Source: Niabella sp.
GTDB taxonomy: Bacteria; Bacteroidota; Bacteroidia; Chitinophagales; Chitinophagaceae
Length of the DNA: 64,000 bases
Direction: 5' to 3'
Assembly: GCA_027493055.1 (NCBI GenBank)
Contig: JAPUDO010000087.1
Location: 36,087-100,086, forward strand
The translations under genes and the position numbers were made by a program. The notes under the pieces are model-generated. The model did no database searches, had not been told where the DNA came from, and saw only the letters and a program-made list of their open reading frames with translations. Every line of letters begins with the position of its first letter. Within the stretch, counting starts at the first letter, position 1. Positions 1 to 64,000 of this stretch are shown one piece after another.

Positions 1-781
1 CAAATTCCACAAAGGCGTAATCTCCAGGCTTCATCATACTCAGCATTTTTGCAAAACGGCGTGCAGCTATAAAGCCACTGAGGGTTTCGCCAGATTCGGC
101 AAGGTTCACAATGGCTACTTCACCAGGCTTGAAAAACCAGGGAAACATTTGTCCCCATGCAGAAAAGGGCTCTCCTGCGCCATCCACTACAGTTGAATTT
201 CCGGCAAGGAACACCGCTACCGCTTTCCTGTTGGGTGTAATCTCAATAGCATTGATCCGGGGATTAGCGCTGTTAAATTCAAGGGTCAGCTTGTCATCCC
301 AGTGCAAATACCTGTGCTCTCTTTCCTTAAGGCGTACTTTCTGGTTGGAGCCCGCAATGAAACTGTCACGTACATTTACGGTAAAAGAAACCGTTTGATG
401 TTCCCCTTTAGCAGTAACAAGCCTGTTTACAAACATCCGCCTGTTTTCAGCACGGATAGCTACATCACTGGTGCCGTTATCATCTCCTACAGTAACCTTT
501 ACATCATAATTACCTTCGGGAAGTTTTACTGAAAAATAGAATGGCTTATCACTGGTAAGAAATCCGTCAGTCAGAGGTTCTTTACCCACACTTGTATTAC
601 TTACCGCCTGCGTGTTTAGATCTATCCCATATCCCCGTTCAGGGGTAAAAGCTGTTCCCGGCAAAACGGGGATATAACCTTTCCCTGCTTTACCCTTGCC
701 AAAGTCAAATTTAAAGGACTGGGCACTTACAGCACTCAATATGCTAAAAGCAAGCAATAGCAGCACAACAATTCTTTTCAT
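1..781 (-). CDS. Rhamnogalacturonan acetylesterase (SGNH hydrolase), C-terminus outside the window
   Basis: Partial gene: the ATG is at 781 and the frame stays open to the window edge (about 260 residues seen). Residues 1-20 form a signal peptide ending SAVSAQS, so the product is exported. Next comes a galactose-binding-like beta domain (FDFGKGKAGKGYIP, TERGYGIDL-like). From about residue 195 an SGNH esterase begins, with block I AGNSTVVD (catalytic Ser in GNS rather than GDS, as in many Bacteroidota RhgT/YesT relatives) and block II NLAESGET. The catalytic His lies beyond the edge. The family removes acetyl groups from rhamnogalacturonan I. It lies downstream of the hybrid sensor at 1025-4672 on the same strand, which supports a pectin locus continuing to the left. 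Confidence 0.85.
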   Translation of the reverse strand, partial: MKRIVVLLLLAFSILSAVSAQSFKFDFGKGKAGKGYIPVLPGTAFTPERGYGIDLNTQAVSNTSVGKEPLTDGFLTSDKPFYFSVKLPEGNYDVKVTVGDDNGTSDVAIRAENRRMFVNRLVTAKGEHQTVSFTVNVRDSFIAGSNQKVRLKEREHRYLHWDDKLTLEFNSANPRINAIEITPNRKAVAVFLAGNSTVVDGAGEPFSAWGQMFPWFFKPGEVAIVNLAESGETLSGFIAARRFAKMLSMMKPGDYAFVEF

Positions 782-1024
782 ACTAATCTTCTTTTCAGGC
801 GAAACAACCAAAGTGGTGTTTTGATCACAGGCAAACCCAAAGGATTCCTGCCTAACGAAGCTAATCCTGAAAATATAAAAAGACGGTGCAGAACATACCA
901 AAAAATCGGCATTTTGATACAGTACGAAAAATCAAATCACTGATAACCAACAATTTGTTAAAAATAAAATTTCACATGATTAAAAAGCAAGGCAGCGAAA
1001 GATGCTTATAGAAAACCGCAGGTA

Positions 1025-4000
1025 TTATTGGGGGCTGCCTGCCTGGGCATATTTTTTAGGGGTGGTTCCGTATTGTTTTTGAAACATCCGGCTGAAGCTG
1101 GTAGCATCGGCATAACCTACCATAAAGGCTATTTCGGTTACAGAATGCTGATGCTGTAAAAGCATTTCAGCAGCTTTATGCAGCCGGATACCTGTTACAA
1201 ATTCGTGCACTGACTGGTTGGTAACCGCTTTTATTTTCCTGTAAAGCTGGGTACGGCTCATAAACAGCCGGCCGGCCAGCCACTCTACGTTTACTTCTCC
1301 ATCAGACATGTGATCTTCTACCAGGCGGGTAGCTTTTGCCAAAAAGGCCTTATCTGCTGTGCCCAGCCCTACCGGGTTTGAATAAGATTCAGGCGACTGG
1401 CTGAATAGCTGCCGGAGCCGGGCACGACCCTCAATAAGACTTCGTATGCGCACCAGCAACAGGGACAGGTTAAATGGTTTTACCACGTAAGCATCCACAC
1501 CTGTCTCATAGCTTTCAGATTCATACTGATCTGACTGGCGGGCTGTTAACAGGATCACGGGAATATGGCTGGTCTTTTCATCGGTTTTGAGTTTTTTGCA
1601 TAATTCAAGCCCGTCCATAACCGGCATCATCACATCGCTTACAATCAGATCGGGAATAGAAACGGTTGCTTTTTCAAAGCCTTCAGCGCCATCCGCTGCT
1701 TCCAGCACTGAATAAAATCCGGATAAGCCCTGCTTTATATAACTTCTGATATCATCATTATCTTCTACCACCAATACTATGGGCAATGTACCGGAAGGCT
1801 CTTTATCTGCCGACGGCAATGCTACAGAAGGTATTTGCGTACTATTAAATCCAACTGATTGACTGACTGCCGAAGCATTGCCGGTTTCAAGATTTGTAAG
1901 ATGTACCATGAAACAGGTAGCTACACCGGGCCGGCTGGTTACCGTTATTTTTCCTTTATGCAGATCTACCAGCTCTTTAGTGAGGGTTAACCCAACACCA
2001 CTGCCAGAATGCTGACCGTCTCCTTCCACCTGGAAGAAGGGTTCAAATACTTTATCAATTTTATCAGCCGGAATTCCCCTGCCATTATCTGTTACGGAGA
2101 GGATGACCTCTGCCGGTGTTTCGCTTTCTGCTATAATACTTACTTCAATGATTCCTCCATGGGGTGTAAACTTAAAAGCATTCGAAATAAGGTTATACAG
2201 AACCTTGCCTGCAACATCCGCATCAAAACCCATAACAACAGATTGCGGCGTTGCCTTTACAGAAAATGTTATATGCTGCTCCTGTGCTTTATAATCAAAA
2301 GCTGCCGCAGTGTTCTTTACAAAGGATACTATATCCTGCCGCTGCGGATGCAATTTCATTTTGCCTGATTCCAGCTTGCGAAAATCAAGAAACTGGTTAA
2401 TGAGCATCAGCAATCGCTGAGCATTACGGTACATAACATTGTAATGCAGCTTCTCTTTTTCTGAGGCATTGTTATTTGCAAGCAATGATCTTAATGGATC
2501 AATAATAAGTGTAAGAGGAGTACGGAACTCGTGGGACACATTGGTGAAGAAGCTGGACTTCAGCTGATCCAGCTCCTGTGCTTTTTCGGCTTTTAAGCGT
2601 TCGGTTAAAATTTCCCGGTGGTACTGCTGGCGCACCTGTATCATCCTGAACAGTCCATATCCAACAGCAATCAGTAACAAGGTATATATACTATAAGCCC
2701 ACCAGGTTTTCCACCAGGGTGGCAATACTATTATTTCAAGCGTTGCAGGCTTGGGGTTCCATACGCCATCGCTATTGGAAGCTTTCACCATCATTATATA
2801 TTTACCCGGAGAAAGATTGGAGTAGCTGGCAATACGCCGGGAAGCATCAGTATATATCCAACCCTTATCCTGTCCTACAAGCATATAAGCATACTGGTTC
2901 CTTGCAGGGTTTGAATAATGAAGGGCGGCAAACTCAATAGAAAAGCTTTTGTCCTCATACCTAAGTGTAATGGATGAAGCCATGTGCAATGGTTTTGGAA
3001 GTATAACCCGGCCGTTGATCGTATCGCCAACATTTACGGTTTTGTTTAATACCTGCAGGGTAGTGAAAGCCGTTACCGGTAGAAAAGGGTTATCCGCAAT
3101 TTCATCGGGATTGAAATGAACAAAGCCCTTTGTAGTGCCATAATACATTTGTCCTGTTGAGCGATCAAAAAAGCCCGCCCCATCCATAAATTCGAAGTCC
3201 TGTCCCGGTTTTTTAACCGCATAATTCTGGATCTGGCCGGTTTTGATGTTGAACTTGGACAGTCCGTTTTTATGAGCAAACCAGATATAGCCGGGTTGAG
3301 CCATCACCTGTGTGATATAATGATCCACCAAACCATCTTTAATGGTATAGGTTTTAACTGCCCGGGTTTTCGGATTGATCCTGGTAAGACCGTTGGCAGC
3401 GCCCACCCATATAGAGCCTTCCGAATCTTCCACAACTGCATATACCCGCTCATCGGGCGACCTTTTATCTGATGCCACGCTCGTGTACACCACCGTATCA
3501 GCCCATGCATTGGTTTGAGGATCGCGTTTCAGCTGAATAAGTCCCGAATATTCTGTACCGATCCAAAGGTTATTTTTGGAATCAAAGAACAGGCAGCCGG
3601 CGCCCGAACGGCCATAGGCTTCCAGGAGCTGTTTCTCAAAAGTTCCGGATTGCGGGCTATATTTTAATATCCCGTTGTAATAAGAAAACCATAAATCGTG
3701 CGTAACCGGATCTTCTGCAATAGCATAAAAGCGGCTCTCCGAGGGGTTGACGGATGTTTCAAAATAAGCCGTGATTTGCCCTGTTTGGGGATTATATTTG
3801 TCCAGGCCGGATCTTTTCCCGATCCATACATTTCCTTTGCTGTCCTTAAGAACAGCTTTGATATTCTCACCTTCCAGCCTGTCTGAAATCTTATGCTGCG
3901 CGTGCTTTTGATGATCGAAGTAATACAGGCCTCCGTATTCCGTTCCCAGCCATACACCCTTTTCGTCAACCCAAATAGACCGTATGGCCATGTACAGGTC

Positions 4001-4672
4001 TTTTTGCCGGTTAGCATAAACAGGAACGCTTTGAAATTTGCCGGCGTTCAGATCTGCTTTATTAATACCACCGTTACCTGTTCCAATCCATAAAATACCT
4101 GCTTCATCCAGGTACATGCAATTTACATTATTATCGCTCAAACCTCCCTGAACACCAACAGGCGTTTCAAAAACAATGCTTTCCCTGGTTCCTGCAAGAT
4201 GGAAGGGGCCGATAACGCTTTTTAAAAAATCAGCTGAATTTTGCAGTGCAAGCAGATCCCTTTGCCGGTTAACAGAATCTCTGAATGCTAAAGGTAAATC
4301 TGCCAGTTTATATCTTGTAAAGTCATCTGTTTCGTAATTATACCTGCATACAATCTGGTTAAAAACAGATACCCATATGGTACCCTGCCTGTCTTTATGA
4401 AGATAATGAATACGATTGCTGGCAATGGAAGTGGTATCGCCGGGGATGGTGCGGTATATTTTAAAAGAATATCCATCGTACCTGCAAAGCCCGTTCCAGG
4501 TACCAAACCACATAAAGCCATACCTGTCTTTTACAATACCCCGTATAGTGCTTTGCGGTAAACCGTCTTCGGCTGTAAGGTACTCGAAGCTCACAGGCTG
4601 GGCAATAATTGTACTACGAAAAAGAACGCAAACAATCAAGATCAATATCCTTATACATACAGCCATGAACAA
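1025..4672 (-). CDS. Hybrid two-component system sensor/regulator (HTCS)
   Basis: 1215 residues in the classical HTCS order. There is an N-terminal signal anchor (residues 3-22), a periplasmic two-bladed-propeller array with repeated IWxGT..GL motifs (about 30-540), a Y_Y_Y domain (about 570-650) and one membrane helix near 655-675. The cytoplasmic part has a HisKA domain with phosphoacceptor His in SHEFRTPL (about 715), HATPase_c (N box around 830, DNGRGIP around 865), a receiver (VVEDNDD about 965, phospho-Asp in SDVMMPVMDG about 1012) and an AraC-type HTH at the C-terminus. Such proteins sense an oligosaccharide in the periplasm and activate a neighbouring polysaccharide locus. The adjacent acetylesterase suggests a rhamnogalacturonan-derived ligand (inference). 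The ATG two codons downstream (4666) is an equally possible start. Confidence 0.95.
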   Translation of the reverse strand: MFMAVCIRILILIVCVLFRSTIIAQPVSFEYLTAEDGLPQSTIRGIVKDRYGFMWFGTWNGLCRYDGYSFKIYRTIPGDTTSIASNRIHYLHKDRQGTIWVSVFNQIVCRYNYETDDFTRYKLADLPLAFRDSVNRQRDLLALQNSADFLKSVIGPFHLAGTRESIVFETPVGVQGGLSDNNVNCMYLDEAGILWIGTGNGGINKADLNAGKFQSVPVYANRQKDLYMAIRSIWVDEKGVWLGTEYGGLYYFDHQKHAQHKISDRLEGENIKAVLKDSKGNVWIGKRSGLDKYNPQTGQITAYFETSVNPSESRFYAIAEDPVTHDLWFSYYNGILKYSPQSGTFEKQLLEAYGRSGAGCLFFDSKNNLWIGTEYSGLIQLKRDPQTNAWADTVVYTSVASDKRSPDERVYAVVEDSEGSIWVGAANGLTRINPKTRAVKTYTIKDGLVDHYITQVMAQPGYIWFAHKNGLSKFNIKTGQIQNYAVKKPGQDFEFMDGAGFFDRSTGQMYYGTTKGFVHFNPDEIADNPFLPVTAFTTLQVLNKTVNVGDTINGRVILPKPLHMASSITLRYEDKSFSIEFAALHYSNPARNQYAYMLVGQDKGWIYTDASRRIASYSNLSPGKYIMMVKASNSDGVWNPKPATLEIIVLPPWWKTWWAYSIYTLLLIAVGYGLFRMIQVRQQYHREILTERLKAEKAQELDQLKSSFFTNVSHEFRTPLTLIIDPLRSLLANNNASEKEKLHYNVMYRNAQRLLMLINQFLDFRKLESGKMKLHPQRQDIVSFVKNTAAAFDYKAQEQHITFSVKATPQSVVMGFDADVAGKVLYNLISNAFKFTPHGGIIEVSIIAESETPAEVILSVTDNGRGIPADKIDKVFEPFFQVEGDGQHSGSGVGLTLTKELVDLHKGKITVTSRPGVATCFMVHLTNLETGNASAVSQSVGFNSTQIPSVALPSADKEPSGTLPIVLVVEDNDDIRSYIKQGLSGFYSVLEAADGAEGFEKATVSIPDLIVSDVMMPVMDGLELCKKLKTDEKTSHIPVILLTARQSDQYESESYETGVDAYVVKPFNLSLLLVRIRSLIEGRARLRQLFSQSPESYSNPVGLGTADKAFLAKATRLVEDHMSDGEVNVEWLAGRLFMSRTQLYRKIKAVTNQSVHEFVTGIRLHKAAEMLLQHQHSVTEIAFMVGYADATSFSRMFQKQYGTTPKKYAQAGSPQ

Positions 4673-4725
4673 CCCTATTCAGTATAGTTACGAATATACA
4701 ACCAAAATCACAGCTAATCCTCAGG

Positions 4726-4980
4726 GGGTGCATTCCAAATTGTCGCGGTCCGGAAGTCAGCCTATAGTGTGGATACAAATACTACTATAAAAGCAGCAAT
4801 CCTTCTTACTGTATTTCCTTATCGCCTCGCCCTATTGCGACTCAAACAGTTAGAGTCTATGAGGGCCCTCTCTTTGATGAGAGGGTGGTAAGGTCTCTGA
4901 GATTTGGAGGTCTTGTGTCGGGGTGAGGTAGTCTATGAATAATAAAGAGGTTCTTCTGTGCGACAATTTGGAATGCACCC
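4726..4980. mobile_element. MITE-like element with 21-bp perfect terminal inverted repeats
   Basis: The arm 4726-4746 (GGGTGCATTCCAAATTGTCG plus C) is the exact reverse complement of 4960-4980. The 255-bp element has no coding capacity and lies between the hybrid sensor start and the end of thrC. Its interior (about 4860-4930) holds G-rich palindromic sequence (GGGCCCTC, GAGAGGGTGG, GTCGGGGTGAGG) like the common intergenic repeats of this phylum. I saw no clear target-site duplication. It fills most of the 321-bp gap at 4673-4993. It could instead be a long-range RNA stem. Confidence refers to the repeat structure; mobility is inferred. Confidence 0.55.
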
Positions 4981-4993
4981 ATCCTCGGGATAC

Positions 4994-6304
4994 TTATTTC
5001 TGCCCTTCCAGTAAAAATGATTTCAGGTTTTCAAAGTCGGGCTGCATTACTACAGAAGCTTTTTCACGATTCATCATTTCTTCCAGTGCTGCGGGTATGT
5101 TCACATTTTGCCCGGTTGCAGATTCTACGGCATCGGGGAATTTAACCGGATGTGCCGTTTCAAGTATAAACCCGCCCCCCCGGCCCCCCGGTGGGGTATC
5201 AAGATAGCGCTTTAAAGCGCAATATGCCACAGCTCCATGAGGGTCTAATGTGTATCCATGATCCTTATATACTTCTCTGATAGTGTTGATAGTTTCCTCA
5301 TCAGTTATAGTGAATGCTGACAAGTTATTTTTTAACTCAGGAAACTGTTTATGAAATAATTCAATAATTCTTACAAAATTGCTGGGATTACCTACATCCA
5401 TTGCATTAGACAAAGTAGCTGTTGTTTCTTTGGGCTTTAGCTCCTGTGTTTGCAGGTAATGAGATACAATGTCGTTCACATTGCAGGCTGCAATAAAATG
5501 CCCCAGGGGCAGCCCGGTAACTTTTGCTAATAGACCGGCACAAATATTTCCAAAATTACCACTGGGCACACAAACCACAGGCTGCGTATCTTTTTGCTTC
5601 CATTGTTTGTAGGCAAGAAAATAATACACCTGCTGTGGCAACCAGCGTGCCACATTGATAGAATTAGCTGAGGTCAAAAATTTCTTTTCATTAATTTCCT
5701 TATCGGCAAAAGCCTCTTTTACCATGCGCTGGCAATCATCAAAGGATCCTTCTACTTCAAGCGCTGTGATATTTTTACCTAATGTAGTGAGCTGTTTTTC
5801 CTGCACGGGGCTTACACGTCCTTTCGGATACAGGATCACTACGTTCACGTTATCTACCCCATAAAAACCATTGGCTACAGCTCCTCCAGTATCTCCTGAC
5901 GTAGCCACCAGCACTGTAACCTCACGGTCTTCATGCTTTAAAAAATGGCCCAGGCAGCGGCTCATGAACCTGGCGCCTACATCTTTAAAAGCGAGCGTAG
6001 GGCCATGAAAAAGCTCTAACGATGCAATAGCAGTATTCACATATTGCAGGGGAACAGGAAAATTCAATGTTTCTTTTACAATATGGTACAGCTCTTCATC
6101 ATTGACAGAGCCTGCTACATAAGGCTTCATTACTTCAAAAGCAATATCAACATCTGAAATATTTTCAATGCCGTTAATTAATGCTTTGCTTACCACAGGT
6201 AATTGCTGAGGAAAATACAGCCCTTTATCAGGCGCTTGTCCCTGTATAGTTGCTTCTTTAAATGAAACGATTGGTGATTGATGATTAAGACTATAGTAGT
6301 TCAT
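4994..6304 (-). CDS. thrC: Threonine synthase
   Basis: Converts O-phospho-L-homoserine to L-threonine using pyridoxal phosphate; the last step of the pathway. The PLP lysine is K107 in FHGPTLAFKDVGARF, and GDTGGAVANGF and the PSGNFGN phosphate-binding loop are present. I use the ATG at 6304 (436 residues, family-typical, begins MNYYSLNHQSPIV). The frame is open to 6397, but those extra 31 codons are low-complexity intergenic sequence. Last gene of thrA-thrB-thrC, 96 bp after thrB. Oddity: residues about 369-379 (DTPPGGRGGGF) are encoded by an almost pure G/C tract and look like a repeat inserted in frame in a surface loop. Confidence 0.95.
   Translation of the reverse strand: MNYYSLNHQSPIVSFKEATIQGQAPDKGLYFPQQLPVVSKALINGIENISDVDIAFEVMKPYVAGSVNDEELYHIVKETLNFPVPLQYVNTAIASLELFHGPTLAFKDVGARFMSRCLGHFLKHEDREVTVLVATSGDTGGAVANGFYGVDNVNVVILYPKGRVSPVQEKQLTTLGKNITALEVEGSFDDCQRMVKEAFADKEINEKKFLTSANSINVARWLPQQVYYFLAYKQWKQKDTQPVVCVPSGNFGNICAGLLAKVTGLPLGHFIAACNVNDIVSHYLQTQELKPKETTATLSNAMDVGNPSNFVRIIELFHKQFPELKNNLSAFTITDEETINTIREVYKDHGYTLDPHGAVAYCALKRYLDTPPGGRGGGFILETAHPVKFPDAVESATGQNVNIPAALEEMMNREKASVVMQPDFENLKSFLLEGQK
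5170..5200. repeat. G/C-tract repeat inserted in frame in thrC
   Basis: About 27 consecutive bases with a single A/T, arranged as C-runs around CCGG and GGTGGGG, in a gene of otherwise about 43% GC. They encode a Pro/Gly/Arg run near the C-terminus of threonine synthase. The palindromic C-run/G-run pattern resembles the intergenic repeats at 11509-11548, 12952-12981 and 54600-54625. Confidence 0.5.
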
Positions 6305-6400
6305 TTGTAGTTGACTAGTTGACGGATGACAGTTGACAGAATGTGCGAGAGGTAAATAATCTGCAGGAAGTAAGTTAAGACATTCACTACTTCTCACTCC

Positions 6401-7324
6401 CTATTCACTATTCACCACCTCCACTCCATTCTTATTAATAGTAGTTACATACACATAATTTTCTATACCGATCTTATCATACTCCTCCTTCATGATGACG
6501 CCCACTTTCCTGGCAATATCTTCTGTTTCACTAAGCATAAAAACAGACGGGCCCGAGCCCGATATACCACCTCCCAATGCGCCGGCTTCTTTACATTTTG
6601 TTTTTACCACATCAAACGCGGGAATTAAAATACTGCGTACCGGCTCTATAATAACATCTTCCAGCGACCGGCCAATAAGCGCTTTATCATTGCTCATAAA
6701 ACCTGCCACCAGACCGGCTATGTTGCCCCATTGCTTTATAGCATCCTTCAGGAAAACCTGCTTGCGCAATATCTGCCGGGCATCGGAAGTGCGTACTTCT
6801 ATTTGAGGATGCACAACCGTTACAAACAAATCGGGGTTAGCCAGCGGCACAATATCTAACGGATGAATAGAACGAATCAGTGTTACACCTCCTAAAATAC
6901 AAGGTGTAATATTATCTGCATGTTTTACTCCTGTAGCCAGTTTTTCACCAATCATAGCCAGCTGTATCAGGTCATCCTGCGAAAAAATATTACCCAGCAC
7001 TTTATTGGCCCCAACTGCCGCACCTGCAGCGCTTGCTGCGCTGGAACCCAGTCCGCTGCCCGGCTTTATATGTTTTTCTATAGAAACCTTTATACCCTTA
7101 TTCACACCTGCTTTTTCCAGGGCAGCCAGTAATACAACGCCTGCAACGTTTTTCTCCGGATCGGTAGGTAAATTAAAATCGTCTCTATTTTCAATGATCA
7201 CTCCCGGCTGGTCCGTGAGCTCAAACTCCATAATATCATAGGGCTCGTTGATGGCCAGTCCCAGTATATCGAAGCCACACACAAGGTTGGCTACTGTTCC
7301 GGGGGATTTTATTTTTATGCTCAT
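6401..7324 (-). CDS. thrB: Homoserine kinase
   Basis: Phosphorylates L-homoserine with ATP to give the substrate of ThrC. It is a GHMP kinase of 307 residues. The N-terminal strand MSIKIKSPGTVANLVCGFDILG is typical, the ATP loop PGSGLGSSAASAAGA lies at about 92-106, and the C-terminal GGGISGSGPSVF motif is present. It sits 64 bp behind thrA in the same operon and is probably co-transcribed and governed by the leader upstream of thrA. Length and motif order are normal. Confidence 0.96.
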   Translation of the reverse strand: MSIKIKSPGTVANLVCGFDILGLAINEPYDIMEFELTDQPGVIIENRDDFNLPTDPEKNVAGVVLLAALEKAGVNKGIKVSIEKHIKPGSGLGSSAASAAGAAVGANKVLGNIFSQDDLIQLAMIGEKLATGVKHADNITPCILGGVTLIRSIHPLDIVPLANPDLFVTVVHPQIEVRTSDARQILRKQVFLKDAIKQWGNIAGLVAGFMSNDKALIGRSLEDVIIEPVRSILIPAFDVVKTKCKEAGALGGGISGSGPSVFMLSETEDIARKVGVIMKEEYDKIGIENYVYVTTINKNGVEVVNSE

Positions 7325-7388
7325 AGCTATCTGTTATTTATTTAACAATAGACCATGGTCTATTGTCCATTGTCCATTGACCTCTATT

Positions 7389-9842
7389 CTACTGCGCCGC
7401 TCTTACAATATCCGCAAATACGCCGCTTGCGGTAACATCAGCTCCGGCTCCCGCGCCTTTTACCACTAATGGCTGATCTGTATAGCGTGATGTATAGAAC
7501 AGCACTACATTATCCTTTCCATATAAATGGTACAGATCATTTTCAGGGGTTATGTGCTGCAGACCTACTGATGCTTTACCCTCATTAAAAGTAGCAACAA
7601 ATTTCAATTTGCACCCCTGTGCTTTTGCATCATCATATAACTTTTTGAAATGCGTTTCGTAGCGCAGCATACATTCGTAAAACGCTTCCACGGTTCCCTG
7701 CATACATGCTTCAGGCATAAAGCTGTTGTTTATAATATCCTCCATCTGCATTTCATAGCCCGCTTCCCGCGCAAGGATCAGTATCTTTCGCATTACATCG
7801 GTACCTCCTAAATCAAGCCTGGGATCAGGTTCTGTGTAGCCTTCTTCCTGTGCCTGCCGCACTACTGCTGAGAATGTTTGGGTTCCGTCATAATTATTAA
7901 AAACATAATTTAATGTTCCGCTTAATACCGCTTCTATCTTACGCACTTCATCACCACTATGCACCAGGTCATTCAAAGTGCCAATTACCGGCAGCCCTGC
8001 GCCTACGTTGGTTTCAAACAAAAACTTACAGTTAAATTCACGGGCCAGGTCTTTCAATTTCCTGTAATGATCATAATCAGAAGAAGCTGCTATCTTATTG
8101 CAAGCCACTACAGAAATACTTTTCTGTAATAATTTCCCGTAGACATCCGCCACTTCAGCATTTGCCGTGATATCTACAAAAATAGAGTTGCGCAGGTTCC
8201 TTTCTATTGCATTTCCAACAAACAGCGGTAAGGAAGCCGCTTCTCCCAGCTCCAGCTCTTCCTGCCAGTTATTCAGATCAACACCTTTATCATTAAGTAT
8301 CATTTTCCGGCTATTGCTGATGCCGATGACATTGATCTTTATTTTCAGGTGCTTTTGAAGGGATTCCAGCTGCTTGTTTATTTGCTGCAATAATTTAGCG
8401 CCTACATTCCCCACGCCTGCAATAAATAAATGCACCTGCTTATAGGTAGTCTCAAAAAAGTCTTCATGCAAAACGTTAATAGCCTCACGAACATCAGCAG
8501 TGGATATTACGGCGCTGATATTTTTTTCTGACGAGCCCTGTGCTATTGCTCGCACATTAATGCCATTTCTTCCCAGGGCGCTAAACATTTTTCCGCTTAC
8601 ACCAGGGTGGCTTTTCATTTGCTCCCCCACTAATGCTACTATAGACAGGCTGGTTTCTACTTTCAAAGGCTCTAACTGTCGTAAGGCCAGCTCCCCGGCA
8701 AATGCTCCGTCCACAGCCGATTTTGCCACAGCTGCTTTAGCAGCATCAATAACCACACATATAGAATGTTCTGATGAGCTTTGCGTGATTAATATTACAT
8801 TGATCTGTTCGGCACTTAATGCTTCGAACAGCCTTTTAGAAAAGCCCGGGATCCCTATCATGCCACTGCCTTCAAGGCTCAGCAAAGCCAGGTTATTGAT
8901 ACTTGAAATGCCCCTGATCATATTCCCACCTGCACTGTCACCAGAACCGTCATTGTTTAAAACCAGCGTACCCGCGTCTTCCGGGGCAAAAGTATTTTTG
9001 ATCCATACAGGAATATTCTTGCTCATTACCGGCTGCAGTGTAGGCGGATAAATCACCTTCGCACCAAAGTGAGAAAGCTCCATCGCCTCTCCGTAAGATA
9101 TTTTCTCTATCACTTTTGCATTGGCCGCCAGGCGCGGATCGGCTGTCATCATACCGCTCACATCCGTCCAGATTTCCAGTACGGCAGCATCTAATGCGGC
9201 AGCAATAATAGCAGCTGTGTAATCAGACCCTCCGCGGCCAATAGTTGTTGTTACACCTTCTGCATCAGATGCTATAAAGCCAGGTATAATAAAAACATTG
9301 CTTTGTGCTTCTTTAAAATAAGCGATCATATTCGATTTGGTAAGATGGGCATCTACCTGCGCATGTGTATAATTACTGTTGGTTTTAATCAGCTCACGGG
9401 CATCTTTCCATTGCGCTTCCACTCCGTCAAACTGCAGTGTGGCAGCAATGATCTGGGATGAAAGCCACTCTCCGTAGCTTGCCAGCCTGTCTTTTGTACG
9501 CGGTGTAATTTCGCTTAATAAATAAATACCGTTACAGATATCTTCAATTTCATTGATGGCAGTTTTTACAAGACTCAATAAATGGCTCTGATGAGCCACC
9601 GGTATGAGCTTTTTTACTACATCAAAATGCCTCCTTTCTATTTCGGTAATGAACTGCCTGTACACTTCATCTCCTTTTGCTGCAGTGATGGCTGCATTCA
9701 GCAGTATGTCTGTAACACCTCCCAGGGCAGATACCACCACAACGGTTTGATCTTTTGCCATTGCGCTTTTTATAACAGCCGCAACTTTATTTATATTTTC
9801 TGCATTGGCTACCGAAGTACCGCCAAACTTTAAAACCTGCAT
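7389..9842 (-). CDS. thrA: Bifunctional aspartate kinase / homoserine dehydrogenase
   Basis: 817 residues, close to E. coli ThrA. The aspartokinase part starts with LKFGGTSV and has GRGGSDYTAA around 205 and the LEIWTDVSGMMTADPR motif. Two ACT-type regulatory segments follow (about 315-460), including LLSLEGSGMIG and SIVALVGEQM. The homoserine dehydrogenase part starts near 468 with the nucleotide-binding GVGNVGAKLLQQ and contains EPDPRLDLGGTDVMRK. It performs the first and third steps from aspartate to threonine. It is preceded by the Thr/Ile-rich leader ORF at 9924-10004, which suggests control by threonine/isoleucine supply in addition to the allosteric ACT domains. Confidence 0.97.
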   Translation of the reverse strand: MQVLKFGGTSVANAENINKVAAVIKSAMAKDQTVVVVSALGGVTDILLNAAITAAKGDEVYRQFITEIERRHFDVVKKLIPVAHQSHLLSLVKTAINEIEDICNGIYLLSEITPRTKDRLASYGEWLSSQIIAATLQFDGVEAQWKDARELIKTNSNYTHAQVDAHLTKSNMIAYFKEAQSNVFIIPGFIASDAEGVTTTIGRGGSDYTAAIIAAALDAAVLEIWTDVSGMMTADPRLAANAKVIEKISYGEAMELSHFGAKVIYPPTLQPVMSKNIPVWIKNTFAPEDAGTLVLNNDGSGDSAGGNMIRGISSINNLALLSLEGSGMIGIPGFSKRLFEALSAEQINVILITQSSSEHSICVVIDAAKAAVAKSAVDGAFAGELALRQLEPLKVETSLSIVALVGEQMKSHPGVSGKMFSALGRNGINVRAIAQGSSEKNISAVISTADVREAINVLHEDFFETTYKQVHLFIAGVGNVGAKLLQQINKQLESLQKHLKIKINVIGISNSRKMILNDKGVDLNNWQEELELGEAASLPLFVGNAIERNLRNSIFVDITANAEVADVYGKLLQKSISVVACNKIAASSDYDHYRKLKDLAREFNCKFLFETNVGAGLPVIGTLNDLVHSGDEVRKIEAVLSGTLNYVFNNYDGTQTFSAVVRQAQEEGYTEPDPRLDLGGTDVMRKILILAREAGYEMQMEDIINNSFMPEACMQGTVEAFYECMLRYETHFKKLYDDAKAQGCKLKFVATFNEGKASVGLQHITPENDLYHLYGKDNVVLFYTSRYTDQPLVVKGAGAGADVTASGVFADIVRAAQ

Positions 9843-9876
9843 GGTTTATAACGATTAAATATTATAGATGATTTAG

Positions 9877-9935
9877 AAAAACGGCCAATAGGCCCTACGT
9901 GGTGATATGACAAAGTACAACCCTTAACGGGTTGT
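9877..9935 (-). promoter_or_regulatory. Candidate threonine attenuator hairpins
   Basis: Read on the minus strand. The first hairpin has a perfect 7-bp stem ACAACCC/GGGTTGT (9929-9935 with 9917-9923); it contains the last two Thr codons and stop of the leader ORF. About 22 nt later comes GGCC-TATT-GGCC (9883-9894) followed by G and five T (9877-9881), the layout of a small intrinsic terminator. thrA starts 35 nt further on. A ribosome stalled on the Thr/Ile codons would cover the first stem, as in amino-acid attenuators. The terminator stem is short (4 bp), so how termination is relieved is not clear from the sequence. Confidence 0.55.
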
Positions 9936-10004
9936 AATAATGGTTGTGGTTGCAGCAAACACTACAGTAGAATATAGTTTGTTATGTGAGATGTTGTTGC
10001 ACAT
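9924..10004 (-). CDS. Threonine operon leader peptide (thrL-like)
   Basis: A 26-codon ORF starting with ATG at 10004 and ending TAA at 9924, 81 nt upstream of thrA. The peptide is MCNNISHNKLYSTVVF followed by AATTTIITTR: five of the last eight residues are Thr and two are Ile, the two end products of this pathway. In proteobacteria such clusters (thrL) cause ribosome stalling when charged tRNA-Thr or tRNA-Ile is scarce. The ORF ends inside a perfect hairpin. A promoter-like pair (TTTG at about 10037-10044 and TATCTTGC at 10013-10020) lies just upstream, so the leader would start within about 10 nt of the transcript start. Too short for standard gene callers. Confidence 0.7.
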   Translation of the reverse strand: MCNNISHNKLYSTVVFAATTTIITTR

Positions 10005-10012
10005 GAGCCCGT

Positions 10013-10044
10013 GCAAGATAAGGCAGGATTGAAAAACAAACAAA
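10013..10044 (-). promoter_or_regulatory. Candidate promoter of the thr operon
   Basis: Minus strand: TTTG copies at 10041-10044 and 10037-10040, then TATCTTGC at 10013-10020, about 16-20 nt away. This resembles the Bacteroidota -33 TTTG / -7 TAnnTTTG arrangement with one T missing from the -7 box. It points at the leader ORF and thrA. Confidence 0.4.
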
Positions 10045-10148
10045 TCTTTTTTAAAACAGGTAGATTTTATTTACTGTTCATACTATTTCTTTAAAGTGTT
10101 TATAGCGGCCCGGTGGCAAAAGGGGTATATAAAAAAACTAAAAAGGAC

Positions 10149-11462
10149 TCAGTAAGCTCTTGTGCTTACCACATTATCCGGCAGTTCCAGGCGGTTCCAG
10201 TCTTTATGGATAGCCATAGCGGTGCCCATTGCAGTGGCCTGCGATACAGAAGCGGCGTACACTTGCACCTGCGGATAGGCATCGGCTAATAATTGCATAT
10301 AGGTTTCGTTTTTGGCAAACCCACCATCCACAAAGATCTTTTTTACTTTTTTATTCAGTACCAGGTTAGTAGATTGTACCTGGGCATTAACCGTATGCCT
10401 GATATAATTGAGATAAGCTTCTTCATAGGTACTGTACGGGGAAGGATCAAAATCCAGCAGATCTATCAGATCCGCTTCTTCCTTTATCAGCTCTTTATCA
10501 TAAGCTATTTTTTCAAAATAATTGGGCACTACGTTAAAATGCTGCGCCAGCTTTTTTGCTGCCTGTTCATGCGCATAACCGGCAAATAGCCTGGAAGACT
10601 TTACCGTGCTTCCTTCAAAAGTCATATAACACAGACAATCCTGCTCCAATTCTGCTTTTGTTAAAGGTGCATCATTAAAGGCATTCATGCTAATGCACCA
10701 GGTTCCCGTAGAGATCAGCAGGAAGGGCTCATCAATATTCTGAATATAAGGAATAAACGCTGCAGAGCTATCGTGCAGCCCCACCCCGCATTTCAGCTGC
10801 CTGCCATTATATACTACATCCATAGCTGTGGAAGAAGAAAAAAGGGGAGGCAGTTTTTTATCAATGCCTTCCGCTGTTACCCAATGGTGATAAGCATTTT
10901 TTGTAAAGTCCCACAAAGCCGTATGGCATCCTATGCTGGTAATGTCAGCATATTTCCGGCCGCTTACCAGGAAGCCCAGGTATTGCGGCAAATGAAGCGA
11001 AACAGCCGTTTTCTGGTAAAGCAGGGGTTTATGATGCTTTAATGAATATAATTGCAGCCCCGAGTTGAGGTTTCCCAAAGTTGGGGAAGCCGTACTTAGA
11101 GTTATGGCATCTTTGGTTCCGTAAGTATTGTAAAACTTTTCTTCAATAGCAGCCGGGTAAGGCTTAAGATAATTGTACAACGGTGTAACCAGGTTATCCT
11201 GTTCATCCAGATGTACAAAGCTGGCCCCATAGGTTGAAAAATTAATTGCTTTTATATCATACGTATCGCTGGCCAGGTATTCGTTTAATGTATCCATTAC
11301 CCATTTCCTAAGCGCCCGGATATCTTCACAGGCAAACCCGTCTTCATCTTCGATCTCGTCAAAATTGACAGATAATTCTTCTGCGATCTTATAATCTTCA
11401 TTAAAAAGAAAAAACTTTTTATTCGTTTTTCCGATGTCGAATATGGCAATTACAGGTATCAA
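10149..11462 (-). CDS. L-rhamnulokinase-type sugar kinase (FGGY family)
   Basis: FGGY kinase: N-terminal phosphate loop AIFDIGKTNKKFF, then HDSSAAFIPYI, LLISTGTWCISM and the ATP-side motif IFVDGGFAKNETYM. It would phosphorylate L-rhamnulose to rhamnulose 1-phosphate; the substrate is inferred from the neighbouring isomerase, aldolase and transporter. It is not a close look-alike of E. coli RhaB, so I give no symbol; fuculose or xylulose are alternatives. There is no ATG start. I chose TTG at 11462, which puts IPVIAIFD at the N-terminus as in relatives; the frame is open to a second TTG at 11489, but that stretch is A/T-rich spacer. Last gene of the rha operon. Confidence 0.8.
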   Translation of the reverse strand: MIPVIAIFDIGKTNKKFFLFNEDYKIAEELSVNFDEIEDEDGFACEDIRALRKWVMDTLNEYLASDTYDIKAINFSTYGASFVHLDEQDNLVTPLYNYLKPYPAAIEEKFYNTYGTKDAITLSTASPTLGNLNSGLQLYSLKHHKPLLYQKTAVSLHLPQYLGFLVSGRKYADITSIGCHTALWDFTKNAYHHWVTAEGIDKKLPPLFSSSTAMDVVYNGRQLKCGVGLHDSSAAFIPYIQNIDEPFLLISTGTWCISMNAFNDAPLTKAELEQDCLCYMTFEGSTVKSSRLFAGYAHEQAAKKLAQHFNVVPNYFEKIAYDKELIKEEADLIDLLDFDPSPYSTYEEAYLNYIRHTVNAQVQSTNLVLNKKVKKIFVDGGFAKNETYMQLLADAYPQVQVYAASVSQATAMGTAMAIHKDWNRLELPDNVVSTRAY

Positions 11463-11508
11463 GGGGAGTGAATAATTAATAATTAACAATTAGTAATTAA
11501 CAATTGGA

Positions 11509-11547
11509 CACCAACTCCCTCCCCTTCGGGGAGGGTTGGGGAGGGGC
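11509..11547. repeat. Intergenic C-run/G-run palindrome
   Basis: CTCCCTCCCCTTCGGGGAGG followed by GTTGGGGAGGGGCTT, directly downstream of the rhaI stop. The stem CTCCCC-TT-CGGGGAG can fold on either strand. Related copies are at 12952-12981 and 54600-54625. Confidence 0.6.
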
Positions 11548-12822
11548 TTACAGCCCTGTGGCAACAGTAACGGCGCCTCTTTTATTGATCAATTCCTTTC
11601 TCACATTGGCATCGCGGTACAATTGCAATGGCTGCAAAGCTCCGCCGGCTCTTAACCTTGCTTCTGCCAGCAAAGGACGCAGGTCTGTTCTGAAAGCTGT
11701 TTGTAATATTTCCTGTGCAAGCGCCACATCATTATTCTGTTGTGCCTCGCTTAGCGCTTTTGCATCCACCAGCAATGCCTGGGCATACGCCAGCAGGATA
11801 GCTTCCACGCTTTGCAATAAATCCTCCAGCGGATCTTTTACATTGTGACTGGCATCAATCATCCAGCCCAGATCCGTAGCATGGTTCATGCCACGCGCAT
11901 CCATCCCGTCAACCAGTTCTCTGAAAATCAGAAACAGCTGATAAGGCTTAATGCTACCTACGGTCAGATCATCATCGCCATATTTGCTATCATTAAAATG
12001 GAAACCACCCAACTTTTTCTCGTTCAACAATAAAGCAACAATCTGTTCTATATTGGCATTGGGCAAATGGTGACCTAAATCCACCAAAGTATAAGCCTTA
12101 TCGCCGAGCTTGGAGGTATATAGTAAAGACTGGCCCCAATCTCCTACTGTAGTAGAATAAAAATTAGGCTCAAACGCTTTATACTCTACAAATATTTTCC
12201 AATCCTCCGGCAACGCTGCATATACCGCCTGCAGGCTTTCTAACGTGTTATTAAAGGCATTCCTGAAATTGAGCTGGCCCGGGAAGCAGGAACCATCCGC
12301 CAGCCATACAGTAAGCGAAGCAGAACCCAGTTCCTGCCCGTATTTAATCACTTCAATATTATGATCAATAGCCTGCTGGCGCACCGCTTTATCCACATGC
12401 TGCATGGAACCAAACTTATAGCTCAGCGCCTGATCTTTCTGATCCTGGAACGTATTGGAGTTCATGGCGTCAAACTTCAAATCAAAATCAGCAGCCAGGC
12501 TTTTGATAGCTTTTGCATCTTCAGGAATATCCCATGGAATATGCAGGGAAACGGCGCCGCTGCTCCGGTTAAGCTGATGCAGCAATCCTATATCTTCCAT
12601 TTTTTCTTCGAGGGTAGCCGGTTCACCGCCACCGCTGAAACGGCCAAAACGTGTACCCCCATTACCCAAAGCCCACGATGGGATAGCCACCTGGAAATCC
12701 ACCAGCTTCTTAATAACTCCTTCGGTATCCACCAACTCACCAGCTATATAATCAAAACTTTTTTTGTGCCGGGCTAACCCCTTGTCATTATGTGCATCAA
12801 TCTGCGATTTATTCAAAATCAT
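11548..12822 (-). CDS. rhaI: L-rhamnose isomerase, RhaI type (TIM barrel)
   Basis: 424 residues of the xylose-isomerase-like TIM-barrel family that replaces RhaA in many bacteria. Visible features are WALGNGGTRFGRFSGGGEP near the N-terminus, VSLHIPWDIP (about 93-102), WLADGSCFPG, the metal-site regions VEYKAFEPNFYSTTVGDWGQ and LVDLGHHLPNANIEQI, and HFNDSKYGDDDLTVGSIKP. It interconverts L-rhamnose and L-rhamnulose. ATG at 12822 is the only sensible start. It lies between the kinase and the fused aldolase/dehydrogenase in one operon. Confidence 0.92.
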   Translation of the reverse strand: MILNKSQIDAHNDKGLARHKKSFDYIAGELVDTEGVIKKLVDFQVAIPSWALGNGGTRFGRFSGGGEPATLEEKMEDIGLLHQLNRSSGAVSLHIPWDIPEDAKAIKSLAADFDLKFDAMNSNTFQDQKDQALSYKFGSMQHVDKAVRQQAIDHNIEVIKYGQELGSASLTVWLADGSCFPGQLNFRNAFNNTLESLQAVYAALPEDWKIFVEYKAFEPNFYSTTVGDWGQSLLYTSKLGDKAYTLVDLGHHLPNANIEQIVALLLNEKKLGGFHFNDSKYGDDDLTVGSIKPYQLFLIFRELVDGMDARGMNHATDLGWMIDASHNVKDPLEDLLQSVEAILLAYAQALLVDAKALSEAQQNNDVALAQEILQTAFRTDLRPLLAEARLRAGGALQPLQLYRDANVRKELINKRGAVTVATGL

Positions 12823-12951
12823 AATTCATAATATTTAATCAGTTCAATTTATACATTTTTATTATGCCCCCGGTCACTTTTTCACATATTCAAAAACGGG
12901 TTAGCCGACTGGACAATCACCAACCCTTGTTGCTTTGCTATATGAAGACGC

Positions 12952-12981
12952 CCCCTTCTTATTCCCCCTTCGGGGGAAGGA
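12952..12981. repeat. Intergenic palindromic repeat
   Basis: CCCCCTTCTTATTCCCCCTT then CGGGGGAAGG: the hairpin TTCCCCC-GAA-GGGGGAA on the minus strand, just past the stop of the aldolase/dehydrogenase gene. Member of the same C-run/G-run class as 11509-11547. Confidence 0.55.
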
Positions 12982-12997
12982 ATCAGTTTAAAAAAGT

Positions 12998-15139
12998 TTA
13001 CCTTACAAATGCCTGTGCCACGCCGCCGTCTACATTCAGTATATTGCCTGTAGATTTATTGAGCAGGCCGCTTACGAATACAAAGCACGCATTGGCAATA
13101 TCGTCGGGTAAAATGATCTCGTTCATCAATGTACGCTTCGCATAATAAGCCGGCAACTCTTCTACTGTAATACCATAGGCTTTAGCCCGGCCTTCGGCCC
13201 AGCCCCCGGCCCAGATATTAGAATCAGAAATCACCGCATCAGGATTCACTGTATTTACACGTATCCTGTCTCCGCCCAGCTCTGCTGCCAGCAACCTTGA
13301 AAGATGTGCCTGTGCCGCTTTTGCTGAACCATAACCGGCATTGTTAGGTCCGGCTACAATTGAGTTTTTAGAAACAATGTTAATAATATCCCCACCAATA
13401 CCGGTTTGTCCTGCAGGCAGGTTTTGCTTACGCATGACCGCTACTGCTGCTTTTGAGACCATAAACTGTCCTTTCACCAGTATATCGTATAACCTGTCCC
13501 ACTCTTCTACTGAATGATCTGTAATACTTTTGGATATGCTGATACCGGCATTATTCACCACTATATCCACGCCTCCAAAAGCCAGCACGGTAGCATCCAC
13601 GGCTGCAGCAATAGAGCCTGCATCTGTTACATTCAGCGTAACAGATGCCGTAGTATCTTTTCCAAATGCTTTTTGAAACTCCTCCGTTGTAGCATCTATC
13701 CGCTCCTGGTTAATATCGTTAATAATAACACAGGCACCTTCCTGTGCAAACTTCCTGGCTATAGCTTTTCCTATACCACCACCGCTGCCGGTAACTAAAG
13801 CAATACGTCCGCTCAGTGGTTTAGGTTTGGGCATACGTTGCAGCTTAGCCTCTTCCAGCAACCAGTATTCAATATTAAAGGCTTCCTGCCTTGGTAAAGA
13901 AGTATATTCGGAGATCGCTTCGGCACCGCGCATTACATTAATGGCATTGGTATAAAACTCAGCCGCTACCCTTGCCGTTTGCTTATCTTTTGCAAAGGCA
14001 AACATACCTACCCCGGGGTAGATAATGATAACCGGGTTAGGGTCGCGCATAGCAGGACTGTCGGGATGCTTACAGGTATCGTAATAGTCTGCGTACAAGT
14101 TTCGATAGTCCTCAAATAAAGGAGCAATTTTTTCCTTTACCGCAGCTATGTCATCCAGGTTTTCATCTGTAGAAATATTCAGTACCAGCGGACTGATCTT
14201 GGTACGCAGGAAGTGATCCGGGCAGGAAGTGCCTAAGGGCGCCAATCTTTCCAGGTCATTGGAATTGATATACTGCAACACACGGTCATCATCCGTAAAA
14301 TGACCAATCATTTTTATATGAGACGAGCAGAAGCCGCGCAGCAAAGGCGCAAGGGCAGCCGCTTTTTGGCTACGCTCTTCTTTAGGTAAAGCCTGTATTT
14401 TTTCACCACCGAAAACAGGGCCTTTTTTGCCAAGGTTCTGATCAATATATTCTGCACATTTCTCAATTACTTCCAGCGTATTGATATAGCTTTCATAAGC
14501 GGTATTGCCCCAGGTAAATAAACCGTGAGAGCCTAACATAATGCCCCGGATACCGGGATTCTCATCCAGGCATTGCTTCAGCATTAAACCCAATTCAAAA
14601 CCAGGTTTTTGCCAGGGTACCCAGCCAATAGTGCCACCAAATAACTCTTCGATTATTTTTTTACCGTCTTTTGCTGCAGCAATAGCAATGGCAGCATCGG
14701 GATGCAGGTGGTCAATATGCCTGAAAGGTAAAAACCCATGTAATGGTGTATCAATAGAAGGTGCTTTGGAGTTCAGATCATAAATACAATGATTGAACAG
14801 CTCTACCATTTCATCTTCATGCTCCAAACCGCGATATACATTTTTAAGACTGCGTAACTTATCTACATACAAAGCGGCAAGGCCACTTCTTCTTAGTGTA
14901 CCCAGATCGCCGCCACTGCCTTTCACCCACATAATTTCAGTTTCCTCACCGGTAAGCGGGTCTTTTGCTATTGCTTTGCAGGAGGTGTTTCCTCCGCCAT
15001 AGTTGGTAAGCCGTAAATCGGCGCCCAGCAAATTGGAACGATAGATCAATAATGCCACTTCATCCCCAGCAAGCTCAGCAGCTTTTGCGTCATCCCATAG
15101 ATAACTAACATGCTTAAAAGTTTTAGTTTCTGTTGCCAT
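12998..15139 (-). CDS. rhaEW: Bifunctional rhamnulose-1-phosphate aldolase / L-lactaldehyde dehydrogenase
   Basis: 713-residue fusion. Residues about 1-400 are a class II aldolase-type domain (YGGGNTSCKA, HGFLPFRHIDHLHPDA and GSHGLFTWG carry the metal-binding His residues). Residues about 440-713 are a short-chain dehydrogenase with TGSGGGIGKAIA at about 448, NNAGIS and catalytic YGSAK near 600. It splits L-rhamnulose 1-phosphate into DHAP and lactaldehyde and oxidises the lactaldehyde to lactate. It is the second gene of the operon, 139 bp behind rhaT. Oddity: residues about 570-576 (LPAGQTG) look like a short palindromic repeat read in frame between the conserved dehydrogenase strands. Confidence 0.93.
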   Translation of the reverse strand: MATETKTFKHVSYLWDDAKAAELAGDEVALLIYRSNLLGADLRLTNYGGGNTSCKAIAKDPLTGEETEIMWVKGSGGDLGTLRRSGLAALYVDKLRSLKNVYRGLEHEDEMVELFNHCIYDLNSKAPSIDTPLHGFLPFRHIDHLHPDAAIAIAAAKDGKKIIEELFGGTIGWVPWQKPGFELGLMLKQCLDENPGIRGIMLGSHGLFTWGNTAYESYINTLEVIEKCAEYIDQNLGKKGPVFGGEKIQALPKEERSQKAAALAPLLRGFCSSHIKMIGHFTDDDRVLQYINSNDLERLAPLGTSCPDHFLRTKISPLVLNISTDENLDDIAAVKEKIAPLFEDYRNLYADYYDTCKHPDSPAMRDPNPVIIIYPGVGMFAFAKDKQTARVAAEFYTNAINVMRGAEAISEYTSLPRQEAFNIEYWLLEEAKLQRMPKPKPLSGRIALVTGSGGGIGKAIARKFAQEGACVIINDINQERIDATTEEFQKAFGKDTTASVTLNVTDAGSIAAAVDATVLAFGGVDIVVNNAGISISKSITDHSVEEWDRLYDILVKGQFMVSKAAVAVMRKQNLPAGQTGIGGDIINIVSKNSIVAGPNNAGYGSAKAAQAHLSRLLAAELGGDRIRVNTVNPDAVISDSNIWAGGWAEGRAKAYGITVEELPAYYAKRTLMNEIILPDDIANACFVFVSGLLNKSTGNILNVDGGVAQAFVR

Positions 15140-15278
15140 AATTCAAGTTGTTGTTTAAGGTTTACTGAAAGCTATTGGCCTTCGTAAACCTCTTTATTTT
15201 TTATAGATAGAAGTTAAGTACCATTTAACGGGAATAACCCAACGCGGCAGTTGTTTTCGCATCATCCTCAAAAAGGTA

Positions 15279-16403
15279 TTATCGCAATGAATTACCCCAG
15301 CCTACCAGCAATACCGAAGCCAGAATAACAATAATACCTAATACCACGGTTGCCAATGTTTTTTTGCTTACCCCTTTCCACTCTTTCAGTATCAGCCCCC
15401 ATACATTGGCAATAAGTATAATAAATGCCATGTGCAATATCCATGAGCTGGGACCGTTGCCCATTTTACTTTCACCCATACCATAAAAGAAAAACTGCAG
15501 GAACCAGGTAGTACCGGCCAAAGCGCAGAAGATAACATTTCTTAAAATAGGGGTTCTGCTATTGGTATAATCTCCAAAAGTTTTATTCCGGGCATTCAGC
15601 ATAAGACACCATATCAGGTTAGTAGTAAGTCCGCCCCAAAGAATGATGATATAGGATACATTATTCTGGTAAAGAAACTCCCCCTGCCCTGGATGGGCAG
15701 CTTTCCACAATTCATTGGCCACATTAGCCATGGGCTTGGCAGCTTCAATACCAAAGTTGAAACAGGCGCTTAAAACACCCGAAATAATGGCAACCACTAT
15801 GCCCAGGCCAAATTTATACTCGTCTTTCCCCGAAAGATGCGCTTCACTGTCTGCATTTCCCACCGCATGAGGATCTGAGTTGGTAACACCTGTGCCCGTA
15901 AGTTCTTTTTCCTTCATCATACCGGCCTTCCCGCAAATGATGATGCCCACTACACAAACCAGCAATCCTGACAAAACGGTTAAACCCCACCTGGTACCGG
16001 TTAACAAACCGATAGTATCTTTCCCCGCCTCAGGCGTAAACTGATAATAAACGGCAGGGATAATGGCTCCAAAAACCATACAAAGCCCCAGAATGACACT
16101 GCTGCCCAGCGATACTCCCAGGTATCTTACGCCAAGACCATAAGTAAGACCTCCAATACCCCAAAGCAGGCCAAACATAAATGCAAAACCCAGCGTGGAG
16201 CCGCCTGCCTGGCTGATGATTTCTGTAAAATTGGGAATAGTAAGCCATGCAGCGATGGGCGGCACAATTAACCAGGAGAATAAACCACCAACCAGCCAGT
16301 AAGATTCCCAGGCCCAGCCTTTTACTTTTTTATAAGGTATATAAAAACTCCCTGATGCAAAACCACCGATAAAATGAAAAATTACTCCCAATAAAGCGTT
16401 CAT
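15279..16403 (-). CDS. rhaT: L-rhamnose/proton symporter
   Basis: 374 residues with about ten hydrophobic helices. The N-terminus MNALLGVIFHFIGGFASGSFYIPYKKVKGWAWESYWL and the YGLGVRYLGVSLGSSVILGL region are characteristic of RhaT. It imports L-rhamnose across the inner membrane. It is the promoter-proximal gene of rhaT-rhaEW-rhaI-kinase. The 174-bp region upstream is shared with the divergent acyltransferase and holds the likely operon promoter. Confidence 0.94.
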   Translation of the reverse strand: MNALLGVIFHFIGGFASGSFYIPYKKVKGWAWESYWLVGGLFSWLIVPPIAAWLTIPNFTEIISQAGGSTLGFAFMFGLLWGIGGLTYGLGVRYLGVSLGSSVILGLCMVFGAIIPAVYYQFTPEAGKDTIGLLTGTRWGLTVLSGLLVCVVGIIICGKAGMMKEKELTGTGVTNSDPHAVGNADSEAHLSGKDEYKFGLGIVVAIISGVLSACFNFGIEAAKPMANVANELWKAAHPGQGEFLYQNNVSYIIILWGGLTTNLIWCLMLNARNKTFGDYTNSRTPILRNVIFCALAGTTWFLQFFFYGMGESKMGNGPSSWILHMAFIILIANVWGLILKEWKGVSKKTLATVVLGIIVILASVLLVGWGNSLR

Positions 16404-16474
16404 GAATTATATATTTTCGATATAGTAAGCAAAATCTTTACAAACCGAAAATAAACAATGAAATACCTGTAACC

Positions 16475-16490
16475 GTCATGCACTGTCATG
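16475..16490. promoter_or_regulatory. Possible operator: two GTCATG half-sites one helical turn apart
   Basis: GTCATG occurs at 16475-16480 and again at 16485-16490, exactly 10 bp apart, in the divergent region upstream of rhaT. Spacing of one turn is common for AraC-type regulators. No regulator gene lies next to it, so the assignment is weak. Confidence 0.25.
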
Positions 16491-16577
16491 ATCTCCTCCT
16501 ATTTTCTAAAAAATTTAAGAAAATGAAAACATTTCTTGTTATTTGTATAAATTGCCGACATCTAACAAAACCCAACT

Positions 16578-17534
16578 TTGCTTTACCAGGTACTTAAAAT
16601 ATATGTTCGATTTATCAGCCATTTATTTTTTCATTCTATAAATGTTGATAAAAAAGAGCTATTGAAAACCAGTGGGCCATTGCTAATAGCAAGTAACCAT
16701 CCTAACTCTTTTTTAGATGCCATTATTTTCGATATTCTTTTTGATATCCCTGTTACATCGCTGGCACGGGGAGACGCTTTTAAGAATAAAAGGATATTCC
16801 GTTTGCTACGCTCCCTTAAGATGCTGCCGGTGTACCGCATAAGAGAGGGCGCTGAAAACCTGAACATCAATTATGAAACCTTTGACAGCTGTATTGAAAT
16901 ATTTAAGCAAAAAGAAGGTGTACTGATCTTCAGCGAAGGGCTTTGTGTAAACGAATGGCACCTGCGCCCGCTAAAAAAAGGCACCGCACGCCTTGCTTTT
17001 AAGGCATGGGATGAAGAGATACCTTTGAAAATATTACCTGCAGGGATCAATTATAGCTCTTTCAGGAAATATGGGAAAAGGATAATCATAAATTTTGGCA
17101 ATTTTTTAGAAGCCGGGCAATTTGAAGCTGCAATTACAGACGGAGAAAAAAATACACTATTTAATAAGATGCTGAAGGAGGAATTACAGCCTCTTGTTTA
17201 TGAGATAGATAAAAGAGACCGGGCGGGGCTGGAAAATAAATTCGGGAAAACATCAGCTGCTGCCAGGCTGTTGTTAGCATTACCGGCTTTAACCGGAGCC
17301 ATACTACATGCGCCTTTATATTTATTTGCCCGGCTGATCGTAAAACTTTTTTTCAACAAGACAGATCACCATGATTCTGTAATGTTGGGTGTGCTGCTAT
17401 TGAGCTATCCCTTTTACATTACATTGCTTTCAATAATTGCGGGGTTGGTTCCCACCGCATGGGGATGGACTATGATCATACTGCTGCCAGTTACAGCGTT
17501 CTGTTGTGCTAAATATGAGGTAAGGAAGGGGTAG
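16578..17534 (+). CDS. PlsC-family lysophospholipid/glycerol acyltransferase
   Basis: 318 residues. The acyltransferase block NHPNSFLD (His and Asp of the catalytic dyad) is at about 41-48, followed by a FSEGLC-type block III and LPAGINY. Two C-terminal membrane helices (about 238-260 and 274-305) anchor it. It probably acylates a lysophospholipid or related glycerolipid at the inner membrane; the exact acceptor is unknown. The start is TTG at 16578; no ATG occurs before the catalytic block and homologues begin at this point. It is divergent from rhaT and followed by repeat-rich spacer. Confidence 0.8.
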   Translation: MLYQVLKIYVRFISHLFFHSINVDKKELLKTSGPLLIASNHPNSFLDAIIFDILFDIPVTSLARGDAFKNKRIFRLLRSLKMLPVYRIREGAENLNINYETFDSCIEIFKQKEGVLIFSEGLCVNEWHLRPLKKGTARLAFKAWDEEIPLKILPAGINYSSFRKYGKRIIINFGNFLEAGQFEAAITDGEKNTLFNKMLKEELQPLVYEIDKRDRAGLENKFGKTSAAARLLLALPALTGAILHAPLYLFARLIVKLFFNKTDHHDSVMLGVLLLSYPFYITLLSIIAGLVPTAWGWTMIILLPVTAFCCAKYEVRKG

Positions 17535-17644
17535 GTTAATACAAAAGCCATAAAAGATATTAGAGGGGCCTTAATTTTTCCGGCTTTTTAATGAATCCGA
17601 AGGATTCACACATTTATAGCTCACAAATTCCATATAGCAAGGTT

Positions 17645-17711
17645 CGACCCCGACGGGGTCGCATATATTTATGTATTCATTTTTCTATAAATATTTGACC
17701 TCTACGAGGTC
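17645..17711. repeat. Paired-hairpin intergenic repeat
   Basis: Hairpin CGACCCC-GAC-GGGGTCG (17645-17661) and hairpin GACCTC-TAC-GAGGTC (17697-17711), separated by a 35-nt A/T-rich spacer (TTTTTCTATAAATATTT). The same architecture with different stems occurs at 38008-38076. The 373-bp spacer 17535-17907 holds this and the fusA terminator; nothing else was seen. Confidence 0.6.
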
Positions 17712-17835
17712 TTAGACAAAAAATGTTATGGCTTCAATATTAGTGCCCATAATTGCCGATTAGAATATGCAAAATCAAACAAAAACTGTCGGATGAAATA
17801 TACATTTCAAACCACTATAAATATTATGGGATATA

Positions 17836-17866
17836 AAAAACCCCGGCTCATCACCGGGGTTTAATT
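17836..17866 (-). terminator. Intrinsic terminator of fusA (possibly bidirectional)
   Basis: Minus strand: AACCCCGG-TGATGAG-CCGGGG followed by six T. Six perfect G/C pairs plus flanking A-T pairs, 42 bp after the fusA stop. The plus strand also ends in T-rich sequence and may serve the acyltransferase. Confidence 0.85.
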
Positions 17867-17907
17867 TTATCGTTCGTAACTACTACCTACTCATTACTCA
17901 CCATTCA

Positions 17908-20058
17908 CTACGCAGTTACTTTACCTTTTGCTTTCGCGATCACTTCCTCCGCAATATTATTTGGAGCCGGAGCATAGTGCGAGAACTCCATGGTAGAAGA
18001 TGCACGGCCAGAGCTTAAAGAACGCAATTGAGTTACATAACCAAACATTTCACTCAGCGGAACTTTAGCTTTGATCACCTGCACACCTGCACGGGTATCC
18101 ATACCTTCCATCATACCACGACGACGGTTCAGGTCACCGGTTACATCACCCATGTATTGCTCAGGAGTTAATACTTCCACTTTCATGATCGGCTCCAACA
18201 GGATAGGCTTAGCCTTTCTGCCGGCCTCACGGAAACCTTGCTTCGCACAAAGCTCGAAAGACATGGAATCAGAATCCACTGCGTGGAAGCTACCGTCAAA
18301 TACGCGGATCTTCATATTATCAACCGGATAGTTAGCCAGCACGCCGCTTGTCATTGCAGACTCAAAGCCTTTCTGGATAGCAGGTACAAACTCACGCGGA
18401 ATAGCACCACCAAAAATGTCGTTTACGAACTGGTAGCTCTTATCAGGATTTTCTTTCTTCCAGTCTTCATCAACAGGACCCAGGCTGAACTGAATATCAG
18501 CAAACTTACCACGACCACCGGTTTGCTTTTTCAAAGTTTCCCTGTGCTCGATAGTTGTATTGAACGCTTCTTTATAAGCCACCTGTGGTGCGCCCTGGTT
18601 TACTTCTACTTTAAATTCGCGGCGCATACGGTCTACAATGATCTCTAAGTGGAGCTCACCCATACCGCTCAGGATGGTTTGACCTGTATCTTCATCAGTT
18701 TTTACACGTAATGTAGGATCTTCCTCCACCAGCTTGGCAATAGCCATACCCATTTTATCAACATCGGCCTGGGTTTTAGGCTCTACTGCTACAGAAATTA
18801 CAGGCTCAGGGATGAACATGTTTTCCAGTGTGATCGGATGGTTCTCATCGCAAAGGGTATCACCTGTTTTAATTTCTTTAAACCCAACTGCCGCGCCAAT
18901 ATCGCCCGCTTCAATAAAATCAATGGGGTTTTGTTTGTTGGCGAACATTTTCATGATACGGCTGATACGCTCTTTTTTACCACTGCGTACGTTCAATACA
19001 TAAGAGCCGGCATCTAAATGTCCGCTGTAACAACGGAAGAACGCCAGGCGACCTACGAATGGGTCGGTCATGATCTTGAAAGCCAAAGCTGCAAAAGGTT
19101 CTTTCGCATCAGGCTTACGTACTAATTTCTTTTCAGCATCGTTAGGATCTGTTCCTTCTATCGCTTCAACATCAACCGGAGAAGGCAGGTAACGGCAAAC
19201 CGCATCAAGAGCAGTTTGTACTCCTTTATTCTTAAATGAAGAACCGCACATCATTGGTACGATGCTAAGGTCTATAGTAGCTTTTCTGATGGCTTCATGA
19301 ATTTCTTCTTCAGAAATGGTATCAGGGTTGTCGAAGAATTTTTCCATCAAAGCATCATCATATTCAGCAACTGCTTCTACCAGCGCAGCGCGCCACTCTT
19401 CAGCCTCTGCAACCATATCTGCAGGAATATCAATCTCATCAAAAGTCATTCCTTCTGTTTCCACGTGCCAGATAATGCCTTTCATACGGATAAGGTCTAC
19501 TACTCCCTGGAAGTTATCTTCAGCACCAATAGGTAATTGCAAAGGCACTGCTTTTGAACCCAGCATTTCGCGCACCTGTTTTACCACGTTCAGAAAGTCG
19601 GCACCCTGGCGGTCCATTTTATTTACGAAACCGATACGCGGAACCCTGTAACGGTTGGCCTGGCGCCATACTGTTTCAGACTGAGGCTCTACCCCATCAA
19701 CCGCTGAGAAAAGGGCAATAAGGCCATCCAGTACACGCATAGAACGCTCTACCTCTACAGTAAAGTCAACGTGACCCGGAGTATCAATGATATTAAAAGA
19801 ATATTCTTTAGTAGTACCTGCAACAGCCTTTCCTTTATCAGTAGGGAATTGCCATTTACAGCTTACCGCAGCAGAGGTAATGGTAATACCGCGCTCTTTT
19901 TCCTGCTCCATCCAGTCTGTAGTAGCGCCACCATCGTGTACCTCACCAATACGGTGAATCATACCTGTGTAACGTAAAATACGTTCAGTTGTAGTGGTTT
20001 TACCGGCATCAATGTGAGCGGCAATACCAAAGTTTCTTTGAAATTTTAAATCTGCCAT
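17908..20058 (-). CDS. fusA: Elongation factor G
   Basis: 716-residue translational GTPase that drives ribosomal translocation. P-loop [15 protein letters not shown] at about 14-28, switch motifs RGITITSAA and [13 protein letters not shown] for guanine binding, then the standard domains II-V (GGRGKFADI-like loop, [15 protein letters not shown] at the C-terminus). It is the canonical housekeeping form. It stands alone here: no rpsL, rpsG or other ribosomal gene flanks it, and it has its own TACCTTTG promoter box and terminator. Confidence 0.97.
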
Positions 20059-20156
20059 GATTATTCTTGATTGAATTATAAACGTTTACTATTTCCTAAA
20101 TCAATGAATTACAACACTTTACAAACAAAGCATTACGCGTTCTGAATTTAAGGCTG

Positions 20157-20164
20157 CAAAGGTA
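20157..20164 (-). promoter_or_regulatory. -7 promoter box of fusA (TACCTTTG)
   Basis: TACCTTTG on the minus strand matches the Bacteroidota TAnnTTTG consensus, about 100 nt upstream of fusA. The surrounding 12-mer CTTACCTTTGCA recurs identically in front of rpmI (41953-41960). Confidence 0.6.
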
Positions 20165-20264
20165 AGGAAAATATCAGATTTGAAATTTGCTAATTTAACA
20201 TCAATCATCAGCGATAATATAAGCTTAACCATCCCGTCCCTCAATGTCGCCCTGATGTCACAGT

Positions 20265-20314
20265 GTCCAATGGACTCCTTTCGGAGAGCCTGTCCCAAGG
20301 ACTTCTCCGGAGAG
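20265..20314. repeat. Two tandem copies of a hairpin repeat
   Basis: GTCC-AAT-GGAC followed by TCCTTTCGGAGAG (20265-20288) and GTCC-CAA-GGAC followed by TTCTCCGGAGAG (20292-20314). Each unit has a GTCC/GGAC stem then a second small hairpin. Located in the 544-bp gene-free region 20059-20602, where only this and the fusA promoter were seen. Confidence 0.5.
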
Positions 20315-20602
20315 ACGAACCGTTAACGAAGGATGCATTTTTCCCTAAAAGGCGTCAACAAGCTCTGCCTGACATACAATTTCTATTATTTCTATTATAG
20401 TTTAGTGTAAACAGCCGGGGAATACCTGCACCCACATCATTTTGGGAAAAAGCTAAAATGCCTCATCGAAAAAAATAAAGGGCCTGGCTAATAAAACAGC
20501 CGGTTCATCGAATACCACTTATACCCCTTCTTTCCGCTGTATAGTTTCGCACTGCTTAAGCACTAAACCCTTTTTACTAAAGCCCTTAAAACATTTTTTC
20601 AG

Positions 20603-22033
20603 ATGAAAAAAATTGTTCTTTTACTCAGCATTCTCAATGTATATTTCTTTTCTTATGCCCAAAACGGATGGCAGTCCGAAGGTTATACTTTTGCTGCCGG
20701 CACTCATACTGCAAACGGCATTCAATGGCCCGCAGGAAAAACTGTAACTATCGAGCCTGGTGCTATTGTAACTTTTACCAACGCCTCTTATGCCAGCGGT
20801 AACCTGGTGGTTAAAGGCGAGCTTACCATCAACTCCAGCGCTTCATCTTCCTTCCAGTTAGACGGGAACCTGATCCTTGCAGAAGGAGCTAAGCTTACCG
20901 TAAACGGTTCATTTAAAACCCAGACAACCGTTACTTACCCTCACAATGCTGCTGTGAAAATTACCGGCACTTATGAAATGAATGGCTGGTCTAATCCTGC
21001 GCCTGTAGTAACAATTGACCGTACAACATCCTTCCAGGTGGGCAAATTAGCCCTGAACCCGGGCCAGGCAGGCTTCATCGTCAGCGCCAATACTACTGTT
21101 TCAGCTACAGATGTGGTAACCAGCGGAAAACTTACCGTAAACGGAACCTTAAACGTTGCTAATACTATTTTCAGCAACGGAGGCAACTTTACATTGAATG
21201 AAGGAGGAACAGTAAATACCACAGACTTAAAATTTCAAAACCCTAATAATAGTATAAAAGGAGTGATCAATGCTTCGGAAAGCGTTGAATTTCACAACAA
21301 GCCCAACACCATGGCTTGCCCGGGAGCTATCCACACTAAAAATTTTTATAACTATAGTGAGAAGAACGTAATTGAAGGAAGCGGCTATATTGAAGTAACC
21401 GGAACATTTAAAAGCTCAAATGCGCTTACAGAAAGCCCCGATATTACTTTAAATGCTGCCGATGCAGGAAATGGTACCAATCCAAATAAAAATCCTGGAA
21501 AAGCTACTTTAGGCACTTCTTCTTCATGCGCCGGTACCGGCTCCGGAGCCAGGCAGGGTATAGAATCATTACCAGTTACTTTTGGTACCATCAGCCCCAG
21601 AATTGTTAACAACACCCTGGTAATTGACTGGTCTACTCTTTCTGAGACCAATAATAACCATTTTGATATTGAAATATCAAATGATGGAAGGAGCTTTACA
21701 AAGATTGGTCAGGTAAATAGCGCTGCTGTTGATGGCAACTCAAATGGGGTGCTGAACTATGAGTTTACCTATACTATTCCCGGCAAAGCAATAGCGGGCG
21801 GACTGGCACTTGTACTATTAGCCGGAGGAAGCATCATGTATAAAAGAAAGAACAGATATCCTGTAATGGTAATGCTTTCCGTTGTACTGATCAGCGCTAG
21901 CTTATTTTCCTGCAGCAAATCAGATTATGCTATAGAGGCATCAAATGATCAAAAAGTATTTGTACGTATTGTTCAGGTGGATATTGACGGCCAGACATCT
22001 GCATCGCAGGCAGTTAAGGCTACTATAAAATAA
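20603..22033 (+). CDS. Secreted beta-helix-like protein with split FN3/transmembrane-hairpin C-terminus
   Basis: 476 residues, unknown function. Signal peptide 1-19 (ends FFSYAQN). Residues about 20-300 are strand-rich, repeated, Gly/Asn/Thr-rich sequence typical of a parallel beta-helix (KTVTIEPGAIVTF, GELTINSS, GNLILAEGAKLTVNG). From L323 (LPVTFGTIS) an FN3-like domain of the kind found before type IX sorting domains begins (WSTLSETNNNHFDIEISNDGRSF). It is interrupted by helix 396-413, a basic loop KRKNR, and a second helix 421-436 ending in lipobox-like LFS-C437. The expected last FN3 strands (VFVRIVQVDIDGQTSAS) follow, and the protein stops. No type IX sorting domain is present. The same module ends the protein at 22764-24851. 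Confidence 0.75.
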   Translation: MKKIVLLLSILNVYFFSYAQNGWQSEGYTFAAGTHTANGIQWPAGKTVTIEPGAIVTFTNASYASGNLVVKGELTINSSASSSFQLDGNLILAEGAKLTVNGSFKTQTTVTYPHNAAVKITGTYEMNGWSNPAPVVTIDRTTSFQVGKLALNPGQAGFIVSANTTVSATDVVTSGKLTVNGTLNVANTIFSNGGNFTLNEGGTVNTTDLKFQNPNNSIKGVINASESVEFHNKPNTMACPGAIHTKNFYNYSEKNVIEGSGYIEVTGTFKSSNALTESPDITLNAADAGNGTNPNKNPGKATLGTSSSCAGTGSGARQGIESLPVTFGTISPRIVNNTLVIDWSTLSETNNNHFDIEISNDGRSFTKIGQVNSAAVDGNSNGVLNYEFTYTIPGKAIAGGLALVLLAGGSIMYKRKNRYPVMVMLSVVLISASLFSCSKSDYAIEASNDQKVFVRIVQVDIDGQTSASQAVKATIK

Positions 22034-22203
22034 TATAATATAGCTGGAAAGGGCGTTCAACAAATTCAACGCTTTATAATAAAAAAGTGTCATTTCCTGA
22101 TAGCGAAGCGACAGATTTGTCTTAGACTCATAATAGCCTCTCCAGTTAGCCTCATTAAACGCCCAAAAGTTCATAGCAATTTAAAAAAGAAGTCCCGACA
22201 CCG

Positions 22204-22238
22204 GAATAGGCCGCAGTTATTGCAGCCTATTCTGTTTT
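22204..22238 (+). terminator. Terminator-like hairpin downstream of the beta-helix protein
   Basis: GAATAGGC...GCCTATTC (8 bp, extended by GCA/TGC after one mismatch) around loop GTTAT, followed by TGTTTT, 170 bp after the stop codon. An imperfect but plausible intrinsic terminator. Confidence 0.55.
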
Positions 22239-22452
22239 AAAATATCACTTTAAAACCCTGATCTTTTACAGTTGTCAGCCACAGGTTAGCGCACTCACTA
22301 AGCTTTGTAAGCAAGGTGGGATCCAATTCCATTTCCACTCACGGATAGAAATGTATAGCAGTCTGATATTCTCCAATATGACCCGGTTGATCACTATAGT
22401 ATGATTACGCAGAGGGGAAAAAGATGTTTAAGATCGTGTAGCAGAAGGCTGT

Positions 22453-22491
22453 TAATGTAACAGCCGGACGATCTGCCCGGCTGTTACATTA
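22453..22491. repeat. Perfect 15-bp inverted repeat
   Basis: TAATGTAACAGCCGG (22453-22467) and its exact complement CCGGCTGTTACATTA (22477-22491) around a 9-nt loop. No T-run on either side, so it is not a textbook terminator. The 730-bp region 22034-22763 otherwise holds no gene I can support. Confidence 0.6.
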
Positions 22492-22763
22492 TCCTATTAT
22501 GCTATTACTTATTATTATAAGTTTTTTATTACCCTGGTGTAACTGATGCTACCATTCCAGCCCATACTGACTGGCCGAAGGTATGTTTTGATAGTAAAAC
22601 CTATCCGTAATTTCTTTGGGCTAGCCTGACAGGGTTGCCGGCTTCACCTTATCTTCCACTTGTATATATCATTGATAAGCCCGGGCTGTTTAAAGCAGGT
22701 TCTCTTCACCAATTTATATTCCTTCTTAAGGTAAATGCCCTACAACAGTGATCTGTAGCTTTT

Positions 22764-24851
22764 CTATCTTTTCGATACCGTAATTATCTTTGAATAGCTT
22801 TTAGTGCCATCTTTATCCACCTGTACAATCCTGATAAATATTTTTTCATTACCACTTAGCCCATTCACACCTGTCTTATTACAGCTGAAAAATCCGAATA
22901 TAGTCACTACTATTGCGGCTGCTATCCACTTCCTGTTCTTTTTCGGAATAATCAACAGAACCGCAAACACGCCTAATCCCAGCATTATCCCCAAACCGGC
23001 ACCATTTATATCCAACGACAGCGAATAGTCGATAGGAACACTTGAGTTACCGCCCTCTGCCTTGGACCGTATTTTATTTATTGCATGAAAAGCTTTTCCA
23101 TCAGCAGAAGCTTCTATTATAAAATGATCGTTATTGGTTTCAGAAAGCGTTTGCCAACTTACAGACAAACCATCGCCCTGCCAGGTTACAGATACAGGAC
23201 CAAAGCTCACAGGCAATACCAGTTCCTGCGTCTGGGTTTTTACATAAAAACTGCTGAACCCCGTCACAGAAAAAGTCACCTCCCAGCGACTGGCATCGGC
23301 ATTCCAGAGGATACTGTTATCGTCGGGGTTAATATTTTGTACGGTGCCGCTACTGCTTCTTTTCTCTATTAACAAGTTGGCCTTCCGGGCCGTTATCGTT
23401 GCCGCATCATCTGCATCCGGTAATAGCAGCGCCGGCACGGGCGTTTGGGTGTTAAAGCTTTTAAATTCTTCATTGGTAAAATAAAGGGTAACTGTTCCTT
23501 GGGTAGTAGCTGCGTCTACAGCCGGCGTAATTTCATAGTATCGCTTTACGAATTTTGCCGGCTGACTGGTTATCACTTTCACCGCAGCCGTAACTTCCCC
23601 GGTATTGTTGTTAAGCTGAACGGCAGCGATAGGGTTACAACTGACATGAAAAATATAAGAATTATAACTAATGATCGTACCGACGGTTTCTATAGCATCT
23701 CCCGCAGCAATGCTGCTGTTGTATATGTTACTCAGAAGCGGTACCAGGGGATTGTAAGCGTATCCGTTACCCAGCTGCCCGCCACCACCAGAACCCCATC
23801 CCATTAGACTGCCCGTTGTTTTTTGAGCTAAACTAAAGTAATCACCAGTCGCAACTGTAAGCCAATCGGTTGCCGTGCCAATCTGTACCGGGCTATTTCT
23901 TTCGAGAGTTGACCCATCTCCTACCTCACCATACTTATTTTTACCCCAGCCCCATAGGGTGCCATCCGATCGAATAGCGATATTATGCATATAACCTGCT
24001 GAAACGAAACGCCAGTTAAATGCACCGATCTGAACCGGGCTACTCCTGTTAACATTGGTTCCATCTCCCAGCTGACTATCTCTGTTCTCACCCCAGGCCC
24101 ACATAGTTCCCCCTGTTTTTATGGCAACGGAGTAAACGGCTCCCGCAGTAATGGACTGCCAGTCAGTATCTGTGCCAATTTTAACCGGGCTCCTTCGGAT
24201 AAAGGAAGTGCCATCGCCTATTTGATTATAGACATTCTGCCCCCACGCCCACAAGCTACCATCGGTTTTTATTGCAAGCACGTGAAAAAATCCGGTTGCT
24301 ATAAGCTTCCAGTCAGTGTCTGCACCTACCTGAACAGGACTTAACTTGCTTGTAGTTGTCCCGTCGCCCAACTGGCTGTTGTTATTCCAGCCCCATGCCC
24401 AAAGTGTGCCATCCGTTTTTAAAGCAACAGAGAACTCATATCCCGCTGCTACCGAATGCCAGTCAGCAGACGTACCGATTTGTACCGGACTTTTTTTAGC
24501 AACCGATGTCCCATCACCCAGCTGGCCGTTGTTATTGGCCCCCCATGCCCAAAGTGTGCCATCTGACCTTACAGCTATGGTATGAGACGATCCTACTGCT
24601 ATTGTTCTCCAGCTGGCACCTGCACTTATTGCTACCGGGATCTTGCGGTTAACGGTGGTGCCGTCACCTAACTGACCACTACGATTATAGCCCCACGCGA
24701 ACAGGCTCCCGTCTTGCTTAATACCAAATGTAGATTGACCCAATGAACCGGAAACCACTGTTTTAAAATATTGGCATTGTGCACGGAGCGTCCCCGGGTT
24801 CCATAGCAGCAATAATGTTTGAAGGGCAATGAGCCAGATACAACGTTTCAT
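22764..24851 (-). CDS. Secreted RCC1-repeat protein with split FN3/transmembrane-hairpin C-terminus
   Basis: 695 residues. Signal peptide 1-24 (ends TLRAQ). Seven RCC1-type repeats of about 51 residues follow (about 40-390; recurring QLGDGT..(K/S)SPV and GTLWAWG), predicting a seven-bladed propeller. A strand-rich linker includes RYYEITPAVDAATTQGTVTLYF. From residue 546 (LPVSFGPVSV) it carries the same C-terminal module as the neighbour at 20603: FN3-like WQTLSETNNDHFIIEASADGK, helix about 617-635, basic loop PKKNRK, helix 642-656 ending GFFS-C657, then IFIRIVQVDKDGTKSYS. Function unknown; RCC1 domains usually bind proteins. The two genes converge across a 730-bp gap. Confidence 0.8.
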   Translation of the reverse strand: MKRCIWLIALQTLLLLWNPGTLRAQCQYFKTVVSGSLGQSTFGIKQDGSLFAWGYNRSGQLGDGTTVNRKIPVAISAGASWRTIAVGSSHTIAVRSDGTLWAWGANNNGQLGDGTSVAKKSPVQIGTSADWHSVAAGYEFSVALKTDGTLWAWGWNNNSQLGDGTTTSKLSPVQVGADTDWKLIATGFFHVLAIKTDGSLWAWGQNVYNQIGDGTSFIRRSPVKIGTDTDWQSITAGAVYSVAIKTGGTMWAWGENRDSQLGDGTNVNRSSPVQIGAFNWRFVSAGYMHNIAIRSDGTLWGWGKNKYGEVGDGSTLERNSPVQIGTATDWLTVATGDYFSLAQKTTGSLMGWGSGGGGQLGNGYAYNPLVPLLSNIYNSSIAAGDAIETVGTIISYNSYIFHVSCNPIAAVQLNNNTGEVTAAVKVITSQPAKFVKRYYEITPAVDAATTQGTVTLYFTNEEFKSFNTQTPVPALLLPDADDAATITARKANLLIEKRSSSGTVQNINPDDNSILWNADASRWEVTFSVTGFSSFYVKTQTQELVLPVSFGPVSVTWQGDGLSVSWQTLSETNNDHFIIEASADGKAFHAINKIRSKAEGGNSSVPIDYSLSLDINGAGLGIMLGLGVFAVLLIIPKKNRKWIAAAIVVTIFGFFSCNKTGVNGLSGNEKIFIRIVQVDKDGTKSYSKIITVSKR

Positions 24852-25215
24852 TAAACTATTATTTGGTTAAAAGAGTTTATATGTATCTTAATAAACAGTG
24901 TGTTCAGTAAAACAGCTGCGTTAACGCCAGTCCCCGTTACTGAAAAATTATTACAGAAAAAGGCATCTGGACACCGTAAAGGCATAAAATCACCTGTAGG
25001 CGTTTCTACCAGAATTCTTACGATTTTCCCAATAAACAGATTTGTAGCAATTATCGGTAAAGAGAGCTACCTGTTACCAAGTACATTAAAAATTATCGGT
25101 TCAAAGATATATCGCAGGCCTATGCCCGCCAATAGCCCCCGGGGTTCTAAATGGAAGCATACTGAGTGAAAACAACTATCTTGCAAGCCTATTTTGATAT
25201 ACATTCACGGATCTT
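24852..25215. other. Gene-free spacer
   Basis: 364 bp between the starts of two divergent genes. It presumably contains both promoters, but I could not pick convincing boxes. A frame at 24900-25169 has no protein-like features. Confidence 0.4.
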
Positions 25216-27159
25216 ATGCGGTTATTGAAAAACGGGGTGGCTTTTACAGCAAGATCATTTTATTACTGTAGACATGCAAGAGGGATCTGTATATTACTTT
25301 TAATGGTAGCAGTGACGGTATCTGCAGCTACCGATACCATTACTTTTCATACAGCGGCCCCTGCAATTAATATGCACCCATCGTTTAGCATCATCGAAGA
25401 CGAGGCTGCGCAGTATAACCCTGATCTACTTTTCGTAAGACGTGATTTATTTCAACCCGGTGCCTCCTTTAAACCTATTAGTCCTGGTCATATCTTTTGG
25501 CTTCTCACAAATCTGCACAGCCCCCTCGATGCGGAAGTGATTTTATCGTTCAAACACCTCACGTATGCAGATCTTTACATACTAGCGGATACTCCCGGTG
25601 CTATTATCACGCACCGTCAAGCCGGCGCATTCCGGCCATCACAGTTTATTTATCCGGGGGACAGTCGCTTTTACTTTCAATTCCGCCTGGAGGCCGGTGT
25701 TCATTACCAGGTATTAATCCGCAGTCATCACACTAAGCAATACAAGCCGGTATTAAATTTTGAACTGGATGACCGAGAAAGTTTTCTATCAGTCCGACAG
25801 AAGTCGGAGTTAGTGGACTATTGGTTCCAGGGAGCAGCATTATTATTATTGTTTTATGTAATGATCTGCTGGTTGAATACGCAATACAGGGCTTACCTCT
25901 GGCTGGCTCTGTTTATCAGCGGATTTTTACTGTATAATATTGCTTTGAGCCGCTATATGATCGACTGGTTCTTCCCCTCTCATCCCGAATTGGGCTGGAG
26001 GCTCACCATACATTTCCTGCATCTTGGTCTGGCAGGGCTTTACTTACTCATACTCAACTTTTGGAAACTGCAAGATAAAGACATACGGCTCTACCGGATA
26101 GGTCGCGCAATACTATGGGGCATACTGTTACTTTCAGTACTTTCATTCCTGATCCATTATACTACAGGTAATTTCAGCATAATGAGTAAGATTAACGGCG
26201 TATTCCTGATTTTACAAACAGTTTACCTGATCCGGACGATGCTGATCTGGAAAAGACTTGACAGGCAGGAGCGTTTCCTGGCTTATGGCGTGATCGTATA
26301 CCTGGCAATTACAGTGTTCGCCGCCTCAGGTATCTTCATTATCGGAGAAAGCATCTTCAGCTTATTTAATATATTATCCGGCAGTATATTAATCGCAGTG
26401 AGCTTGTTTTTCCTGATTGGAATTAATGGAAAATTATGGAACAATGAAAAGGAAAAATCAGCCTACCTCAAGCAACTCAACGAATTGCAGGAAGCGCAAA
26501 ACCAGCTTCTGGAAGAAAAAGTTATCCAACGAACAGCTGAACTTAACAGGAGAAGTGAGCACATAGAGTTGCTGATGAATGAGCTGAATCACCGTGTAAA
26601 GAATAACCTTCAACTACTTTACAGCCTCAATAGTCTTCAACTCAAGGATAGCAAAGATGTTTGCATCAGTAATATACTAAAAGATAACGTATCTCGTATC
26701 AATGCGATGATGTTAGCCAATGACCAGCTCAATTCTGTTAACTCGATTAACAGCGATGCTATATCCGGTGAAAAACTTTTTGCAGGTGTTATTGAACATA
26801 CTAAAAATATGTTCGCCCAAAATGTAGCTGTCAACATCAGGTTCAATGTAAAGGAATGCCCTGTTTTAAATCCTTCTGATCGCCTGTGCCTGGGACTTAT
26901 TGTTACAGAACTTCTGACCAACTCTTATAAACATGCTTTTTCAGCGCAGGTTTCGCCGTACATTGAGATAAACACTGCAAGTTCACCTGATTGCTGGCGC
27001 ATGAATTACCATGATAATGGTAGCGGCATTTGTACTGCAACCTTTAAAGGCTTTGGAATGGCTCTTATTGCTGACCTCACCCGCCAGTTAAAAGGTCAAT
27101 ATCAAATAGACTCCTCAACCGGTACTATGTATCGGTTTAACTTCCCCCATAAAACTTAG
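25216..27159 (+). CDS. 7TMR-DISM sensor histidine kinase (HisKA_2 type)
   Basis: 647 residues. An N-terminal hydrophobic segment (about 22-40) leads to a periplasmic 7TMR-DISM extracellular domain (about 55-185, usually carbohydrate-binding-like). Seven membrane helices follow (about 200-405), then a coiled coil (EKSAYLKQLNELQEAQNQLLEEK), a HisKA_2 dimerisation domain with phospho-His in ELNHRVKNNLQLL (about 456) and HATPase_c (ELLTNSYKHAF, DNGSGI, GFGMALI). It probably phosphorylates the response regulator that begins 7 bp after its stop. The signal is unknown. It is the nearest regulator upstream of the SusCD locus at 29157, separated from it by an insertion sequence. Confidence 0.9.
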   Translation: MRLLKNGVAFTARSFYYCRHARGICILLLMVAVTVSAATDTITFHTAAPAINMHPSFSIIEDEAAQYNPDLLFVRRDLFQPGASFKPISPGHIFWLLTNLHSPLDAEVILSFKHLTYADLYILADTPGAIITHRQAGAFRPSQFIYPGDSRFYFQFRLEAGVHYQVLIRSHHTKQYKPVLNFELDDRESFLSVRQKSELVDYWFQGAALLLLFYVMICWLNTQYRAYLWLALFISGFLLYNIALSRYMIDWFFPSHPELGWRLTIHFLHLGLAGLYLLILNFWKLQDKDIRLYRIGRAILWGILLLSVLSFLIHYTTGNFSIMSKINGVFLILQTVYLIRTMLIWKRLDRQERFLAYGVIVYLAITVFAASGIFIIGESIFSLFNILSGSILIAVSLFFLIGINGKLWNNEKEKSAYLKQLNELQEAQNQLLEEKVIQRTAELNRRSEHIELLMNELNHRVKNNLQLLYSLNSLQLKDSKDVCISNILKDNVSRINAMMLANDQLNSVNSINSDAISGEKLFAGVIEHTKNMFAQNVAVNIRFNVKECPVLNPSDRLCLGLIVTELLTNSYKHAFSAQVSPYIEINTASSPDCWRMNYHDNGSGICTATFKGFGMALIADLTRQLKGQYQIDSSTGTMYRFNFPHKT

Positions 27160-27165
27160 ATATGC

Positions 27166-27792
27166 ATGCGGATCCTGATTATTGAAGATGAAATTATTAT
27201 CGCCCGGTTCATAGAGGATAAGATAAATAACAACTTTTCCTGCAACACTGCTATTGCACTTAACCGGGAAGAAGTATTGGATATTATTCCGGAATTTCTG
27301 CCTCATCTGATTTTGTGTGATATCAATTTGGAAGAGGACCAGGATGGTTTGGAGCTAATCGAAGAATTACGGCAACAATATGTTTTCGAGATCATCTTTA
27401 TTACCTCCTATCAATCCAAAGGTATGATAGAAAGGGCCCTTACCTACCAACCGCTCAATTATATCATCAAGCCAGTTGATGAAGCAGCTATTTTTGCCGG
27501 CCTGAAGCTGGCCTGGCCGTCAATCATTGCTAATCATGGCATCGGAAAGCTTCGGGCATCCTCATCATTTGAACAGGTTCTGAGTGCCTCGGAGCTTAAA
27601 ATCATCAGGCTAATTTCGCAAAATAAAAGTAGCCAGGAAATCGCTTCCACTTTATTTATCAGTCCACATACAGTTAAAAATCACCGGCACCGTATTTGTC
27701 GTAAACTCAATCTCAAAGACGAAAATAACTCACTGATCAAATGGGCATTGCAGCATAAGGATCTGATAGACAGATTTACGGGGGATGACTGA
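27166..27792 (+). CDS. LuxR-type response regulator
   Basis: 208 residues: receiver domain (acidic pair E7 D8, phospho-Asp D52 in ILCDINL, Thr in FITSYQ, Lys in IIKPVD) and a C-terminal LuxR/GerE HTH (LSASELKIIRLISQNKSSQEIASTLFISPHTVKNHRHRI). Start is the ATG at 27166; an out-of-frame ATG lies 4 bp earlier. It forms a two-gene operon with the kinase at 25216. Likely a transcription activator; the targets are not shown by the sequence. Confidence 0.93.
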   Translation: MRILIIEDEIIIARFIEDKINNNFSCNTAIALNREEVLDIIPEFLPHLILCDINLEEDQDGLELIEELRQQYVFEIIFITSYQSKGMIERALTYQPLNYIIKPVDEAAIFAGLKLAWPSIIANHGIGKLRASSSFEQVLSASELKIIRLISQNKSSQEIASTLFISPHTVKNHRHRICRKLNLKDENNSLIKWALQHKDLIDRFTGDD

Positions 27793-28013
27793 TCAGCTGT
27801 TGCTTCTCAACAACTATTGCGCCGATCCACCGGATCTGCCCCCCCATCAACAACCCCGTGGCCGCAAGCTTGGGAGAGAGGTAGCAATAACTCCACGCTT
27901 CAGACAATTAACTAATCTAAGTTGCTATTTAGTTGGTGTCTTCTTCAATGTAAAAGCAAGAATAAACATCACCAGTTTGAGAAGCAGTCAAAAGGAATTG
28001 AGGCGGTTTTTCA

Positions 28014-28926
28014 TTAGACTTCTTTCATAATTCATTATTCACATGTGTGCAAAAGAAGTCTTTGGTAATGTTGTGCTTAATTGTTTCAATTTGTGATGCA
28101 ATGGAAAGATGTATCAGTTCTTAGGGACAGTCAATTTCAACGCCTTACAGGTGTAAAGCGTAATGTATCCAATAATATGTTGGATGCGGTAGTTCAGTAT
28201 CGCCAAAGCAGGCCCACCCAGAGAGGTCGTCCTCCCACAGTAAGCCTGGAGAATCAATTGCTGATCATGCTCATGTATTACAGGGAATATCGTAGTTTTT
28301 TACACATTAGTATCACCTATAACATTAGTGAAGCCCAGTGCTGGCGCATTGTTCGTAAGATGGAATCTATCTTACCCGATAGTAAAATATTTCATTTACC
28401 AGGCAAAAAAAAGTTGCTGGAAAATAGTATGGACTGGGAAGTAGTGGTGATAGATGTGGGAGAAAGCCCTATAGAGCGACCTAAAAAAACAACGAAAATA
28501 CTATTCGGGAAAAAAGAAACGACACACTTTAAAGACTCAAATTGTCGTAGACAAGGCTAGCCGACAAATCATTTGTACAGCGGTAGAAAAGGGACGCAAG
28601 CATGATTTTCGCATTTTCAAAGAAAGTAAAGTTCATTTGCCTGCGTCGGTTCAAATCCTTACTGATAGTGGCTATCAAGGTATCCAGAAAATACATGCAA
28701 ACTGTCAAAAACCAATAAAAGGAACAAAGAAAAAGCCCCTAACCAAGGCTGACAAGCAACACAATCATTCGGTTGGTTCTCAAAGAGTAATGGTGGGACA
28801 TACCATCAGAAAAATGAAGATATTTAAAATACTGGTCTACCCTTACAGAAACAGAAGAAGACGGTTCGTTCTTAGAGTAAATCTTATCGCGGCCATCTAT
28901 AATCTCGAATTATGAAAGAGGTCTAA
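28014..28926 (+). mobile_element. IS5-family-like insertion sequence, inactive
   Basis: 913 bp bounded by 20-bp inverted repeats matching at 19 positions: TTAGACTTCTTTCATAATTC (28014-28033) and the complement of 28907-28926. Size, a single transposase and the right repeat overlapping the stop codon fit short IS5-type elements. If the true ends are GAC/GTC, the flanking dinucleotide TA could be the target duplication. It sits between the two-component system and susC. Confidence 0.8.
28096..28915 (+). pseudogene. Frameshifted DDE transposase (IS5 type)
   Basis: Frame one (28096-28560) has the N-terminal HTH and first catalytic Asp (VVVIDVGESPIERPKK). At a run of seven A (28483-28489) the coding frame must change: removing one A continues as QRKYYSGKKKRHTLKTQIVVDKAS into the second frame (to 28915), which has the second Asp (LTDSGYQG). 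Some IS5 relatives use A-run slippage, so the shift alone could be programmed. However, the motif that normally reads RVxVEHxIxxxK here reads RVMVGHTIRKMK, so the catalytic Glu appears to be Gly. I therefore call it inactive. The element carries no other gene. Confidence 0.75.
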
Positions 28927-29156
28927 TCTCATCCACTTAACTTGCTCACCATCTTTATATAACACGCAGGTAATCTGTTACGCCCCGCACTTTTTAGAAA
29001 GGATTAGAGCCGTTCTCATATCTCTGTATATTAAAATATATTTCCTTTACAGGTAACGGTGCATTAATGATAAAAATAACCGGCGCAGGCAAAAAAATTT
29101 TCATTATAAACTTATAAAACACTATTTTCCACCCGTTAAATCTAATAATATTAAAT

Positions 29157-32100
29157 ATGACATTAATTGTTTATGAGAAAAAGGAGCGGCAAAACCGGTC
29201 TTTTTGGAAAGGTGTATTGGGAATAAAAGTGATCCTCTTGTTATTACTGATGCCCATATGCCAGGTAAAGGCAGCATCAGCATCCCATAAAGATATGTCT
29301 GGCGCCAAAATAAACGCAGCCAGGGAAACCAATCTTACCAAAACGGTTACCGGAAAGGTCATTGACCAGAACGGCAATCCGGTTGCAGGCGCCATGATAA
29401 GTCTTAATGACGGTAAATCTGGTGTCACTACATCCGGCGATGGTACATTTGCGATCGAAGCAAATGAAGGAGATCTGTTAATGGTCTCGCACGTTTCCTA
29501 TCTTTCCCAGACCTTCAAAGTAGGGCGGGATAACATCATTACCATTACCCTCCAGCAAAATATCAATGACCTGGAGCAAGTTGTAATCACCGGCTATACC
29601 GAATATTCAAAAAGTAAAAGCCCCAGCGCCGCCACCCAGGTAAATGCTACAGATATTAATAAAGTGCCTATGAGCAGCGTTGAGCAGATATTGCAGGGAC
29701 GTGTGCCTGGTCTGAATGTTATATCAAGCTCCGGGCAGCCAGGTAAGGCGGCATCAGTAGTGATCAGGGGCATTGGTTCTATCAACGGATCCCAATCTCC
29801 TTTATATATTATGGACGGCATTCCCATAGAAAGCGGCTATTTCGAGACCATCAACCCTGAAGATATTGAATCAGTTACCGTGCTTAAAGACGCATCGGCC
29901 AAAGCGCTCTATGGCTCAAGAGGATCAAATGGGGTAATTGTTTTCACCACTAAAAAAGGAAAAAAAGGAAGGCTAAGCGTGGGCTACAGCTCACAGTATG
30001 GTTTTTCAACGCTTACACAGCCCACTTTTGAAATGACAGATACGCGCGAACGCCTGCGGTTTGAAGAAGAAGTAGGACTGGAAACAGGACGGGATATGGG
30101 CCCTGGCTGGAAGTTTTCTCCCAAGAACCCGAATTATGCCACTCAATCAGCACAATGGCAGCAAAATGCAGATCGCATACTGGACAGTATTGGGCGCATT
30201 AATACCGACTGGCGGGATCTTTTCTTCCAGAACGGCAAATTTATGGAACAGCAGGTAAGCCTTAGCGGCGGCAATGAAAATATACAATCGTACACGGGAT
30301 TAAGCCTGTGGCAGGAGCAGGGTATTGTAAAGGAAACAGGGCTGGACAGGGTTTCGCTCCGCAATAATACCAACCTTAATTACGGTAAGTTCACAGCCGG
30401 GTTCAATATTAACCTTGGCTATTCTGCTTCCCGGTTTACTTATAATGAAGGCGGTACAGGAGTAGGTTCGCCTATGGCATCAGTTTATTATGCGTTACCT
30501 TACGAATATCCCTATACGCCCGATGGTGTATTTCATGCTACCGACGATGGTATGGGATTTTATGATACCCGCGAGGGAAGCCGGGGTATAGATGTGCTGT
30601 ATGGAACATCTGACAAAAGAGAACAGTTAAAAACCATATTGGGACTGGACATGGCCTACGAAATAACGAAAGGATTAAAGGTCAGCACCCGCGCAGGCAT
30701 TGACCTGCGCAATTCTGTTGACCAGGTATTTATTAACCCGCTTTCTTACATTGGAAGCAGGCAGAGCGGCGGAAAAGGGTACTTCCAGGAAGAGTTCAGA
30801 AGATATTTTAATATCGTTTCCACTTCCGGCATTACCTATAAAAAAAGGATAGAAATGCACGACTTTGAAGCATCCGGGTTTATAGAATACCTGTATAACA
30901 ACTACAGGAACTTCCGCTACAGGGGATACGGCCTGGATGACAGGTTACCGGAAACGCCGGCAGGCATCACCCTGCCTCCTGCTTCCCGGTCGGACTTAGG
31001 CGGCAGCCGCTCCAACAGCGCTATGATTTCTTTTATGGGATTAGGACGCTATACGTTTAATAATAAATATACGCTTACGGCCAGCTACAGGTACGATGGC
31101 GCATCGGTTTCATCTGTGCCGCTCAAAAACCGCTGGCATGGGTTCTACTCTTTTGGCGCCAGCTGGGATGTGAAACAGGAAAGCTTCTTAAAAACGGCTG
31201 ACTTTATTTCTGTACTGAGGCTAAGAACCAGCTATGGCCAAACGGCCAGTCCTTTTGGCAGCGACTTTGCTTACCTGCCCAAATATTCAGCCAATACTAC
31301 TTATAATGGCCAGCCGGCAATCAGGCCCAGTAACATTGGCAATCCCGATTTTGACTGGGAATATGTGGATGAGTTCAACGCAGGGTTCGACCTGTCGCTT
31401 TTCCATTCACAAAGAATAAAGCTAACCGCTGATATTTATAATAAGATCACAAGAAATATGTTTGTAGAGCTCCCGCCTCCCGCAACCGGCGGAGCGGGGT
31501 CCGGCGGAACCGTACTTTTAAGCTCTGCAAGGATGGGCAACAAGGGTGTTGAATTTAGCCTGAGCGGCGATGTGATCCAAACCAAAAACTTTAACTGGAA
31601 CATTGGTACTAATGCAGGATATAATAAAAATAAAATTTTACGGGTGAGCGATGTTACAGACCAAACGCCAGATGGCGATACAAGGATCATTAAAGTAGGC
31701 CTTCCGTATGGCACCTACTACGCACCGCAATGGGCCGGCGTAGACCCGGCAACCGGCGATGCGCTGTATTATAACCGCGATGGCTCTGTTACCAATGTGT
31801 ACAATGCTGAACAGCAGTCTGTACCAATGTCCGCAGTAATGTACCCCAAATTAACCGGTGGTATCACCACTTCGGTTCGCTGGAAGAATCTGGCATTAAA
31901 TGTATTATTTTCTTATGTATCAAACGTGCAACGGTGGAATAATATTGACTTTTACATCGAAAATGAGACGTATATGGGTAGCAACCAAAGCCGCCGTATG
32001 TTATACGACCGCTGGAAAAAGCCCGGCGATGTGGCGCTGCTGCAACGGATAGATGTGCCGAGGAACTTTACCTCGAAAGATATACAGGACGCCTCTTTCA

Positions 32101-32315
32101 TGCGCCTGAGAAATATAAAGCTGAGCTATAGTATTCCGGCAACGCTGCTGCAGGCAACCAGGATCTTCAAATCGGCAGATATTTTTGCCCAGGGCGAGAA
32201 CCTATACACCTGGACCTCCTGGCGCGGACTCGATCCCGAAAATAACCGCCAGTACGGCAGGTTTGAATACCCCAATGCCAGAAAATATACAGCAGGCATT
32301 AATATTAATTTTTAA
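29157..32315 (+). CDS. SusC/RagA-type TonB-dependent outer membrane transporter
   Basis: 1052 residues. Signal sequence about 20-40, CarboxypepD_reg-like domain (TVTGKVIDQNGNPVAGAMISL) about 62-145, the SusC signature region QVVITGYTEYSKSK, plug domain (VPMSSVEQILQGRVPGLNV, RGIGSINGSQSPLYIMDGIPI) and a 22-strand barrel ending in YTAGININF. It imports oligomers captured by the SusD lipoprotein encoded 10 bp downstream. Genes behind it encode cyanophycinases and an isoaspartyl peptidase, not glycosidases. The cargo is therefore probably a beta-aspartyl peptide such as a cyanophycin fragment (inference). Confidence 0.95.
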   Translation: MTLIVYEKKERQNRSFWKGVLGIKVILLLLLMPICQVKAASASHKDMSGAKINAARETNLTKTVTGKVIDQNGNPVAGAMISLNDGKSGVTTSGDGTFAIEANEGDLLMVSHVSYLSQTFKVGRDNIITITLQQNINDLEQVVITGYTEYSKSKSPSAATQVNATDINKVPMSSVEQILQGRVPGLNVISSSGQPGKAASVVIRGIGSINGSQSPLYIMDGIPIESGYFETINPEDIESVTVLKDASAKALYGSRGSNGVIVFTTKKGKKGRLSVGYSSQYGFSTLTQPTFEMTDTRERLRFEEEVGLETGRDMGPGWKFSPKNPNYATQSAQWQQNADRILDSIGRINTDWRDLFFQNGKFMEQQVSLSGGNENIQSYTGLSLWQEQGIVKETGLDRVSLRNNTNLNYGKFTAGFNINLGYSASRFTYNEGGTGVGSPMASVYYALPYEYPYTPDGVFHATDDGMGFYDTREGSRGIDVLYGTSDKREQLKTILGLDMAYEITKGLKVSTRAGIDLRNSVDQVFINPLSYIGSRQSGGKGYFQEEFRRYFNIVSTSGITYKKRIEMHDFEASGFIEYLYNNYRNFRYRGYGLDDRLPETPAGITLPPASRSDLGGSRSNSAMISFMGLGRYTFNNKYTLTASYRYDGASVSSVPLKNRWHGFYSFGASWDVKQESFLKTADFISVLRLRTSYGQTASPFGSDFAYLPKYSANTTYNGQPAIRPSNIGNPDFDWEYVDEFNAGFDLSLFHSQRIKLTADIYNKITRNMFVELPPPATGGAGSGGTVLLSSARMGNKGVEFSLSGDVIQTKNFNWNIGTNAGYNKNKILRVSDVTDQTPDGDTRIIKVGLPYGTYYAPQWAGVDPATGDALYYNRDGSVTNVYNAEQQSVPMSAVMYPKLTGGITTSVRWKNLALNVLFSYVSNVQRWNNIDFYIENETYMGSNQSRRMLYDRWKKPGDVALLQRIDVPRNFTSKDIQDASFMRLRNIKLSYSIPATLLQATRIFKSADIFAQGENLYTWTSWRGLDPENNRQYGRFEYPNARKYTAGININF

Positions 32316-32325
32316 TCTACCCGTT

Positions 32326-33729
32326 ATGTACATAAAGAAAATATTTGTTTTCCTATCGTTGGCCGGGCTGGCGTTCCAGTCTTGCTCCAAGCTGGATACA
32401 CCGCCTTCCGACTATATCGACCCTTCCAAAGCATTCCGTAACTTAGACGATCTTGAGCTGGGTGTCAGGGGTGCCTATGCCCCTTTAACCACTTCATTGA
32501 TAGAAGCGGTAGCCATCGTATCGGACGAAGCCATGCTACCCACAGAAAATACAGTATCCAATACATCGGCTACCCGATGGCAGTACAATTCTTCTTCAGG
32601 CTCGGTTACTGGAGCATATTATGAGTACTATGTGGTGATAGACCGCGCCAACCGTGTGCTGGAAGCAGTTCCAGGCATGCCGGCTCCCAGCGCGCAAAGC
32701 CGTTTAGATCAATACCAGGGCGAAATGCTGGCGCTGAGAGCTTATAGTCATTTTGAGCTGCTGAGGGCTTATGCATCCTCTTATGAACCGGATGGACTGG
32801 GTGTAACTTACATGAAAGAACGCAGCCTTGCTTACCTGGCAAGAGAACGCGTAAAATCCAATTTTGACAACATTAATGCAGACCTGAAAGCCGCCAAAGA
32901 GCTGATTCCTTCTTCGTTCAGTGACAATAGCCGCATCACTAAAACGGCTATATCTGCCATACAGGCAAGAGTAGCCTTATACGAAAAAAAATGGAGCGAT
33001 GCCATTACTTATGCATCAGAAGTAATAGCAAGCGACCCCTTAGCGCCTAAAACTGATTTCGATAAGATATGGAAAGATGCAAGCCAGGCGGAGGTGATAT
33101 GGAAGCTGGGAAGAATAAGAGGCGATTCCCGTATCGGGGACATTTTCTTCCGCCTAACAGGCGAAATCGTTTTATATGCTCCTTCCTTCAAGCTCATCGA
33201 TCAGTTTGGCACAGTGACCCAGCGCGCCGACGATGTGCGCTTTAGCAGCTATATCCAATATGCGCCCACGCGCCCGGCAGGTAAATCGCAATACCTGGTA
33301 AACAAATATGTAGGTGGTGACCCAGACCCGAGTTATCGCGGGCTGGCTTCGGTGAAGCTCTTCCGTACCGGAGAAATGTATTTAATTAAAGCGGAAGCAG
33401 AAGCAGAAAGCAACAACATTGCCGCCGCGGCCAAGGAACTGAATGACCTGAGAAGGGCCCGGATCTACAACTATATTGATCAGAACTTCACCGATAAGCA
33501 GGTATTGCTGAACGCTATCTACAACGAACGATTTAAAGAGCTGGCTTTTGAAGGCCATCGTTTCTTTGACCTCAAACGCAGGAAGCTGCCGGTAGAGCGC
33601 ACTACACAGGATGCCATCAATACATCGGGCGCAGTAAGGCTTGAGCCAACAGCGGCGCAATACAATTTCCCGATCCCCGACAGGGAAATGTCTATTAATA
33701 AAAATATGGTTCAAAACCCTAATTATTAA
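32326..33729 (+). CDS. SusD/RagB-type substrate-binding lipoprotein
   Basis: 467 residues from the ATG at 32326, chosen because it gives a lipoprotein signal MYIKKIFVFLSLAGLAFQSC with Cys at 20; the frame extends upstream into susC without meaning. TPR-like helices and SusD signatures are present (ALRAYSHFELLRAYA, KTAISAIQARVALYEKKW, EMYLIKAEAEA, NERFKELAFEGHRFFDLKR). It forms the lid of the SusC transporter at the cell surface and binds the polymer. Translationally close to SusC and part of the 29157-37863 operon. Confidence 0.95.
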   Translation: MYIKKIFVFLSLAGLAFQSCSKLDTPPSDYIDPSKAFRNLDDLELGVRGAYAPLTTSLIEAVAIVSDEAMLPTENTVSNTSATRWQYNSSSGSVTGAYYEYYVVIDRANRVLEAVPGMPAPSAQSRLDQYQGEMLALRAYSHFELLRAYASSYEPDGLGVTYMKERSLAYLARERVKSNFDNINADLKAAKELIPSSFSDNSRITKTAISAIQARVALYEKKWSDAITYASEVIASDPLAPKTDFDKIWKDASQAEVIWKLGRIRGDSRIGDIFFRLTGEIVLYAPSFKLIDQFGTVTQRADDVRFSSYIQYAPTRPAGKSQYLVNKYVGGDPDPSYRGLASVKLFRTGEMYLIKAEAEAESNNIAAAAKELNDLRRARIYNYIDQNFTDKQVLLNAIYNERFKELAFEGHRFFDLKRRKLPVERTTQDAINTSGAVRLEPTAAQYNFPIPDREMSINKNMVQNPNY

Positions 33730-33748
33730 AACTGAATATTATTGAGTA

Positions 33749-34813
33749 ATGAAGATATTTTACTTTACAATACTTATGGCCGTTTTGCTCACTGGCTGTG
33801 GCAAATCGATCGATCCTAATAACCCTTTCAGGCCCGATGCACCTAAGCCCAAAGATCCCGAAGTTCGCCTGGGCTCTATTGGCATTGTAGGCGATGCGGC
33901 TGATGTACAAACCACTACCAAAAGCGGGATAGTGATCATGGGCGGTGGCGCGGATGTAGATGCAGCCTTTAGATGGATGATAGACCGCAGCGGCGGCGGA
34001 GATGTAGTAATCATTAGAGCCACTGGCACCGATGCCTACAATGCTTATGTAAAAGGACTGGGTACGGTGAACTCCGTAGAAACCCTGAAAATAGATTCAC
34101 GTAAGCTGGCAGATAACGATGGGGTGGCCAAAATTATCCGCGAAGCAGAAATGCTGTTTATTGCCGGTGGCGATCAGTCGGACTATACCAATTACTGGAA
34201 GGGCACCAAAACAATGGCTGCCATCAATTACCTCCTTACCGAAAAGAAAGTACCGGTAGGTGGTACCAGCGCCGGGGCGGCCATTTTGGGCAACTATTAC
34301 TTCAGTGCAGAAAGAGGGGGTATAGATTTACCTGATATTAATGCGCTGGCCAATCCTTATGGAGACAGAGTGCTTATTGGCCGGGATGATTTCCTGAAAG
34401 CGCCATTTCTTCAAAACGTAATTACCGACCAGCATTTTACCCAGCGCAACCGGCAGGCCCGCACAGTGGCTTTCCTGGGCAGGATCATGAAAGACTGGAG
34501 CAAAACGCCTTACGGCATTGCGGTGGATGAAAGAACAGCTGTTTGCATAGATGAAACCGGTATGGCTACCGTTGTAGGTACCAACAAAGCCTTTTTCACC
34601 AAAACAGATGCAGCCAAAACTCCAGAAACCTTTACCACCGGCACTCCGGTAACATGGAACAGAGATGGCAAAGCCATACAGGTATCCGCCATATCGGCAA
34701 CCGTAAGCAACAATAAATTTAATATGAACAGTTTTGAGCCGGAAAATACCATTGGGTTAGAAAAGTTCTGGTGGTCGGCCGTTTCTGGAAACTGGGTTCA
34801 ATCTGCCCGTTAA
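33749..34813 (+). CDS. Cyanophycinase-like lipoprotein (peptidase family S51)
   Basis: 354 residues with a lipoprotein signal (LTGC, Cys17), so likely on the outer membrane surface or facing the periplasm. The S51 hallmarks are visible: GGGADVD near the start of the domain, FIAGGDQSDY, nucleophile Ser174 in GGTSAGAA and TDQHFTQRNRQAR (the DQHF..R.R motif of cyanophycinases). Family members cut the beta-Asp-Arg polymer cyanophycin to dipeptides. It is 19 bp after susD. A related S51 exopeptidase acting on other Asp peptides cannot be excluded. Confidence 0.85.
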   Translation: MKIFYFTILMAVLLTGCGKSIDPNNPFRPDAPKPKDPEVRLGSIGIVGDAADVQTTTKSGIVIMGGGADVDAAFRWMIDRSGGGDVVIIRATGTDAYNAYVKGLGTVNSVETLKIDSRKLADNDGVAKIIREAEMLFIAGGDQSDYTNYWKGTKTMAAINYLLTEKKVPVGGTSAGAAILGNYYFSAERGGIDLPDINALANPYGDRVLIGRDDFLKAPFLQNVITDQHFTQRNRQARTVAFLGRIMKDWSKTPYGIAVDERTAVCIDETGMATVVGTNKAFFTKTDAAKTPETFTTGTPVTWNRDGKAIQVSAISATVSNNKFNMNSFEPENTIGLEKFWWSAVSGNWVQSAR

Positions 34814-34828
34814 TAATCATTTTACAAC

Positions 34829-35869
34829 ATGAAGAAAATTTTTAAAACCATTGGCCTCATTCTTTGCTGCAGCGGCATACTGCTTTCCTGCAGTCAGGGC
34901 GATACGCATAAATACGTATTAGTGATCCATGGCGGTGCTGGCACCATTGAGAAGCAGTTTATGACGCCCGAAAAGGAGAAAGCATATACAGAGGCCTTAA
35001 CCGAAGCACTTCAGAATGGCTACAATTTGCTTAAAGAAGGGAAATCTTCTATGGACGCCGTGCAGGCAGCTGTTAACGTAATGGAAAATTCACCACTATT
35101 TAATGCCGGGAAAGGTGCTGTATTTACGCACGATGGCAAGAATGAATTAGATGCGTCCATCATGGATGGGCAAACGCTGAAAGCGGGCGCTGTGGCAGGT
35201 GTAACCAACATAAAAAACCCGATCAATGCGGCAAGAGCTGTAATGGAAAGATCGGAGCACGTGATGATGGTGGGCAAAGGCGCCGAACAATTTGCAGCAG
35301 CCAACGGATGCGATACGGTTCCCCCGTCTTACTTCTTCACACAGGAGCGCTGGGATCAATTGCAAAGAACTATATCGGAAGAAGAAAAAGGCAGGGCGGC
35401 ATATATTGATATTGATCCCCGCGATAGTAAGATCTACGGCATTTCCCGCAAAGACCAGAAATTCGGGACCGTGGGAGCTGTAGCTTTAGATAATAAAGGG
35501 AACCTGGCAGCCGGAACTTCTACAGGTGGCATGACCAATAAAAGGTATGGCCGCGTGGGCGACTCCCCTATCATTGGCGCAGGCACTTATTGTAATAATG
35601 CTACCGCTGGTATTTCGTGCACCGGCTGGGGCGAATATTATATAAGGGAAGTAGCTGCCAACCGCATGTCTGCTCTTATTGAATTAAAAAAGCTGCCGGT
35701 TACTGATGCGGCAAAGCAGGTGATTGCAGAAATTGGCAAGATGGGCGGCGATGGCGGTATCATTGGCTTAGACAAATCGGGGAAAGTAGCCATGGAGTTT
35801 AATACTTCGGGCATGTACCGCGGCACGGTGGACGAAAACGGGAAAATATCAGTTTATATTTATAAATAA
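34829..35869 (+). CDS. Isoaspartyl peptidase / L-asparaginase (Ntn hydrolase), lipoprotein
   Basis: 346 residues. Lipoprotein signal MKKIFKTIGLILCCSGILLSC. Plant-type asparaginase fold: VIHGGAGTIE, FNAGKGAVFTHDGKNELDASIMDG, autocleavage before Thr214 (KFG-TVGAVA) to give alpha and beta subunits, and the beta-subunit motifs GTSTGGMTNKRYGRVGDSPIIGAGTY. The family hydrolyses beta-aspartyl dipeptides, which are what cyanophycinase releases. Flanked by two cyanophycinase genes. Its stop codon overlaps the next ATG by one base, so the two are translationally coupled. Confidence 0.9.
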   Translation: MKKIFKTIGLILCCSGILLSCSQGDTHKYVLVIHGGAGTIEKQFMTPEKEKAYTEALTEALQNGYNLLKEGKSSMDAVQAAVNVMENSPLFNAGKGAVFTHDGKNELDASIMDGQTLKAGAVAGVTNIKNPINAARAVMERSEHVMMVGKGAEQFAAANGCDTVPPSYFFTQERWDQLQRTISEEEKGRAAYIDIDPRDSKIYGISRKDQKFGTVGAVALDNKGNLAAGTSTGGMTNKRYGRVGDSPIIGAGTYCNNATAGISCTGWGEYYIREVAANRMSALIELKKLPVTDAAKQVIAEIGKMGGDGGIIGLDKSGKVAMEFNTSGMYRGTVDENGKISVYIYK

Positions 35870-36714
35870 TGAAGAAAATTTTTATCAGAAGGTGCGCTTT
35901 GTTCGCCATCTTTATTAGTACAGCATTACTTGCTTATGGCCAGAACAAAGGCAGCCTGTTTATTATTGGCGGCGGAGACCGTTCTCCGGCACTGATGAAG
36001 GAGCTGGTTGAAACAGCCCATCTCAGTCCCACTGACTATATCGTTATCCTGCCAATGGCCACCAGCATCCCGGAAGAATCGATAGCTTATTTCAGTTCTC
36101 AATTATCGCCGGTATGCAGCAATCCCATCGCCAGCTTTAACTTCACCAAAGCCCAGGCAAACGATAACCAGTCATGGATTGATTCTGTACAGAATGCCCG
36201 GCTGATTTATATAACAGGCGGCGATCAGAATAAATTTATGGCCGTAGTGAGCGGCTCTAAATTGTATGAGGCATTGCACAGCGCCTTCCGCAACGGAGCT
36301 ACTATTTCCGGTACAAGTGCTGGCGCTGCGGTAATGTCGCAAATTATGATCACCGGCGAAGAAAGAGACAAAAGCGCTAAGGATCCCTTTAAAGAAGTAA
36401 AAAAGAACAACGCAGTTACTGCACAGGGAATGGGATTTGTAACCAGCGCTATTATTGACCAGCACTTTATTATACGCAGCCGGTATAACCGGCTTTTAAG
36501 CATATTGGCCGACCATCCGGATAAAATGGTAATTGGCATAGATGAAAGCACCGCCATTATCGTAACAGGTAAAAAGGTGAAAGTGGCAGGTGAAAGCCAG
36601 GTAGTAGTAGTTTCAAGGCCTCAGAAATTAAAAACATTCAGTAATAACAAAGTGGCTTTTAAAGATGCCCGCATTTCGCTTTTCGCCCCCGGAGAAGGCT
36701 TTACACTAAAATAA
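35869..36714 (+). CDS. cphB: Cyanophycinase (peptidase family S51), periplasmic
   Basis: 281 residues with a signal peptide (to about LAYGQ, residue 24) and no lipobox, so probably soluble in the periplasm. Motifs: LFIIGGGDRSPALM, IYITGGDQNKF, nucleophile Ser150 in SGTSAGAAV, IDQHFIIRSRYNRLL and VIGIDESTAI, in the order and length of bacterial cyanophycinase. It overlaps the preceding isoaspartyl peptidase gene by one base. The pair could convert imported polymer fragments to Asp and Arg. Confidence 0.88.
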   Translation: MKKIFIRRCALFAIFISTALLAYGQNKGSLFIIGGGDRSPALMKELVETAHLSPTDYIVILPMATSIPEESIAYFSSQLSPVCSNPIASFNFTKAQANDNQSWIDSVQNARLIYITGGDQNKFMAVVSGSKLYEALHSAFRNGATISGTSAGAAVMSQIMITGEERDKSAKDPFKEVKKNNAVTAQGMGFVTSAIIDQHFIIRSRYNRLLSILADHPDKMVIGIDESTAIIVTGKKVKVAGESQVVVVSRPQKLKTFSNNKVAFKDARISLFAPGEGFTLK

Positions 36715-36732
36715 AAAACTAAAAACGCTATA

Positions 36733-37863
36733 ATGATGATCATATTAAAAAGACTGTTTCCTGCTTTTTTAATCGCCATAATTGCTATGGTGGCCTGTAA
36801 AAAAGAAAAATACAACTTTGACGATCTGCCCCCTACGGTAAAAAGTTTTTTTACCATCACCAACACAGAGCTGAATATTGATGAAGCCATTCAGTTCAGC
36901 AATAAATCAGAAGATGCAGAATCCTACACCTGGGATTTTGGCGATGGAACAACCTCTACAGAAAAAGAACCCAAAAAAACATACACCAGTCCGGGAACGT
37001 ATACGGTTAAGCTAAAGGCGGTTGGAAAAGGCGGCACTGGCAACTATGCTGTTGATATTGTGATCATAGATCCCAATATTATTATAGATACGGATAAAGA
37101 ACTTTATTTTATTGAATACGGCAGTAAGCTGGTTCGTAAAATATCGCTGGTACCGGGTTCAACAGTTGAAACGGTCATCAACATGACTGGTAAAGAAGCT
37201 CATGGCATGGCCTATGATTCAGTAAATCAAAAAATCTACTATTGCGATTTTCAGTCTTCCAATTCAGGAAAGATCTGGCGCATGGATGCAGATGGCAGCA
37301 ATCTTACAGAGCTGCTTTCAGGTTTGGCTTCTCCTTACGGTATTGCCATTAATCTTGCAGAGGGTAAAATGTACATTGCGGACGGTCCCAATGTGTCAAG
37401 AGCCAACCTGGATGGAACCGGCTATGAGAAAACATTTATAAATGTACCTGGGGGTGCTATGAGAGCAATTGGATTCAACAAAAAAACAAATATTATTTAC
37501 TTCTACGAGGTGAATGATGAAAACCTCTACGCGGCCAAATCTGATGGAAGCGGGGTAGGAATGGTTATTGAGGGCGCGTACGGTTATGGTATGTATGTTG
37601 ATGAGGTAAACGGAAAGATTTACTACGATGACAGGAATAAAACGGGCATTATGCAGGCTAACCTGGACGGAAGCGGCATTGTGAAGATCGTGAATGTATC
37701 AGGCAACAGGGGCGGCTCTGGTATTACAGTTGATTATAAAGACAGTAAAGTGTACTGGGCCGAAACGAATAATGGCTTTATCAAACGCGCCAACCTGGAT
37801 GGAACAGGCGCTGAAACCTTCATGTCTGGCGTAAGCAACCCAAGAGGTATGTTTATTAAATAG
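36733..37863 (+). CDS. PKD-domain lipoprotein with YWTD-like propeller
   Basis: 376 residues. Lipoprotein signal ending MVAC (Cys at about 18). A PKD domain (SYTWDFGDGTTSTEKEPKKTYTSPGTYTVKLKAVGKGG) occupies about 40-105. Repeats such as IYYCDFQSSNSGKIWRMDADGSNLTELL, MYIADGPNVSRANLDGT, IYYDDRNKTGIMQANLDGSG and VYWAETNNGFIKRANLDGTG form a low-density-lipoprotein-receptor-like propeller. Position at the end of the SusCD operon suggests an accessory surface binding protein, like SusE/F in glycan loci, but no activity can be read from the sequence. Confidence 0.8.
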   Translation: MMIILKRLFPAFLIAIIAMVACKKEKYNFDDLPPTVKSFFTITNTELNIDEAIQFSNKSEDAESYTWDFGDGTTSTEKEPKKTYTSPGTYTVKLKAVGKGGTGNYAVDIVIIDPNIIIDTDKELYFIEYGSKLVRKISLVPGSTVETVINMTGKEAHGMAYDSVNQKIYYCDFQSSNSGKIWRMDADGSNLTELLSGLASPYGIAINLAEGKMYIADGPNVSRANLDGTGYEKTFINVPGGAMRAIGFNKKTNIIYFYEVNDENLYAAKSDGSGVGMVIEGAYGYGMYVDEVNGKIYYDDRNKTGIMQANLDGSGIVKIVNVSGNRGGSGITVDYKDSKVYWAETNNGFIKRANLDGTGAETFMSGVSNPRGMFIK

Positions 37864-37888
37864 GCATCACGAATTACTTTATTATCCC

Positions 37889-37924
37889 AAAAGAAACTGT
37901 CTCAAAAAGGCAGTTTCTTTTTTG
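37889..37924 (+). terminator. Intrinsic terminator of the SusCD/cyanophycinase operon
   Basis: AAGAAACTG-TCTCAAAAAGG-CAGTTTCTT (9-bp stem) followed by T-rich TTTTTG, 26 bp after the last gene of the operon. Confidence 0.85.
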
Positions 37925-38007
37925 TGTATCACACACCATCTGAAGCTGCATGGCCGCAGCTGAGACCGATCCGAGAAATACTTCTGCCAGAAGGGAATAT
38001 CGATAGT

Positions 38008-38076
38008 TGCGCCCCTACGGGGCGCAGGAAGCGCTGTTAGATGTTTCATTCTATTAACGTTTTATCGCTACGCGAT
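38008..38076. repeat. Paired-hairpin intergenic repeat
   Basis: Hairpin TGCGCCCC-TAC-GGGGCGCA (38008-38026), a 37-nt A/T-rich spacer, then hairpin ATCGC-TAC-GCGAT (38064-38076). Same layout as 17645-17711 but different stem sequences; the YAC-type loop is conserved. Confidence 0.6.
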
Positions 38077-38193
38077 ATTTAGAGCTTCTAAAATGCACAT
38101 TATATATAGCCATCGTTTTCTTATGATTCAATCTCTGCGGGCAATGTCATTAAGTTAACATCGCTTTTCAGGACTTGTAGTCCCGAAGCTCTA

Positions 38194-38288
38194 TGTTGTA
38201 GCCTCCGGCTACTTTTTAAATGTAGCCAAAGGCTACAACATAATACTGCGAAACAAAATGTTTCGCAGAGCATTGTTTCGCAGAGCAT
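38194..38288. repeat. Cluster of interlocking small palindromes
   Basis: GTAGCC-TCC-GGCTAC (38198-38212) and GTAGCC-AAA-GGCTAC (38222-38236), with an outer TGTTGTAGCC/GGCTACAACA pairing (38194-38240). Then CTGCGAAACA-AAA-TGTTTCGCAG (38246-38268) and a direct repeat TGTTTCGCAGAGCAT twice in tandem (38259-38288). With 38008-38076 and two terminators it fills the 592-bp gap 37864-38455; no gene seen. Confidence 0.6.
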
Positions 38289-38368
38289 CATGTGTTCACA
38301 TAACAGAAATACTTTCGGGATAGTGTAAAATAAAAAGCTGTTCCTTATAAGTGGCTAAAGGCCCCACG

Positions 38369-38404
38369 CAAAACGGGGCTGCCATTAAATGACAGCCCCG
38401 TTTT
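38369..38404 (-). terminator. Intrinsic terminator of the arginine decarboxylase gene
   Basis: AAAACGGGGCTG and CAGCCCCGTTTT enclose a short inner CAT/ATG stem. Twelve pairs, A-run and T-run on both flanks, so it can act on either strand. It lies 52 bp past the stop of the minus-strand gene. Confidence 0.8.
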
Positions 38405-38455
38405 ATATGAATAAAAATCATCGCGCAGTTTGCGATACTTTATTTTATAGTATTC

Positions 38456-39937
38456 CTATCTCAAATACCCCAGTATCTTCAGCATACTTTGAGCTGATTG
38501 TTCTTTGGCATATACCCATTCTTCCAGCTCCCCGTTTTTATTATACTCAATAATAACGTGTTTGGGAGAAGGGATAAGGCAATGCTTGATACCACCATAC
38601 CCGCTGATCTGGTCCTGGTAAGCACCCGTATGGAAAAAACCCACATATAACGGCTCATCTTCCCCGCTGCTTTCCTTCTTTGTAAGTTCGGCCGCATCTA
38701 CCGGGCGTACAATAGTATTGCCCACACCATTATCATTTTTTATTTTGGGTAAAAACACCTCGTTGATATGTTCTTCACTGTCATAATAATCATGACCATC
38801 GCAGGTAATACCGCCCAGCACCACCCGCTGGTATTCATTGTCCCATTTATTAATAGGCAGCATTAAGAACCGTTCACCAATACCCCAGGTATCCGGCAAC
38901 GTGGTAATAAAAGAAGAATCGATCATATACCAGGTTTCGCGGTCGTTCTGGCGCTTCTCTCCTATTACGCTGTAAATATGTGCCATGCTTTCGCCCACTG
39001 TATAACTGCCAAACTCTGTATAAATATTAGGTACCGGAACCTTGGCTTTTTTACAGGCAGATTTGATATTGCTGATGATCTCGTTGATCATAAACTGGTA
39101 ATCGTACTCAAAAGCAAGGCTGTGCTTAATAGGGAAACCTCCGCCAATATTCAGTGAATCCAGCTCGGGGCAGATCTTCCTTAGCTGGCAATACAGGTTG
39201 ATGCTTTTACGCAGCTCACTCCAATAGTAAATATCATCCTTAATGCCTTTGTTCAAGAAAATGTGGAGCATCTTCAGCTGGAACTTGTTTTCATTCCCCT
39301 CTATCTCATCCACATAAAACTCCAGTACATCTTTGGCGCGGATACCCAGTCTTGAAGTATAAAAAGGAAACGTAGGCTCCTCTTCTGCAGCAATCCTGAT
39401 ACCTATTTTAAAAGGCTCCTTGCTTTTTATGCTGCGCTTATACATATTCAGCTCTTCCTTATTATCCAGCACCGGGATCACATTCTTAAAGCCACTGTTA
39501 ATAAGCTTGGCTATGCGCGAAGTATAATTTTTCTGTTTAAAGCCATTGCATACAATATTGATATCCCTGGTTATTTTACGGCGCTTGTACAATTGATTGA
39601 TAATATCAATATCATACGCAAACGAAGTTTCCAGGTGTATATTGTGCTTCAGGGCCTCACCCACCACAAATGAAAAGTGAGAGCTTTTGGTGCAATAAGT
39701 ATAAAAATATTTTCCTTCATACTTATACTTTCTCATAGCATTGGCAAAGTATTGCTTTGCCTTGTTAATGTTCATCCCTATTTTAGGAAGGTAGCTTACT
39801 TTTAGCGGGGTGCCATATTTCTTCACCAAAGCTTTATAATCTATACCGTTAAAAATAAGGTTGCCTTTTTTAACGTCAATTCCCTCCTGGGGAAAGTTAA
39901 AGGTCTGTTCTACCAGCCCTAAATATGAGTTATTCAT
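38456..39937 (-). CDS. speA: Arginine decarboxylase (PLP fold III, SpeA-like)
   Basis: 493 residues from ATG 39937 (MNNSYLGLVEQTFNFPQEG); the frame is open nine codons further, to 39964. PLP-dependent barrel decarboxylase: FYTYCTKSSHF carries the PLP Lys, LNIGGGFPI the phosphate-binding Gly loop, and GGITCDGHDYYD the substrate Cys/Asp region. It would convert arginine to agmatine for polyamine synthesis. It converges with the cyanophycinase operon, whose product would be arginine and aspartate. A metabolic link is possible, but the gene is also a common housekeeping gene in Bacteroidota. Confidence 0.88.
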   Translation of the reverse strand: MNNSYLGLVEQTFNFPQEGIDVKKGNLIFNGIDYKALVKKYGTPLKVSYLPKIGMNINKAKQYFANAMRKYKYEGKYFYTYCTKSSHFSFVVGEALKHNIHLETSFAYDIDIINQLYKRRKITRDINIVCNGFKQKNYTSRIAKLINSGFKNVIPVLDNKEELNMYKRSIKSKEPFKIGIRIAAEEEPTFPFYTSRLGIRAKDVLEFYVDEIEGNENKFQLKMLHIFLNKGIKDDIYYWSELRKSINLYCQLRKICPELDSLNIGGGFPIKHSLAFEYDYQFMINEIISNIKSACKKAKVPVPNIYTEFGSYTVGESMAHIYSVIGEKRQNDRETWYMIDSSFITTLPDTWGIGERFLMLPINKWDNEYQRVVLGGITCDGHDYYDSEEHINEVFLPKIKNDNGVGNTIVRPVDAAELTKKESSGEDEPLYVGFFHTGAYQDQISGYGGIKHCLIPSPKHVIIEYNKNGELEEWVYAKEQSAQSMLKILGYLR

Positions 39938-40170
39938 TAGCCATAATACCGGCTGCTCCGGCACTTATTGGTTTACAAAATTGAGCGCTAAATTAGGGAA
40001 AATATATCTGAACTATGATTTATATGCAAATAAGGGGTATATAAAACTTTTTCGGTTCAAAAAGGTAGCTCTAGGCTACAGAGTAGTATTACGAAGCGAG
40101 GACACTTTGCACAGCAGCAATCCGGCCAAACCCGGTTTATATATACAAAAAGGCGATTACTTATTTCCCG

Positions 40171-40213
40171 GCCGGGTCTCCCTGCGTGGATAGGAGCGTG
40201 AGCGGGACCCGGC
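40171..40213. repeat. Hairpin repeat between speA and the Bro-N pseudogene
   Basis: GCCGGGTC (40171-40178) pairs with GACCCGGC (40206-40213), with further G-C pairs inside. The 385-bp spacer 39938-40322 contains this and nothing else I can support. Confidence 0.5.
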
Positions 40214-40322
40214 ATAAAACCTAAGGCAAAAAACGGATATTTGAAAAAGTTTCGTTCCAAATCCACCCAGTCCATAGCCGGCGCACAGGACTAATGGTGA
40301 AACTCGGAGAGGAAGAACGATA

Positions 40323-41164
40323 TTATTGATTTTTGTCTATTCTTTTCTTTTCCTTTGATGGAGGCAGAAAGTTTTCTGGTGTAATTACTTTCTGTTTTGT
40401 TTTTTGTTCTAATGCAAGTCTTGCATCTTTGGCTATCTTGCCACCTTTTTTACCTGCCACAGCATTTTGTCTAACGCCTTTTGCTTTTTCGGTTTCAGCA
40501 ATTTGGCGGGTAGATAATTCGGCCAAAGCGGTAAATATCAATTCAGCCTCACTCATGTGGTCGCGCAGGTTCTGTGCTTTTAGTCCTTTTAAATCCTTGT
40601 GTCTCTTAACCGTTAACCCAGTCCATTCCTCGTGAATAATATTTGTGAGAAAAGCAAATTCGTCAGATTTTTCTACGCCGTTTGCTTCCAGTAACCAGTA
40701 AGCTTGTTTCGGGTTTCCTGGCCAGACATACGTTGTTGTATCCATTTTTCACTTCTCCCCAATTTTTGCCAATTCTCCCTCGCCCTATCTAAACTTTGCT
40801 CAGGATCAGCAATCTCCTGCATACGCTCATAGCCTACTTTTGCCAGCCATTGCTTAAAAGGCTCCGCTTTGGGAGAAGGAATAGATTGAATAATGCGAAG
40901 CAACGTTTCTGTATCAGCAACATCTGTTTCACGCATTTTACCATCTTCAGCCTGCATTTTCAACTGTCCCAAAGTTTGGGACAGTTCACTTCCCTCCGCT
41001 TTCAACTTGGTTTTTAACGCATTCCAATATTTTCTTGCACGAGGGCTTTCTGTTAGTATTTCAATTACATCTACAACAGAAAAATACCATTTTCCCTGCT
41101 CTTCATCCCAAAAAGAGCGAACCTGCTTTTGCTCAAATAATTTTACGGTGTTTTCTTTGTTCAT
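40323..41164 (-). pseudogene. Bro-N/DinD-like protein gene with one frameshift
   Basis: The frame from ATG 41164 encodes a Bro-N domain (VKLFEQKQVRSFWDEEQGKWYFSVVDVIEIL, VADTETLLRIIQSIPSPKAEPFKQWLAKVG) and ends at NKLTGYWKQTA (stop at 40673). The C-terminal half continues in another frame as ANGVEKSDEFAFLTNIIHEEWTGLTVKRHKDLKGLKAQNLRDHMSEAELIFTALAE to 40323. Restoring one base near 40690 would join them to a normal protein of about 280 residues. Such proteins are phage-antirepressor relatives found scattered in bacterial genomes. It is either a real pseudogene or a sequencing error. Confidence 0.75.
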
Positions 41165-41249
41165 TCCAGGTTAAATATATAAAACAAAAATAATAAAAAG
41201 GGCGACACTATTAAAAGCATCGCCCTTTAAACTTTTTGCTGTAACGCAA

Positions 41250-41594
41250 CTATTTCACAGAAGCTACCAAAGCTTTGAAAGACTCAGGATTGTTCATAGC
41301 TAAATCAGCCAGCACTTTCCTGTCAAGCTCAATACCTTTGGTTTGTAATTTGTTGATGAACTGAGAATAGTTCAACCCTTCTTCCCGAACGGCAGCGTTA
41401 ATACGCGCGATCCACAAAGTGCGGTATTCTCTTTTCTTTAATTTACGGCCTACATACATGTAGGTCATACCTTTTTCTACAACGTTTTTGGCAACGGTGT
41501 ATACATTTTTACGTTTACCGTAAAAACCTTTGGCCTGTTTTAATATTTTTTTCCTGCGGGCTTTAGAAGCAACTGCATTTACTGAACGTGGCAT
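41250..41594 (-). CDS. rplT: 50S ribosomal protein L20
   Basis: 114 residues, full length: [43 protein letters not shown], then [24 protein letters not shown]. Binds 23S rRNA early in assembly and in several phyla represses its own operon through a leader RNA. It follows rpmI by 59 bp. infC, the usual upstream partner, is absent from this position. Confidence 0.97.
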
Positions 41595-41653
41595 GTCTTA
41601 AAGAGTTTAAAAAGTTAAAATGTTTGAATGTTAACAAGGTGAAAAGCCGTGGC

Positions 41654-41851
41654 TTATTTCAACCTCAACAAACGTTTTACGAAATCTACATTGGGTTTTG
41701 CTACAAGACCATCAATGCGCATGTGACGTTTACGCTTGGTAGATTTTTTTGTCAGGATGTGACGTTTGAAACTCTTCTGGTGAGTGATTTTGCCAGTAGC
41801 TGTTACTTTAAAACGCTTTTTAGCGCTTGAGTTTGTTTTTACCTTAGGCAT
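41654..41851 (-). CDS. rpmI: 50S ribosomal protein L35
   Basis: 65 residues: [22 protein letters not shown]...[25 protein letters not shown], the complete family length. First gene of an rpmI-rplT pair, preceded by its own promoter box and a structured leader (41883-41950). The neighbour upstream is an unrelated acyltransferase gene. Confidence 0.96.
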
Positions 41852-41882
41852 GGTAAATAAATGATTTAATTGTTACACCTTT

Positions 41883-41950
41883 GAGGCGTTCCCGCACCGG
41901 CGGAACCCTTTTCGGGCCTCTTCAGGAAATATCCGTTTTTTTTAACGGAT
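41883..41950 (-). ncRNA. Structured leader of rpmI-rplT (candidate ribosomal-protein autoregulation site)
   Basis: On the transcript, ATCCGTT-A6-AACGGAT forms a first hairpin. Then GAGGC (41916-41920) pairs with GCCTC (41883-41887), enclosing hairpin CC-GAAAA-GG and hairpin GTTCCGC-CGGT-GCGGGAAC (one bulge) with no unpaired bases between them: a compact three-way junction 32 nt before the rpmI ATG. L20 is a known leader-binding repressor in other phyla; that this leader binds L20 is inference. Confidence 0.5.
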
Positions 41951-41952
41951 TG

Positions 41953-41960
41953 CAAAGGTA
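41953..41960 (-). promoter_or_regulatory. -7 promoter box of rpmI-rplT (TACCTTTG)
   Basis: TACCTTTG on the minus strand, just upstream of the first leader hairpin, within the same 12-mer CTTACCTTTGCA seen upstream of fusA. Confidence 0.6.
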
Positions 41961-41975
41961 AGATAAATTTCTGAT

Positions 41976-43061
41976 TTAGGATTGCTGATTTGATATTTTC
42001 CCTTTAATCTTCATTGTCAGCCACTTACGAACAGGTTCATCAAAAAACCGTAATGATGCCCATGCCAGGACAATAGTAGTTATAAATATTACCCCCGAGA
42101 ATAAATACAGGTTACGTTCCCCGGGGCTGGTAGCGGCATAATTACCTAATATCCATATCATCCAGTAGTGGGTCATATACAGCGGGTAAGAAATATCACC
42201 TAAAAAAGTACAGATTTTCTTAACCCGGCCCGAAACATGCGTACCGGCGCCGCCGGCAACCAGCAGGGGAAATAGTACTACTACAAAAAGTATTTCTGTA
42301 AGCCAGTCATTCTCAAAATGGGGAAACAAAAAAACAACAGCTAACAGGATAGTGTAAAACACAAAATGCAGCTTATTTTTTATGGTGAGCCTGAAACGAT
42401 ATACCACTAAGCCTGCAATAAAAGAAAATAACACCCTTGCATATCCATCAGCAAAAGTAATATCATTCCATCCTCCCAGTAAATTTCCCCTGTGCCAGCC
42501 CGTCCATACAATAAATGCTATGGCAATGGCGAGAAAAACCAATAAAAGTTTTTTTGTAATTCGAACCAGTACAAAAGCATATACAAGATTTATAAAATAT
42601 TCCATTGATAAGGACCAGGCAGGGGCGTTTAGCGGAAATACATTTTCATACCTGCCCAATATAGGGCATGGAAGCATCAATACAGAACAAACCGTTGCTA
42701 TGATTATTTTTCCCCACCCAAATTCCTGCACAGGCGATGTGGTAAAAGGATCTAAAAATAATCCGGCCAAACCTAAAGCCGTGCCCAGCAAAACCAATGG
42801 CTGTAACCGGATCAGCCGGTTGACAAAAAACCGTTTCACACCAATCTGATGGATACGGCTATCATAGGCATAAGCTATTACAAAACCCGAAAGGCAAAAG
42901 AAAAAATCAACAGCAAGAAAGCCATGAGCTATGGGGCTTTGGGTTAAATCAGGGGTGAGTATTTCGTAGCAATGAAAAATTACTACTGCTATGGCGGCTA
43001 TACCCCTCAGCCCATCCAGTACTTCATAATGCGGTTTGGACGCTAATGTTTCTTGTTGCAT
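41976..43061 (-). CDS. Acyltransferase family 3 (OafA/YrhL-like) membrane protein
   Basis: 361 residues with about ten membrane helices. N-terminal motif YEVLDGLRGIAAIAVVIFHCYE holds the R and H of the family's R/H signature; FFFCLSGFVIAYAYDSR and SLSMEYFINLVYA are also typical. Members transfer acetyl or other acyl groups to sugars of envelope glycans. The substrate is not evident and no glycan cluster surrounds it. Read alone on the minus strand upstream of rpmI. Confidence 0.88.
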   Translation of the reverse strand: MQQETLASKPHYEVLDGLRGIAAIAVVIFHCYEILTPDLTQSPIAHGFLAVDFFFCLSGFVIAYAYDSRIHQIGVKRFFVNRLIRLQPLVLLGTALGLAGLFLDPFTTSPVQEFGWGKIIIATVCSVLMLPCPILGRYENVFPLNAPAWSLSMEYFINLVYAFVLVRITKKLLLVFLAIAIAFIVWTGWHRGNLLGGWNDITFADGYARVLFSFIAGLVVYRFRLTIKNKLHFVFYTILLAVVFLFPHFENDWLTEILFVVVLFPLLVAGGAGTHVSGRVKKICTFLGDISYPLYMTHYWMIWILGNYAATSPGERNLYLFSGVIFITTIVLAWASLRFFDEPVRKWLTMKIKGKISNQQS

Positions 43062-43269
43062 ATAGTTATATAAAATGCGGCAAAAATAACGACCTGCTTT
43101 TTAAGAGCTTCCAGCATTTCAAAAAAAAATATTATATTTCACCGGAGACCAAACAGTCAATGCTGACTATTTTTTATTCGAATACTTTATGGATGAGACA
43201 TGCTGTGAAGCACAAGAGAGTGACACAAGGAAGATGATAGTAGCACTGAAGCCGACATTATAAAATTTT

Positions 43270-45513
43270 ATGAACCATTTACCGCATTTAATTACAGACC
43301 TGGCCCTGATATTGGGCGTAGCTTCTGTTATAACGCTTATTTTTAAAAGATTACAGCTGCCGCTTATACTGGGCTATCTTGTTTCGGGCATACTGATCAG
43401 CCCTAATTTCAAAATTTTCCCGCCCCAGGTGTATGAAATGACCGATGTACAGGTATGGGGAGAGATCGGGGTTATATTCCTGCTGTTCAGCCTGGGACTT
43501 GAGTTCAGCTTTAAAAAACTGGCCAAAATGGGCAGCTCAGCTACAACAGCAGCCGGGTTTGAAGCAATAGGTATGGCGTTTATCGGGTTCGGACTGGGCA
43601 AGCTGATGCACTGGCCCCTGATGGATTGCATCTTCCTGGGCGCTTGTTTAACTATTTCATCATCATCAGTAATCGTTAAAAGCTTTGCCGACCTGGGTTT
43701 AAAGCAACGGAATTTTGCACAGCTGGTGTACGGCATCCTGGTAGTAGAAGACCTGATTGCTGTAGTATTACTGGTATTGCTGGGCACTTTTGCCGCTACC
43801 CACACTTTTGATGCAGGCCAGTTAGGCATGTCAGTCTTAAAGCTGGCGTTCTTTCTTATTGTATGGTTTGTAGGCGGTATCCTTTTTATACCCTCTCTTT
43901 TAAAAAGAGCAAAAAAGTTTTTAACAGACGAAATACTGCTGATTGTTGCCGTAGCCATGTGCTTCCTGATGGTGTACCTCTCTTCACAGGCCGGTTTTTC
44001 TGCCGCATTGGGCGCCTTTATCATGGGATCATTGCTGGCAGAAACCACCAAAGCAGAAAAAATTGAGCACCTGATCATCCCGGTAAGGGATTTGTTTGGC
44101 GCTATCTTCTTTGTATCGGTAGGTATGCTGATAGACCTGCATGTAATTAAAGATCACTGGCTGCCTATTTTGCTTATAACAGCAGCAGTAATTGCAGGTA
44201 AAAGCATTGTTATATCTGCCGGAGCTTTTATATCAGGTAACAGCCTCAGGGTATCTATTCAAACCGGGATGAGCCTTGCGCTGATTGGTGAATTCTCCTT
44301 CATTATTGCTTCCCTGGGCCAAAAGTACAATGTGGTCAGCAGCGAGCTTTATCCGATCATTATTACCGTTTCGGCGCTTACCATTTTTATTGCGCCTTCG
44401 CTCACTTTGTCAAGCACTAAAGTTTATAACTGGATCAACAGCCATCTTTCTCCCAAATGGCAGGCAAGATTGAACCGGTACAGCTCCGAAGCTACTGCCT
44501 TAAGAGCTATCAATGACTGGAACCATGTGCTTAAGTTTTTTATCATTAATACCATTGTTTATTCATCCGTTGTCATTGCGCTTATAGCCCTTAATAATAC
44601 GTTTCTTTTGCCCTGGCTGAAAGACCTCAATTATAGTTTCGGGCGTTTTACTTCCGCTGTGCTTACTGCCGCAGCCATGGGGCCATTTATATGGGCGCTA
44701 ATGATCAGAAACGAAAAAACAGAACCTTTTGCACGCATTTATACACAGCAAAGATATCATGGACCTATATGGATCATGCGCATCATAAAAGTATTGCTGG
44801 CCTTGTTCTTTACCATTCTTTTGTTAAGAAGCATCTACTCACTGGACATTGCCCTGTATTTTGGCATTGCGCTTTTAGTATCCATACTTATCTTCAGGAA
44901 ACGGTTGCAGAAAATGTATGACAATATTGAAGACCGTTTTGTGAAGAATCTTAATAACAGGGAAATTGAACAGCAGCGGCTTATAACGGAACAGGCTGCC
45001 CAAAAAAGGAACCAGAGCCTGGCTCCCTGGGATGCGCACCTCACTACATTTGAAGTGTCTGCAGATGCGGTAAGTGTTATAGGTAAAACACTTGAAGCGC
45101 TTCAATGGCGCGAACGTATTGGTATAAATGTAGCAATGATCAGGCGTGGCGCTAATACGATCATTCCGCCGGAGCGCGATGAAAAAATATACCCTCACGA
45201 CAAGCTATATATTATTTGTACCGATGGCCAGGAAAGAAGAATGAACGCCCTGCTGAGGCCCGATAAGAAGGTTATTCAAAATACCCGTGAAATAGAAATG
45301 CGGCTGGAACAGCTGACCATTGAAGTGGGTTCTCCGCTGGTAAATAAAAGCATCCGCGAAAGCAATATCAGGAATATTACACACGGGCTTGTAGTGGGCA
45401 TAGAACGCAATGGGGAAAGATATTTAAACCCTGAATCTACCTGGATTTTTGAAGAAGGAGATATGGTATGGATCGTAGGTGAGAAAAAGCTGATCAATAC
45501 CATTGCCGATTAA
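43270..45513 (+). CDS. Cation:proton antiporter, CPA2/KefB type, with TrkA-C domains
   Basis: 747 residues. Twelve to thirteen membrane helices in the Na_H_Exchanger domain (about 5-385; GYLVSGILISPN, ISSSSVIVKSFADLGLK, VVEDLIAVVLLV with the Asp pair position, SAALGAFIMGSLLAET). Additional helices at about 425-545 are followed by two cytoplasmic TrkA-C/RCK_C domains (FEVSADAVSVIGKTLEAL... and LTIEVGSPLVNKSIRESNI...DMVWIVGE). It likely exports K+ or Na+ in exchange for protons. No full NAD-binding TrkA-N domain is present. Converges with the HU-like gene (5-bp gap). Confidence 0.9.
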   Translation: MNHLPHLITDLALILGVASVITLIFKRLQLPLILGYLVSGILISPNFKIFPPQVYEMTDVQVWGEIGVIFLLFSLGLEFSFKKLAKMGSSATTAAGFEAIGMAFIGFGLGKLMHWPLMDCIFLGACLTISSSSVIVKSFADLGLKQRNFAQLVYGILVVEDLIAVVLLVLLGTFAATHTFDAGQLGMSVLKLAFFLIVWFVGGILFIPSLLKRAKKFLTDEILLIVAVAMCFLMVYLSSQAGFSAALGAFIMGSLLAETTKAEKIEHLIIPVRDLFGAIFFVSVGMLIDLHVIKDHWLPILLITAAVIAGKSIVISAGAFISGNSLRVSIQTGMSLALIGEFSFIIASLGQKYNVVSSELYPIIITVSALTIFIAPSLTLSSTKVYNWINSHLSPKWQARLNRYSSEATALRAINDWNHVLKFFIINTIVYSSVVIALIALNNTFLLPWLKDLNYSFGRFTSAVLTAAAMGPFIWALMIRNEKTEPFARIYTQQRYHGPIWIMRIIKVLLALFFTILLLRSIYSLDIALYFGIALLVSILIFRKRLQKMYDNIEDRFVKNLNNREIEQQRLITEQAAQKRNQSLAPWDAHLTTFEVSADAVSVIGKTLEALQWRERIGINVAMIRRGANTIIPPERDEKIYPHDKLYIICTDGQERRMNALLRPDKKVIQNTREIEMRLEQLTIEVGSPLVNKSIRESNIRNITHGLVVGIERNGERYLNPESTWIFEEGDMVWIVGEKKLINTIAD

Positions 45514-45518
45514 CAACA

Positions 45519-46166
45519 TTACCGGAGCTTATAAGTATCACCCGGCTTAGTGCTTTCCACTTTCTGCCTGTTACCTGTAGCAGATGTATGGCACCCGTTT
45601 TGCGAGAAATACCATGCAGCAGCTACCAAAGCGGCAGCAAGTAAGACCCACATCGCTGTTGTACCTTTTCCTTTCCGTTCATCCGGTAATAAAAGCTGTT
45701 CCCGCATCCGGGCAGTAGTGGTTTCCTTATCTCCTACCAGCGTGGCATGGCTGGTATTTTCCCTGGTAATTTTTTTAGCAGCCACATTGGTAAAAGGAGA
45801 AAAATAAGCTGCTGCAGGTGCAAACTGCACCGCCCCATCCACTTCCTGCAAAGCGCCCAGCCCTTCCCATAGCACATTTTCTCCATTTGCCAGTCGCTCT
45901 TTAAGACTGTTTGCAAACGCCTCAAACAGGTGTTTGGCTTCTTCTTTAGTAACCCCTTTATTTATTGCCAGCCAGTTATATAAGTTATCAGGTATAGCAT
46001 CCACAGTATCTCTATCTGCTATAAACTTCACCTGCCATGCAGGAGCTACAATTGTTTCAGCGGACAGATGGGCATCGGCATCTTTTTTTTCCAGCTCAAA
46101 AATGCCTGTTTGCGGAACAGGTAATTTTTTATACTCCAATAAATATCTTGTAAGAAGCTCAAACAT
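45519..46166 (-). CDS. HU-like (CCDC81-type) domain membrane protein
   Basis: 215 residues. N-terminal region (MFELLTRYLLEYKKLPVPQTGIFEL, GVTKEEAKHLFEAFANSLKERL) resembles the CCDC81-like prokaryotic HU domain found in Bacteroidota SPOR proteins. One membrane helix sits near 170-187 (MWVLLAAALVAAAWYF), followed by a short Ser/Thr/Lys tail and no SPOR domain. Function unknown, possibly linked to the envelope or division apparatus by analogy. Confidence 0.65.
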   Translation of the reverse strand: MFELLTRYLLEYKKLPVPQTGIFELEKKDADAHLSAETIVAPAWQVKFIADRDTVDAIPDNLYNWLAINKGVTKEEAKHLFEAFANSLKERLANGENVLWEGLGALQEVDGAVQFAPAAAYFSPFTNVAAKKITRENTSHATLVGDKETTTARMREQLLLPDERKGKGTTAMWVLLAAALVAAAWYFSQNGCHTSATGNRQKVESTKPGDTYKLR

Positions 46167-46296
46167 TTTCCCTCTGAATTTAAAAACGAATATAGCAATT
46201 CAATTTTTATTGTGCGTTTGAGTTTTGTTTTAAAGCAGAAGGACAGGAATGCTGCTAAAATTCCCTAAGTTTGTTTTATTCAAAAATAGAACAGTT

Positions 46297-46707
46297 ATGA
46301 AGCTAATGACAAGTAAATATGCAGAACCCTCAGTAAGCATTGCCCTTTTGCTGCTGCGTATAGTATCAGGCTCTGCCATGTTAATGAATCACGGATTAAA
46401 AAAAATAAATAACTTCAATGCTATCGTTGCCAAAGGTTTTGCAGACCCTTTTCATATTGGTGTAAAGGCATCGTTAGGGCTTACGCTCTTTGCTGAGGTA
46501 TTTTGTGCGGGCCTGATCATTATCGGTTTATTAACAAGGCTTGCTACTTTACCGCTTATTATTGCAATGATCGTTGCCCTGTTTTTTGCACATAGCGGAG
46601 ACCTGTACGGAGAAGGTGAGCTGTCCGGGCTTTTCCTGACCATTTTTATTGTCATTTTCCTGGTAGGCCCCGGCAGGTATAGCCTGGATAAAAAGATAGG
46701 CAAATAG
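46297..46707 (+). CDS. DoxX family membrane protein
   Basis: 136 residues from ATG 46297; an in-frame ATG at 46249 adds only A/T-rich leader sequence. Four membrane helices and the DoxX pattern (LLRIVSGSAMLMNHGLKKI, LFAEVFCAGLIIIGLLTRLATLPLI, GEGELSGLFL). The family is linked to redox and stress responses but has no assigned reaction. The next gene starts 3 bp later, so they are co-transcribed. Confidence 0.85.
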   Translation: MKLMTSKYAEPSVSIALLLLRIVSGSAMLMNHGLKKINNFNAIVAKGFADPFHIGVKASLGLTLFAEVFCAGLIIIGLLTRLATLPLIIAMIVALFFAHSGDLYGEGELSGLFLTIFIVIFLVGPGRYSLDKKIGK

Positions 46708-46710
46708 TCT

Positions 46711-47121
46711 ATGTATCAATATGAAACAACCATAAGGGTGCGTTATGCCGAAACCGACCAGATGGGCGTAGTGTACCATAGCCATTACTTTCAATATTTT
46801 GAAGTGGCAAGGGCCGAGTGCATCCGGAGCTTAGGAATTACCTACGCTGATATGGAGCGCGAAGGTATTATTATGCCGGTTGTGGAAGTAAACTGCAAAT
46901 ACCTGCGTCCTGCTTTATATGATGATCTGCTCACCGTAAAGGTTATTCTCAATAAGCTTCCCGAAGACCACAAAATATTGTTTCAACAGGAAGTTTATAA
47001 CGAAAAAAAGGAATTGCTTGCCACCGGGACTGTATTGCTGTTTTTCATGACCGCCCAAACAATGCAAAGGTCAGGGATGCCTGAGCCGCTTTATCAAAAA
47101 ATAAAACCGTTTTTTGGATAA
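46711..47121 (+). CDS. Acyl-CoA thioesterase, YbgC/4HBT hot-dog family
   Basis: 136 residues. The active-site motif RYAETDQMGVVYHSHYFQYFEVARAE carries the catalytic Asp (DQMGVVYH). Single hot-dog domain hydrolysing small acyl-CoA thioesters; YbgC relatives in Proteobacteria accompany the Tol-Pal system, but no tol genes are nearby. Middle gene of doxX-thioesterase-M50 protease. Confidence 0.88.
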   Translation: MYQYETTIRVRYAETDQMGVVYHSHYFQYFEVARAECIRSLGITYADMEREGIIMPVVEVNCKYLRPALYDDLLTVKVILNKLPEDHKILFQQEVYNEKKELLATGTVLLFFMTAQTMQRSGMPEPLYQKIKPFFG

Positions 47122-47122
47122 T

Positions 47123-48109
47123 ATGCCTGCACAGCATCATGAGCATACAGAACCGGAACCTACTGCCGGCTATCCTCCTAAATTTCTTTTGGAGCCAACA
47201 GAAGGCAGGACTTTATTACTTAAAGGATTATACAGTATCGTTTTGTACCTCGGTATAGGCTATCTGCTTTTGCGCAGGTGGGATCTGCTGCTTGTCATTT
47301 TTGGAGTGGTGCTGCTGCACGAAGCAGGCCATTTTATTGCAATGAAGTATTACAGCTATGCTGATGTGAGCGTGCTCTTCCTGCCTTTTATAGGTGCTTT
47401 TGTAAAAGGAAGCAAAAAAGAAATAAGCCAGCGGCAAAGCACCGTGATATTACTGGCAGGGCCTTTACCAGGTATCTTCCTGGGTGTTATTATCCACTTT
47501 GTATCAAAAGATCACCCTTCTTTGTATATAGACGGCGTACCGCTGCAACTGATAGCACAACTGCTGATCTGGGCCAACCTGCTGAACCTTTTACCCATTT
47601 ATCCTTTAGACGGCGGACAATTATTAAACCGTGTATTTCTAAATGAAGAAGGCACTTTGAGCAATATTTTTCTCTTTATGTCTGCTGCCGCTACCATATT
47701 CATTGCCTTCACCAGCAGGTTTTATGTGTTACTGATCTTTCCTGCAATGCTTATTTACAGGTTCTTTGCAGGCTTCAGCTCCGGCAGGCTTGAAAAAGAG
47801 ATAGAGCAATCGGGTATTGATGTCAACAAAACCTACCACGAATTAAGTGATAAAGATTATTGGGATATACGGGCTGTTGTAATACCTTGCACGCCTGCGC
47901 TTCAGCATATAGCTGTTGGTCCGCCCTATCAGTATCATGAAAAAGAAGATAAAATAGCCGCAGAGATTGAGAATACTTTACAGCGAAATCTTTTATTAGA
48001 TATTCCCATAAGCGGCAAGGTACTGACTGTTATTATATGGGCCTCAACGCTGGCACTGCCCTGGTTTTTTAATATAGAATTCCTGCTCCTTAAATACTTA
48101 GTGCGATAA
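47123..48109 (+). CDS. Site-2-protease-family zinc metalloprotease (M50)
   Basis: 328 residues from ATG 47123, 1 bp after the thioesterase stop; a TTG at 47114 is the alternative start. Zinc motif HEAGH at about 66-70 and the second motif NLLPIYPLDGG near 155-165, set in hydrophobic helices. It cleaves within or near the membrane. The C-terminal part (KTYHELSDKDYWDIRAVVIP) is soluble, and a last helix ends the protein. The substrate is unknown; no sigma/anti-sigma pair is close. Confidence 0.85.
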   Translation: MPAQHHEHTEPEPTAGYPPKFLLEPTEGRTLLLKGLYSIVLYLGIGYLLLRRWDLLLVIFGVVLLHEAGHFIAMKYYSYADVSVLFLPFIGAFVKGSKKEISQRQSTVILLAGPLPGIFLGVIIHFVSKDHPSLYIDGVPLQLIAQLLIWANLLNLLPIYPLDGGQLLNRVFLNEEGTLSNIFLFMSAAATIFIAFTSRFYVLLIFPAMLIYRFFAGFSSGRLEKEIEQSGIDVNKTYHELSDKDYWDIRAVVIPCTPALQHIAVGPPYQYHEKEDKIAAEIENTLQRNLLLDIPISGKVLTVIIWASTLALPWFFNIEFLLLKYLVR

Positions 48110-48145
48110 AGTCTATCTTTAGTATTTAAATAAATATTCATCATT

Positions 48146-48523
48146 ATGAAAATAGCTAAAGGGCACCAGGCAGTAATGCCTTATCTTATTCTAAAAAATG
48201 CGGAAGCCTTCATTGCGTTTACGAAAAATGTATTTGGCGCTACCGAAATTTTTAAAAGCTACCGCGACAATGACAATAAATTTATTATGCACGCTGAAGT
48301 ACAGATCAACGGCTGTAACATTATGTTCGCTGACGTGAACGAATTTTACGGTGTGGCTAATTCCAATCTTTTTATATATGTGAATGATGCCGATGAAACA
48401 GCAACAATAGCACTGCAAAACGGCGCCAAGATCATCAATGAGCTGGCAGACCAGGATTACGGCCGCAGCGGAGGCATTGAAGATCCTTTTGGAAATGTGT
48501 GGTGGATCACCAGTATGAAGTAA
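48146..48523 (+). CDS. VOC (glyoxalase/PhnB-like) family protein
   Basis: 125 residues, one vicinal-oxygen-chelate domain: VMPYLILKNAEAFIAFTKNVFGATEIF, NIMFADVNEFYGV, and the terminal DPFGNVWWITSMK with a bleomycin-resistance/PhnB-like ending. It probably binds a metal and a small substrate; the reaction is unknown. Single gene. Confidence 0.82.
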   Translation: MKIAKGHQAVMPYLILKNAEAFIAFTKNVFGATEIFKSYRDNDNKFIMHAEVQINGCNIMFADVNEFYGVANSNLFIYVNDADETATIALQNGAKIINELADQDYGRSGGIEDPFGNVWWITSMK

Positions 48524-48629
48524 TAGGCTGAAGGCTGGATGCTAAAAGCTGATGCCTGGCGCATTGCATTTTGAAGCCTTCCACTTTAAGCCTTTTGCTT
48601 TGCGCTTTAAGCTCTTTAAGCTTCAATGC

Positions 48630-49034
48630 TCAACTAATAAACCGCTGCCTCAGTTCAAGTGTTGGCAGCATACAGGTCTCTTTCTTGCCAAATATCCTGT
48701 AACGGTTACGGGCTATAAGATCATACACAAAATCTCTTATAGATCTCGGTACAATAATAAACCATGACAGCAATTTCGTTGGATAAGATAACCGGGCAGC
48801 TACTTTCAAAGCCGCATCAGACCGGGTGTATGCTTCACCGTTACAGATATAAACAAAAGATTTTAAATGATCTTCCGGCAAACCGTGCGCTTCCAGCAGC
48901 TTTTTTCCTGCATCAGATTGCAGAGACGCAAATTTAAAAACGGCTTCCTTATCACGTTTTAACACAAACTGAACAGCACCATTACACAAGTTGCATACAC
49001 CATCAAACAGAATGATATGATCCGTCTTACTCAC
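48630..49034 (-). CDS. DCC family thiol-disulfide oxidoreductase-like protein (DUF393)
   Basis: 134 residues. Motif LFDGVCNLCNGAVQFV has the CxxC pair and the Asp-Gly that name the family; KFASLQSDAGKKLL and SFVYICNGEAYTRSDAAL are also typical. Start is GTG at 49034. Role in redox chemistry is presumed, not proven. It overlaps nothing, and the lipoprotein gene starts 435 bp upstream on the same strand. Confidence 0.85.
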   Translation of the reverse strand: MSKTDHIILFDGVCNLCNGAVQFVLKRDKEAVFKFASLQSDAGKKLLEAHGLPEDHLKSFVYICNGEAYTRSDAALKVAARLSYPTKLLSWFIIVPRSIRDFVYDLIARNRYRIFGKKETCMLPTLELRQRFIS

Positions 49035-49037
49035 TTT

Positions 49038-49469
49038 TTATTTAGGCATACTTACAGAGAAATATACTTTTTTTTCTTCCTGCGATCCTTTACCGGGATA
49101 AGGCGTTATACTATCTAATTTAAAAAGGTATTTTTCACCATCTGAAGACAAAGTATAGGTTTCACTTAGCGCTCTTGCATTACAATCAGCGCCCGTACAA
49201 AGGTTTATATTTCGTTCACTGTTGTTATTGATCACTACGTTTAAAACAGCAATAGCTTCCCCTGCCCTTATACAGTTCGCATTTACGGGGCAGCGGCTAT
49301 CATTCACCTCTTTTAAAGTAATAACTGCATTGGCAACGGCAGTCTTTTCATTTACCTTCAGCGAATAGTTCTTTGCAATCTCTTCTCCTACAGATACCGA
49401 CCTCCGGGAGCAGGAAACAGCAACAAATAATACTATCAAAACTGAATACCTTAGCATATATGTTCTCAT
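49038..49469 (-). CDS. Hypothetical lipoprotein
   Basis: 143 residues. Lipoprotein signal VLFVAVSC (Cys about 20). The mature part is strand-rich with four Cys in the pattern NDSRCPVNANCIRAGEA...NLCTGADCNAR, likely two disulfides. Function unknown. Its stop lies 3 bp before the DCC protein start on the same strand, so these two form an operon and might share a redox theme (inference). Confidence 0.7.
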   Translation of the reverse strand: MRTYMLRYSVLIVLFVAVSCSRRSVSVGEEIAKNYSLKVNEKTAVANAVITLKEVNDSRCPVNANCIRAGEAIAVLNVVINNNSERNINLCTGADCNARALSETYTLSSDGEKYLFKLDSITPYPGKGSQEEKKVYFSVSMPK

Positions 49470-49517
49470 TGTTACGCTATACTACCTGTTATTTAACCAG
49501 GCGTTCTGATTACAAAG

Positions 49518-50816
49518 TTACACAACCGGCAGCTTCCATCCGTTATTATACACAGGCTTTACTAACCGGGTTGCTTTATCTACGTTAAATGTATTCTTTG
49601 CTTCATCCCAGTATATTTTTTCACCGGTACGAACCGCAATATTTCCAAAATGACTTACAATGGCCACTTTAGCACCTGCATCAAAAGGGCAATTCAGATC
49701 TTCTTTTTTCCGGGATTTTACAACATCAATGAAATTTGCAGCATGAAGATCCAGCCCCCTGTCAACCGATTTTGTCCAGGGTACGGATTCCAGCTTATTT
49801 TTCTCACCTCTTACTTCCCAGCCACTACGGTTGAGCAATAAAGTTCCGTTGTCTCCAATAAACGCTATCCCATGCTGCATACCATACAAGCCCATACCGG
49901 TTGCCATATTATGCTCCCAGCTCATCTGGAAATCGCCAAAATCGTATAACGCGGTTTGTATGTCAGGCGTTTCGCGCGCATCATCAGGAAAAACATATTT
50001 GCCTCCTGTAGCCATAACTGATTTTGGTGTTCCAGCCTTCATGCCCATCAGCACCATATCAATAAGATGTACCCCCCAGTCGGTCATTAACCCGCCGGCA
50101 TAATCCCAGAACCAGCGAAACTCGTAATGAAAACGGTTTTTATTGAAAGGGCGCTTTTTTGCAGGGCCCAGCCACATATCATAATTTACTCCTGCCGGAA
50201 CCGCTCCATTTGGCACCACGGGTAATGGTGTGGTACCACCCCTGTACATCCAGGCTTTAGTGGAAGAAACTTTTCCCAGCTTACCGGAATGTACAAAAGC
50301 AACCGCATCTTTAAAATGCTGCTGGCTGCGCTGCCATTGCGCCACCTGCACTACCCTGCCATAACGCTGCACAGCTTTACTCATTAACTGCGCTTCATAA
50401 ATAGAATTGGATACGGGTTTTTCGCAAAACACATCTTTACCGGCGGCACAGGCATCAATCATTTGCAGGCAATGCCAGTGATCAGGAGTAGCCACTACCA
50501 CAACATCCACGTCCTTATCGGCAAGCATCTTGCGATAGTCGGTATATGTTTTAGGTTTTATATTCAATTTCTGCAGATCACCCATCCGCTGTGACAGGAT
50601 ATTATCATCTATATCACATAAAGCCACGCATTGTACTTCAGGCACTTTTAATAAAGCATTCAAATTGCTCCACCCCTGGCCCTTACAACCAATAATGCCC
50701 ACACCAATTTTATTATTGGGAGCAATGGCACTTTTCATTGCCAGTAAATCGGCAGAAATTAAAGCGCCTGCACCAAGTACTGTTGTTCTCCTGATAAAAT
50801 CGCGACGGCTGTTCAT
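49518..50816 (-). CDS. Gfo/Idh/MocA-family oxidoreductase, Tat-exported
   Basis: 432 residues. A twin-arginine signal (MNSRRDFIRRTTVLGAGALISADLLA) directs the folded, cofactor-loaded enzyme to the periplasm. Rossmann motif GVGIIGCKGQGWSN at about 37-50, VVVATPDHWHCLQMIDACAAGKDVFCEKPV (family EKP lysine), then a substrate domain with WFWDYAGGLMTDWGVHLIDM. Such enzymes oxidise or rearrange sugars with NAD(P). The specific sugar is unknown. Confidence 0.88.
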   Translation of the reverse strand: MNSRRDFIRRTTVLGAGALISADLLAMKSAIAPNNKIGVGIIGCKGQGWSNLNALLKVPEVQCVALCDIDDNILSQRMGDLQKLNIKPKTYTDYRKMLADKDVDVVVVATPDHWHCLQMIDACAAGKDVFCEKPVSNSIYEAQLMSKAVQRYGRVVQVAQWQRSQQHFKDAVAFVHSGKLGKVSSTKAWMYRGGTTPLPVVPNGAVPAGVNYDMWLGPAKKRPFNKNRFHYEFRWFWDYAGGLMTDWGVHLIDMVLMGMKAGTPKSVMATGGKYVFPDDARETPDIQTALYDFGDFQMSWEHNMATGMGLYGMQHGIAFIGDNGTLLLNRSGWEVRGEKNKLESVPWTKSVDRGLDLHAANFIDVVKSRKKEDLNCPFDAGAKVAIVSHFGNIAVRTGEKIYWDEAKNTFNVDKATRLVKPVYNNGWKLPVV

Positions 50817-50940
50817 GAAACTGTTTTATTTTAAATTATAAAAAATTAAATTTACTGTTTAATAGACAGGGTATCCTGGTAATATGCACATGATTTCAAT
50901 ATGCTCCTGGCAGGCCCGTAAAAACAAATATATAAAACAA

Positions 50941-51747
50941 ATGAAATTTCTACTATACAATTTACTCTTTATCTGCCTGCTGTCAGGCTGCAAAACAATC
51001 CAGGTAAGTAATACCCCCGTAAACAGTTCCTCCGATTTTATACCTCATGGCAAACTGTTTACTGCCATCTGGATGCAGCGTTCAGCTGAATATAAGGCGC
51101 TTTGCGAGCAGGCATATAACCTGGCAGAGCTTCGGCTGAACGAATCACTGCAAAAGCCCTCTGACAAGCCTCTTGCTGTTATTACCGATATTGATGAAAC
51201 AGCTTTGGATAATAGTCCTTATGCCATACAACGCGCCTTACAGGGTAAAGACTTCGACAATGCTTCGTGGAGTGAATGGGTGAAAAAAGCAGATGCAGAC
51301 ACCATACCCGGCGCACTCACATTCTTTAAAAATGCAGCGGCAAAAAGTGTTACCGTATTTTATGTTACAAACCGGAACGAAAAAGAACGCGAAGCTACCC
51401 TCCGCAATCTCCTGAAATTTGGTTTTCCCAATGCAGATGAAGAACATTTGCTTACCATGACCACTACGTCAGGCAAGGAGCCGCGGCGCTCAGACATAAC
51501 TCAAAAATTCAATGTAGTTTTACTGATAGGCGATAACCTGGGCGATTTCTCTGTTTTGTTTGATAAAAAGCCTGGTACAGAAAGAACAGCAAACGTGCTG
51601 AACAACAGACATGAGTTCGGCAAAAGATTTATTGTGATTCCCAATCCCAACTATGGCGACTGGGAAGGATCCTTGTATAAATATAATTATAGCTTAACCC
51701 CAGCTCAAAAAGATTCAGCATGGAAAGCAAATGCTACATATTATTAA
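50941..51747 (+). CDS. Class C acid phosphatase / 5'-nucleotidase, lipoprotein e(P4) family
   Basis: 268 residues from ATG 50941, which gives a lipoprotein signal (FICLLSGC); the frame is open 19 codons upstream without a signal-like start. HAD motif I VITDIDETALDN (catalytic Asp residues about 83-85), motif II FYVTNRN, motif IV LIGDNLGDF. It dephosphorylates nucleotides or small phosphomonoesters outside the inner membrane. Its stop is 1 bp from the end of the convergent gene. Confidence 0.9.
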   Translation: MKFLLYNLLFICLLSGCKTIQVSNTPVNSSSDFIPHGKLFTAIWMQRSAEYKALCEQAYNLAELRLNESLQKPSDKPLAVITDIDETALDNSPYAIQRALQGKDFDNASWSEWVKKADADTIPGALTFFKNAAAKSVTVFYVTNRNEKEREATLRNLLKFGFPNADEEHLLTMTTTSGKEPRRSDITQKFNVVLLIGDNLGDFSVLFDKKPGTERTANVLNNRHEFGKRFIVIPNPNYGDWEGSLYKYNYSLTPAQKDSAWKANATYY

Positions 51748-51748
51748 G

Positions 51749-52474
51749 TCATTCCTTCATCCTGCTCCAGATCTCGTAAATAGGATCGCCTTTGGAGCTT
51801 TTGCCGGAATGGATCCAGTCTCCGTTCTCCAGTTTACCGTCAAAGCTTAAAGACATGCCCACGCGTGAACTGTCGCGGGAAAAGAACTCTATATTTTCGG
51901 TGTACTTGCCATCTTTAAAGGTATAAGTTCCGCCGCCGGTTCCGGAAAACTCGCCGGTTTCTATATTGATAGCCGCCCATTGAAAACGCGTAGCGGTCAG
52001 CAGTTTCAAAGTTCTCCTGGCGCGCAACGGAATATCGGCCATTTCATTTCCCTGTTTTCTTTTGGTAATGCGCCAGTTTCCTGCAAGGTTTTTCCCGCCG
52101 GTATCTATACGTTTCCAGGTAAGGCTAAAGCCATCGTCAGGCATCTTAGTGATCAGTTCGTCTCCGCTAAGTGTAAATGCATACTCATGGAATTTGCCTA
52201 CATCACTTTTATCCGCGCTGTTAAACTCTGTTTTGATTTTTACTTTGCCATCGGCTACAGTATAAGGGCCACCTGAAGTAAGTACAAACTTCTTACCGGA
52301 AAGGCTGTATTGCGTAAACATGCAATACCCGTCCTGGAGCAGCATCACAAAATCCTGTCCTTCATAACTAAATTCCCATGCACCTTCGAGCGCGTCCTGT
52401 TTATTTACAACCGGGCTCATGGCCATAAAAATGGCAGCTGGTACCATAAGAAAAAAATAAAACAACTTTTTCAT
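51749..52474 (-). CDS. Secreted protein with two lipocalin-like repeats
   Basis: 241 residues from ATG 52474. Signal peptide about 1-20. Two related halves each begin GxW and run through GG.YT..DGK.....EF (first: GAWEFSYEGQDF...GGPYTVADGKVKIKTEFNSADKSDVG; second: GNWRITKRKQGNE...GGGTYTFKDGKYTENIEFFSRDSSRVG), suggesting a duplicated lipocalin-like domain. No catalytic motif seen. Function unknown. Confidence 0.7.
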   Translation of the reverse strand: MKKLFYFFLMVPAAIFMAMSPVVNKQDALEGAWEFSYEGQDFVMLLQDGYCMFTQYSLSGKKFVLTSGGPYTVADGKVKIKTEFNSADKSDVGKFHEYAFTLSGDELITKMPDDGFSLTWKRIDTGGKNLAGNWRITKRKQGNEMADIPLRARRTLKLLTATRFQWAAINIETGEFSGTGGGTYTFKDGKYTENIEFFSRDSSRVGMSLSFDGKLENGDWIHSGKSSKGDPIYEIWSRMKE

Positions 52475-52567
52475 TGTAATCACTTTTATTGTTTATTGAA
52501 TTTCCAAAGACAATTAGCAAGGTTTGAGATGTTCACGCCTCAAACAACGGCATTCAGCAAAAATAAA

Positions 52568-53557
52568 TCAGCTTTCTTTTAAGATCATTTCAATGGCATC
52601 CAATTCAACCTGATCGAACTTTATATTATTCAAACATTTTAATGAGTCCAGCAATTGAGTGGCGCTGCTTGCTCCCACTAATACAGACGTTATTCTTTCA
52701 TCCCTCAATAACCATGCTAAAGCCATTTGCGCCAGGGTTTGCCCGCGTTGCTTTGCTAATTCATTTAATTGTTGGATTTGCTGCACCCGTTCTTTGGTTA
52801 TAGCCTCTTTTTGTAAAAAGCCATGCGCCTTGAACGCGCGGGAATTTTTAGGAATTCCCTTTAAATATTTACTGGTCAACAGGCCCTGTGCCAGTGGTGA
52901 AAAAGGAATACATCCCACACCTTTTCTTTCCAGCAGGTCCAGCAAGCCTCCTTCCACCCAACGTTCGAACATAGAATATTTAGGCTGATGGATCAGGCAG
53001 GGGGTGCCCAGCTTTCGCAGCATAGCAATCGCTTTCTTTGCTTCCGGCGCACGGTAATTTGAAATGCCCACATATAAAGCTTTTCCCTGTCTTACGATCA
53101 GGTCCAGCGCAGTCATTGTTTCCTCCAGGGGAGTATTGGGATCCGGACGGTGGTGATAAAAAATATCCACGTAATCAAGCTTCATGCGTTTCAGGCTTTG
53201 GTCTAGGCTGCTCACCAGGTATTTTTTTGAACCCCAATCGCCGTAAGGTCCGGGCCACATGGTATAACCGGCTTTGGTAGAGATGATCAGCTCATCCCGG
53301 TGCGCTTTAAAATCGGTATGCAATATTTTACCAAAATTTACTTCTGCACTTCCGGGTGGCGGCCCATAGTTATTCGCCAGGTCAAAATGCGTAATGCCAT
53401 TGTCAAAGGCAGTATGCAATGTTTTGCGATATACTTTCACATCGTCCACATCTCCGAAATTATGCCACAGGCCTAAAGAAATAGCCGGCAATAAAACACC
53501 TGATTCACCGCAGCGGCGATATTGCATATTGCTGTATCGTTGTTCTGAGAATTTCAT
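52568..53557 (-). CDS. yghZ: Aldo/keto reductase, L-glyceraldehyde 3-phosphate reductase type (YghZ/Gpr)
   Basis: 329 residues, close along its length to E. coli YghZ: MQYRRCGESGVLLPAISLGLWHNFGD, THFDLANNYGPPPGSAEVNFG (catalytic Asp and Tyr), ISTKAGYTMWPGPYGDWGSKKYL, HHRPDPNTPLEETM, SPLAQGLLTSKYLKGIP and the NADPH-binding VLVGASSATQL. It reduces reactive aldehydes with NADPH. Single gene, followed by the repeat-flanked toxin-antitoxin region. Confidence 0.9.
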   Translation of the reverse strand: MKFSEQRYSNMQYRRCGESGVLLPAISLGLWHNFGDVDDVKVYRKTLHTAFDNGITHFDLANNYGPPPGSAEVNFGKILHTDFKAHRDELIISTKAGYTMWPGPYGDWGSKKYLVSSLDQSLKRMKLDYVDIFYHHRPDPNTPLEETMTALDLIVRQGKALYVGISNYRAPEAKKAIAMLRKLGTPCLIHQPKYSMFERWVEGGLLDLLERKGVGCIPFSPLAQGLLTSKYLKGIPKNSRAFKAHGFLQKEAITKERVQQIQQLNELAKQRGQTLAQMALAWLLRDERITSVLVGASSATQLLDSLKCLNNIKFDQVELDAIEMILKES

Positions 53558-53609
53558 AATTCTTAATTTGAATATTTTTAAATATTACTTGATTAGTTTA
53601 CTTCTCTAT

Positions 53610-53717
53610 TTCTCGCGCTGGTCTGAGACCAGTGCGCCTGCGTTACTTAATCCCAAATTTAGCTCGGTCATATAAAGTTGACTCTTAACAAACAACTAAG
53701 TAACGGTAATGCACAGG
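53610..53717. repeat. 108-bp direct repeat, copy 1
   Basis: Identical over 108 bp to 54455-54562 (offset 845 bp). One end is a palindrome (CTGGTCT-G-AGACCAG inside GCGC...GCGC); the other end runs into GCAGAGGG, a decayed version of the CAGGTC-AGA-GACCTG hairpin after copy 2. Together the copies enclose the HigBA-type module. Confidence 0.9.
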
Positions 53718-53735
53718 GCAGAGGGAAGAAATGTT

Positions 53736-54101
53736 TTATACACTTTCCAGAATAAAATTTCCATCAAGGTTTAATTTTTTGTGTATAGCTTTTAGAAACG
53801 GAACATCAGGCTTGCGTTTGCCATTCAAAATTTGTGAGAGTTTGGCGGTACGGATATTTAACATCTCGGCAAGTTGGGCCTGGGTAATATTCATTTCATC
53901 TACCTTTTCCCGCACTATAGACGCAACAGTTACCGGTAATGGCATTATTTTCAGTATATGGTCTTCATAATACTCAATATCATTTGCCATTTGCTTTACC
54001 TGTTCTGCTTCGGCATCAGTAATATTTCCTTCGCCTTTATTCATAAGCTGGTAAATTTTATGCAGGGCTTCTTTATATTCTTTATTATTTTTAATTTTCA
54101 T
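53736..54101 (-). CDS. HigA-type antitoxin (HTH XRE)
   Basis: 121 residues. C-terminal helix-turn-helix (MNITQAQLAEMLNIRTAKLSQILNGKRKPDVPFLKAIHKKL) of the XRE class; the N-terminal helical part contains DAEAEQVKQMANDIEYYED. Such antitoxins bind and neutralise a RelE-like HigB and repress the operon. The reading frame is intact, whereas the toxin gene directly upstream is disrupted. Its start codon overlaps the original toxin stop. Confidence 0.85.
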   Translation of the reverse strand: MKIKNNKEYKEALHKIYQLMNKGEGNITDAEAEQVKQMANDIEYYEDHILKIMPLPVTVASIVREKVDEMNITQAQLAEMLNIRTAKLSQILNGKRKPDVPFLKAIHKKLNLDGNFILESV

Positions 54102-54407
54102 GCTCTACGTTTTTGGCGCCGATTGTTTTATTTAATTTATCATATTCTGCATGTGTACCAAACCATAAAATAAACACTGTTCTTGTTCTAAAAGAATTAA
54201 AGTAATTAAGCGAAAAACATTCCCTTTTATATTGAAAATTACTCTATTATTGCCAACATAGTCCGCACTGTTGAAAGTGTTCCGTACGTCTGAAAAACTA
54301 CTCCAATCAGCTTTCTTCACAATATCATACCACGTATTGAGCGGCTCAGCGGAAAGACTGTACTTTCGGGCGTATTTTTCAAGGGTTATTTTGGTAATAA
54401 TGACCAT
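54091..54407 (-). pseudogene. HigB-type toxin gene, frameshifted
   Basis: From ATG 54407 the frame gives a HigB-like start (LEKYARKYSLSAEPLNTWYDIVKKADW, NNRVIFNIKGNVFRLI), then runs out of family resemblance and stops at 54132. The expected ending is in another frame: RTVFILWFGTHAEYDKLNKT, the THAEYDK signature, with stop at 54091 overlapping the antitoxin ATG. A short deletion near 54220 between TTAATT repeats would explain it. The toxin is probably inactive. Confidence 0.7.
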
Positions 54408-54454
54408 TTATGCGAATTTACAAAAATGAAATTATTTCAAAAAATGAAATTTAC

Positions 54455-54562
54455 TTCTCGCGCTGGTCTGAGACCAGTGCGCCTGCGTTACTTAATCCCA
54501 AATTTAGCTCGGTCATATAAAGTTGACTCTTAACAAACAACTAAGTAACGGTAATGCACAGG
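54455..54562. repeat. 108-bp direct repeat, copy 2
   Basis: Exact copy of 53610-53717, followed by an intact CAGGTC-AGA-GACCTG hairpin (54558-54572). The element thus has a palindrome at each end and an A/T-rich middle of about 80 bp, without coding capacity. Confidence 0.9.
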
Positions 54563-54599
54563 TCAGAGACCTGCGCAAGAAAAACAAGAAAACAATAGT

Positions 54600-54626
54600 C
54601 CCCTTTTGGGAGATTTAGGGGGCTTT
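54600..54626. repeat. Intergenic C-run/G-run repeat
   Basis: CCCCTTTTGGGAGATTTAGG followed by GGGCT, ending at the dacB stop codon region. Of the same class as 11509-11547 and 12952-12981. Confidence 0.45.
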
Positions 54627-56003
54627 CAAATGATCCAGCACTTTATACATCTTTCGCACTAATGACACCTGGCTCCCATTGTAGTTATTAACGAGTATAG
54701 AAAATATATACTCCCTGCCACCTTTCGATTTTTGATACCCGATAAACCCTTTTACCCGGTTAATAGTACCGCTTTTCATCTTCATATCATTATACAAAGG
54801 CAGGCCCTCGTAAAACTCGGGAAACCAGGATTGCTTCTTTGCATATTTTAATACTGCTACCTCTGCCCGGGGCGTAACACGATTCTGCGGAGACAAGCCT
54901 GATCCATCGTACAAATGCAGTTCCTCTTTGTCAACGCCCTTATCCGCCCAATATTTTTGAAACGCTTCAATGCCTTTTTCCGTACTGGCCTCCCCGGTTA
55001 CTTTCAGTGCTACAGTACGCAGTAGTGCTTCTCCGTAAAGATTTATACTTTTCCGTAAAAACCAGTAAACAATTTTTGACAGTTCAGGAGAAGTATGCGT
55101 GTATATCCAGGCAGGATTATCAAATGTTTTCCCGGTAATTTCAATAGCGTTGTCTTTTACCGTAGCAAAATCCCCGATCTCATCAATGATCGTTTTGGCA
55201 AACTGCCTTGTGGGATCATAAAAAGAGCCCGAAACAATAAAGCTGCTTTTCCCCGCGGGAATGGTTCCTTTTAAAACGCTGTAACTTTCTCCTTTTGAAG
55301 GATAGTAAAGTGCTGTTTCGTCCCCTGTTTCTTTTCCTGCTGTCGTAGACTGGGATACAATTTTATAATCATAGAGATAGGGTATTGTTTTGACAATACT
55401 TACCGGGTCACCAATATTATTGCCTGACTTTAGAATAAGATCGAACTGGTTCTCCCGCCAGTTAAGTCCCTGCGAGCCCGCGCCATAATATTGACCGAGG
55501 TCTTCCCATATCCACCTGCCGGGAATATCATCATCATCCTTCCATGCTTTTGTATTGATGATAACAGACTCAAATTGTGTTACACCCGATTGCCTGACAG
55601 CATTTTTTATGCGCTGTAAAATAAGGCTGTCCTTTGTAGTTTCCCAGCGCCAGCTGCCGAAAGTAGGATCGCCAGAACCCTGTATATAGAGACTCTTACC
55701 TTTAGGCGTGGTAACTATGCCGATCCTGGTTTCGTAGGTATAATCCTTTCCCAGTATATCCAACGCAGTAGCGGCAGTGATCACTTTTAAAGTAGAGGCG
55801 GTAGCCATGCCGGTACTTCCGTTCTGGTCAAAAATCACTTTACCTGTAGTGCCATCTATAACATACAATGCTGATGTAGCAAATTTCAATTGCGGATCGT
55901 TAGTAAACGAATCCATAGCCGCAGACAGTTTCGGGCTTTGCTGGGCAACACCCGGCAATGAAACGCTCCAGCAACATAAAAAGAATACGATTGTCCTGAT
56001 CAT
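54615..56003 (-). CDS. dacB: D-alanyl-D-alanine carboxypeptidase/endopeptidase (PBP4, family S13)
   Basis: 462 residues with a signal peptide (to about residue 20). Active-site triad of motifs: S70-T-L-K73 in MATASTLKVITAA, SGLSPQN near 370 (SxN box) and KSGT near 408 (KTG box). It trims or cleaves peptidoglycan cross-links in the periplasm. It is downstream of the propeller gene at 56013 with a 9-bp gap, so probably co-transcribed. Confidence 0.93.
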   Translation of the reverse strand: MIRTIVFFLCCWSVSLPGVAQQSPKLSAAMDSFTNDPQLKFATSALYVIDGTTGKVIFDQNGSTGMATASTLKVITAATALDILGKDYTYETRIGIVTTPKGKSLYIQGSGDPTFGSWRWETTKDSLILQRIKNAVRQSGVTQFESVIINTKAWKDDDDIPGRWIWEDLGQYYGAGSQGLNWRENQFDLILKSGNNIGDPVSIVKTIPYLYDYKIVSQSTTAGKETGDETALYYPSKGESYSVLKGTIPAGKSSFIVSGSFYDPTRQFAKTIIDEIGDFATVKDNAIEITGKTFDNPAWIYTHTSPELSKIVYWFLRKSINLYGEALLRTVALKVTGEASTEKGIEAFQKYWADKGVDKEELHLYDGSGLSPQNRVTPRAEVAVLKYAKKQSWFPEFYEGLPLYNDMKMKSGTINRVKGFIGYQKSKGGREYIFSILVNNYNGSQVSLVRKMYKVLDHLKAP

Positions 56004-56012
56004 AGAGGATCC

Positions 56013-56900
56013 TTAATTTTTATTACGTACGCGAACCTTATACAATTTCACTCCCGGTATTTCAATGGTTTTATCGGGGTTCTTCTGATAAATATGGTAC
56101 GTCCACCAGCTTTCTTCAGCCTGGGTGTACACCAGTCTTTTATTTTTTCTATTGTAATTAACCGATTTGATATCTTCCTTTCCCGCAAGCATATCAAATA
56201 CACGGAATGCGCCTGTATTGGTATTAAAGATAAAAACATTATGATGGGCGCTTACCAGCAATTCATCCTTATCAATAGCCAACAGATCATGCCCACCTTC
56301 ATCCGGAAGTTTCCAGGACTGTACCAACTGTAACCGGGGCGTTTCAGTAGTCCAGTCTTTCAGCTCATATGCCCTTAATACATCAAAACCTAAAGCAAAA
56401 AGCCTGTCAGATGCTTTATCCCATACTACTCCATGCCCCGAATATAAAGAATCTTTAAACAGCAGCCGGTCCGGCTTTGTAATATCATATAATGCGATGC
56501 TATTGCCTGCTTTATGTGTAGATAGTGCTACCACTATTCGTCCATCCGGTAATACTTCCGCGGAATGCGCCATCGGCACTTTAGCGTAAAAAAGTACTTT
56601 TTTTGTCTTGATATCCAATAGCACAGCTCCCCCTCCCGATGATGTCAGTAATAGTTTTTTACCGCCATCTATGGGCTTACATTCATCCAGCGGCACCATC
56701 AGCTGGCGATAGGGTAAAGGAAGGTCACAGGCCTCCGCAACGGTCCATGTCCATACGATAGCCGCCTGCCCTTTTACAGACTTCCTGCTATCTATAAGCA
56801 TTACCTTATCATCGCCGCAAGCTACAAGGTCCCACTGAGCTGTCGCTTTTAAACAAAAACCCAGGAGCATAGAACATGCTAATAAAAGGGATATTCTCAT
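56013..56900 (-). CDS. Secreted beta-propeller protein (DUF6528-like)
   Basis: 295 residues, signal peptide to about LKATAQ (residue 21). Repeated strands such as DLVACGDDKVMLIDSR, LLLTSSGGGAVLLDIKTKKVLFYA, VVALSTHKAGNSIALYDI, RLFALGFDVLRAYEL and ELLVSAHHNVFIFNTNTGAFRVF indicate a six- to seven-bladed propeller. No catalytic residues evident. First gene of a pair with dacB; a role in the cell envelope is possible only by context. Confidence 0.7.
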   Translation of the reverse strand: MRISLLLACSMLLGFCLKATAQWDLVACGDDKVMLIDSRKSVKGQAAIVWTWTVAEACDLPLPYRQLMVPLDECKPIDGGKKLLLTSSGGGAVLLDIKTKKVLFYAKVPMAHSAEVLPDGRIVVALSTHKAGNSIALYDITKPDRLLFKDSLYSGHGVVWDKASDRLFALGFDVLRAYELKDWTTETPRLQLVQSWKLPDEGGHDLLAIDKDELLVSAHHNVFIFNTNTGAFRVFDMLAGKEDIKSVNYNRKNKRLVYTQAEESWWTYHIYQKNPDKTIEIPGVKLYKVRVRNKN

Positions 56901-56976
56901 TCTTAGTATTGTATTTGAATTTACTTTTTCTTTTAGCGTTATTTCAAAGATATTTGTTATTTAAATACATACGGAA

Positions 56977-58266
56977 ATGAATGAAATAAATGCCTCCATT
57001 ATTACTATTGGCGATGAATTATTAATTGGGCAAACCATTGATACCAACAGCGCATTTATTGGCCAGGAGCTGAATAAGATCGGTATATGGGTAAAGCGGC
57101 GCGTAGCTGTAGGTGATGTATATGATGATATATGGAAGGCACTGGACGAAGAAAGAAAATATTCAAGGCTCATTATCATTACAGGTGGTTTAGGCCCTAC
57201 TGCCGATGATATCACCAAACCGTTATTATGCGATTATTTTAAAACAAAACTGGTACGGAACGAAGCTGTGCTGGCGCATTTGCACAATCTTTATGTAAAT
57301 GTTTATAAAAGAAAAGCCTATTTAAGCGAACAGAATATCAAGCAGGCCGATCTGCCGGAAAGCTGCACCATCCTGCATAACGCTCATGGCTCTGCCTCGG
57401 GTATGTGGTTCGAAAGTCAGAACCAGGATAGAGAAAAAGTCATTTTCCTGTCTATGCCGGGTGTACCTTATGAAATGAAAAAAATATTTACGGAAGAGGC
57501 ATTGCCAAAAATTATCGGAACATTTGGAGGATATGTTGTAGCACATAAGGTGCTATCCACTTTTGGCATGGGTGAATCGCTGGTTGCAGAAAAAATAGCG
57601 GATATAGAGCAGGCACTGCCACCTCATATCAGGCTGGCTTATTTGCCCGGTTATGGACAGGTAAAGCTAAGGCTTACCGGCAAAGGCATGGATAAGGAAT
57701 TACTGGAAAAGGAAATGGCCGGGCCGTACGAACAGATATGTACCGCTTTAAAAGAAATTTCCATTGCAGATAATGATGATACACTGGAAATTATTATAGG
57801 CAAGCTGCTTCAAAAACAACAAAAGACCCTGGCTACTGCCGAAAGCTGCACAGGAGGCTATATAGCGCACCTGGTAACCAGCGTGCCTAAATCCTCATCA
57901 CACTTTAACGGGGCCGCAGTTACGTACAATAATAATATTAAAGAAAAAATCTTAGGTGTAAACCATGAAACGCTGCAAACTGAAGGCGCTGTCAGCGAGT
58001 CCACCGCTAAACAAATGGTAGCAGGCGCGCTTAAACAATTTGATGCCGATTACGCGGTAGCCACAACCGGCATCATGGGCCCTCCGTCAGATAATGACGA
58101 AAAACCCGTAGGCACCGTTTGGATCGCGGCAGGGAATAAAAATAAAACTGTCACCAAACTTTTAAACCTGGGCTACGACAGGGATAGAAATATACAATCC
58201 ACAGCACAACAGGCGTTGAACCTGCTTAGGAAGTTTATCATTGATTGCGGTGAAGATAGTAAGTAG
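56977..58266 (+). CDS. cinA: CinA family protein (nicotinamide-nucleotide amidase / MoCF domain)
   Basis: 429 residues. N-terminal MoCF/COG1058 domain (ASIITIGDELLIGQTIDTNSAFIG, IIITGGLGPTADDITK) and C-terminal CinA amidase domain (TLATAESCTGGYIAHLVTSVPKSS, VATTGIMGPPSDNDEKPVGTVWIA). It recycles nicotinamide mononucleotide in NAD metabolism; the competence link comes from Gram-positives. Complete. Not near recA here. Confidence 0.94.
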   Translation: MNEINASIITIGDELLIGQTIDTNSAFIGQELNKIGIWVKRRVAVGDVYDDIWKALDEERKYSRLIIITGGLGPTADDITKPLLCDYFKTKLVRNEAVLAHLHNLYVNVYKRKAYLSEQNIKQADLPESCTILHNAHGSASGMWFESQNQDREKVIFLSMPGVPYEMKKIFTEEALPKIIGTFGGYVVAHKVLSTFGMGESLVAEKIADIEQALPPHIRLAYLPGYGQVKLRLTGKGMDKELLEKEMAGPYEQICTALKEISIADNDDTLEIIIGKLLQKQQKTLATAESCTGGYIAHLVTSVPKSSSHFNGAAVTYNNNIKEKILGVNHETLQTEGAVSESTAKQMVAGALKQFDADYAVATTGIMGPPSDNDEKPVGTVWIAAGNKNKTVTKLLNLGYDRDRNIQSTAQQALNLLRKFIIDCGEDSK

Positions 58267-58287
58267 AAGGGAATGGTACTATACTAT

Positions 58288-58416
58288 TCAGATATTAAAA
58301 TGGGGGGCTTCTATCGGACAATCACCAAAAGAATCGTAGCGTAGAATACTACTATTATCCCATTTCAAATGATTCATCTGCGCCCAGTTTTTGATGAGTG
58401 ATATATCATCAGCCAT
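58288..58416 (-). pseudogene. Possible C-terminal remnant of an unknown gene
   Basis: A 42-codon frame from ATG 58416 (MADDISLIKNWAQMNHLKW, ending EAPHFNI) with protein-like composition. The frame is open further upstream into the end of the KilA-N pseudogene but has no other start. I do not recognise the family. It could be a truncated gene end left by an insertion, or chance. Confidence 0.25.
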
Positions 58417-58463
58417 TGTCCGTATGTTTTGCACTCCCGATACCTGCACAATTTCATTGCAGG

Positions 58464-59277
58464 CTATTTCAATAATTTCCTGTTTTCACTATTTTGCAAT
58501 ATGCTCATTTGCTGGATGGCAATTTTGTTTAGCTTTATCAGTCGTTCTTTTTGTGGCATTTTTTCACCTATAAAAACGGCGTTCAGGTTTTCCATATTTG
58601 ACAGGCAAATCAATTCATTAATAGTTGCATAATCCCGAATATTCCCTTTCAGCCACGGACTCACATCTCTCCATTGTTTGGCTGTTATTCCGAACAATGC
58701 AACATTCAACACATCTGCTTCATTGGCGTAAATAACTGAAGTTTGCGCGGGTGAAAGTTCTTGCGGAATCAGATTATGTTTTATAGCATCTGTATGAATG
58801 TGATAATTGAGTTTTGCTAATTCCCTCTTCGCCGTCCACCCTAATTGCTTTTGTTCTTCCTCTTTGAGTCTTTGAAATTCATTTATTAAGTATAACTTAA
58901 ACGGAACACTTATGGCTGAGCCAAACTCAAAAGCAATGTCCTTATGATGCATAAGTACCTCCATATTTGCCCTTTCTTACAATTATTCCAATAGCATTGG
59001 TTTTTTCAATCCATTCGGAAACACTAAGAACAAAGCTCGGTAACCCTGCCTGCATTTTAAAGTGGTCAAATTCCACCACTTTAAAATCTGGGTTATTGAT
59101 TTGCTCCCAGGTTCCCAAAAACTCAAGTGTATAACGGGTTCTTATCCAGTTTTTGATAATATCTGCAGCCCGGCTTTCACTTCCTTTTGCATTTGCCATA
59201 TCAGTAAGCGAAATATAATCACGCTCTTCAACTGATATAATAGTTATTTCGGTGTTTTTCACATTGATTTTTGTCAT
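58464..59277 (-). pseudogene. KilA-N domain protein gene with one frameshift
   Basis: Frame one from ATG 59277 encodes the KilA-N DNA-binding region (EERDYISLTDMANAKGSESRAADIIKNWIRTRYTLEFLGTWE...GIIVRKGKYGGTYA) and stops at 58942. The rest (HKDIAFEFGSAISVPFKLYLINEFQRLKEEEQ...) continues in the next frame to 58464. GCATCATAAG at 58943-58952 would be in frame with one T fewer. An intact product would be about 270 residues, like phage-derived KilA-N proteins. Second antirepressor-type gene in the window with a single-base shift (compare 40323-41164). Confidence 0.75.
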
Positions 59278-59389
59278 ACCACAAAATTGCTAAAAACTGG
59301 TAATATCCATAAAACCTTTTTCCTTTCGGCAAAAGAAAATTAAGCCTGCAGCAATATTTGTTGCATAACACTATCTTTATAATATTATT

Positions 59390-59427
59390 CCCCGCTTGGC
59401 GCTGCTTTGCATCCATCGGGGTTTTTT
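59390..59427 (+). repeat. Terminator-shaped hairpin in a gene-free region
   Basis: CCCCG...CGGGG (arms 59390-59394 and 59417-59421, with an inner TGG/CCA) followed by six T. On the plus strand it has terminator form, yet no plus-strand gene ends nearby (cinA ends at 58266). The spacer 59278-59644 otherwise holds only the E2 promoter. Confidence 0.4.
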
Positions 59428-59503
59428 CATACATACCCGCTCAGCCACTCCGAAAAGTAAATTATCATACACCTGTCTGAGTCCCGGTTAATTTCCATTT
59501 CCC

Positions 59504-59511
59504 TACTTTTG
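59504..59511 (+). promoter_or_regulatory. -7 promoter box of the E2 gene (TACTTTTG)
   Basis: TACTTTTG fits TAnnTTTG and lies 133 bp upstream of the ATG at 59645, leaving a leader of about 125 nt. No clear -33 TTTG at the expected distance. Confidence 0.4.
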
Positions 59512-59644
59512 TGGGGCTGTATTTTACTCGTTCAGTAAAAGCCGCCATCTGCACAGTAGTATCCCAAAAGTTTTCGGGATGCGATGCAAAAGCGATGATA
59601 GTAATACTGCAGCGTGGAGCAAAAAATTAAAAACAATTATTACA

Positions 59645-60970
59645 ATGGCAATAGTAGATCTGGTAATGCCTAAATTAGGTGAAAGCGTAATGGAAGCAAC
59701 CGTTCTGAAATGGTTAAAGAACGTAGGCGATACCGTGAAAATGGATGAGACCGTTTTGGAAATTGCTACTGATAAAGTGGACAGCGAAGTGCCCAGCACC
59801 GCTGAGGGCACCATTACAGAGATACTGTATAAAGAAAATGACGTAGTGCCGGTAGATACCGTTATTGCAAAGATCCGGACCGAAGGCGACAGCGAAGCGG
59901 CCATACCCGAAGTAAAGGCGGCTCCATCTGTTGAAACACAAAAAGCCACACCTGCCGAAGAGGTGAAAGAAACACCCGCTGAAGTAATATCCTCTCAAAT
60001 AAATAAAGGAACAGGGTTAAGAAACAGCAGTAATGCAAGGTTCTATTCTCCCCTGGTACTGAACATTGCCGCGCGGGAGGGTATTTCACTAAGCGAGCTG
60101 GAGCAGATAAAGGGCACCGGCAACGAAGGACGTGTAACGAAAAATGATATCCTTGACTATATCGCCCAACGAGGCAAGAGCGATGCTGCAGTTCCTGCAA
60201 CAGTTGTAAAGAAGGAAACCACAGCCGTAGCGGCTTATGAAACGCCGGCCACACAAACCAGTGGTAACGTGGAGATCATTGAAATGGACCGCATGCGCAA
60301 GCTTATTGCAGAGCACATGGTGCGGAGCGTACATACCAGCCCGCATGTAACCAGCTTCAGCGAGGCCGATGTAACCAATATAGTACTGTGGCGGGACACA
60401 GTTAAAAATGAATTTGAGAAACGCGAAGGCACCAAGATCACTTTCATGCCTTTGTTTATAGAAGCTATTGTAAAGTGCATTAAAAAATTCCCGCTTATCA
60501 ACAGCTCAGTGGATGGGGACAGGATCATTGTAAAAAAAGACATCAATATAGGTATGGCCGCCGCCCTGCCTAATGGCAACCTGATCGTGCCTGTTATTAA
60601 AAATGCAGATCAGCTGAATCTTGTGGGCCTGGCCAAACAGGTCAATCACCTGGCCAATGCGGCCCGCAGCTCCAAACTAAAGCCTGATGATACACAGGGC
60701 GCTACTTTTACGCTTTCTAACATTGGAACTTTCGGCAGCCTGATGGGCACGCCTATTATTAACCAGCCGCAGGTGGCCATTATGGCAGTGGGAGCTATTA
60801 AAAAACGTCCCGTTGTTGTAGAAACTCCCCATGGCGACAGCATTGCCATCCGGCACATGATGTACATCAGCATGAGCTACGATCATCGTATTATCGATGG
60901 CAGCCTTGGCGCAACCTTTGTTACAGCAGTGGCAAAAGAGCTGGAGAATTTTCAGCCCAGGGAGTTTTAG
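59645..60970 (+). CDS. 2-oxo acid dehydrogenase E2 (dihydrolipoamide acyltransferase)
   Basis: 441 residues from ATG 59645; the frame is open 22 codons upstream but the lipoyl domain starts here. Lipoyl domain with lipoylated Lys in ATDKVDSEV (about 43), Pro/Ala/Glu-rich linker, E3-binding domain (FYSPLVLNIAAREGISLSELEQIKGTGNEGRVTKNDIL, about 135-172) and catalytic domain with DHRIIDG near the end. It transfers the acyl group to CoA. The E1 and E3 partners are not adjacent. Sequence style suggests the branched-chain or 2-oxoglutarate complex, undecided. Confidence 0.92.
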   Translation: MAIVDLVMPKLGESVMEATVLKWLKNVGDTVKMDETVLEIATDKVDSEVPSTAEGTITEILYKENDVVPVDTVIAKIRTEGDSEAAIPEVKAAPSVETQKATPAEEVKETPAEVISSQINKGTGLRNSSNARFYSPLVLNIAAREGISLSELEQIKGTGNEGRVTKNDILDYIAQRGKSDAAVPATVVKKETTAVAAYETPATQTSGNVEIIEMDRMRKLIAEHMVRSVHTSPHVTSFSEADVTNIVLWRDTVKNEFEKREGTKITFMPLFIEAIVKCIKKFPLINSSVDGDRIIVKKDINIGMAAALPNGNLIVPVIKNADQLNLVGLAKQVNHLANAARSSKLKPDDTQGATFTLSNIGTFGSLMGTPIINQPQVAIMAVGAIKKRPVVVETPHGDSIAIRHMMYISMSYDHRIIDGSLGATFVTAVAKELENFQPREF

Positions 60971-61206
60971 TTTTTCAAGCTGGTTCACTTTTATTAAGAG
61001 GGTTGACTCCTACCCTGCCTATCTATATTCTTATCCTTTAGTTAAGCCTCACCAGGATGGTTTGAAGATAAGCCACTAAAGCGCAAAAAACCAAGATATT
61101 GATTTCTACATTGTATTTTCTTTATGCCTTTATGCCCTTGTGGCAAAATATTACTTTTTAGACGGACCAGCTATATGATTGATAAAAAAAGTCCGTTCCG
61201 CATCAA

Positions 61207-61312
61207 TTTATACTTGTCCATAACTATATAAAACAATACACTTATGGACAGATATAAAAAATTATATTTGTCCATAACTATATAAAAAATATATTTGTGG
61301 ACAACTATACCA
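61207..61312 (+). promoter_or_regulatory. Four tandem operator-like repeats overlapping promoter boxes
   Basis: TTGTCCATAACTATATAAA at 61214 and 61268, its core inverted as TTATGGACAGATATAAA at 61242, and TTGTGGACAACTATA at 61295: a period of 26-28 bp, forming two copies of a TGTCCATAA/TTATGGACA inverted pair (54-bp unit). The start of each unit overlaps a TAnnTTTG-like box (TATATTTG at 61263 and 61290, TATACTTG at 61209). The last copy ends 15 bp before the ATPase ATG. Reads like an autoregulated promoter. The 353-bp spacer 60971-61323 contains nothing else. Confidence 0.6.
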
Positions 61313-61323
61313 ATACATATAAC

Positions 61324-62766
61324 ATGGTACAGGAAGTAATAGGAAGAGAAGATGAAAAAAAAATCCTCAAAGAAGCCCTAAACTCAGGTGAGGCTGAGCT
61401 CGTTGCCCTATACGGAAGGCGGCGGGTAGGAAAAACGTTCCTGGTGCGTAATTATTTTGCGCCGCAGATGGTGTTTGAGTTGACCGGCATGCACGAAGCC
61501 AGCCTCCAGGACCAGTTATTTAACTTTACCCAGGCCCTGCAAGAAACCGCAAAAATGGCCATTCCCCCTGCTGTTCCTCAAAACTGGATCCAGGCATTTG
61601 CTATGCTTACCGGTTTTTTAAAAGGAAAGTTGAAAAAGAAACCCATAGTTGTTCTCTTCGACGAATTTCCCTGGATTCATACACCTAAATCAAAGTTCCT
61701 GGAAGCCTTTGGCCATTGGTGGAATACCTGGGCCTCCCTGCAGCCACAGTTAAAAGTAATTATCTGCGGTTCGGCTGCTTCCTGGATGATAAAAAATATC
61801 ATCAACAACCGGGGCGGCCTGCATAACCGGGTTAGCCGCACCATTCGCTTACTGCCTTTTTCCCTGGCGGAGTGCGCATATTATCTCAAAAGCAGGGAAA
61901 TCCGGCTGGACCAGTACCAGATATTACAGCTCTATATGGCAATGGGCGGCATTCCGCTGTACCTGAAACAGGTGAAGAAAGGAGAAAGCGCCAGCCAGGT
62001 AATTGACAGGCTTTTTTTTGAAAAAAACGGATTCTTAAAAAACGAATTTAATAACCTGTACCGCTCACTGTTTAACAATGCGGGTAATCATGAAACCGTG
62101 GTACGGACATTGGCAAAAAGACCTTCGGGCATGAGCCGTTCCGAACTGATAGAGGCCTGCGGATTTACTACAGGCGGAGGAACCACCCGCATATTTGATG
62201 AGCTGGAGCAATCGGGCTTCATAGCCCAATATATTCCGTTTGAAAAAACATCCCGCGACAGTATTTATAAACTGTCAGATGAATACAGCCTGTTTTTTAT
62301 GAAGTTTGTAGCACACGCACGCGCAACCGGAACAGGCACCTGGCAAAAAACAGCAACAGGACAATCCTATAAAAGCTGGAGCGGCTTTGCTTTTGAAGCC
62401 ATTTGCCAAAAACATGTTCTGCAAATAAAACGGGCTTTAGGCATTTCAGGAGTACTTACAGAAAATTCAGCCTGGCGTTATCAGCCCAAAGTAAAAAATG
62501 TTAGCGGCGCACAAATAGATCTGTTGCTGGACCGGCAGGACCATTGCATGAATATATGTGAAATAAAATTTGCTGCTGATGCGTTTGTGATCGATAAGAA
62601 ATACGCAGGTGAACTGGACCATAAAATTGCTGTATTCAGAGAACAAACACAAACAAGAAAAACACTTTTCCCTACACTCATTACTACGTATGGTGTAAAG
62701 AAAAATGACTATTACATTGGCAGGGTACAGGCAGAAATAGTAATGAAAGACCTGTTTGCAGAATAG
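61324..62766 (+). CDS. AAA+ ATPase with C-terminal PD-(D/E)XK-like domain (DUF234 type)
   Basis: 480 residues from ATG 61324; GTG 61297 is possible but lies inside the operator repeats. Walker A GRRRVGKTFLV (about 32-42), Walker B IVVLFDEFPW, sensor-like CGSAASWM, winged-helix region (RPSGMSRSELIEACGF...TRIFDELEQSGFI), then a C-terminal block IDLLLDR...NICEIKFAAD that matches the D...ExK core of PD-(D/E)XK nucleases. Such ATPases are widespread, often in multiple copies. A defence or mobile-element role has been suggested for the group but is not established. Standing alone behind its own repeat array. Confidence 0.85.
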   Translation: MVQEVIGREDEKKILKEALNSGEAELVALYGRRRVGKTFLVRNYFAPQMVFELTGMHEASLQDQLFNFTQALQETAKMAIPPAVPQNWIQAFAMLTGFLKGKLKKKPIVVLFDEFPWIHTPKSKFLEAFGHWWNTWASLQPQLKVIICGSAASWMIKNIINNRGGLHNRVSRTIRLLPFSLAECAYYLKSREIRLDQYQILQLYMAMGGIPLYLKQVKKGESASQVIDRLFFEKNGFLKNEFNNLYRSLFNNAGNHETVVRTLAKRPSGMSRSELIEACGFTTGGGTTRIFDELEQSGFIAQYIPFEKTSRDSIYKLSDEYSLFFMKFVAHARATGTGTWQKTATGQSYKSWSGFAFEAICQKHVLQIKRALGISGVLTENSAWRYQPKVKNVSGAQIDLLLDRQDHCMNICEIKFAADAFVIDKKYAGELDHKIAVFREQTQTRKTLFPTLITTYGVKKNDYYIGRVQAEIVMKDLFAE

Positions 62767-62854
62767 CATACTGATTCAGGGTAAGCTGCCACATGGATAA
62801 GATGGCTAAGGTTGAAGCATCCCTTAAACCATATTTTTTAAGTAATTTAGGACA

Positions 62855-64000
62855 ATGAAGAAATTTTCATTTCCCATCAGCCTTTTTCTTTTGGCATCAT
62901 TATCATTAAAAGCCCAGAATCATGCAGGTATCATAAGTTCAAAAGCTGAGGCCATACAGCCTAAACTTATTGAATGGCGGCGTCACATACATCAAAATCC
63001 CGAGCTAAGCAACCGTGAATTTAAAACACAGCAATATATACTTGCCCATCTGAAAAAGCTGGGCATTGAAACCCGAACAATGGCAAAAACAGGTGTGGCA
63101 GGTATTCTGAAAGGGAGTAAGCCCGGACCTGTAATTGCTTTGCGTGCCGATATGGACGCACTTCCGGTACTGGAACGTAATGATCTTCCTTATAAGTCAA
63201 CAGCCAAAGGAGAATACTTAGGCAAGGAAGTTCCGGTGATGCACGCCTGTGGCCATGATACCCATGTAGCTATGCTCATGGGCGCAGCCGAAGTGCTGGC
63301 CGCTATGAAAAAGGAGTTGCCCGGCACTGTAAAATTCATATTTCAGCCTGCCGAAGAAGGAGCTCCTCCCGGCGAGGAAGGCGGAGCTGACCTTATGGTG
63401 AGAGAAGGCGTTATGGAAAATCCCAAAGTGGACGCCATATTTGGACTGCATATTGAAAGCTGGATAGAAGAAGGAAAAGTGTACTATAAACCCGGCCCTT
63501 TTATGGCTGCCAGCGACTGGTTTACCATAAAAGTAAAAGGCAGACAATCGCACGGCGCGCAGCCCTGGTTAAGTGTTGACCCTGTGGCTACCGGCGCCCA
63601 AATCATTAACAGCCTGCAGCAGATTGTAAGCCGACAGCAGGACCTTACCAAAGCACCGGTTGTACTTACCGTTGGCAAAATCAACTCAGGCGTACGTAAC
63701 AACATCATACCTGAAGAGCTGGAAATGGCAGGAACCATAAGAACCTTTGATACTGCCATGCAGGAGGATATTCACCGCCGCCTTAAACATATAGCAGAAA
63801 GCGTTGCTGCGGCTAATAATGCTACTGTTGAAGTAATGATCAACAAAAACACACCTGTTACCTTTAACCATATTGAGCTTACCAAAAAAATAATACCTGT
63901 ATTGGAGAAGGCTGTAGGAAAAGAAAATGTTCAGGAAACCAAATGGGTAACCGGTGCAGAAGATTTTTCTTTTTACGGCACTAAAGCGCCTGCTGTTTTT
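62855..64000 (+). CDS. M20-family amidohydrolase (hippurate hydrolase-like), cut by the window end
   Basis: 382 codons seen from ATG 62855, running off the end. Signal peptide (to about LSLKAQN), so exported, unlike most cytosolic relatives. Motifs: RRHIHQNPELSNREFKT, ALRADMDALPV, MHACGHDTHVAML (metal His, Asp), FIFQPAEEGAPPG (catalytic Glu pair), GLHIES and KGRQSHGAQPW. Members hydrolyse N-acyl amino acids or similar amides. Only the final C-terminal residues are missing. Confidence 0.92.
   Translation, partial: MKKFSFPISLFLLASLSLKAQNHAGIISSKAEAIQPKLIEWRRHIHQNPELSNREFKTQQYILAHLKKLGIETRTMAKTGVAGILKGSKPGPVIALRADMDALPVLERNDLPYKSTAKGEYLGKEVPVMHACGHDTHVAMLMGAAEVLAAMKKELPGTVKFIFQPAEEGAPPGEEGGADLMVREGVMENPKVDAIFGLHIESWIEEGKVYYKPGPFMAASDWFTIKVKGRQSHGAQPWLSVDPVATGAQIINSLQQIVSRQQDLTKAPVVLTVGKINSGVRNNIIPEELEMAGTIRTFDTAMQEDIHRRLKHIAESVAAANNATVEVMINKNTPVTFNHIELTKKIIPVLEKAVGKENVQETKWVTGAEDFSFYGTKAPAVF

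What the first reader, a model, noticed from the sequence alone, without database searches (positions are those of the whole stretch)
21569..22033. FN3-like domain split by a transmembrane hairpin with an internal lipobox (copy A)
Residues 323-392 form the first strands of the FN3-like domain normally seen just before type IX sorting tails. Where the ...NYYRLKQVDxDG... strand should follow, there are instead a helix (396-413), a basic loop KRKNR, a second helix and the lipobox-like LFS-C437. Only then comes the expected last strand pair (VFVRIVQVDIDG), and the protein ends without a sorting domain. The second helix looks like a complete lipoprotein signal peptide in mid-protein. Hypothesis: signal peptidase II cuts at C437, leaving a 40-residue lipidated peptide that completes the FN3 fold and so anchors the large secreted part without a covalent link; or the hairpin is a sorting signal replacing the type IX tail.
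Basis: partly seen in the sequence, partly recalled or inferred. Interest (0 to 1): 0.82.

Follow-up and report, generated by a model that had tools for sequence, protein, structure and literature searches.

The report
Snap-on lipid anchor splitting a domain
Soil bacteria of the genus Niabella end dozens of different secreted proteins with a module in which a complete lipoprotein signal sits inside a small protein domain, so that one cut would leave the big protein held on the cell by a tiny lipid-bearing piece that snaps into it; a related genus encodes the two pieces as two neighbouring genes.

Summary
Gene A (20603-22033) has FN3-like strands A-E, a helix, KRKNR, a second helix, lipobox LFS-C437, a tether, strands F-G, then stops; copy B has the same. 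The genome holds 25 such matches; 15 of 17 genomes of the genus (Niabella) have them. With a Cys-blind profile, 138 of 138 hairpin or stand-alone forms keep the Cys. AlphaFold2 gives confident strands on both sides of the hairpin.

Context: SprA (type IX translocon) is over cut-off in 0 of 17 genomes of the genus and 16 of 16 other relatives; type IX tails number 0-2 against 52 or more. NCBIfam holds a similar model, 'lipo-invert' (NF058595); the modules stay below its cut-off as far as scored. Lipidation, cleavage, non-covalent assembly, the fate of helix 1 and the final membrane are inferred, not shown.

The parts
20603..22033 (+). Gene A: secreted beta-solenoid protein with the split-FN3 lipo-hairpin module at its C-terminus (476 aa)
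20603..20659 (+). N-terminal Sec/SPase I signal peptide MKKIVLLLSILNVYFFSYA, followed by Q (cut site by eye)
   Evidence: sequence
20684..21457 (+). Predicted all-strand (beta-solenoid-like) ectodomain, residues 28-285, homologous along its length to gene 1 of the g9 pair
21569..21778 (+). FN3-like strands A-E (residues 323-392)
21788..21838 (+). Helix 1 / TM1 (residues 396-412); a Gly is conserved in it in 61 of 70 modules
21842..21856 (+). Basic loop KRKNR (residues 414-418), serving as n-region of the internal signal
   Evidence: sequence
21854..21907 (+). Helix 2 / TM2 (residues 418-435), h-region of the internal lipoprotein signal
21902..21913 (+). Lipobox L-F-S-C437 (Cys codon 21911-21913)
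21914..21958 (+). Tether (residues 438-452), no predicted secondary structure
21959..22030 (+). FN3-like strands F-G and C-terminal end (residues 453-476)
22764..24851 (-). Gene B: RCC1-repeat secreted protein with the same C-terminal module (695 aa)
22767..23246 (-). Copy B of the module (residues 536-695); Cys657 codon 22881-22883 (counted by hand)

Best explanation
The module is a C-terminal two-chain lipid anchor. The protein is exported by Sec with an ordinary SPase I signal peptide. Helix 1 stops transfer (N-out, C-in). The basic loop and helix 2 then act as a second, internal lipoprotein signal (N-in, C-out). Lgt lipidates the invariant Cys and LspA cuts before it, leaving a peptide of about 40 residues that starts with diacylglyceryl-Cys and carries FN3 strands F-G. 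That peptide completes the FN3 sandwich of strands A-E, so the ectodomain is held non-covalently to a lipid anchor. Helix 1 is most simply a topology device that allows both pieces to be made as one chain: in the two-gene relative there is no helix 1. To reach the outer membrane the ectodomain must lose helix 1 by a second cut (protease unknown). In Niabella the module appears to stand in for type IX tails, in a genus without SprA. Shown here: anatomy, conservation, predicted strands and helices, the two-gene form, absence of SprA. Inferred: lipidation, cleavage, non-covalent assembly, removal of helix 1, final membrane.
For: 138 of 138 hairpin or stand-alone forms keep the Cys under a Cys-blind profile. 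Modules are very diverse: 59 of 71 hairpin-to-end sequences survive a 55% identity filter. -1 residue S46/G14/A9 and +3 K65/R5/D1 of 71 (Cys was part of the choice of these 71). Ordinary lipoproteins in the same loci: +3 K in 19 of 35 (their -1 was fixed to S/G/A by my pattern, so -1 is no control). No D/E in the hairpin in 113 of 117 modules; 3 or more K/R in the best 7-residue loop window in 113 of 117. AlphaFold2: pLDDT 94-97 in strands A-E, 84-95 in the F-G blocks, 53 in the block after the lipobox; same elements in the full-length model. Two-gene split in 6 of 6 g9 genomes that have gene 1. Gene 1 is homologous to copy A over most of its length (blastp E 2e-18 and 2e-16 in a two-sequence database; alignment A6). 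Gene 2 looks to be under purifying selection: 27 synonymous against 5 non-synonymous codon differences of 63. N-termini: 38 of 55 proteins fit a SPase I-plus-Gln pattern (35 with a clear hydrophobic core), none was classed as lipoprotein, the rest are mostly broken frames or signals the pattern missed. LspA present in G000. SprA over cut-off in 0 of 17 and 16 of 16.
Against: No experiment. Prediction cannot tell a cut from an uncut hairpin; I saw confidence and secondary structure, not coordinates, and no PDB hit has E <= 0.001. A second cut in helix 1 is needed for any outer-membrane location in the fused form and no protease was identified: rhomboids are in 33 of 33 genomes, no exosortase is over cut-off in the genus, LspA is not duplicated in step with the module. 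The strict surface-export motif K-(D/E)2 is met by only 2 of 117 modules. The carriers outside Niabella that were tested have SprA (7 of 7), so T9SS loss did not create the module; 12 of 17 genomes of the genus still have 1-2 TIGR04183 matches. Two genomes without SprA (G007, G016) have no module.
Confidence: 0.72

Rival explanations
1. Uncut membrane hairpin: the two helices are simply a long E-F loop that ties the FN3 domain to the inner membrane; the Cys may be lipidated but the chain stays whole.
For: The prediction keeps strands on both sides of an intact hairpin; helix 1 carries a conserved Gly (61 of 70), as helix packing might need.
Against: Cys kept in 138 of 138 with lipobox and mostly CxK; the g9 form has two separate chains and no helix 1.
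Confidence: 0.13
2. A dedicated sorting enzyme (as with MYXO-CTERM or GlyGly-CTERM tags) recognises helix 1 or the Cys, and Lgt/LspA are not the processing pair.
For: One conserved Gly in helix 1 (61 of 70); many varied clients; 4-7 rhomboid matches in each genome of the genus.
Against: Orientation and lipobox are those of a lipoprotein signal; the stand-alone gene 2 looks like an ordinary lipoprotein; no exosortase over cut-off in the genus, one match below it in G011.
Confidence: 0.09
3. Internal translation start: the lipoprotein half is made separately from a start codon near the loop.
For: In-frame ATG 13-34 codons before the Cys in 41 of 71 modules, and ATG, GTG or TTG in 65 of 71; the two-gene form does this with its own gene.
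Against: 30 of 71 have no ATG there; GTG and TTG are expected by chance in Val- and Leu-rich helices; no Met column is conserved; the frame is open through the hairpin in the intact copies.
Confidence: 0.04
4. Decayed type IX proteins: the hairpin is a neutral insertion and the proteins are relics after loss of the secretion system.
For: SprA is over cut-off in 0 of 17 genomes of the genus.
Against: Cys and F-strand residues kept across very diverse copies; also present in SprA-bearing genomes.
Confidence: 0.02

Closest known systems
NCBIfam NF058595 'invert_tail' (lipo-invert putative C-terminal anchoring domain-containing protein)
   Same: By profile coordinates it appears to have the same order: a lead-in, a hairpin, the lipobox region near position 73 of 113, and about 40 more residues. 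11 of 72 modules match it weakly at E <= 0.01.
   Different: Best E 8.7e-5 among 72, bits not shown; of 30 proteins or modules scanned singly, 9 matched at E <= 1, best 18.0 bits against a cut-off of 37. Matches end at profile 73-75, so the F-G half is not shared at this level.
MYXO-CTERM / myxosortase (PMC11980579: abstract and passages read)
   Same: C-terminal tag on dozens of Sec-exported proteins; invariant Cys thought to be lipidated; TM helix with basic cytoplasmic end.
   Different: There the Cys lies before one terminal TM helix, without a defined lipobox; myxosortase removes the tail. Here the Cys lies after a second helix in a lipobox and the tail is part of a domain. TIGR03901 below cut-off (13.4 against 20, L086).
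T9SS cargo: FN3-like domain plus C-terminal sorting domain (TIGR04183)
   Same: Homologous FN3-like domain; clients such as propellers, RCC1, NHL and metalloprotease, which as recalled are common T9SS cargo.
   Different: No sorting domain; hairpin in the E-F loop; no SprA over cut-off in the genus.
Bacteroidetes surface lipoproteins with export signal K-(D/E)2 (PMC5080379: abstract, sections 8 and 11 read)
   Same: Lys at +3 in 108 of 117 modules.
   Different: Strict K-(D/E)2 in 2 of 117; at least one acidic residue at +4 to +6 in 91 of 117; signal internal, not N-terminal.
FN3 fragment complementation (Dutta et al. 2005; only the title seen, in the reference list of PMC11666773; the paper is not held; content recalled)
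   Same: Two FN3 fragments can assemble with high affinity.
   Different: That was engineered; here it would be natural and tied to a lipid anchor.

Membership tests
NCBIfam NF058595 lipo-invert | Score over the curated cut-off of 37 bits | tested here: not met
   72 modules scanned, best E 8.7e-5, bits not shown (about 23 bits by my inference from other rows); 30 proteins or modules scanned singly, best 18.0 bits
NCBIfam NF058595 lipo-invert | C-terminal hairpin, lipobox, tail of about 40 residues | tested here: inconclusive
   Inferred from name and profile coordinates only; its members were not seen
Lgt/LspA lipoprotein substrate | n-region, h-region, small -1 residue, invariant Cys | tested here: met
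Lgt/LspA lipoprotein substrate | Signal at the N-terminus | tested here: not met
   Internal in fused modules; N-terminal in the 6 stand-alone g9 genes
Lgt/LspA lipoprotein substrate | Actual lipidation and cleavage | not testable with these tools
   needs biochemistry
T9SS cargo | C-terminal sorting domain TIGR04183 on the protein | tested here: not met
   no match reported for genes A or B
T9SS cargo | SprA translocon in the genome | tested here: not met
   0 of 17 genomes of the genus over cut-off (7 have weak 17-19-bit matches), 16 of 16 others over it
FN3 domain | Pfam/NCBIfam sequence model | tested here: not met
   no FN3 model reported; weak F5/8-type C matches only
FN3 domain | FN3-type strand layout and fold | tested here: inconclusive
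   Confident strands; Foldseek: no hit at E <= 0.001, top hit is a potassium channel (2.3e-3), Ihog FN3 domains at 0.004-0.02 over 155-160 columns
Bacteroidetes surface export signal | K-(D/E)2 at +3 to +5 | tested here: not met
   2 of 117
MYXO-CTERM | TIGR03901 model; Cys before the TM helix | tested here: not met
   13.4 against cut-off 20 (L086); Cys lies after helix 2
PEP-CTERM / exosortase | Exosortase PF09721 in the genome | tested here: not met
   0 of 17 genomes of the genus over cut-off; G011 has one match below it
GlyGly-CTERM / rhombosortase | GlyGly tail model; dedicated rhombosortase | tested here: inconclusive
   TIGR03867 13 against 19.7 (L007); PF01694 in 33 of 33 genomes, 4-7 matches in the genus, not diagnostic

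The most novel reading that the evidence does not exclude
A way of anchoring proteins in which an internal lipoprotein signal cuts one protein domain into two chains that stay together: the short chain bears the lipid and snaps into the fold of the long one. It is found as one gene or as two, was spread to dozens of different cargoes in a genus without the type IX translocon, and needs only the general lipoprotein enzymes plus one further cut.
Probability: 0.55. Interest if true: 0.9.

Novelty: new variant of a known kind. Interest (0 to 1): 0.82.

Why it matters
If right, a signal peptide in mid-protein makes a two-chain domain and a non-covalent lipid anchor, which predictors that look only at N-termini would miss. 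It gives a testable account of how a Bacteroidota genus without SprA may still display its large propeller-type and other secreted proteins. The one-gene and two-gene forms give matched reagents for testing assembly.

Tried and rejected
Chance lipobox: rejected by 138 of 138 Cys with a Cys-blind profile. A dedicated second LspA: not seen, 11 of 15 module-bearing genomes show one match, and the two module-less ones show two. Exosortase partner: none over cut-off in the genus. Rhomboid partner: not informative. Internal start codon as the general route: ATG not conserved. Surface export signal as the explanation of the +3 Lys: strict motif rarely met. A phylum sample gave the module only in two genomes of the genus and one of g9 (3 of 395). 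L208 looked like a further stand-alone form but is an ordinary lipoprotein without F-G strands. One G001 module lies beside two rhomboid matches; not followed. Candidates scored per genome were limited (13), and one search kept the best 80 of 115 and used one peptide pattern, so weak or extra copies may be missed.

Full report
OBSERVATION. The ORF 20603-22033 (+) encodes 476 residues. AlphaFold2 with 25 aligned rows places many short strands at about 28-285 (solenoid-like, my reading), FN3-like strands at 326-391, helices at 396-412 and 418-435, and strands at 453-460 and 465-467. Cys437 follows LFS; KRKNR is 414-418. Gene B (22764-24851, -; RCC1 repeats) ends in the same module.

EXTENT. A search of the window's own genome with the module found 26 matches, 25 of them modules; L024 and L025 lie in short frames and L026 is an ordinary lipoprotein. 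A profile of 21 modules gave 2-63 matches at E <= 0.001 in 15 of 17 genomes of the same genus (best per genome 6e-51 or better) and none in G007 and G016; the best match in any of the other genera is 1.6e-18 (at most 64 candidates scored per genome). With the hairpin-to-end profile, 13 of 394 genomes of the family matched at E <= 1e-8 (nine of the genus, two others fused, two of genus g9), and 3 of 395 genomes of the phylum at E <= 1e-7.

CONSERVATION. In 71 aligned modules the -1 residue is S46/G14/A9, the +3 residue K65/R5/D1, a Gly in helix 1 occurs in 61 of 70, and the end carries R-I-x-Q-V-D-K-D-G almost unchanged. Because that set was chosen with a pattern that contained Cys, I rebuilt the profile with the Cys column masked: 145 matches, 7 of them continuous domains without a hairpin, 138 with a hairpin or signal peptide, all 138 with the Cys. 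A second look accounted for all 138: 117 with both helices and the usual F-strand motif, the rest partial, variant or stand-alone forms; 3 are fragments of other rows. The Cys to F-strand spacing is 16-19 residues in the 117, and 17-18 in 13 partial or stand-alone forms (search window 11-24); D/E is absent from the hairpin in 113 of 117. Ordinary lipoproteins collected from the same loci (35) show CxK in 19.

N-TERMINI AND CARGO. Of 55 proteins examined, 38 fit a SPase I pattern followed by Gln, as the Bacteroidetes Q-rule predicts (PMC5837995, start of abstract only, in the listing); 35 of the 38 have a clear hydrophobic core, and some single calls of the pattern are doubtful (for example L056). 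None was classed as lipoprotein. The remaining 17 are mostly broken frames or signals that the pattern missed. Pfam finds varied ectodomains among 41 full proteins: RCC1, NHL, DUF5122 and SBBP propellers, FG-GAP, DUF285, M43 metalloprotease, GSDH and others, none in more than 4 of 41. The module therefore behaves as a tag.

STRUCTURE. The module model has pLDDT 94-97 in strands A-E, about 68-74 in the helices, 53 in the block after the lipobox and 84-95 in the F-G blocks; pTM 0.68. I saw no coordinates, so that F-G pack with A-E is read from the homology with continuous FN3-type domains and from Foldseek alignments of 155-160 columns to the FN3 domains of Ihog (E 0.004-0.02). No hit has E <= 0.001 and the top one is a potassium channel, probably through the hairpin. 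Sequence libraries do not recognise the domain as FN3, so FN3 is a structural assignment.

THE TWO-GENE FORM. In genus g9, two genomes found matched only from helix 2 onward, in short frames. Reading the loci showed two adjacent genes. Gene 1 is an exported protein that ends right after FN3 strand E. Gene 2, after a gap of 26-27 nt in L164 and L165, is a 63-64-residue lipoprotein: signal, LSSC, tether, F-G strands. A search with gene 1 in 119 relatives of G024 found strong orthologues in 6 of the 15 g9 genomes listed, and gene 2 follows directly in 6 of 6, including a distant pair at 40% identity (L188; gap 3 nt); the gene 2 profile found the same six among 80 genomes, five fused carriers, and none in G007 and G016. 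Gene 2 differs between G024 and G267 by 27 synonymous and 5 non-synonymous codons of 63, which points to purifying selection. Gene 1 is homologous to window gene A over most of its length, and in the alignment it stops just where gene A enters helix 1. Gene 2 aligns end to end with the part of the module from the basic loop onward. An FN3 domain lacking F-G should not fold alone (general knowledge), so the pair is best read as one domain made of two chains. A tree on the joined pieces puts 18 continuous domains on one side of a branch (support 99/93) and all fused and split forms on the other; columns are few, the split rows are long branches, and their joining with one fused row (L035) is probably an artefact. 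Whether two genes fused or one gene split is not resolved.

SECRETION CONTEXT. SprA, the type IX translocon (role recalled), is over cut-off in 0 of 17 genomes of the genus, 7 of which have weak 17-19-bit matches, and in 16 of 16 other relatives. TIGR04183 tails number 0-2 per genome in the genus (12 of 17 have 1-2) against 52 to at least 125 elsewhere. No other part of the type IX machine was searched. The carriers outside the genus that were tested do have SprA (7 of 7; four further g9 carriers were not tested). So the module arose beside a working type IX system, or was acquired by such genomes, and became abundant where that system is missing. This is correlation in one genus. G007 and G016 have neither SprA nor module.

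MECHANISM. The simplest reading is given in the best explanation. Helix 1 makes sense as a topology device: a lipoprotein signal can act inside a chain only if the preceding part has been brought back to the cytoplasmic side. In the two-gene form no such helix is needed and none is present. If helix 1 stays, the ectodomain is tied to the inner membrane; if it is cut, only the lipid holds it. Which one holds is open, and no protease could be assigned. The surface-export motif known from Capnocytophaga is not met in its strict form (PMC5080379 sections 8 and 11), so surface exposure is undecided.

WHAT IS KNOWN. NCBIfam release 20.0 holds NF058595, 'lipo-invert putative C-terminal anchoring domain'. 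Weak matches of the modules run from lead-in through both helices to about the lipobox (profile 6-75 of 113); 11 of 72 match at E <= 0.01, and the best single score seen is 18.0 against a cut-off of 37. Someone has thus recognised an anchor of this general layout. The library search for that name found no paper. Searches on Niabella with type IX secretion or lipoproteins and on related modules listed a few papers each; by title and start of abstract none describes such a module, but most were not opened. I therefore call this a new variant of a barely described kind. What appears new is the split FN3-type domain, the two-gene form and the link to SprA absence. MYXO-CTERM is the nearest studied system in spirit (PMC11980579, abstract and passages), with a different Cys position and enzyme; the GlyGly-CTERM paper PMC13393428 was seen in the listing only.

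Noticed in passing
genomes G007 and G016 (same genus): Both lack SprA over cut-off and also lack the module; they are natural module-minus relatives, and each has two LspA matches.
   Followed up: partly
G001:C5:70173-77418, G012:C3:688608-697250 and locus L037: Several module-bearing genes lie in clusters within a few kilobases, as if amplified in tandem.
   Followed up: no
G001:C4:163799-165774: A module gene lies directly beside two rhomboid matches; possibly chance, possibly a helix-1 protease candidate.
   Followed up: no
L076, L078, L080, L081, L082: Modules in Niabella hibiscisoli, defluvii and ginsengisoli run in broken frames, probably assembly indels or pseudogenes; read only as they stand.
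   Followed up: no
L025 1453-1677 and L024 1483-1905: Two own-genome modules sit in short frames (75 and 141 aa) without an intact ectodomain in frame.
   Followed up: partly
L006: One module protein carries PARCEL repeats far over the NCBIfam cut-off for TIGR02167 (130.5 against 30 bits).
   Followed up: no
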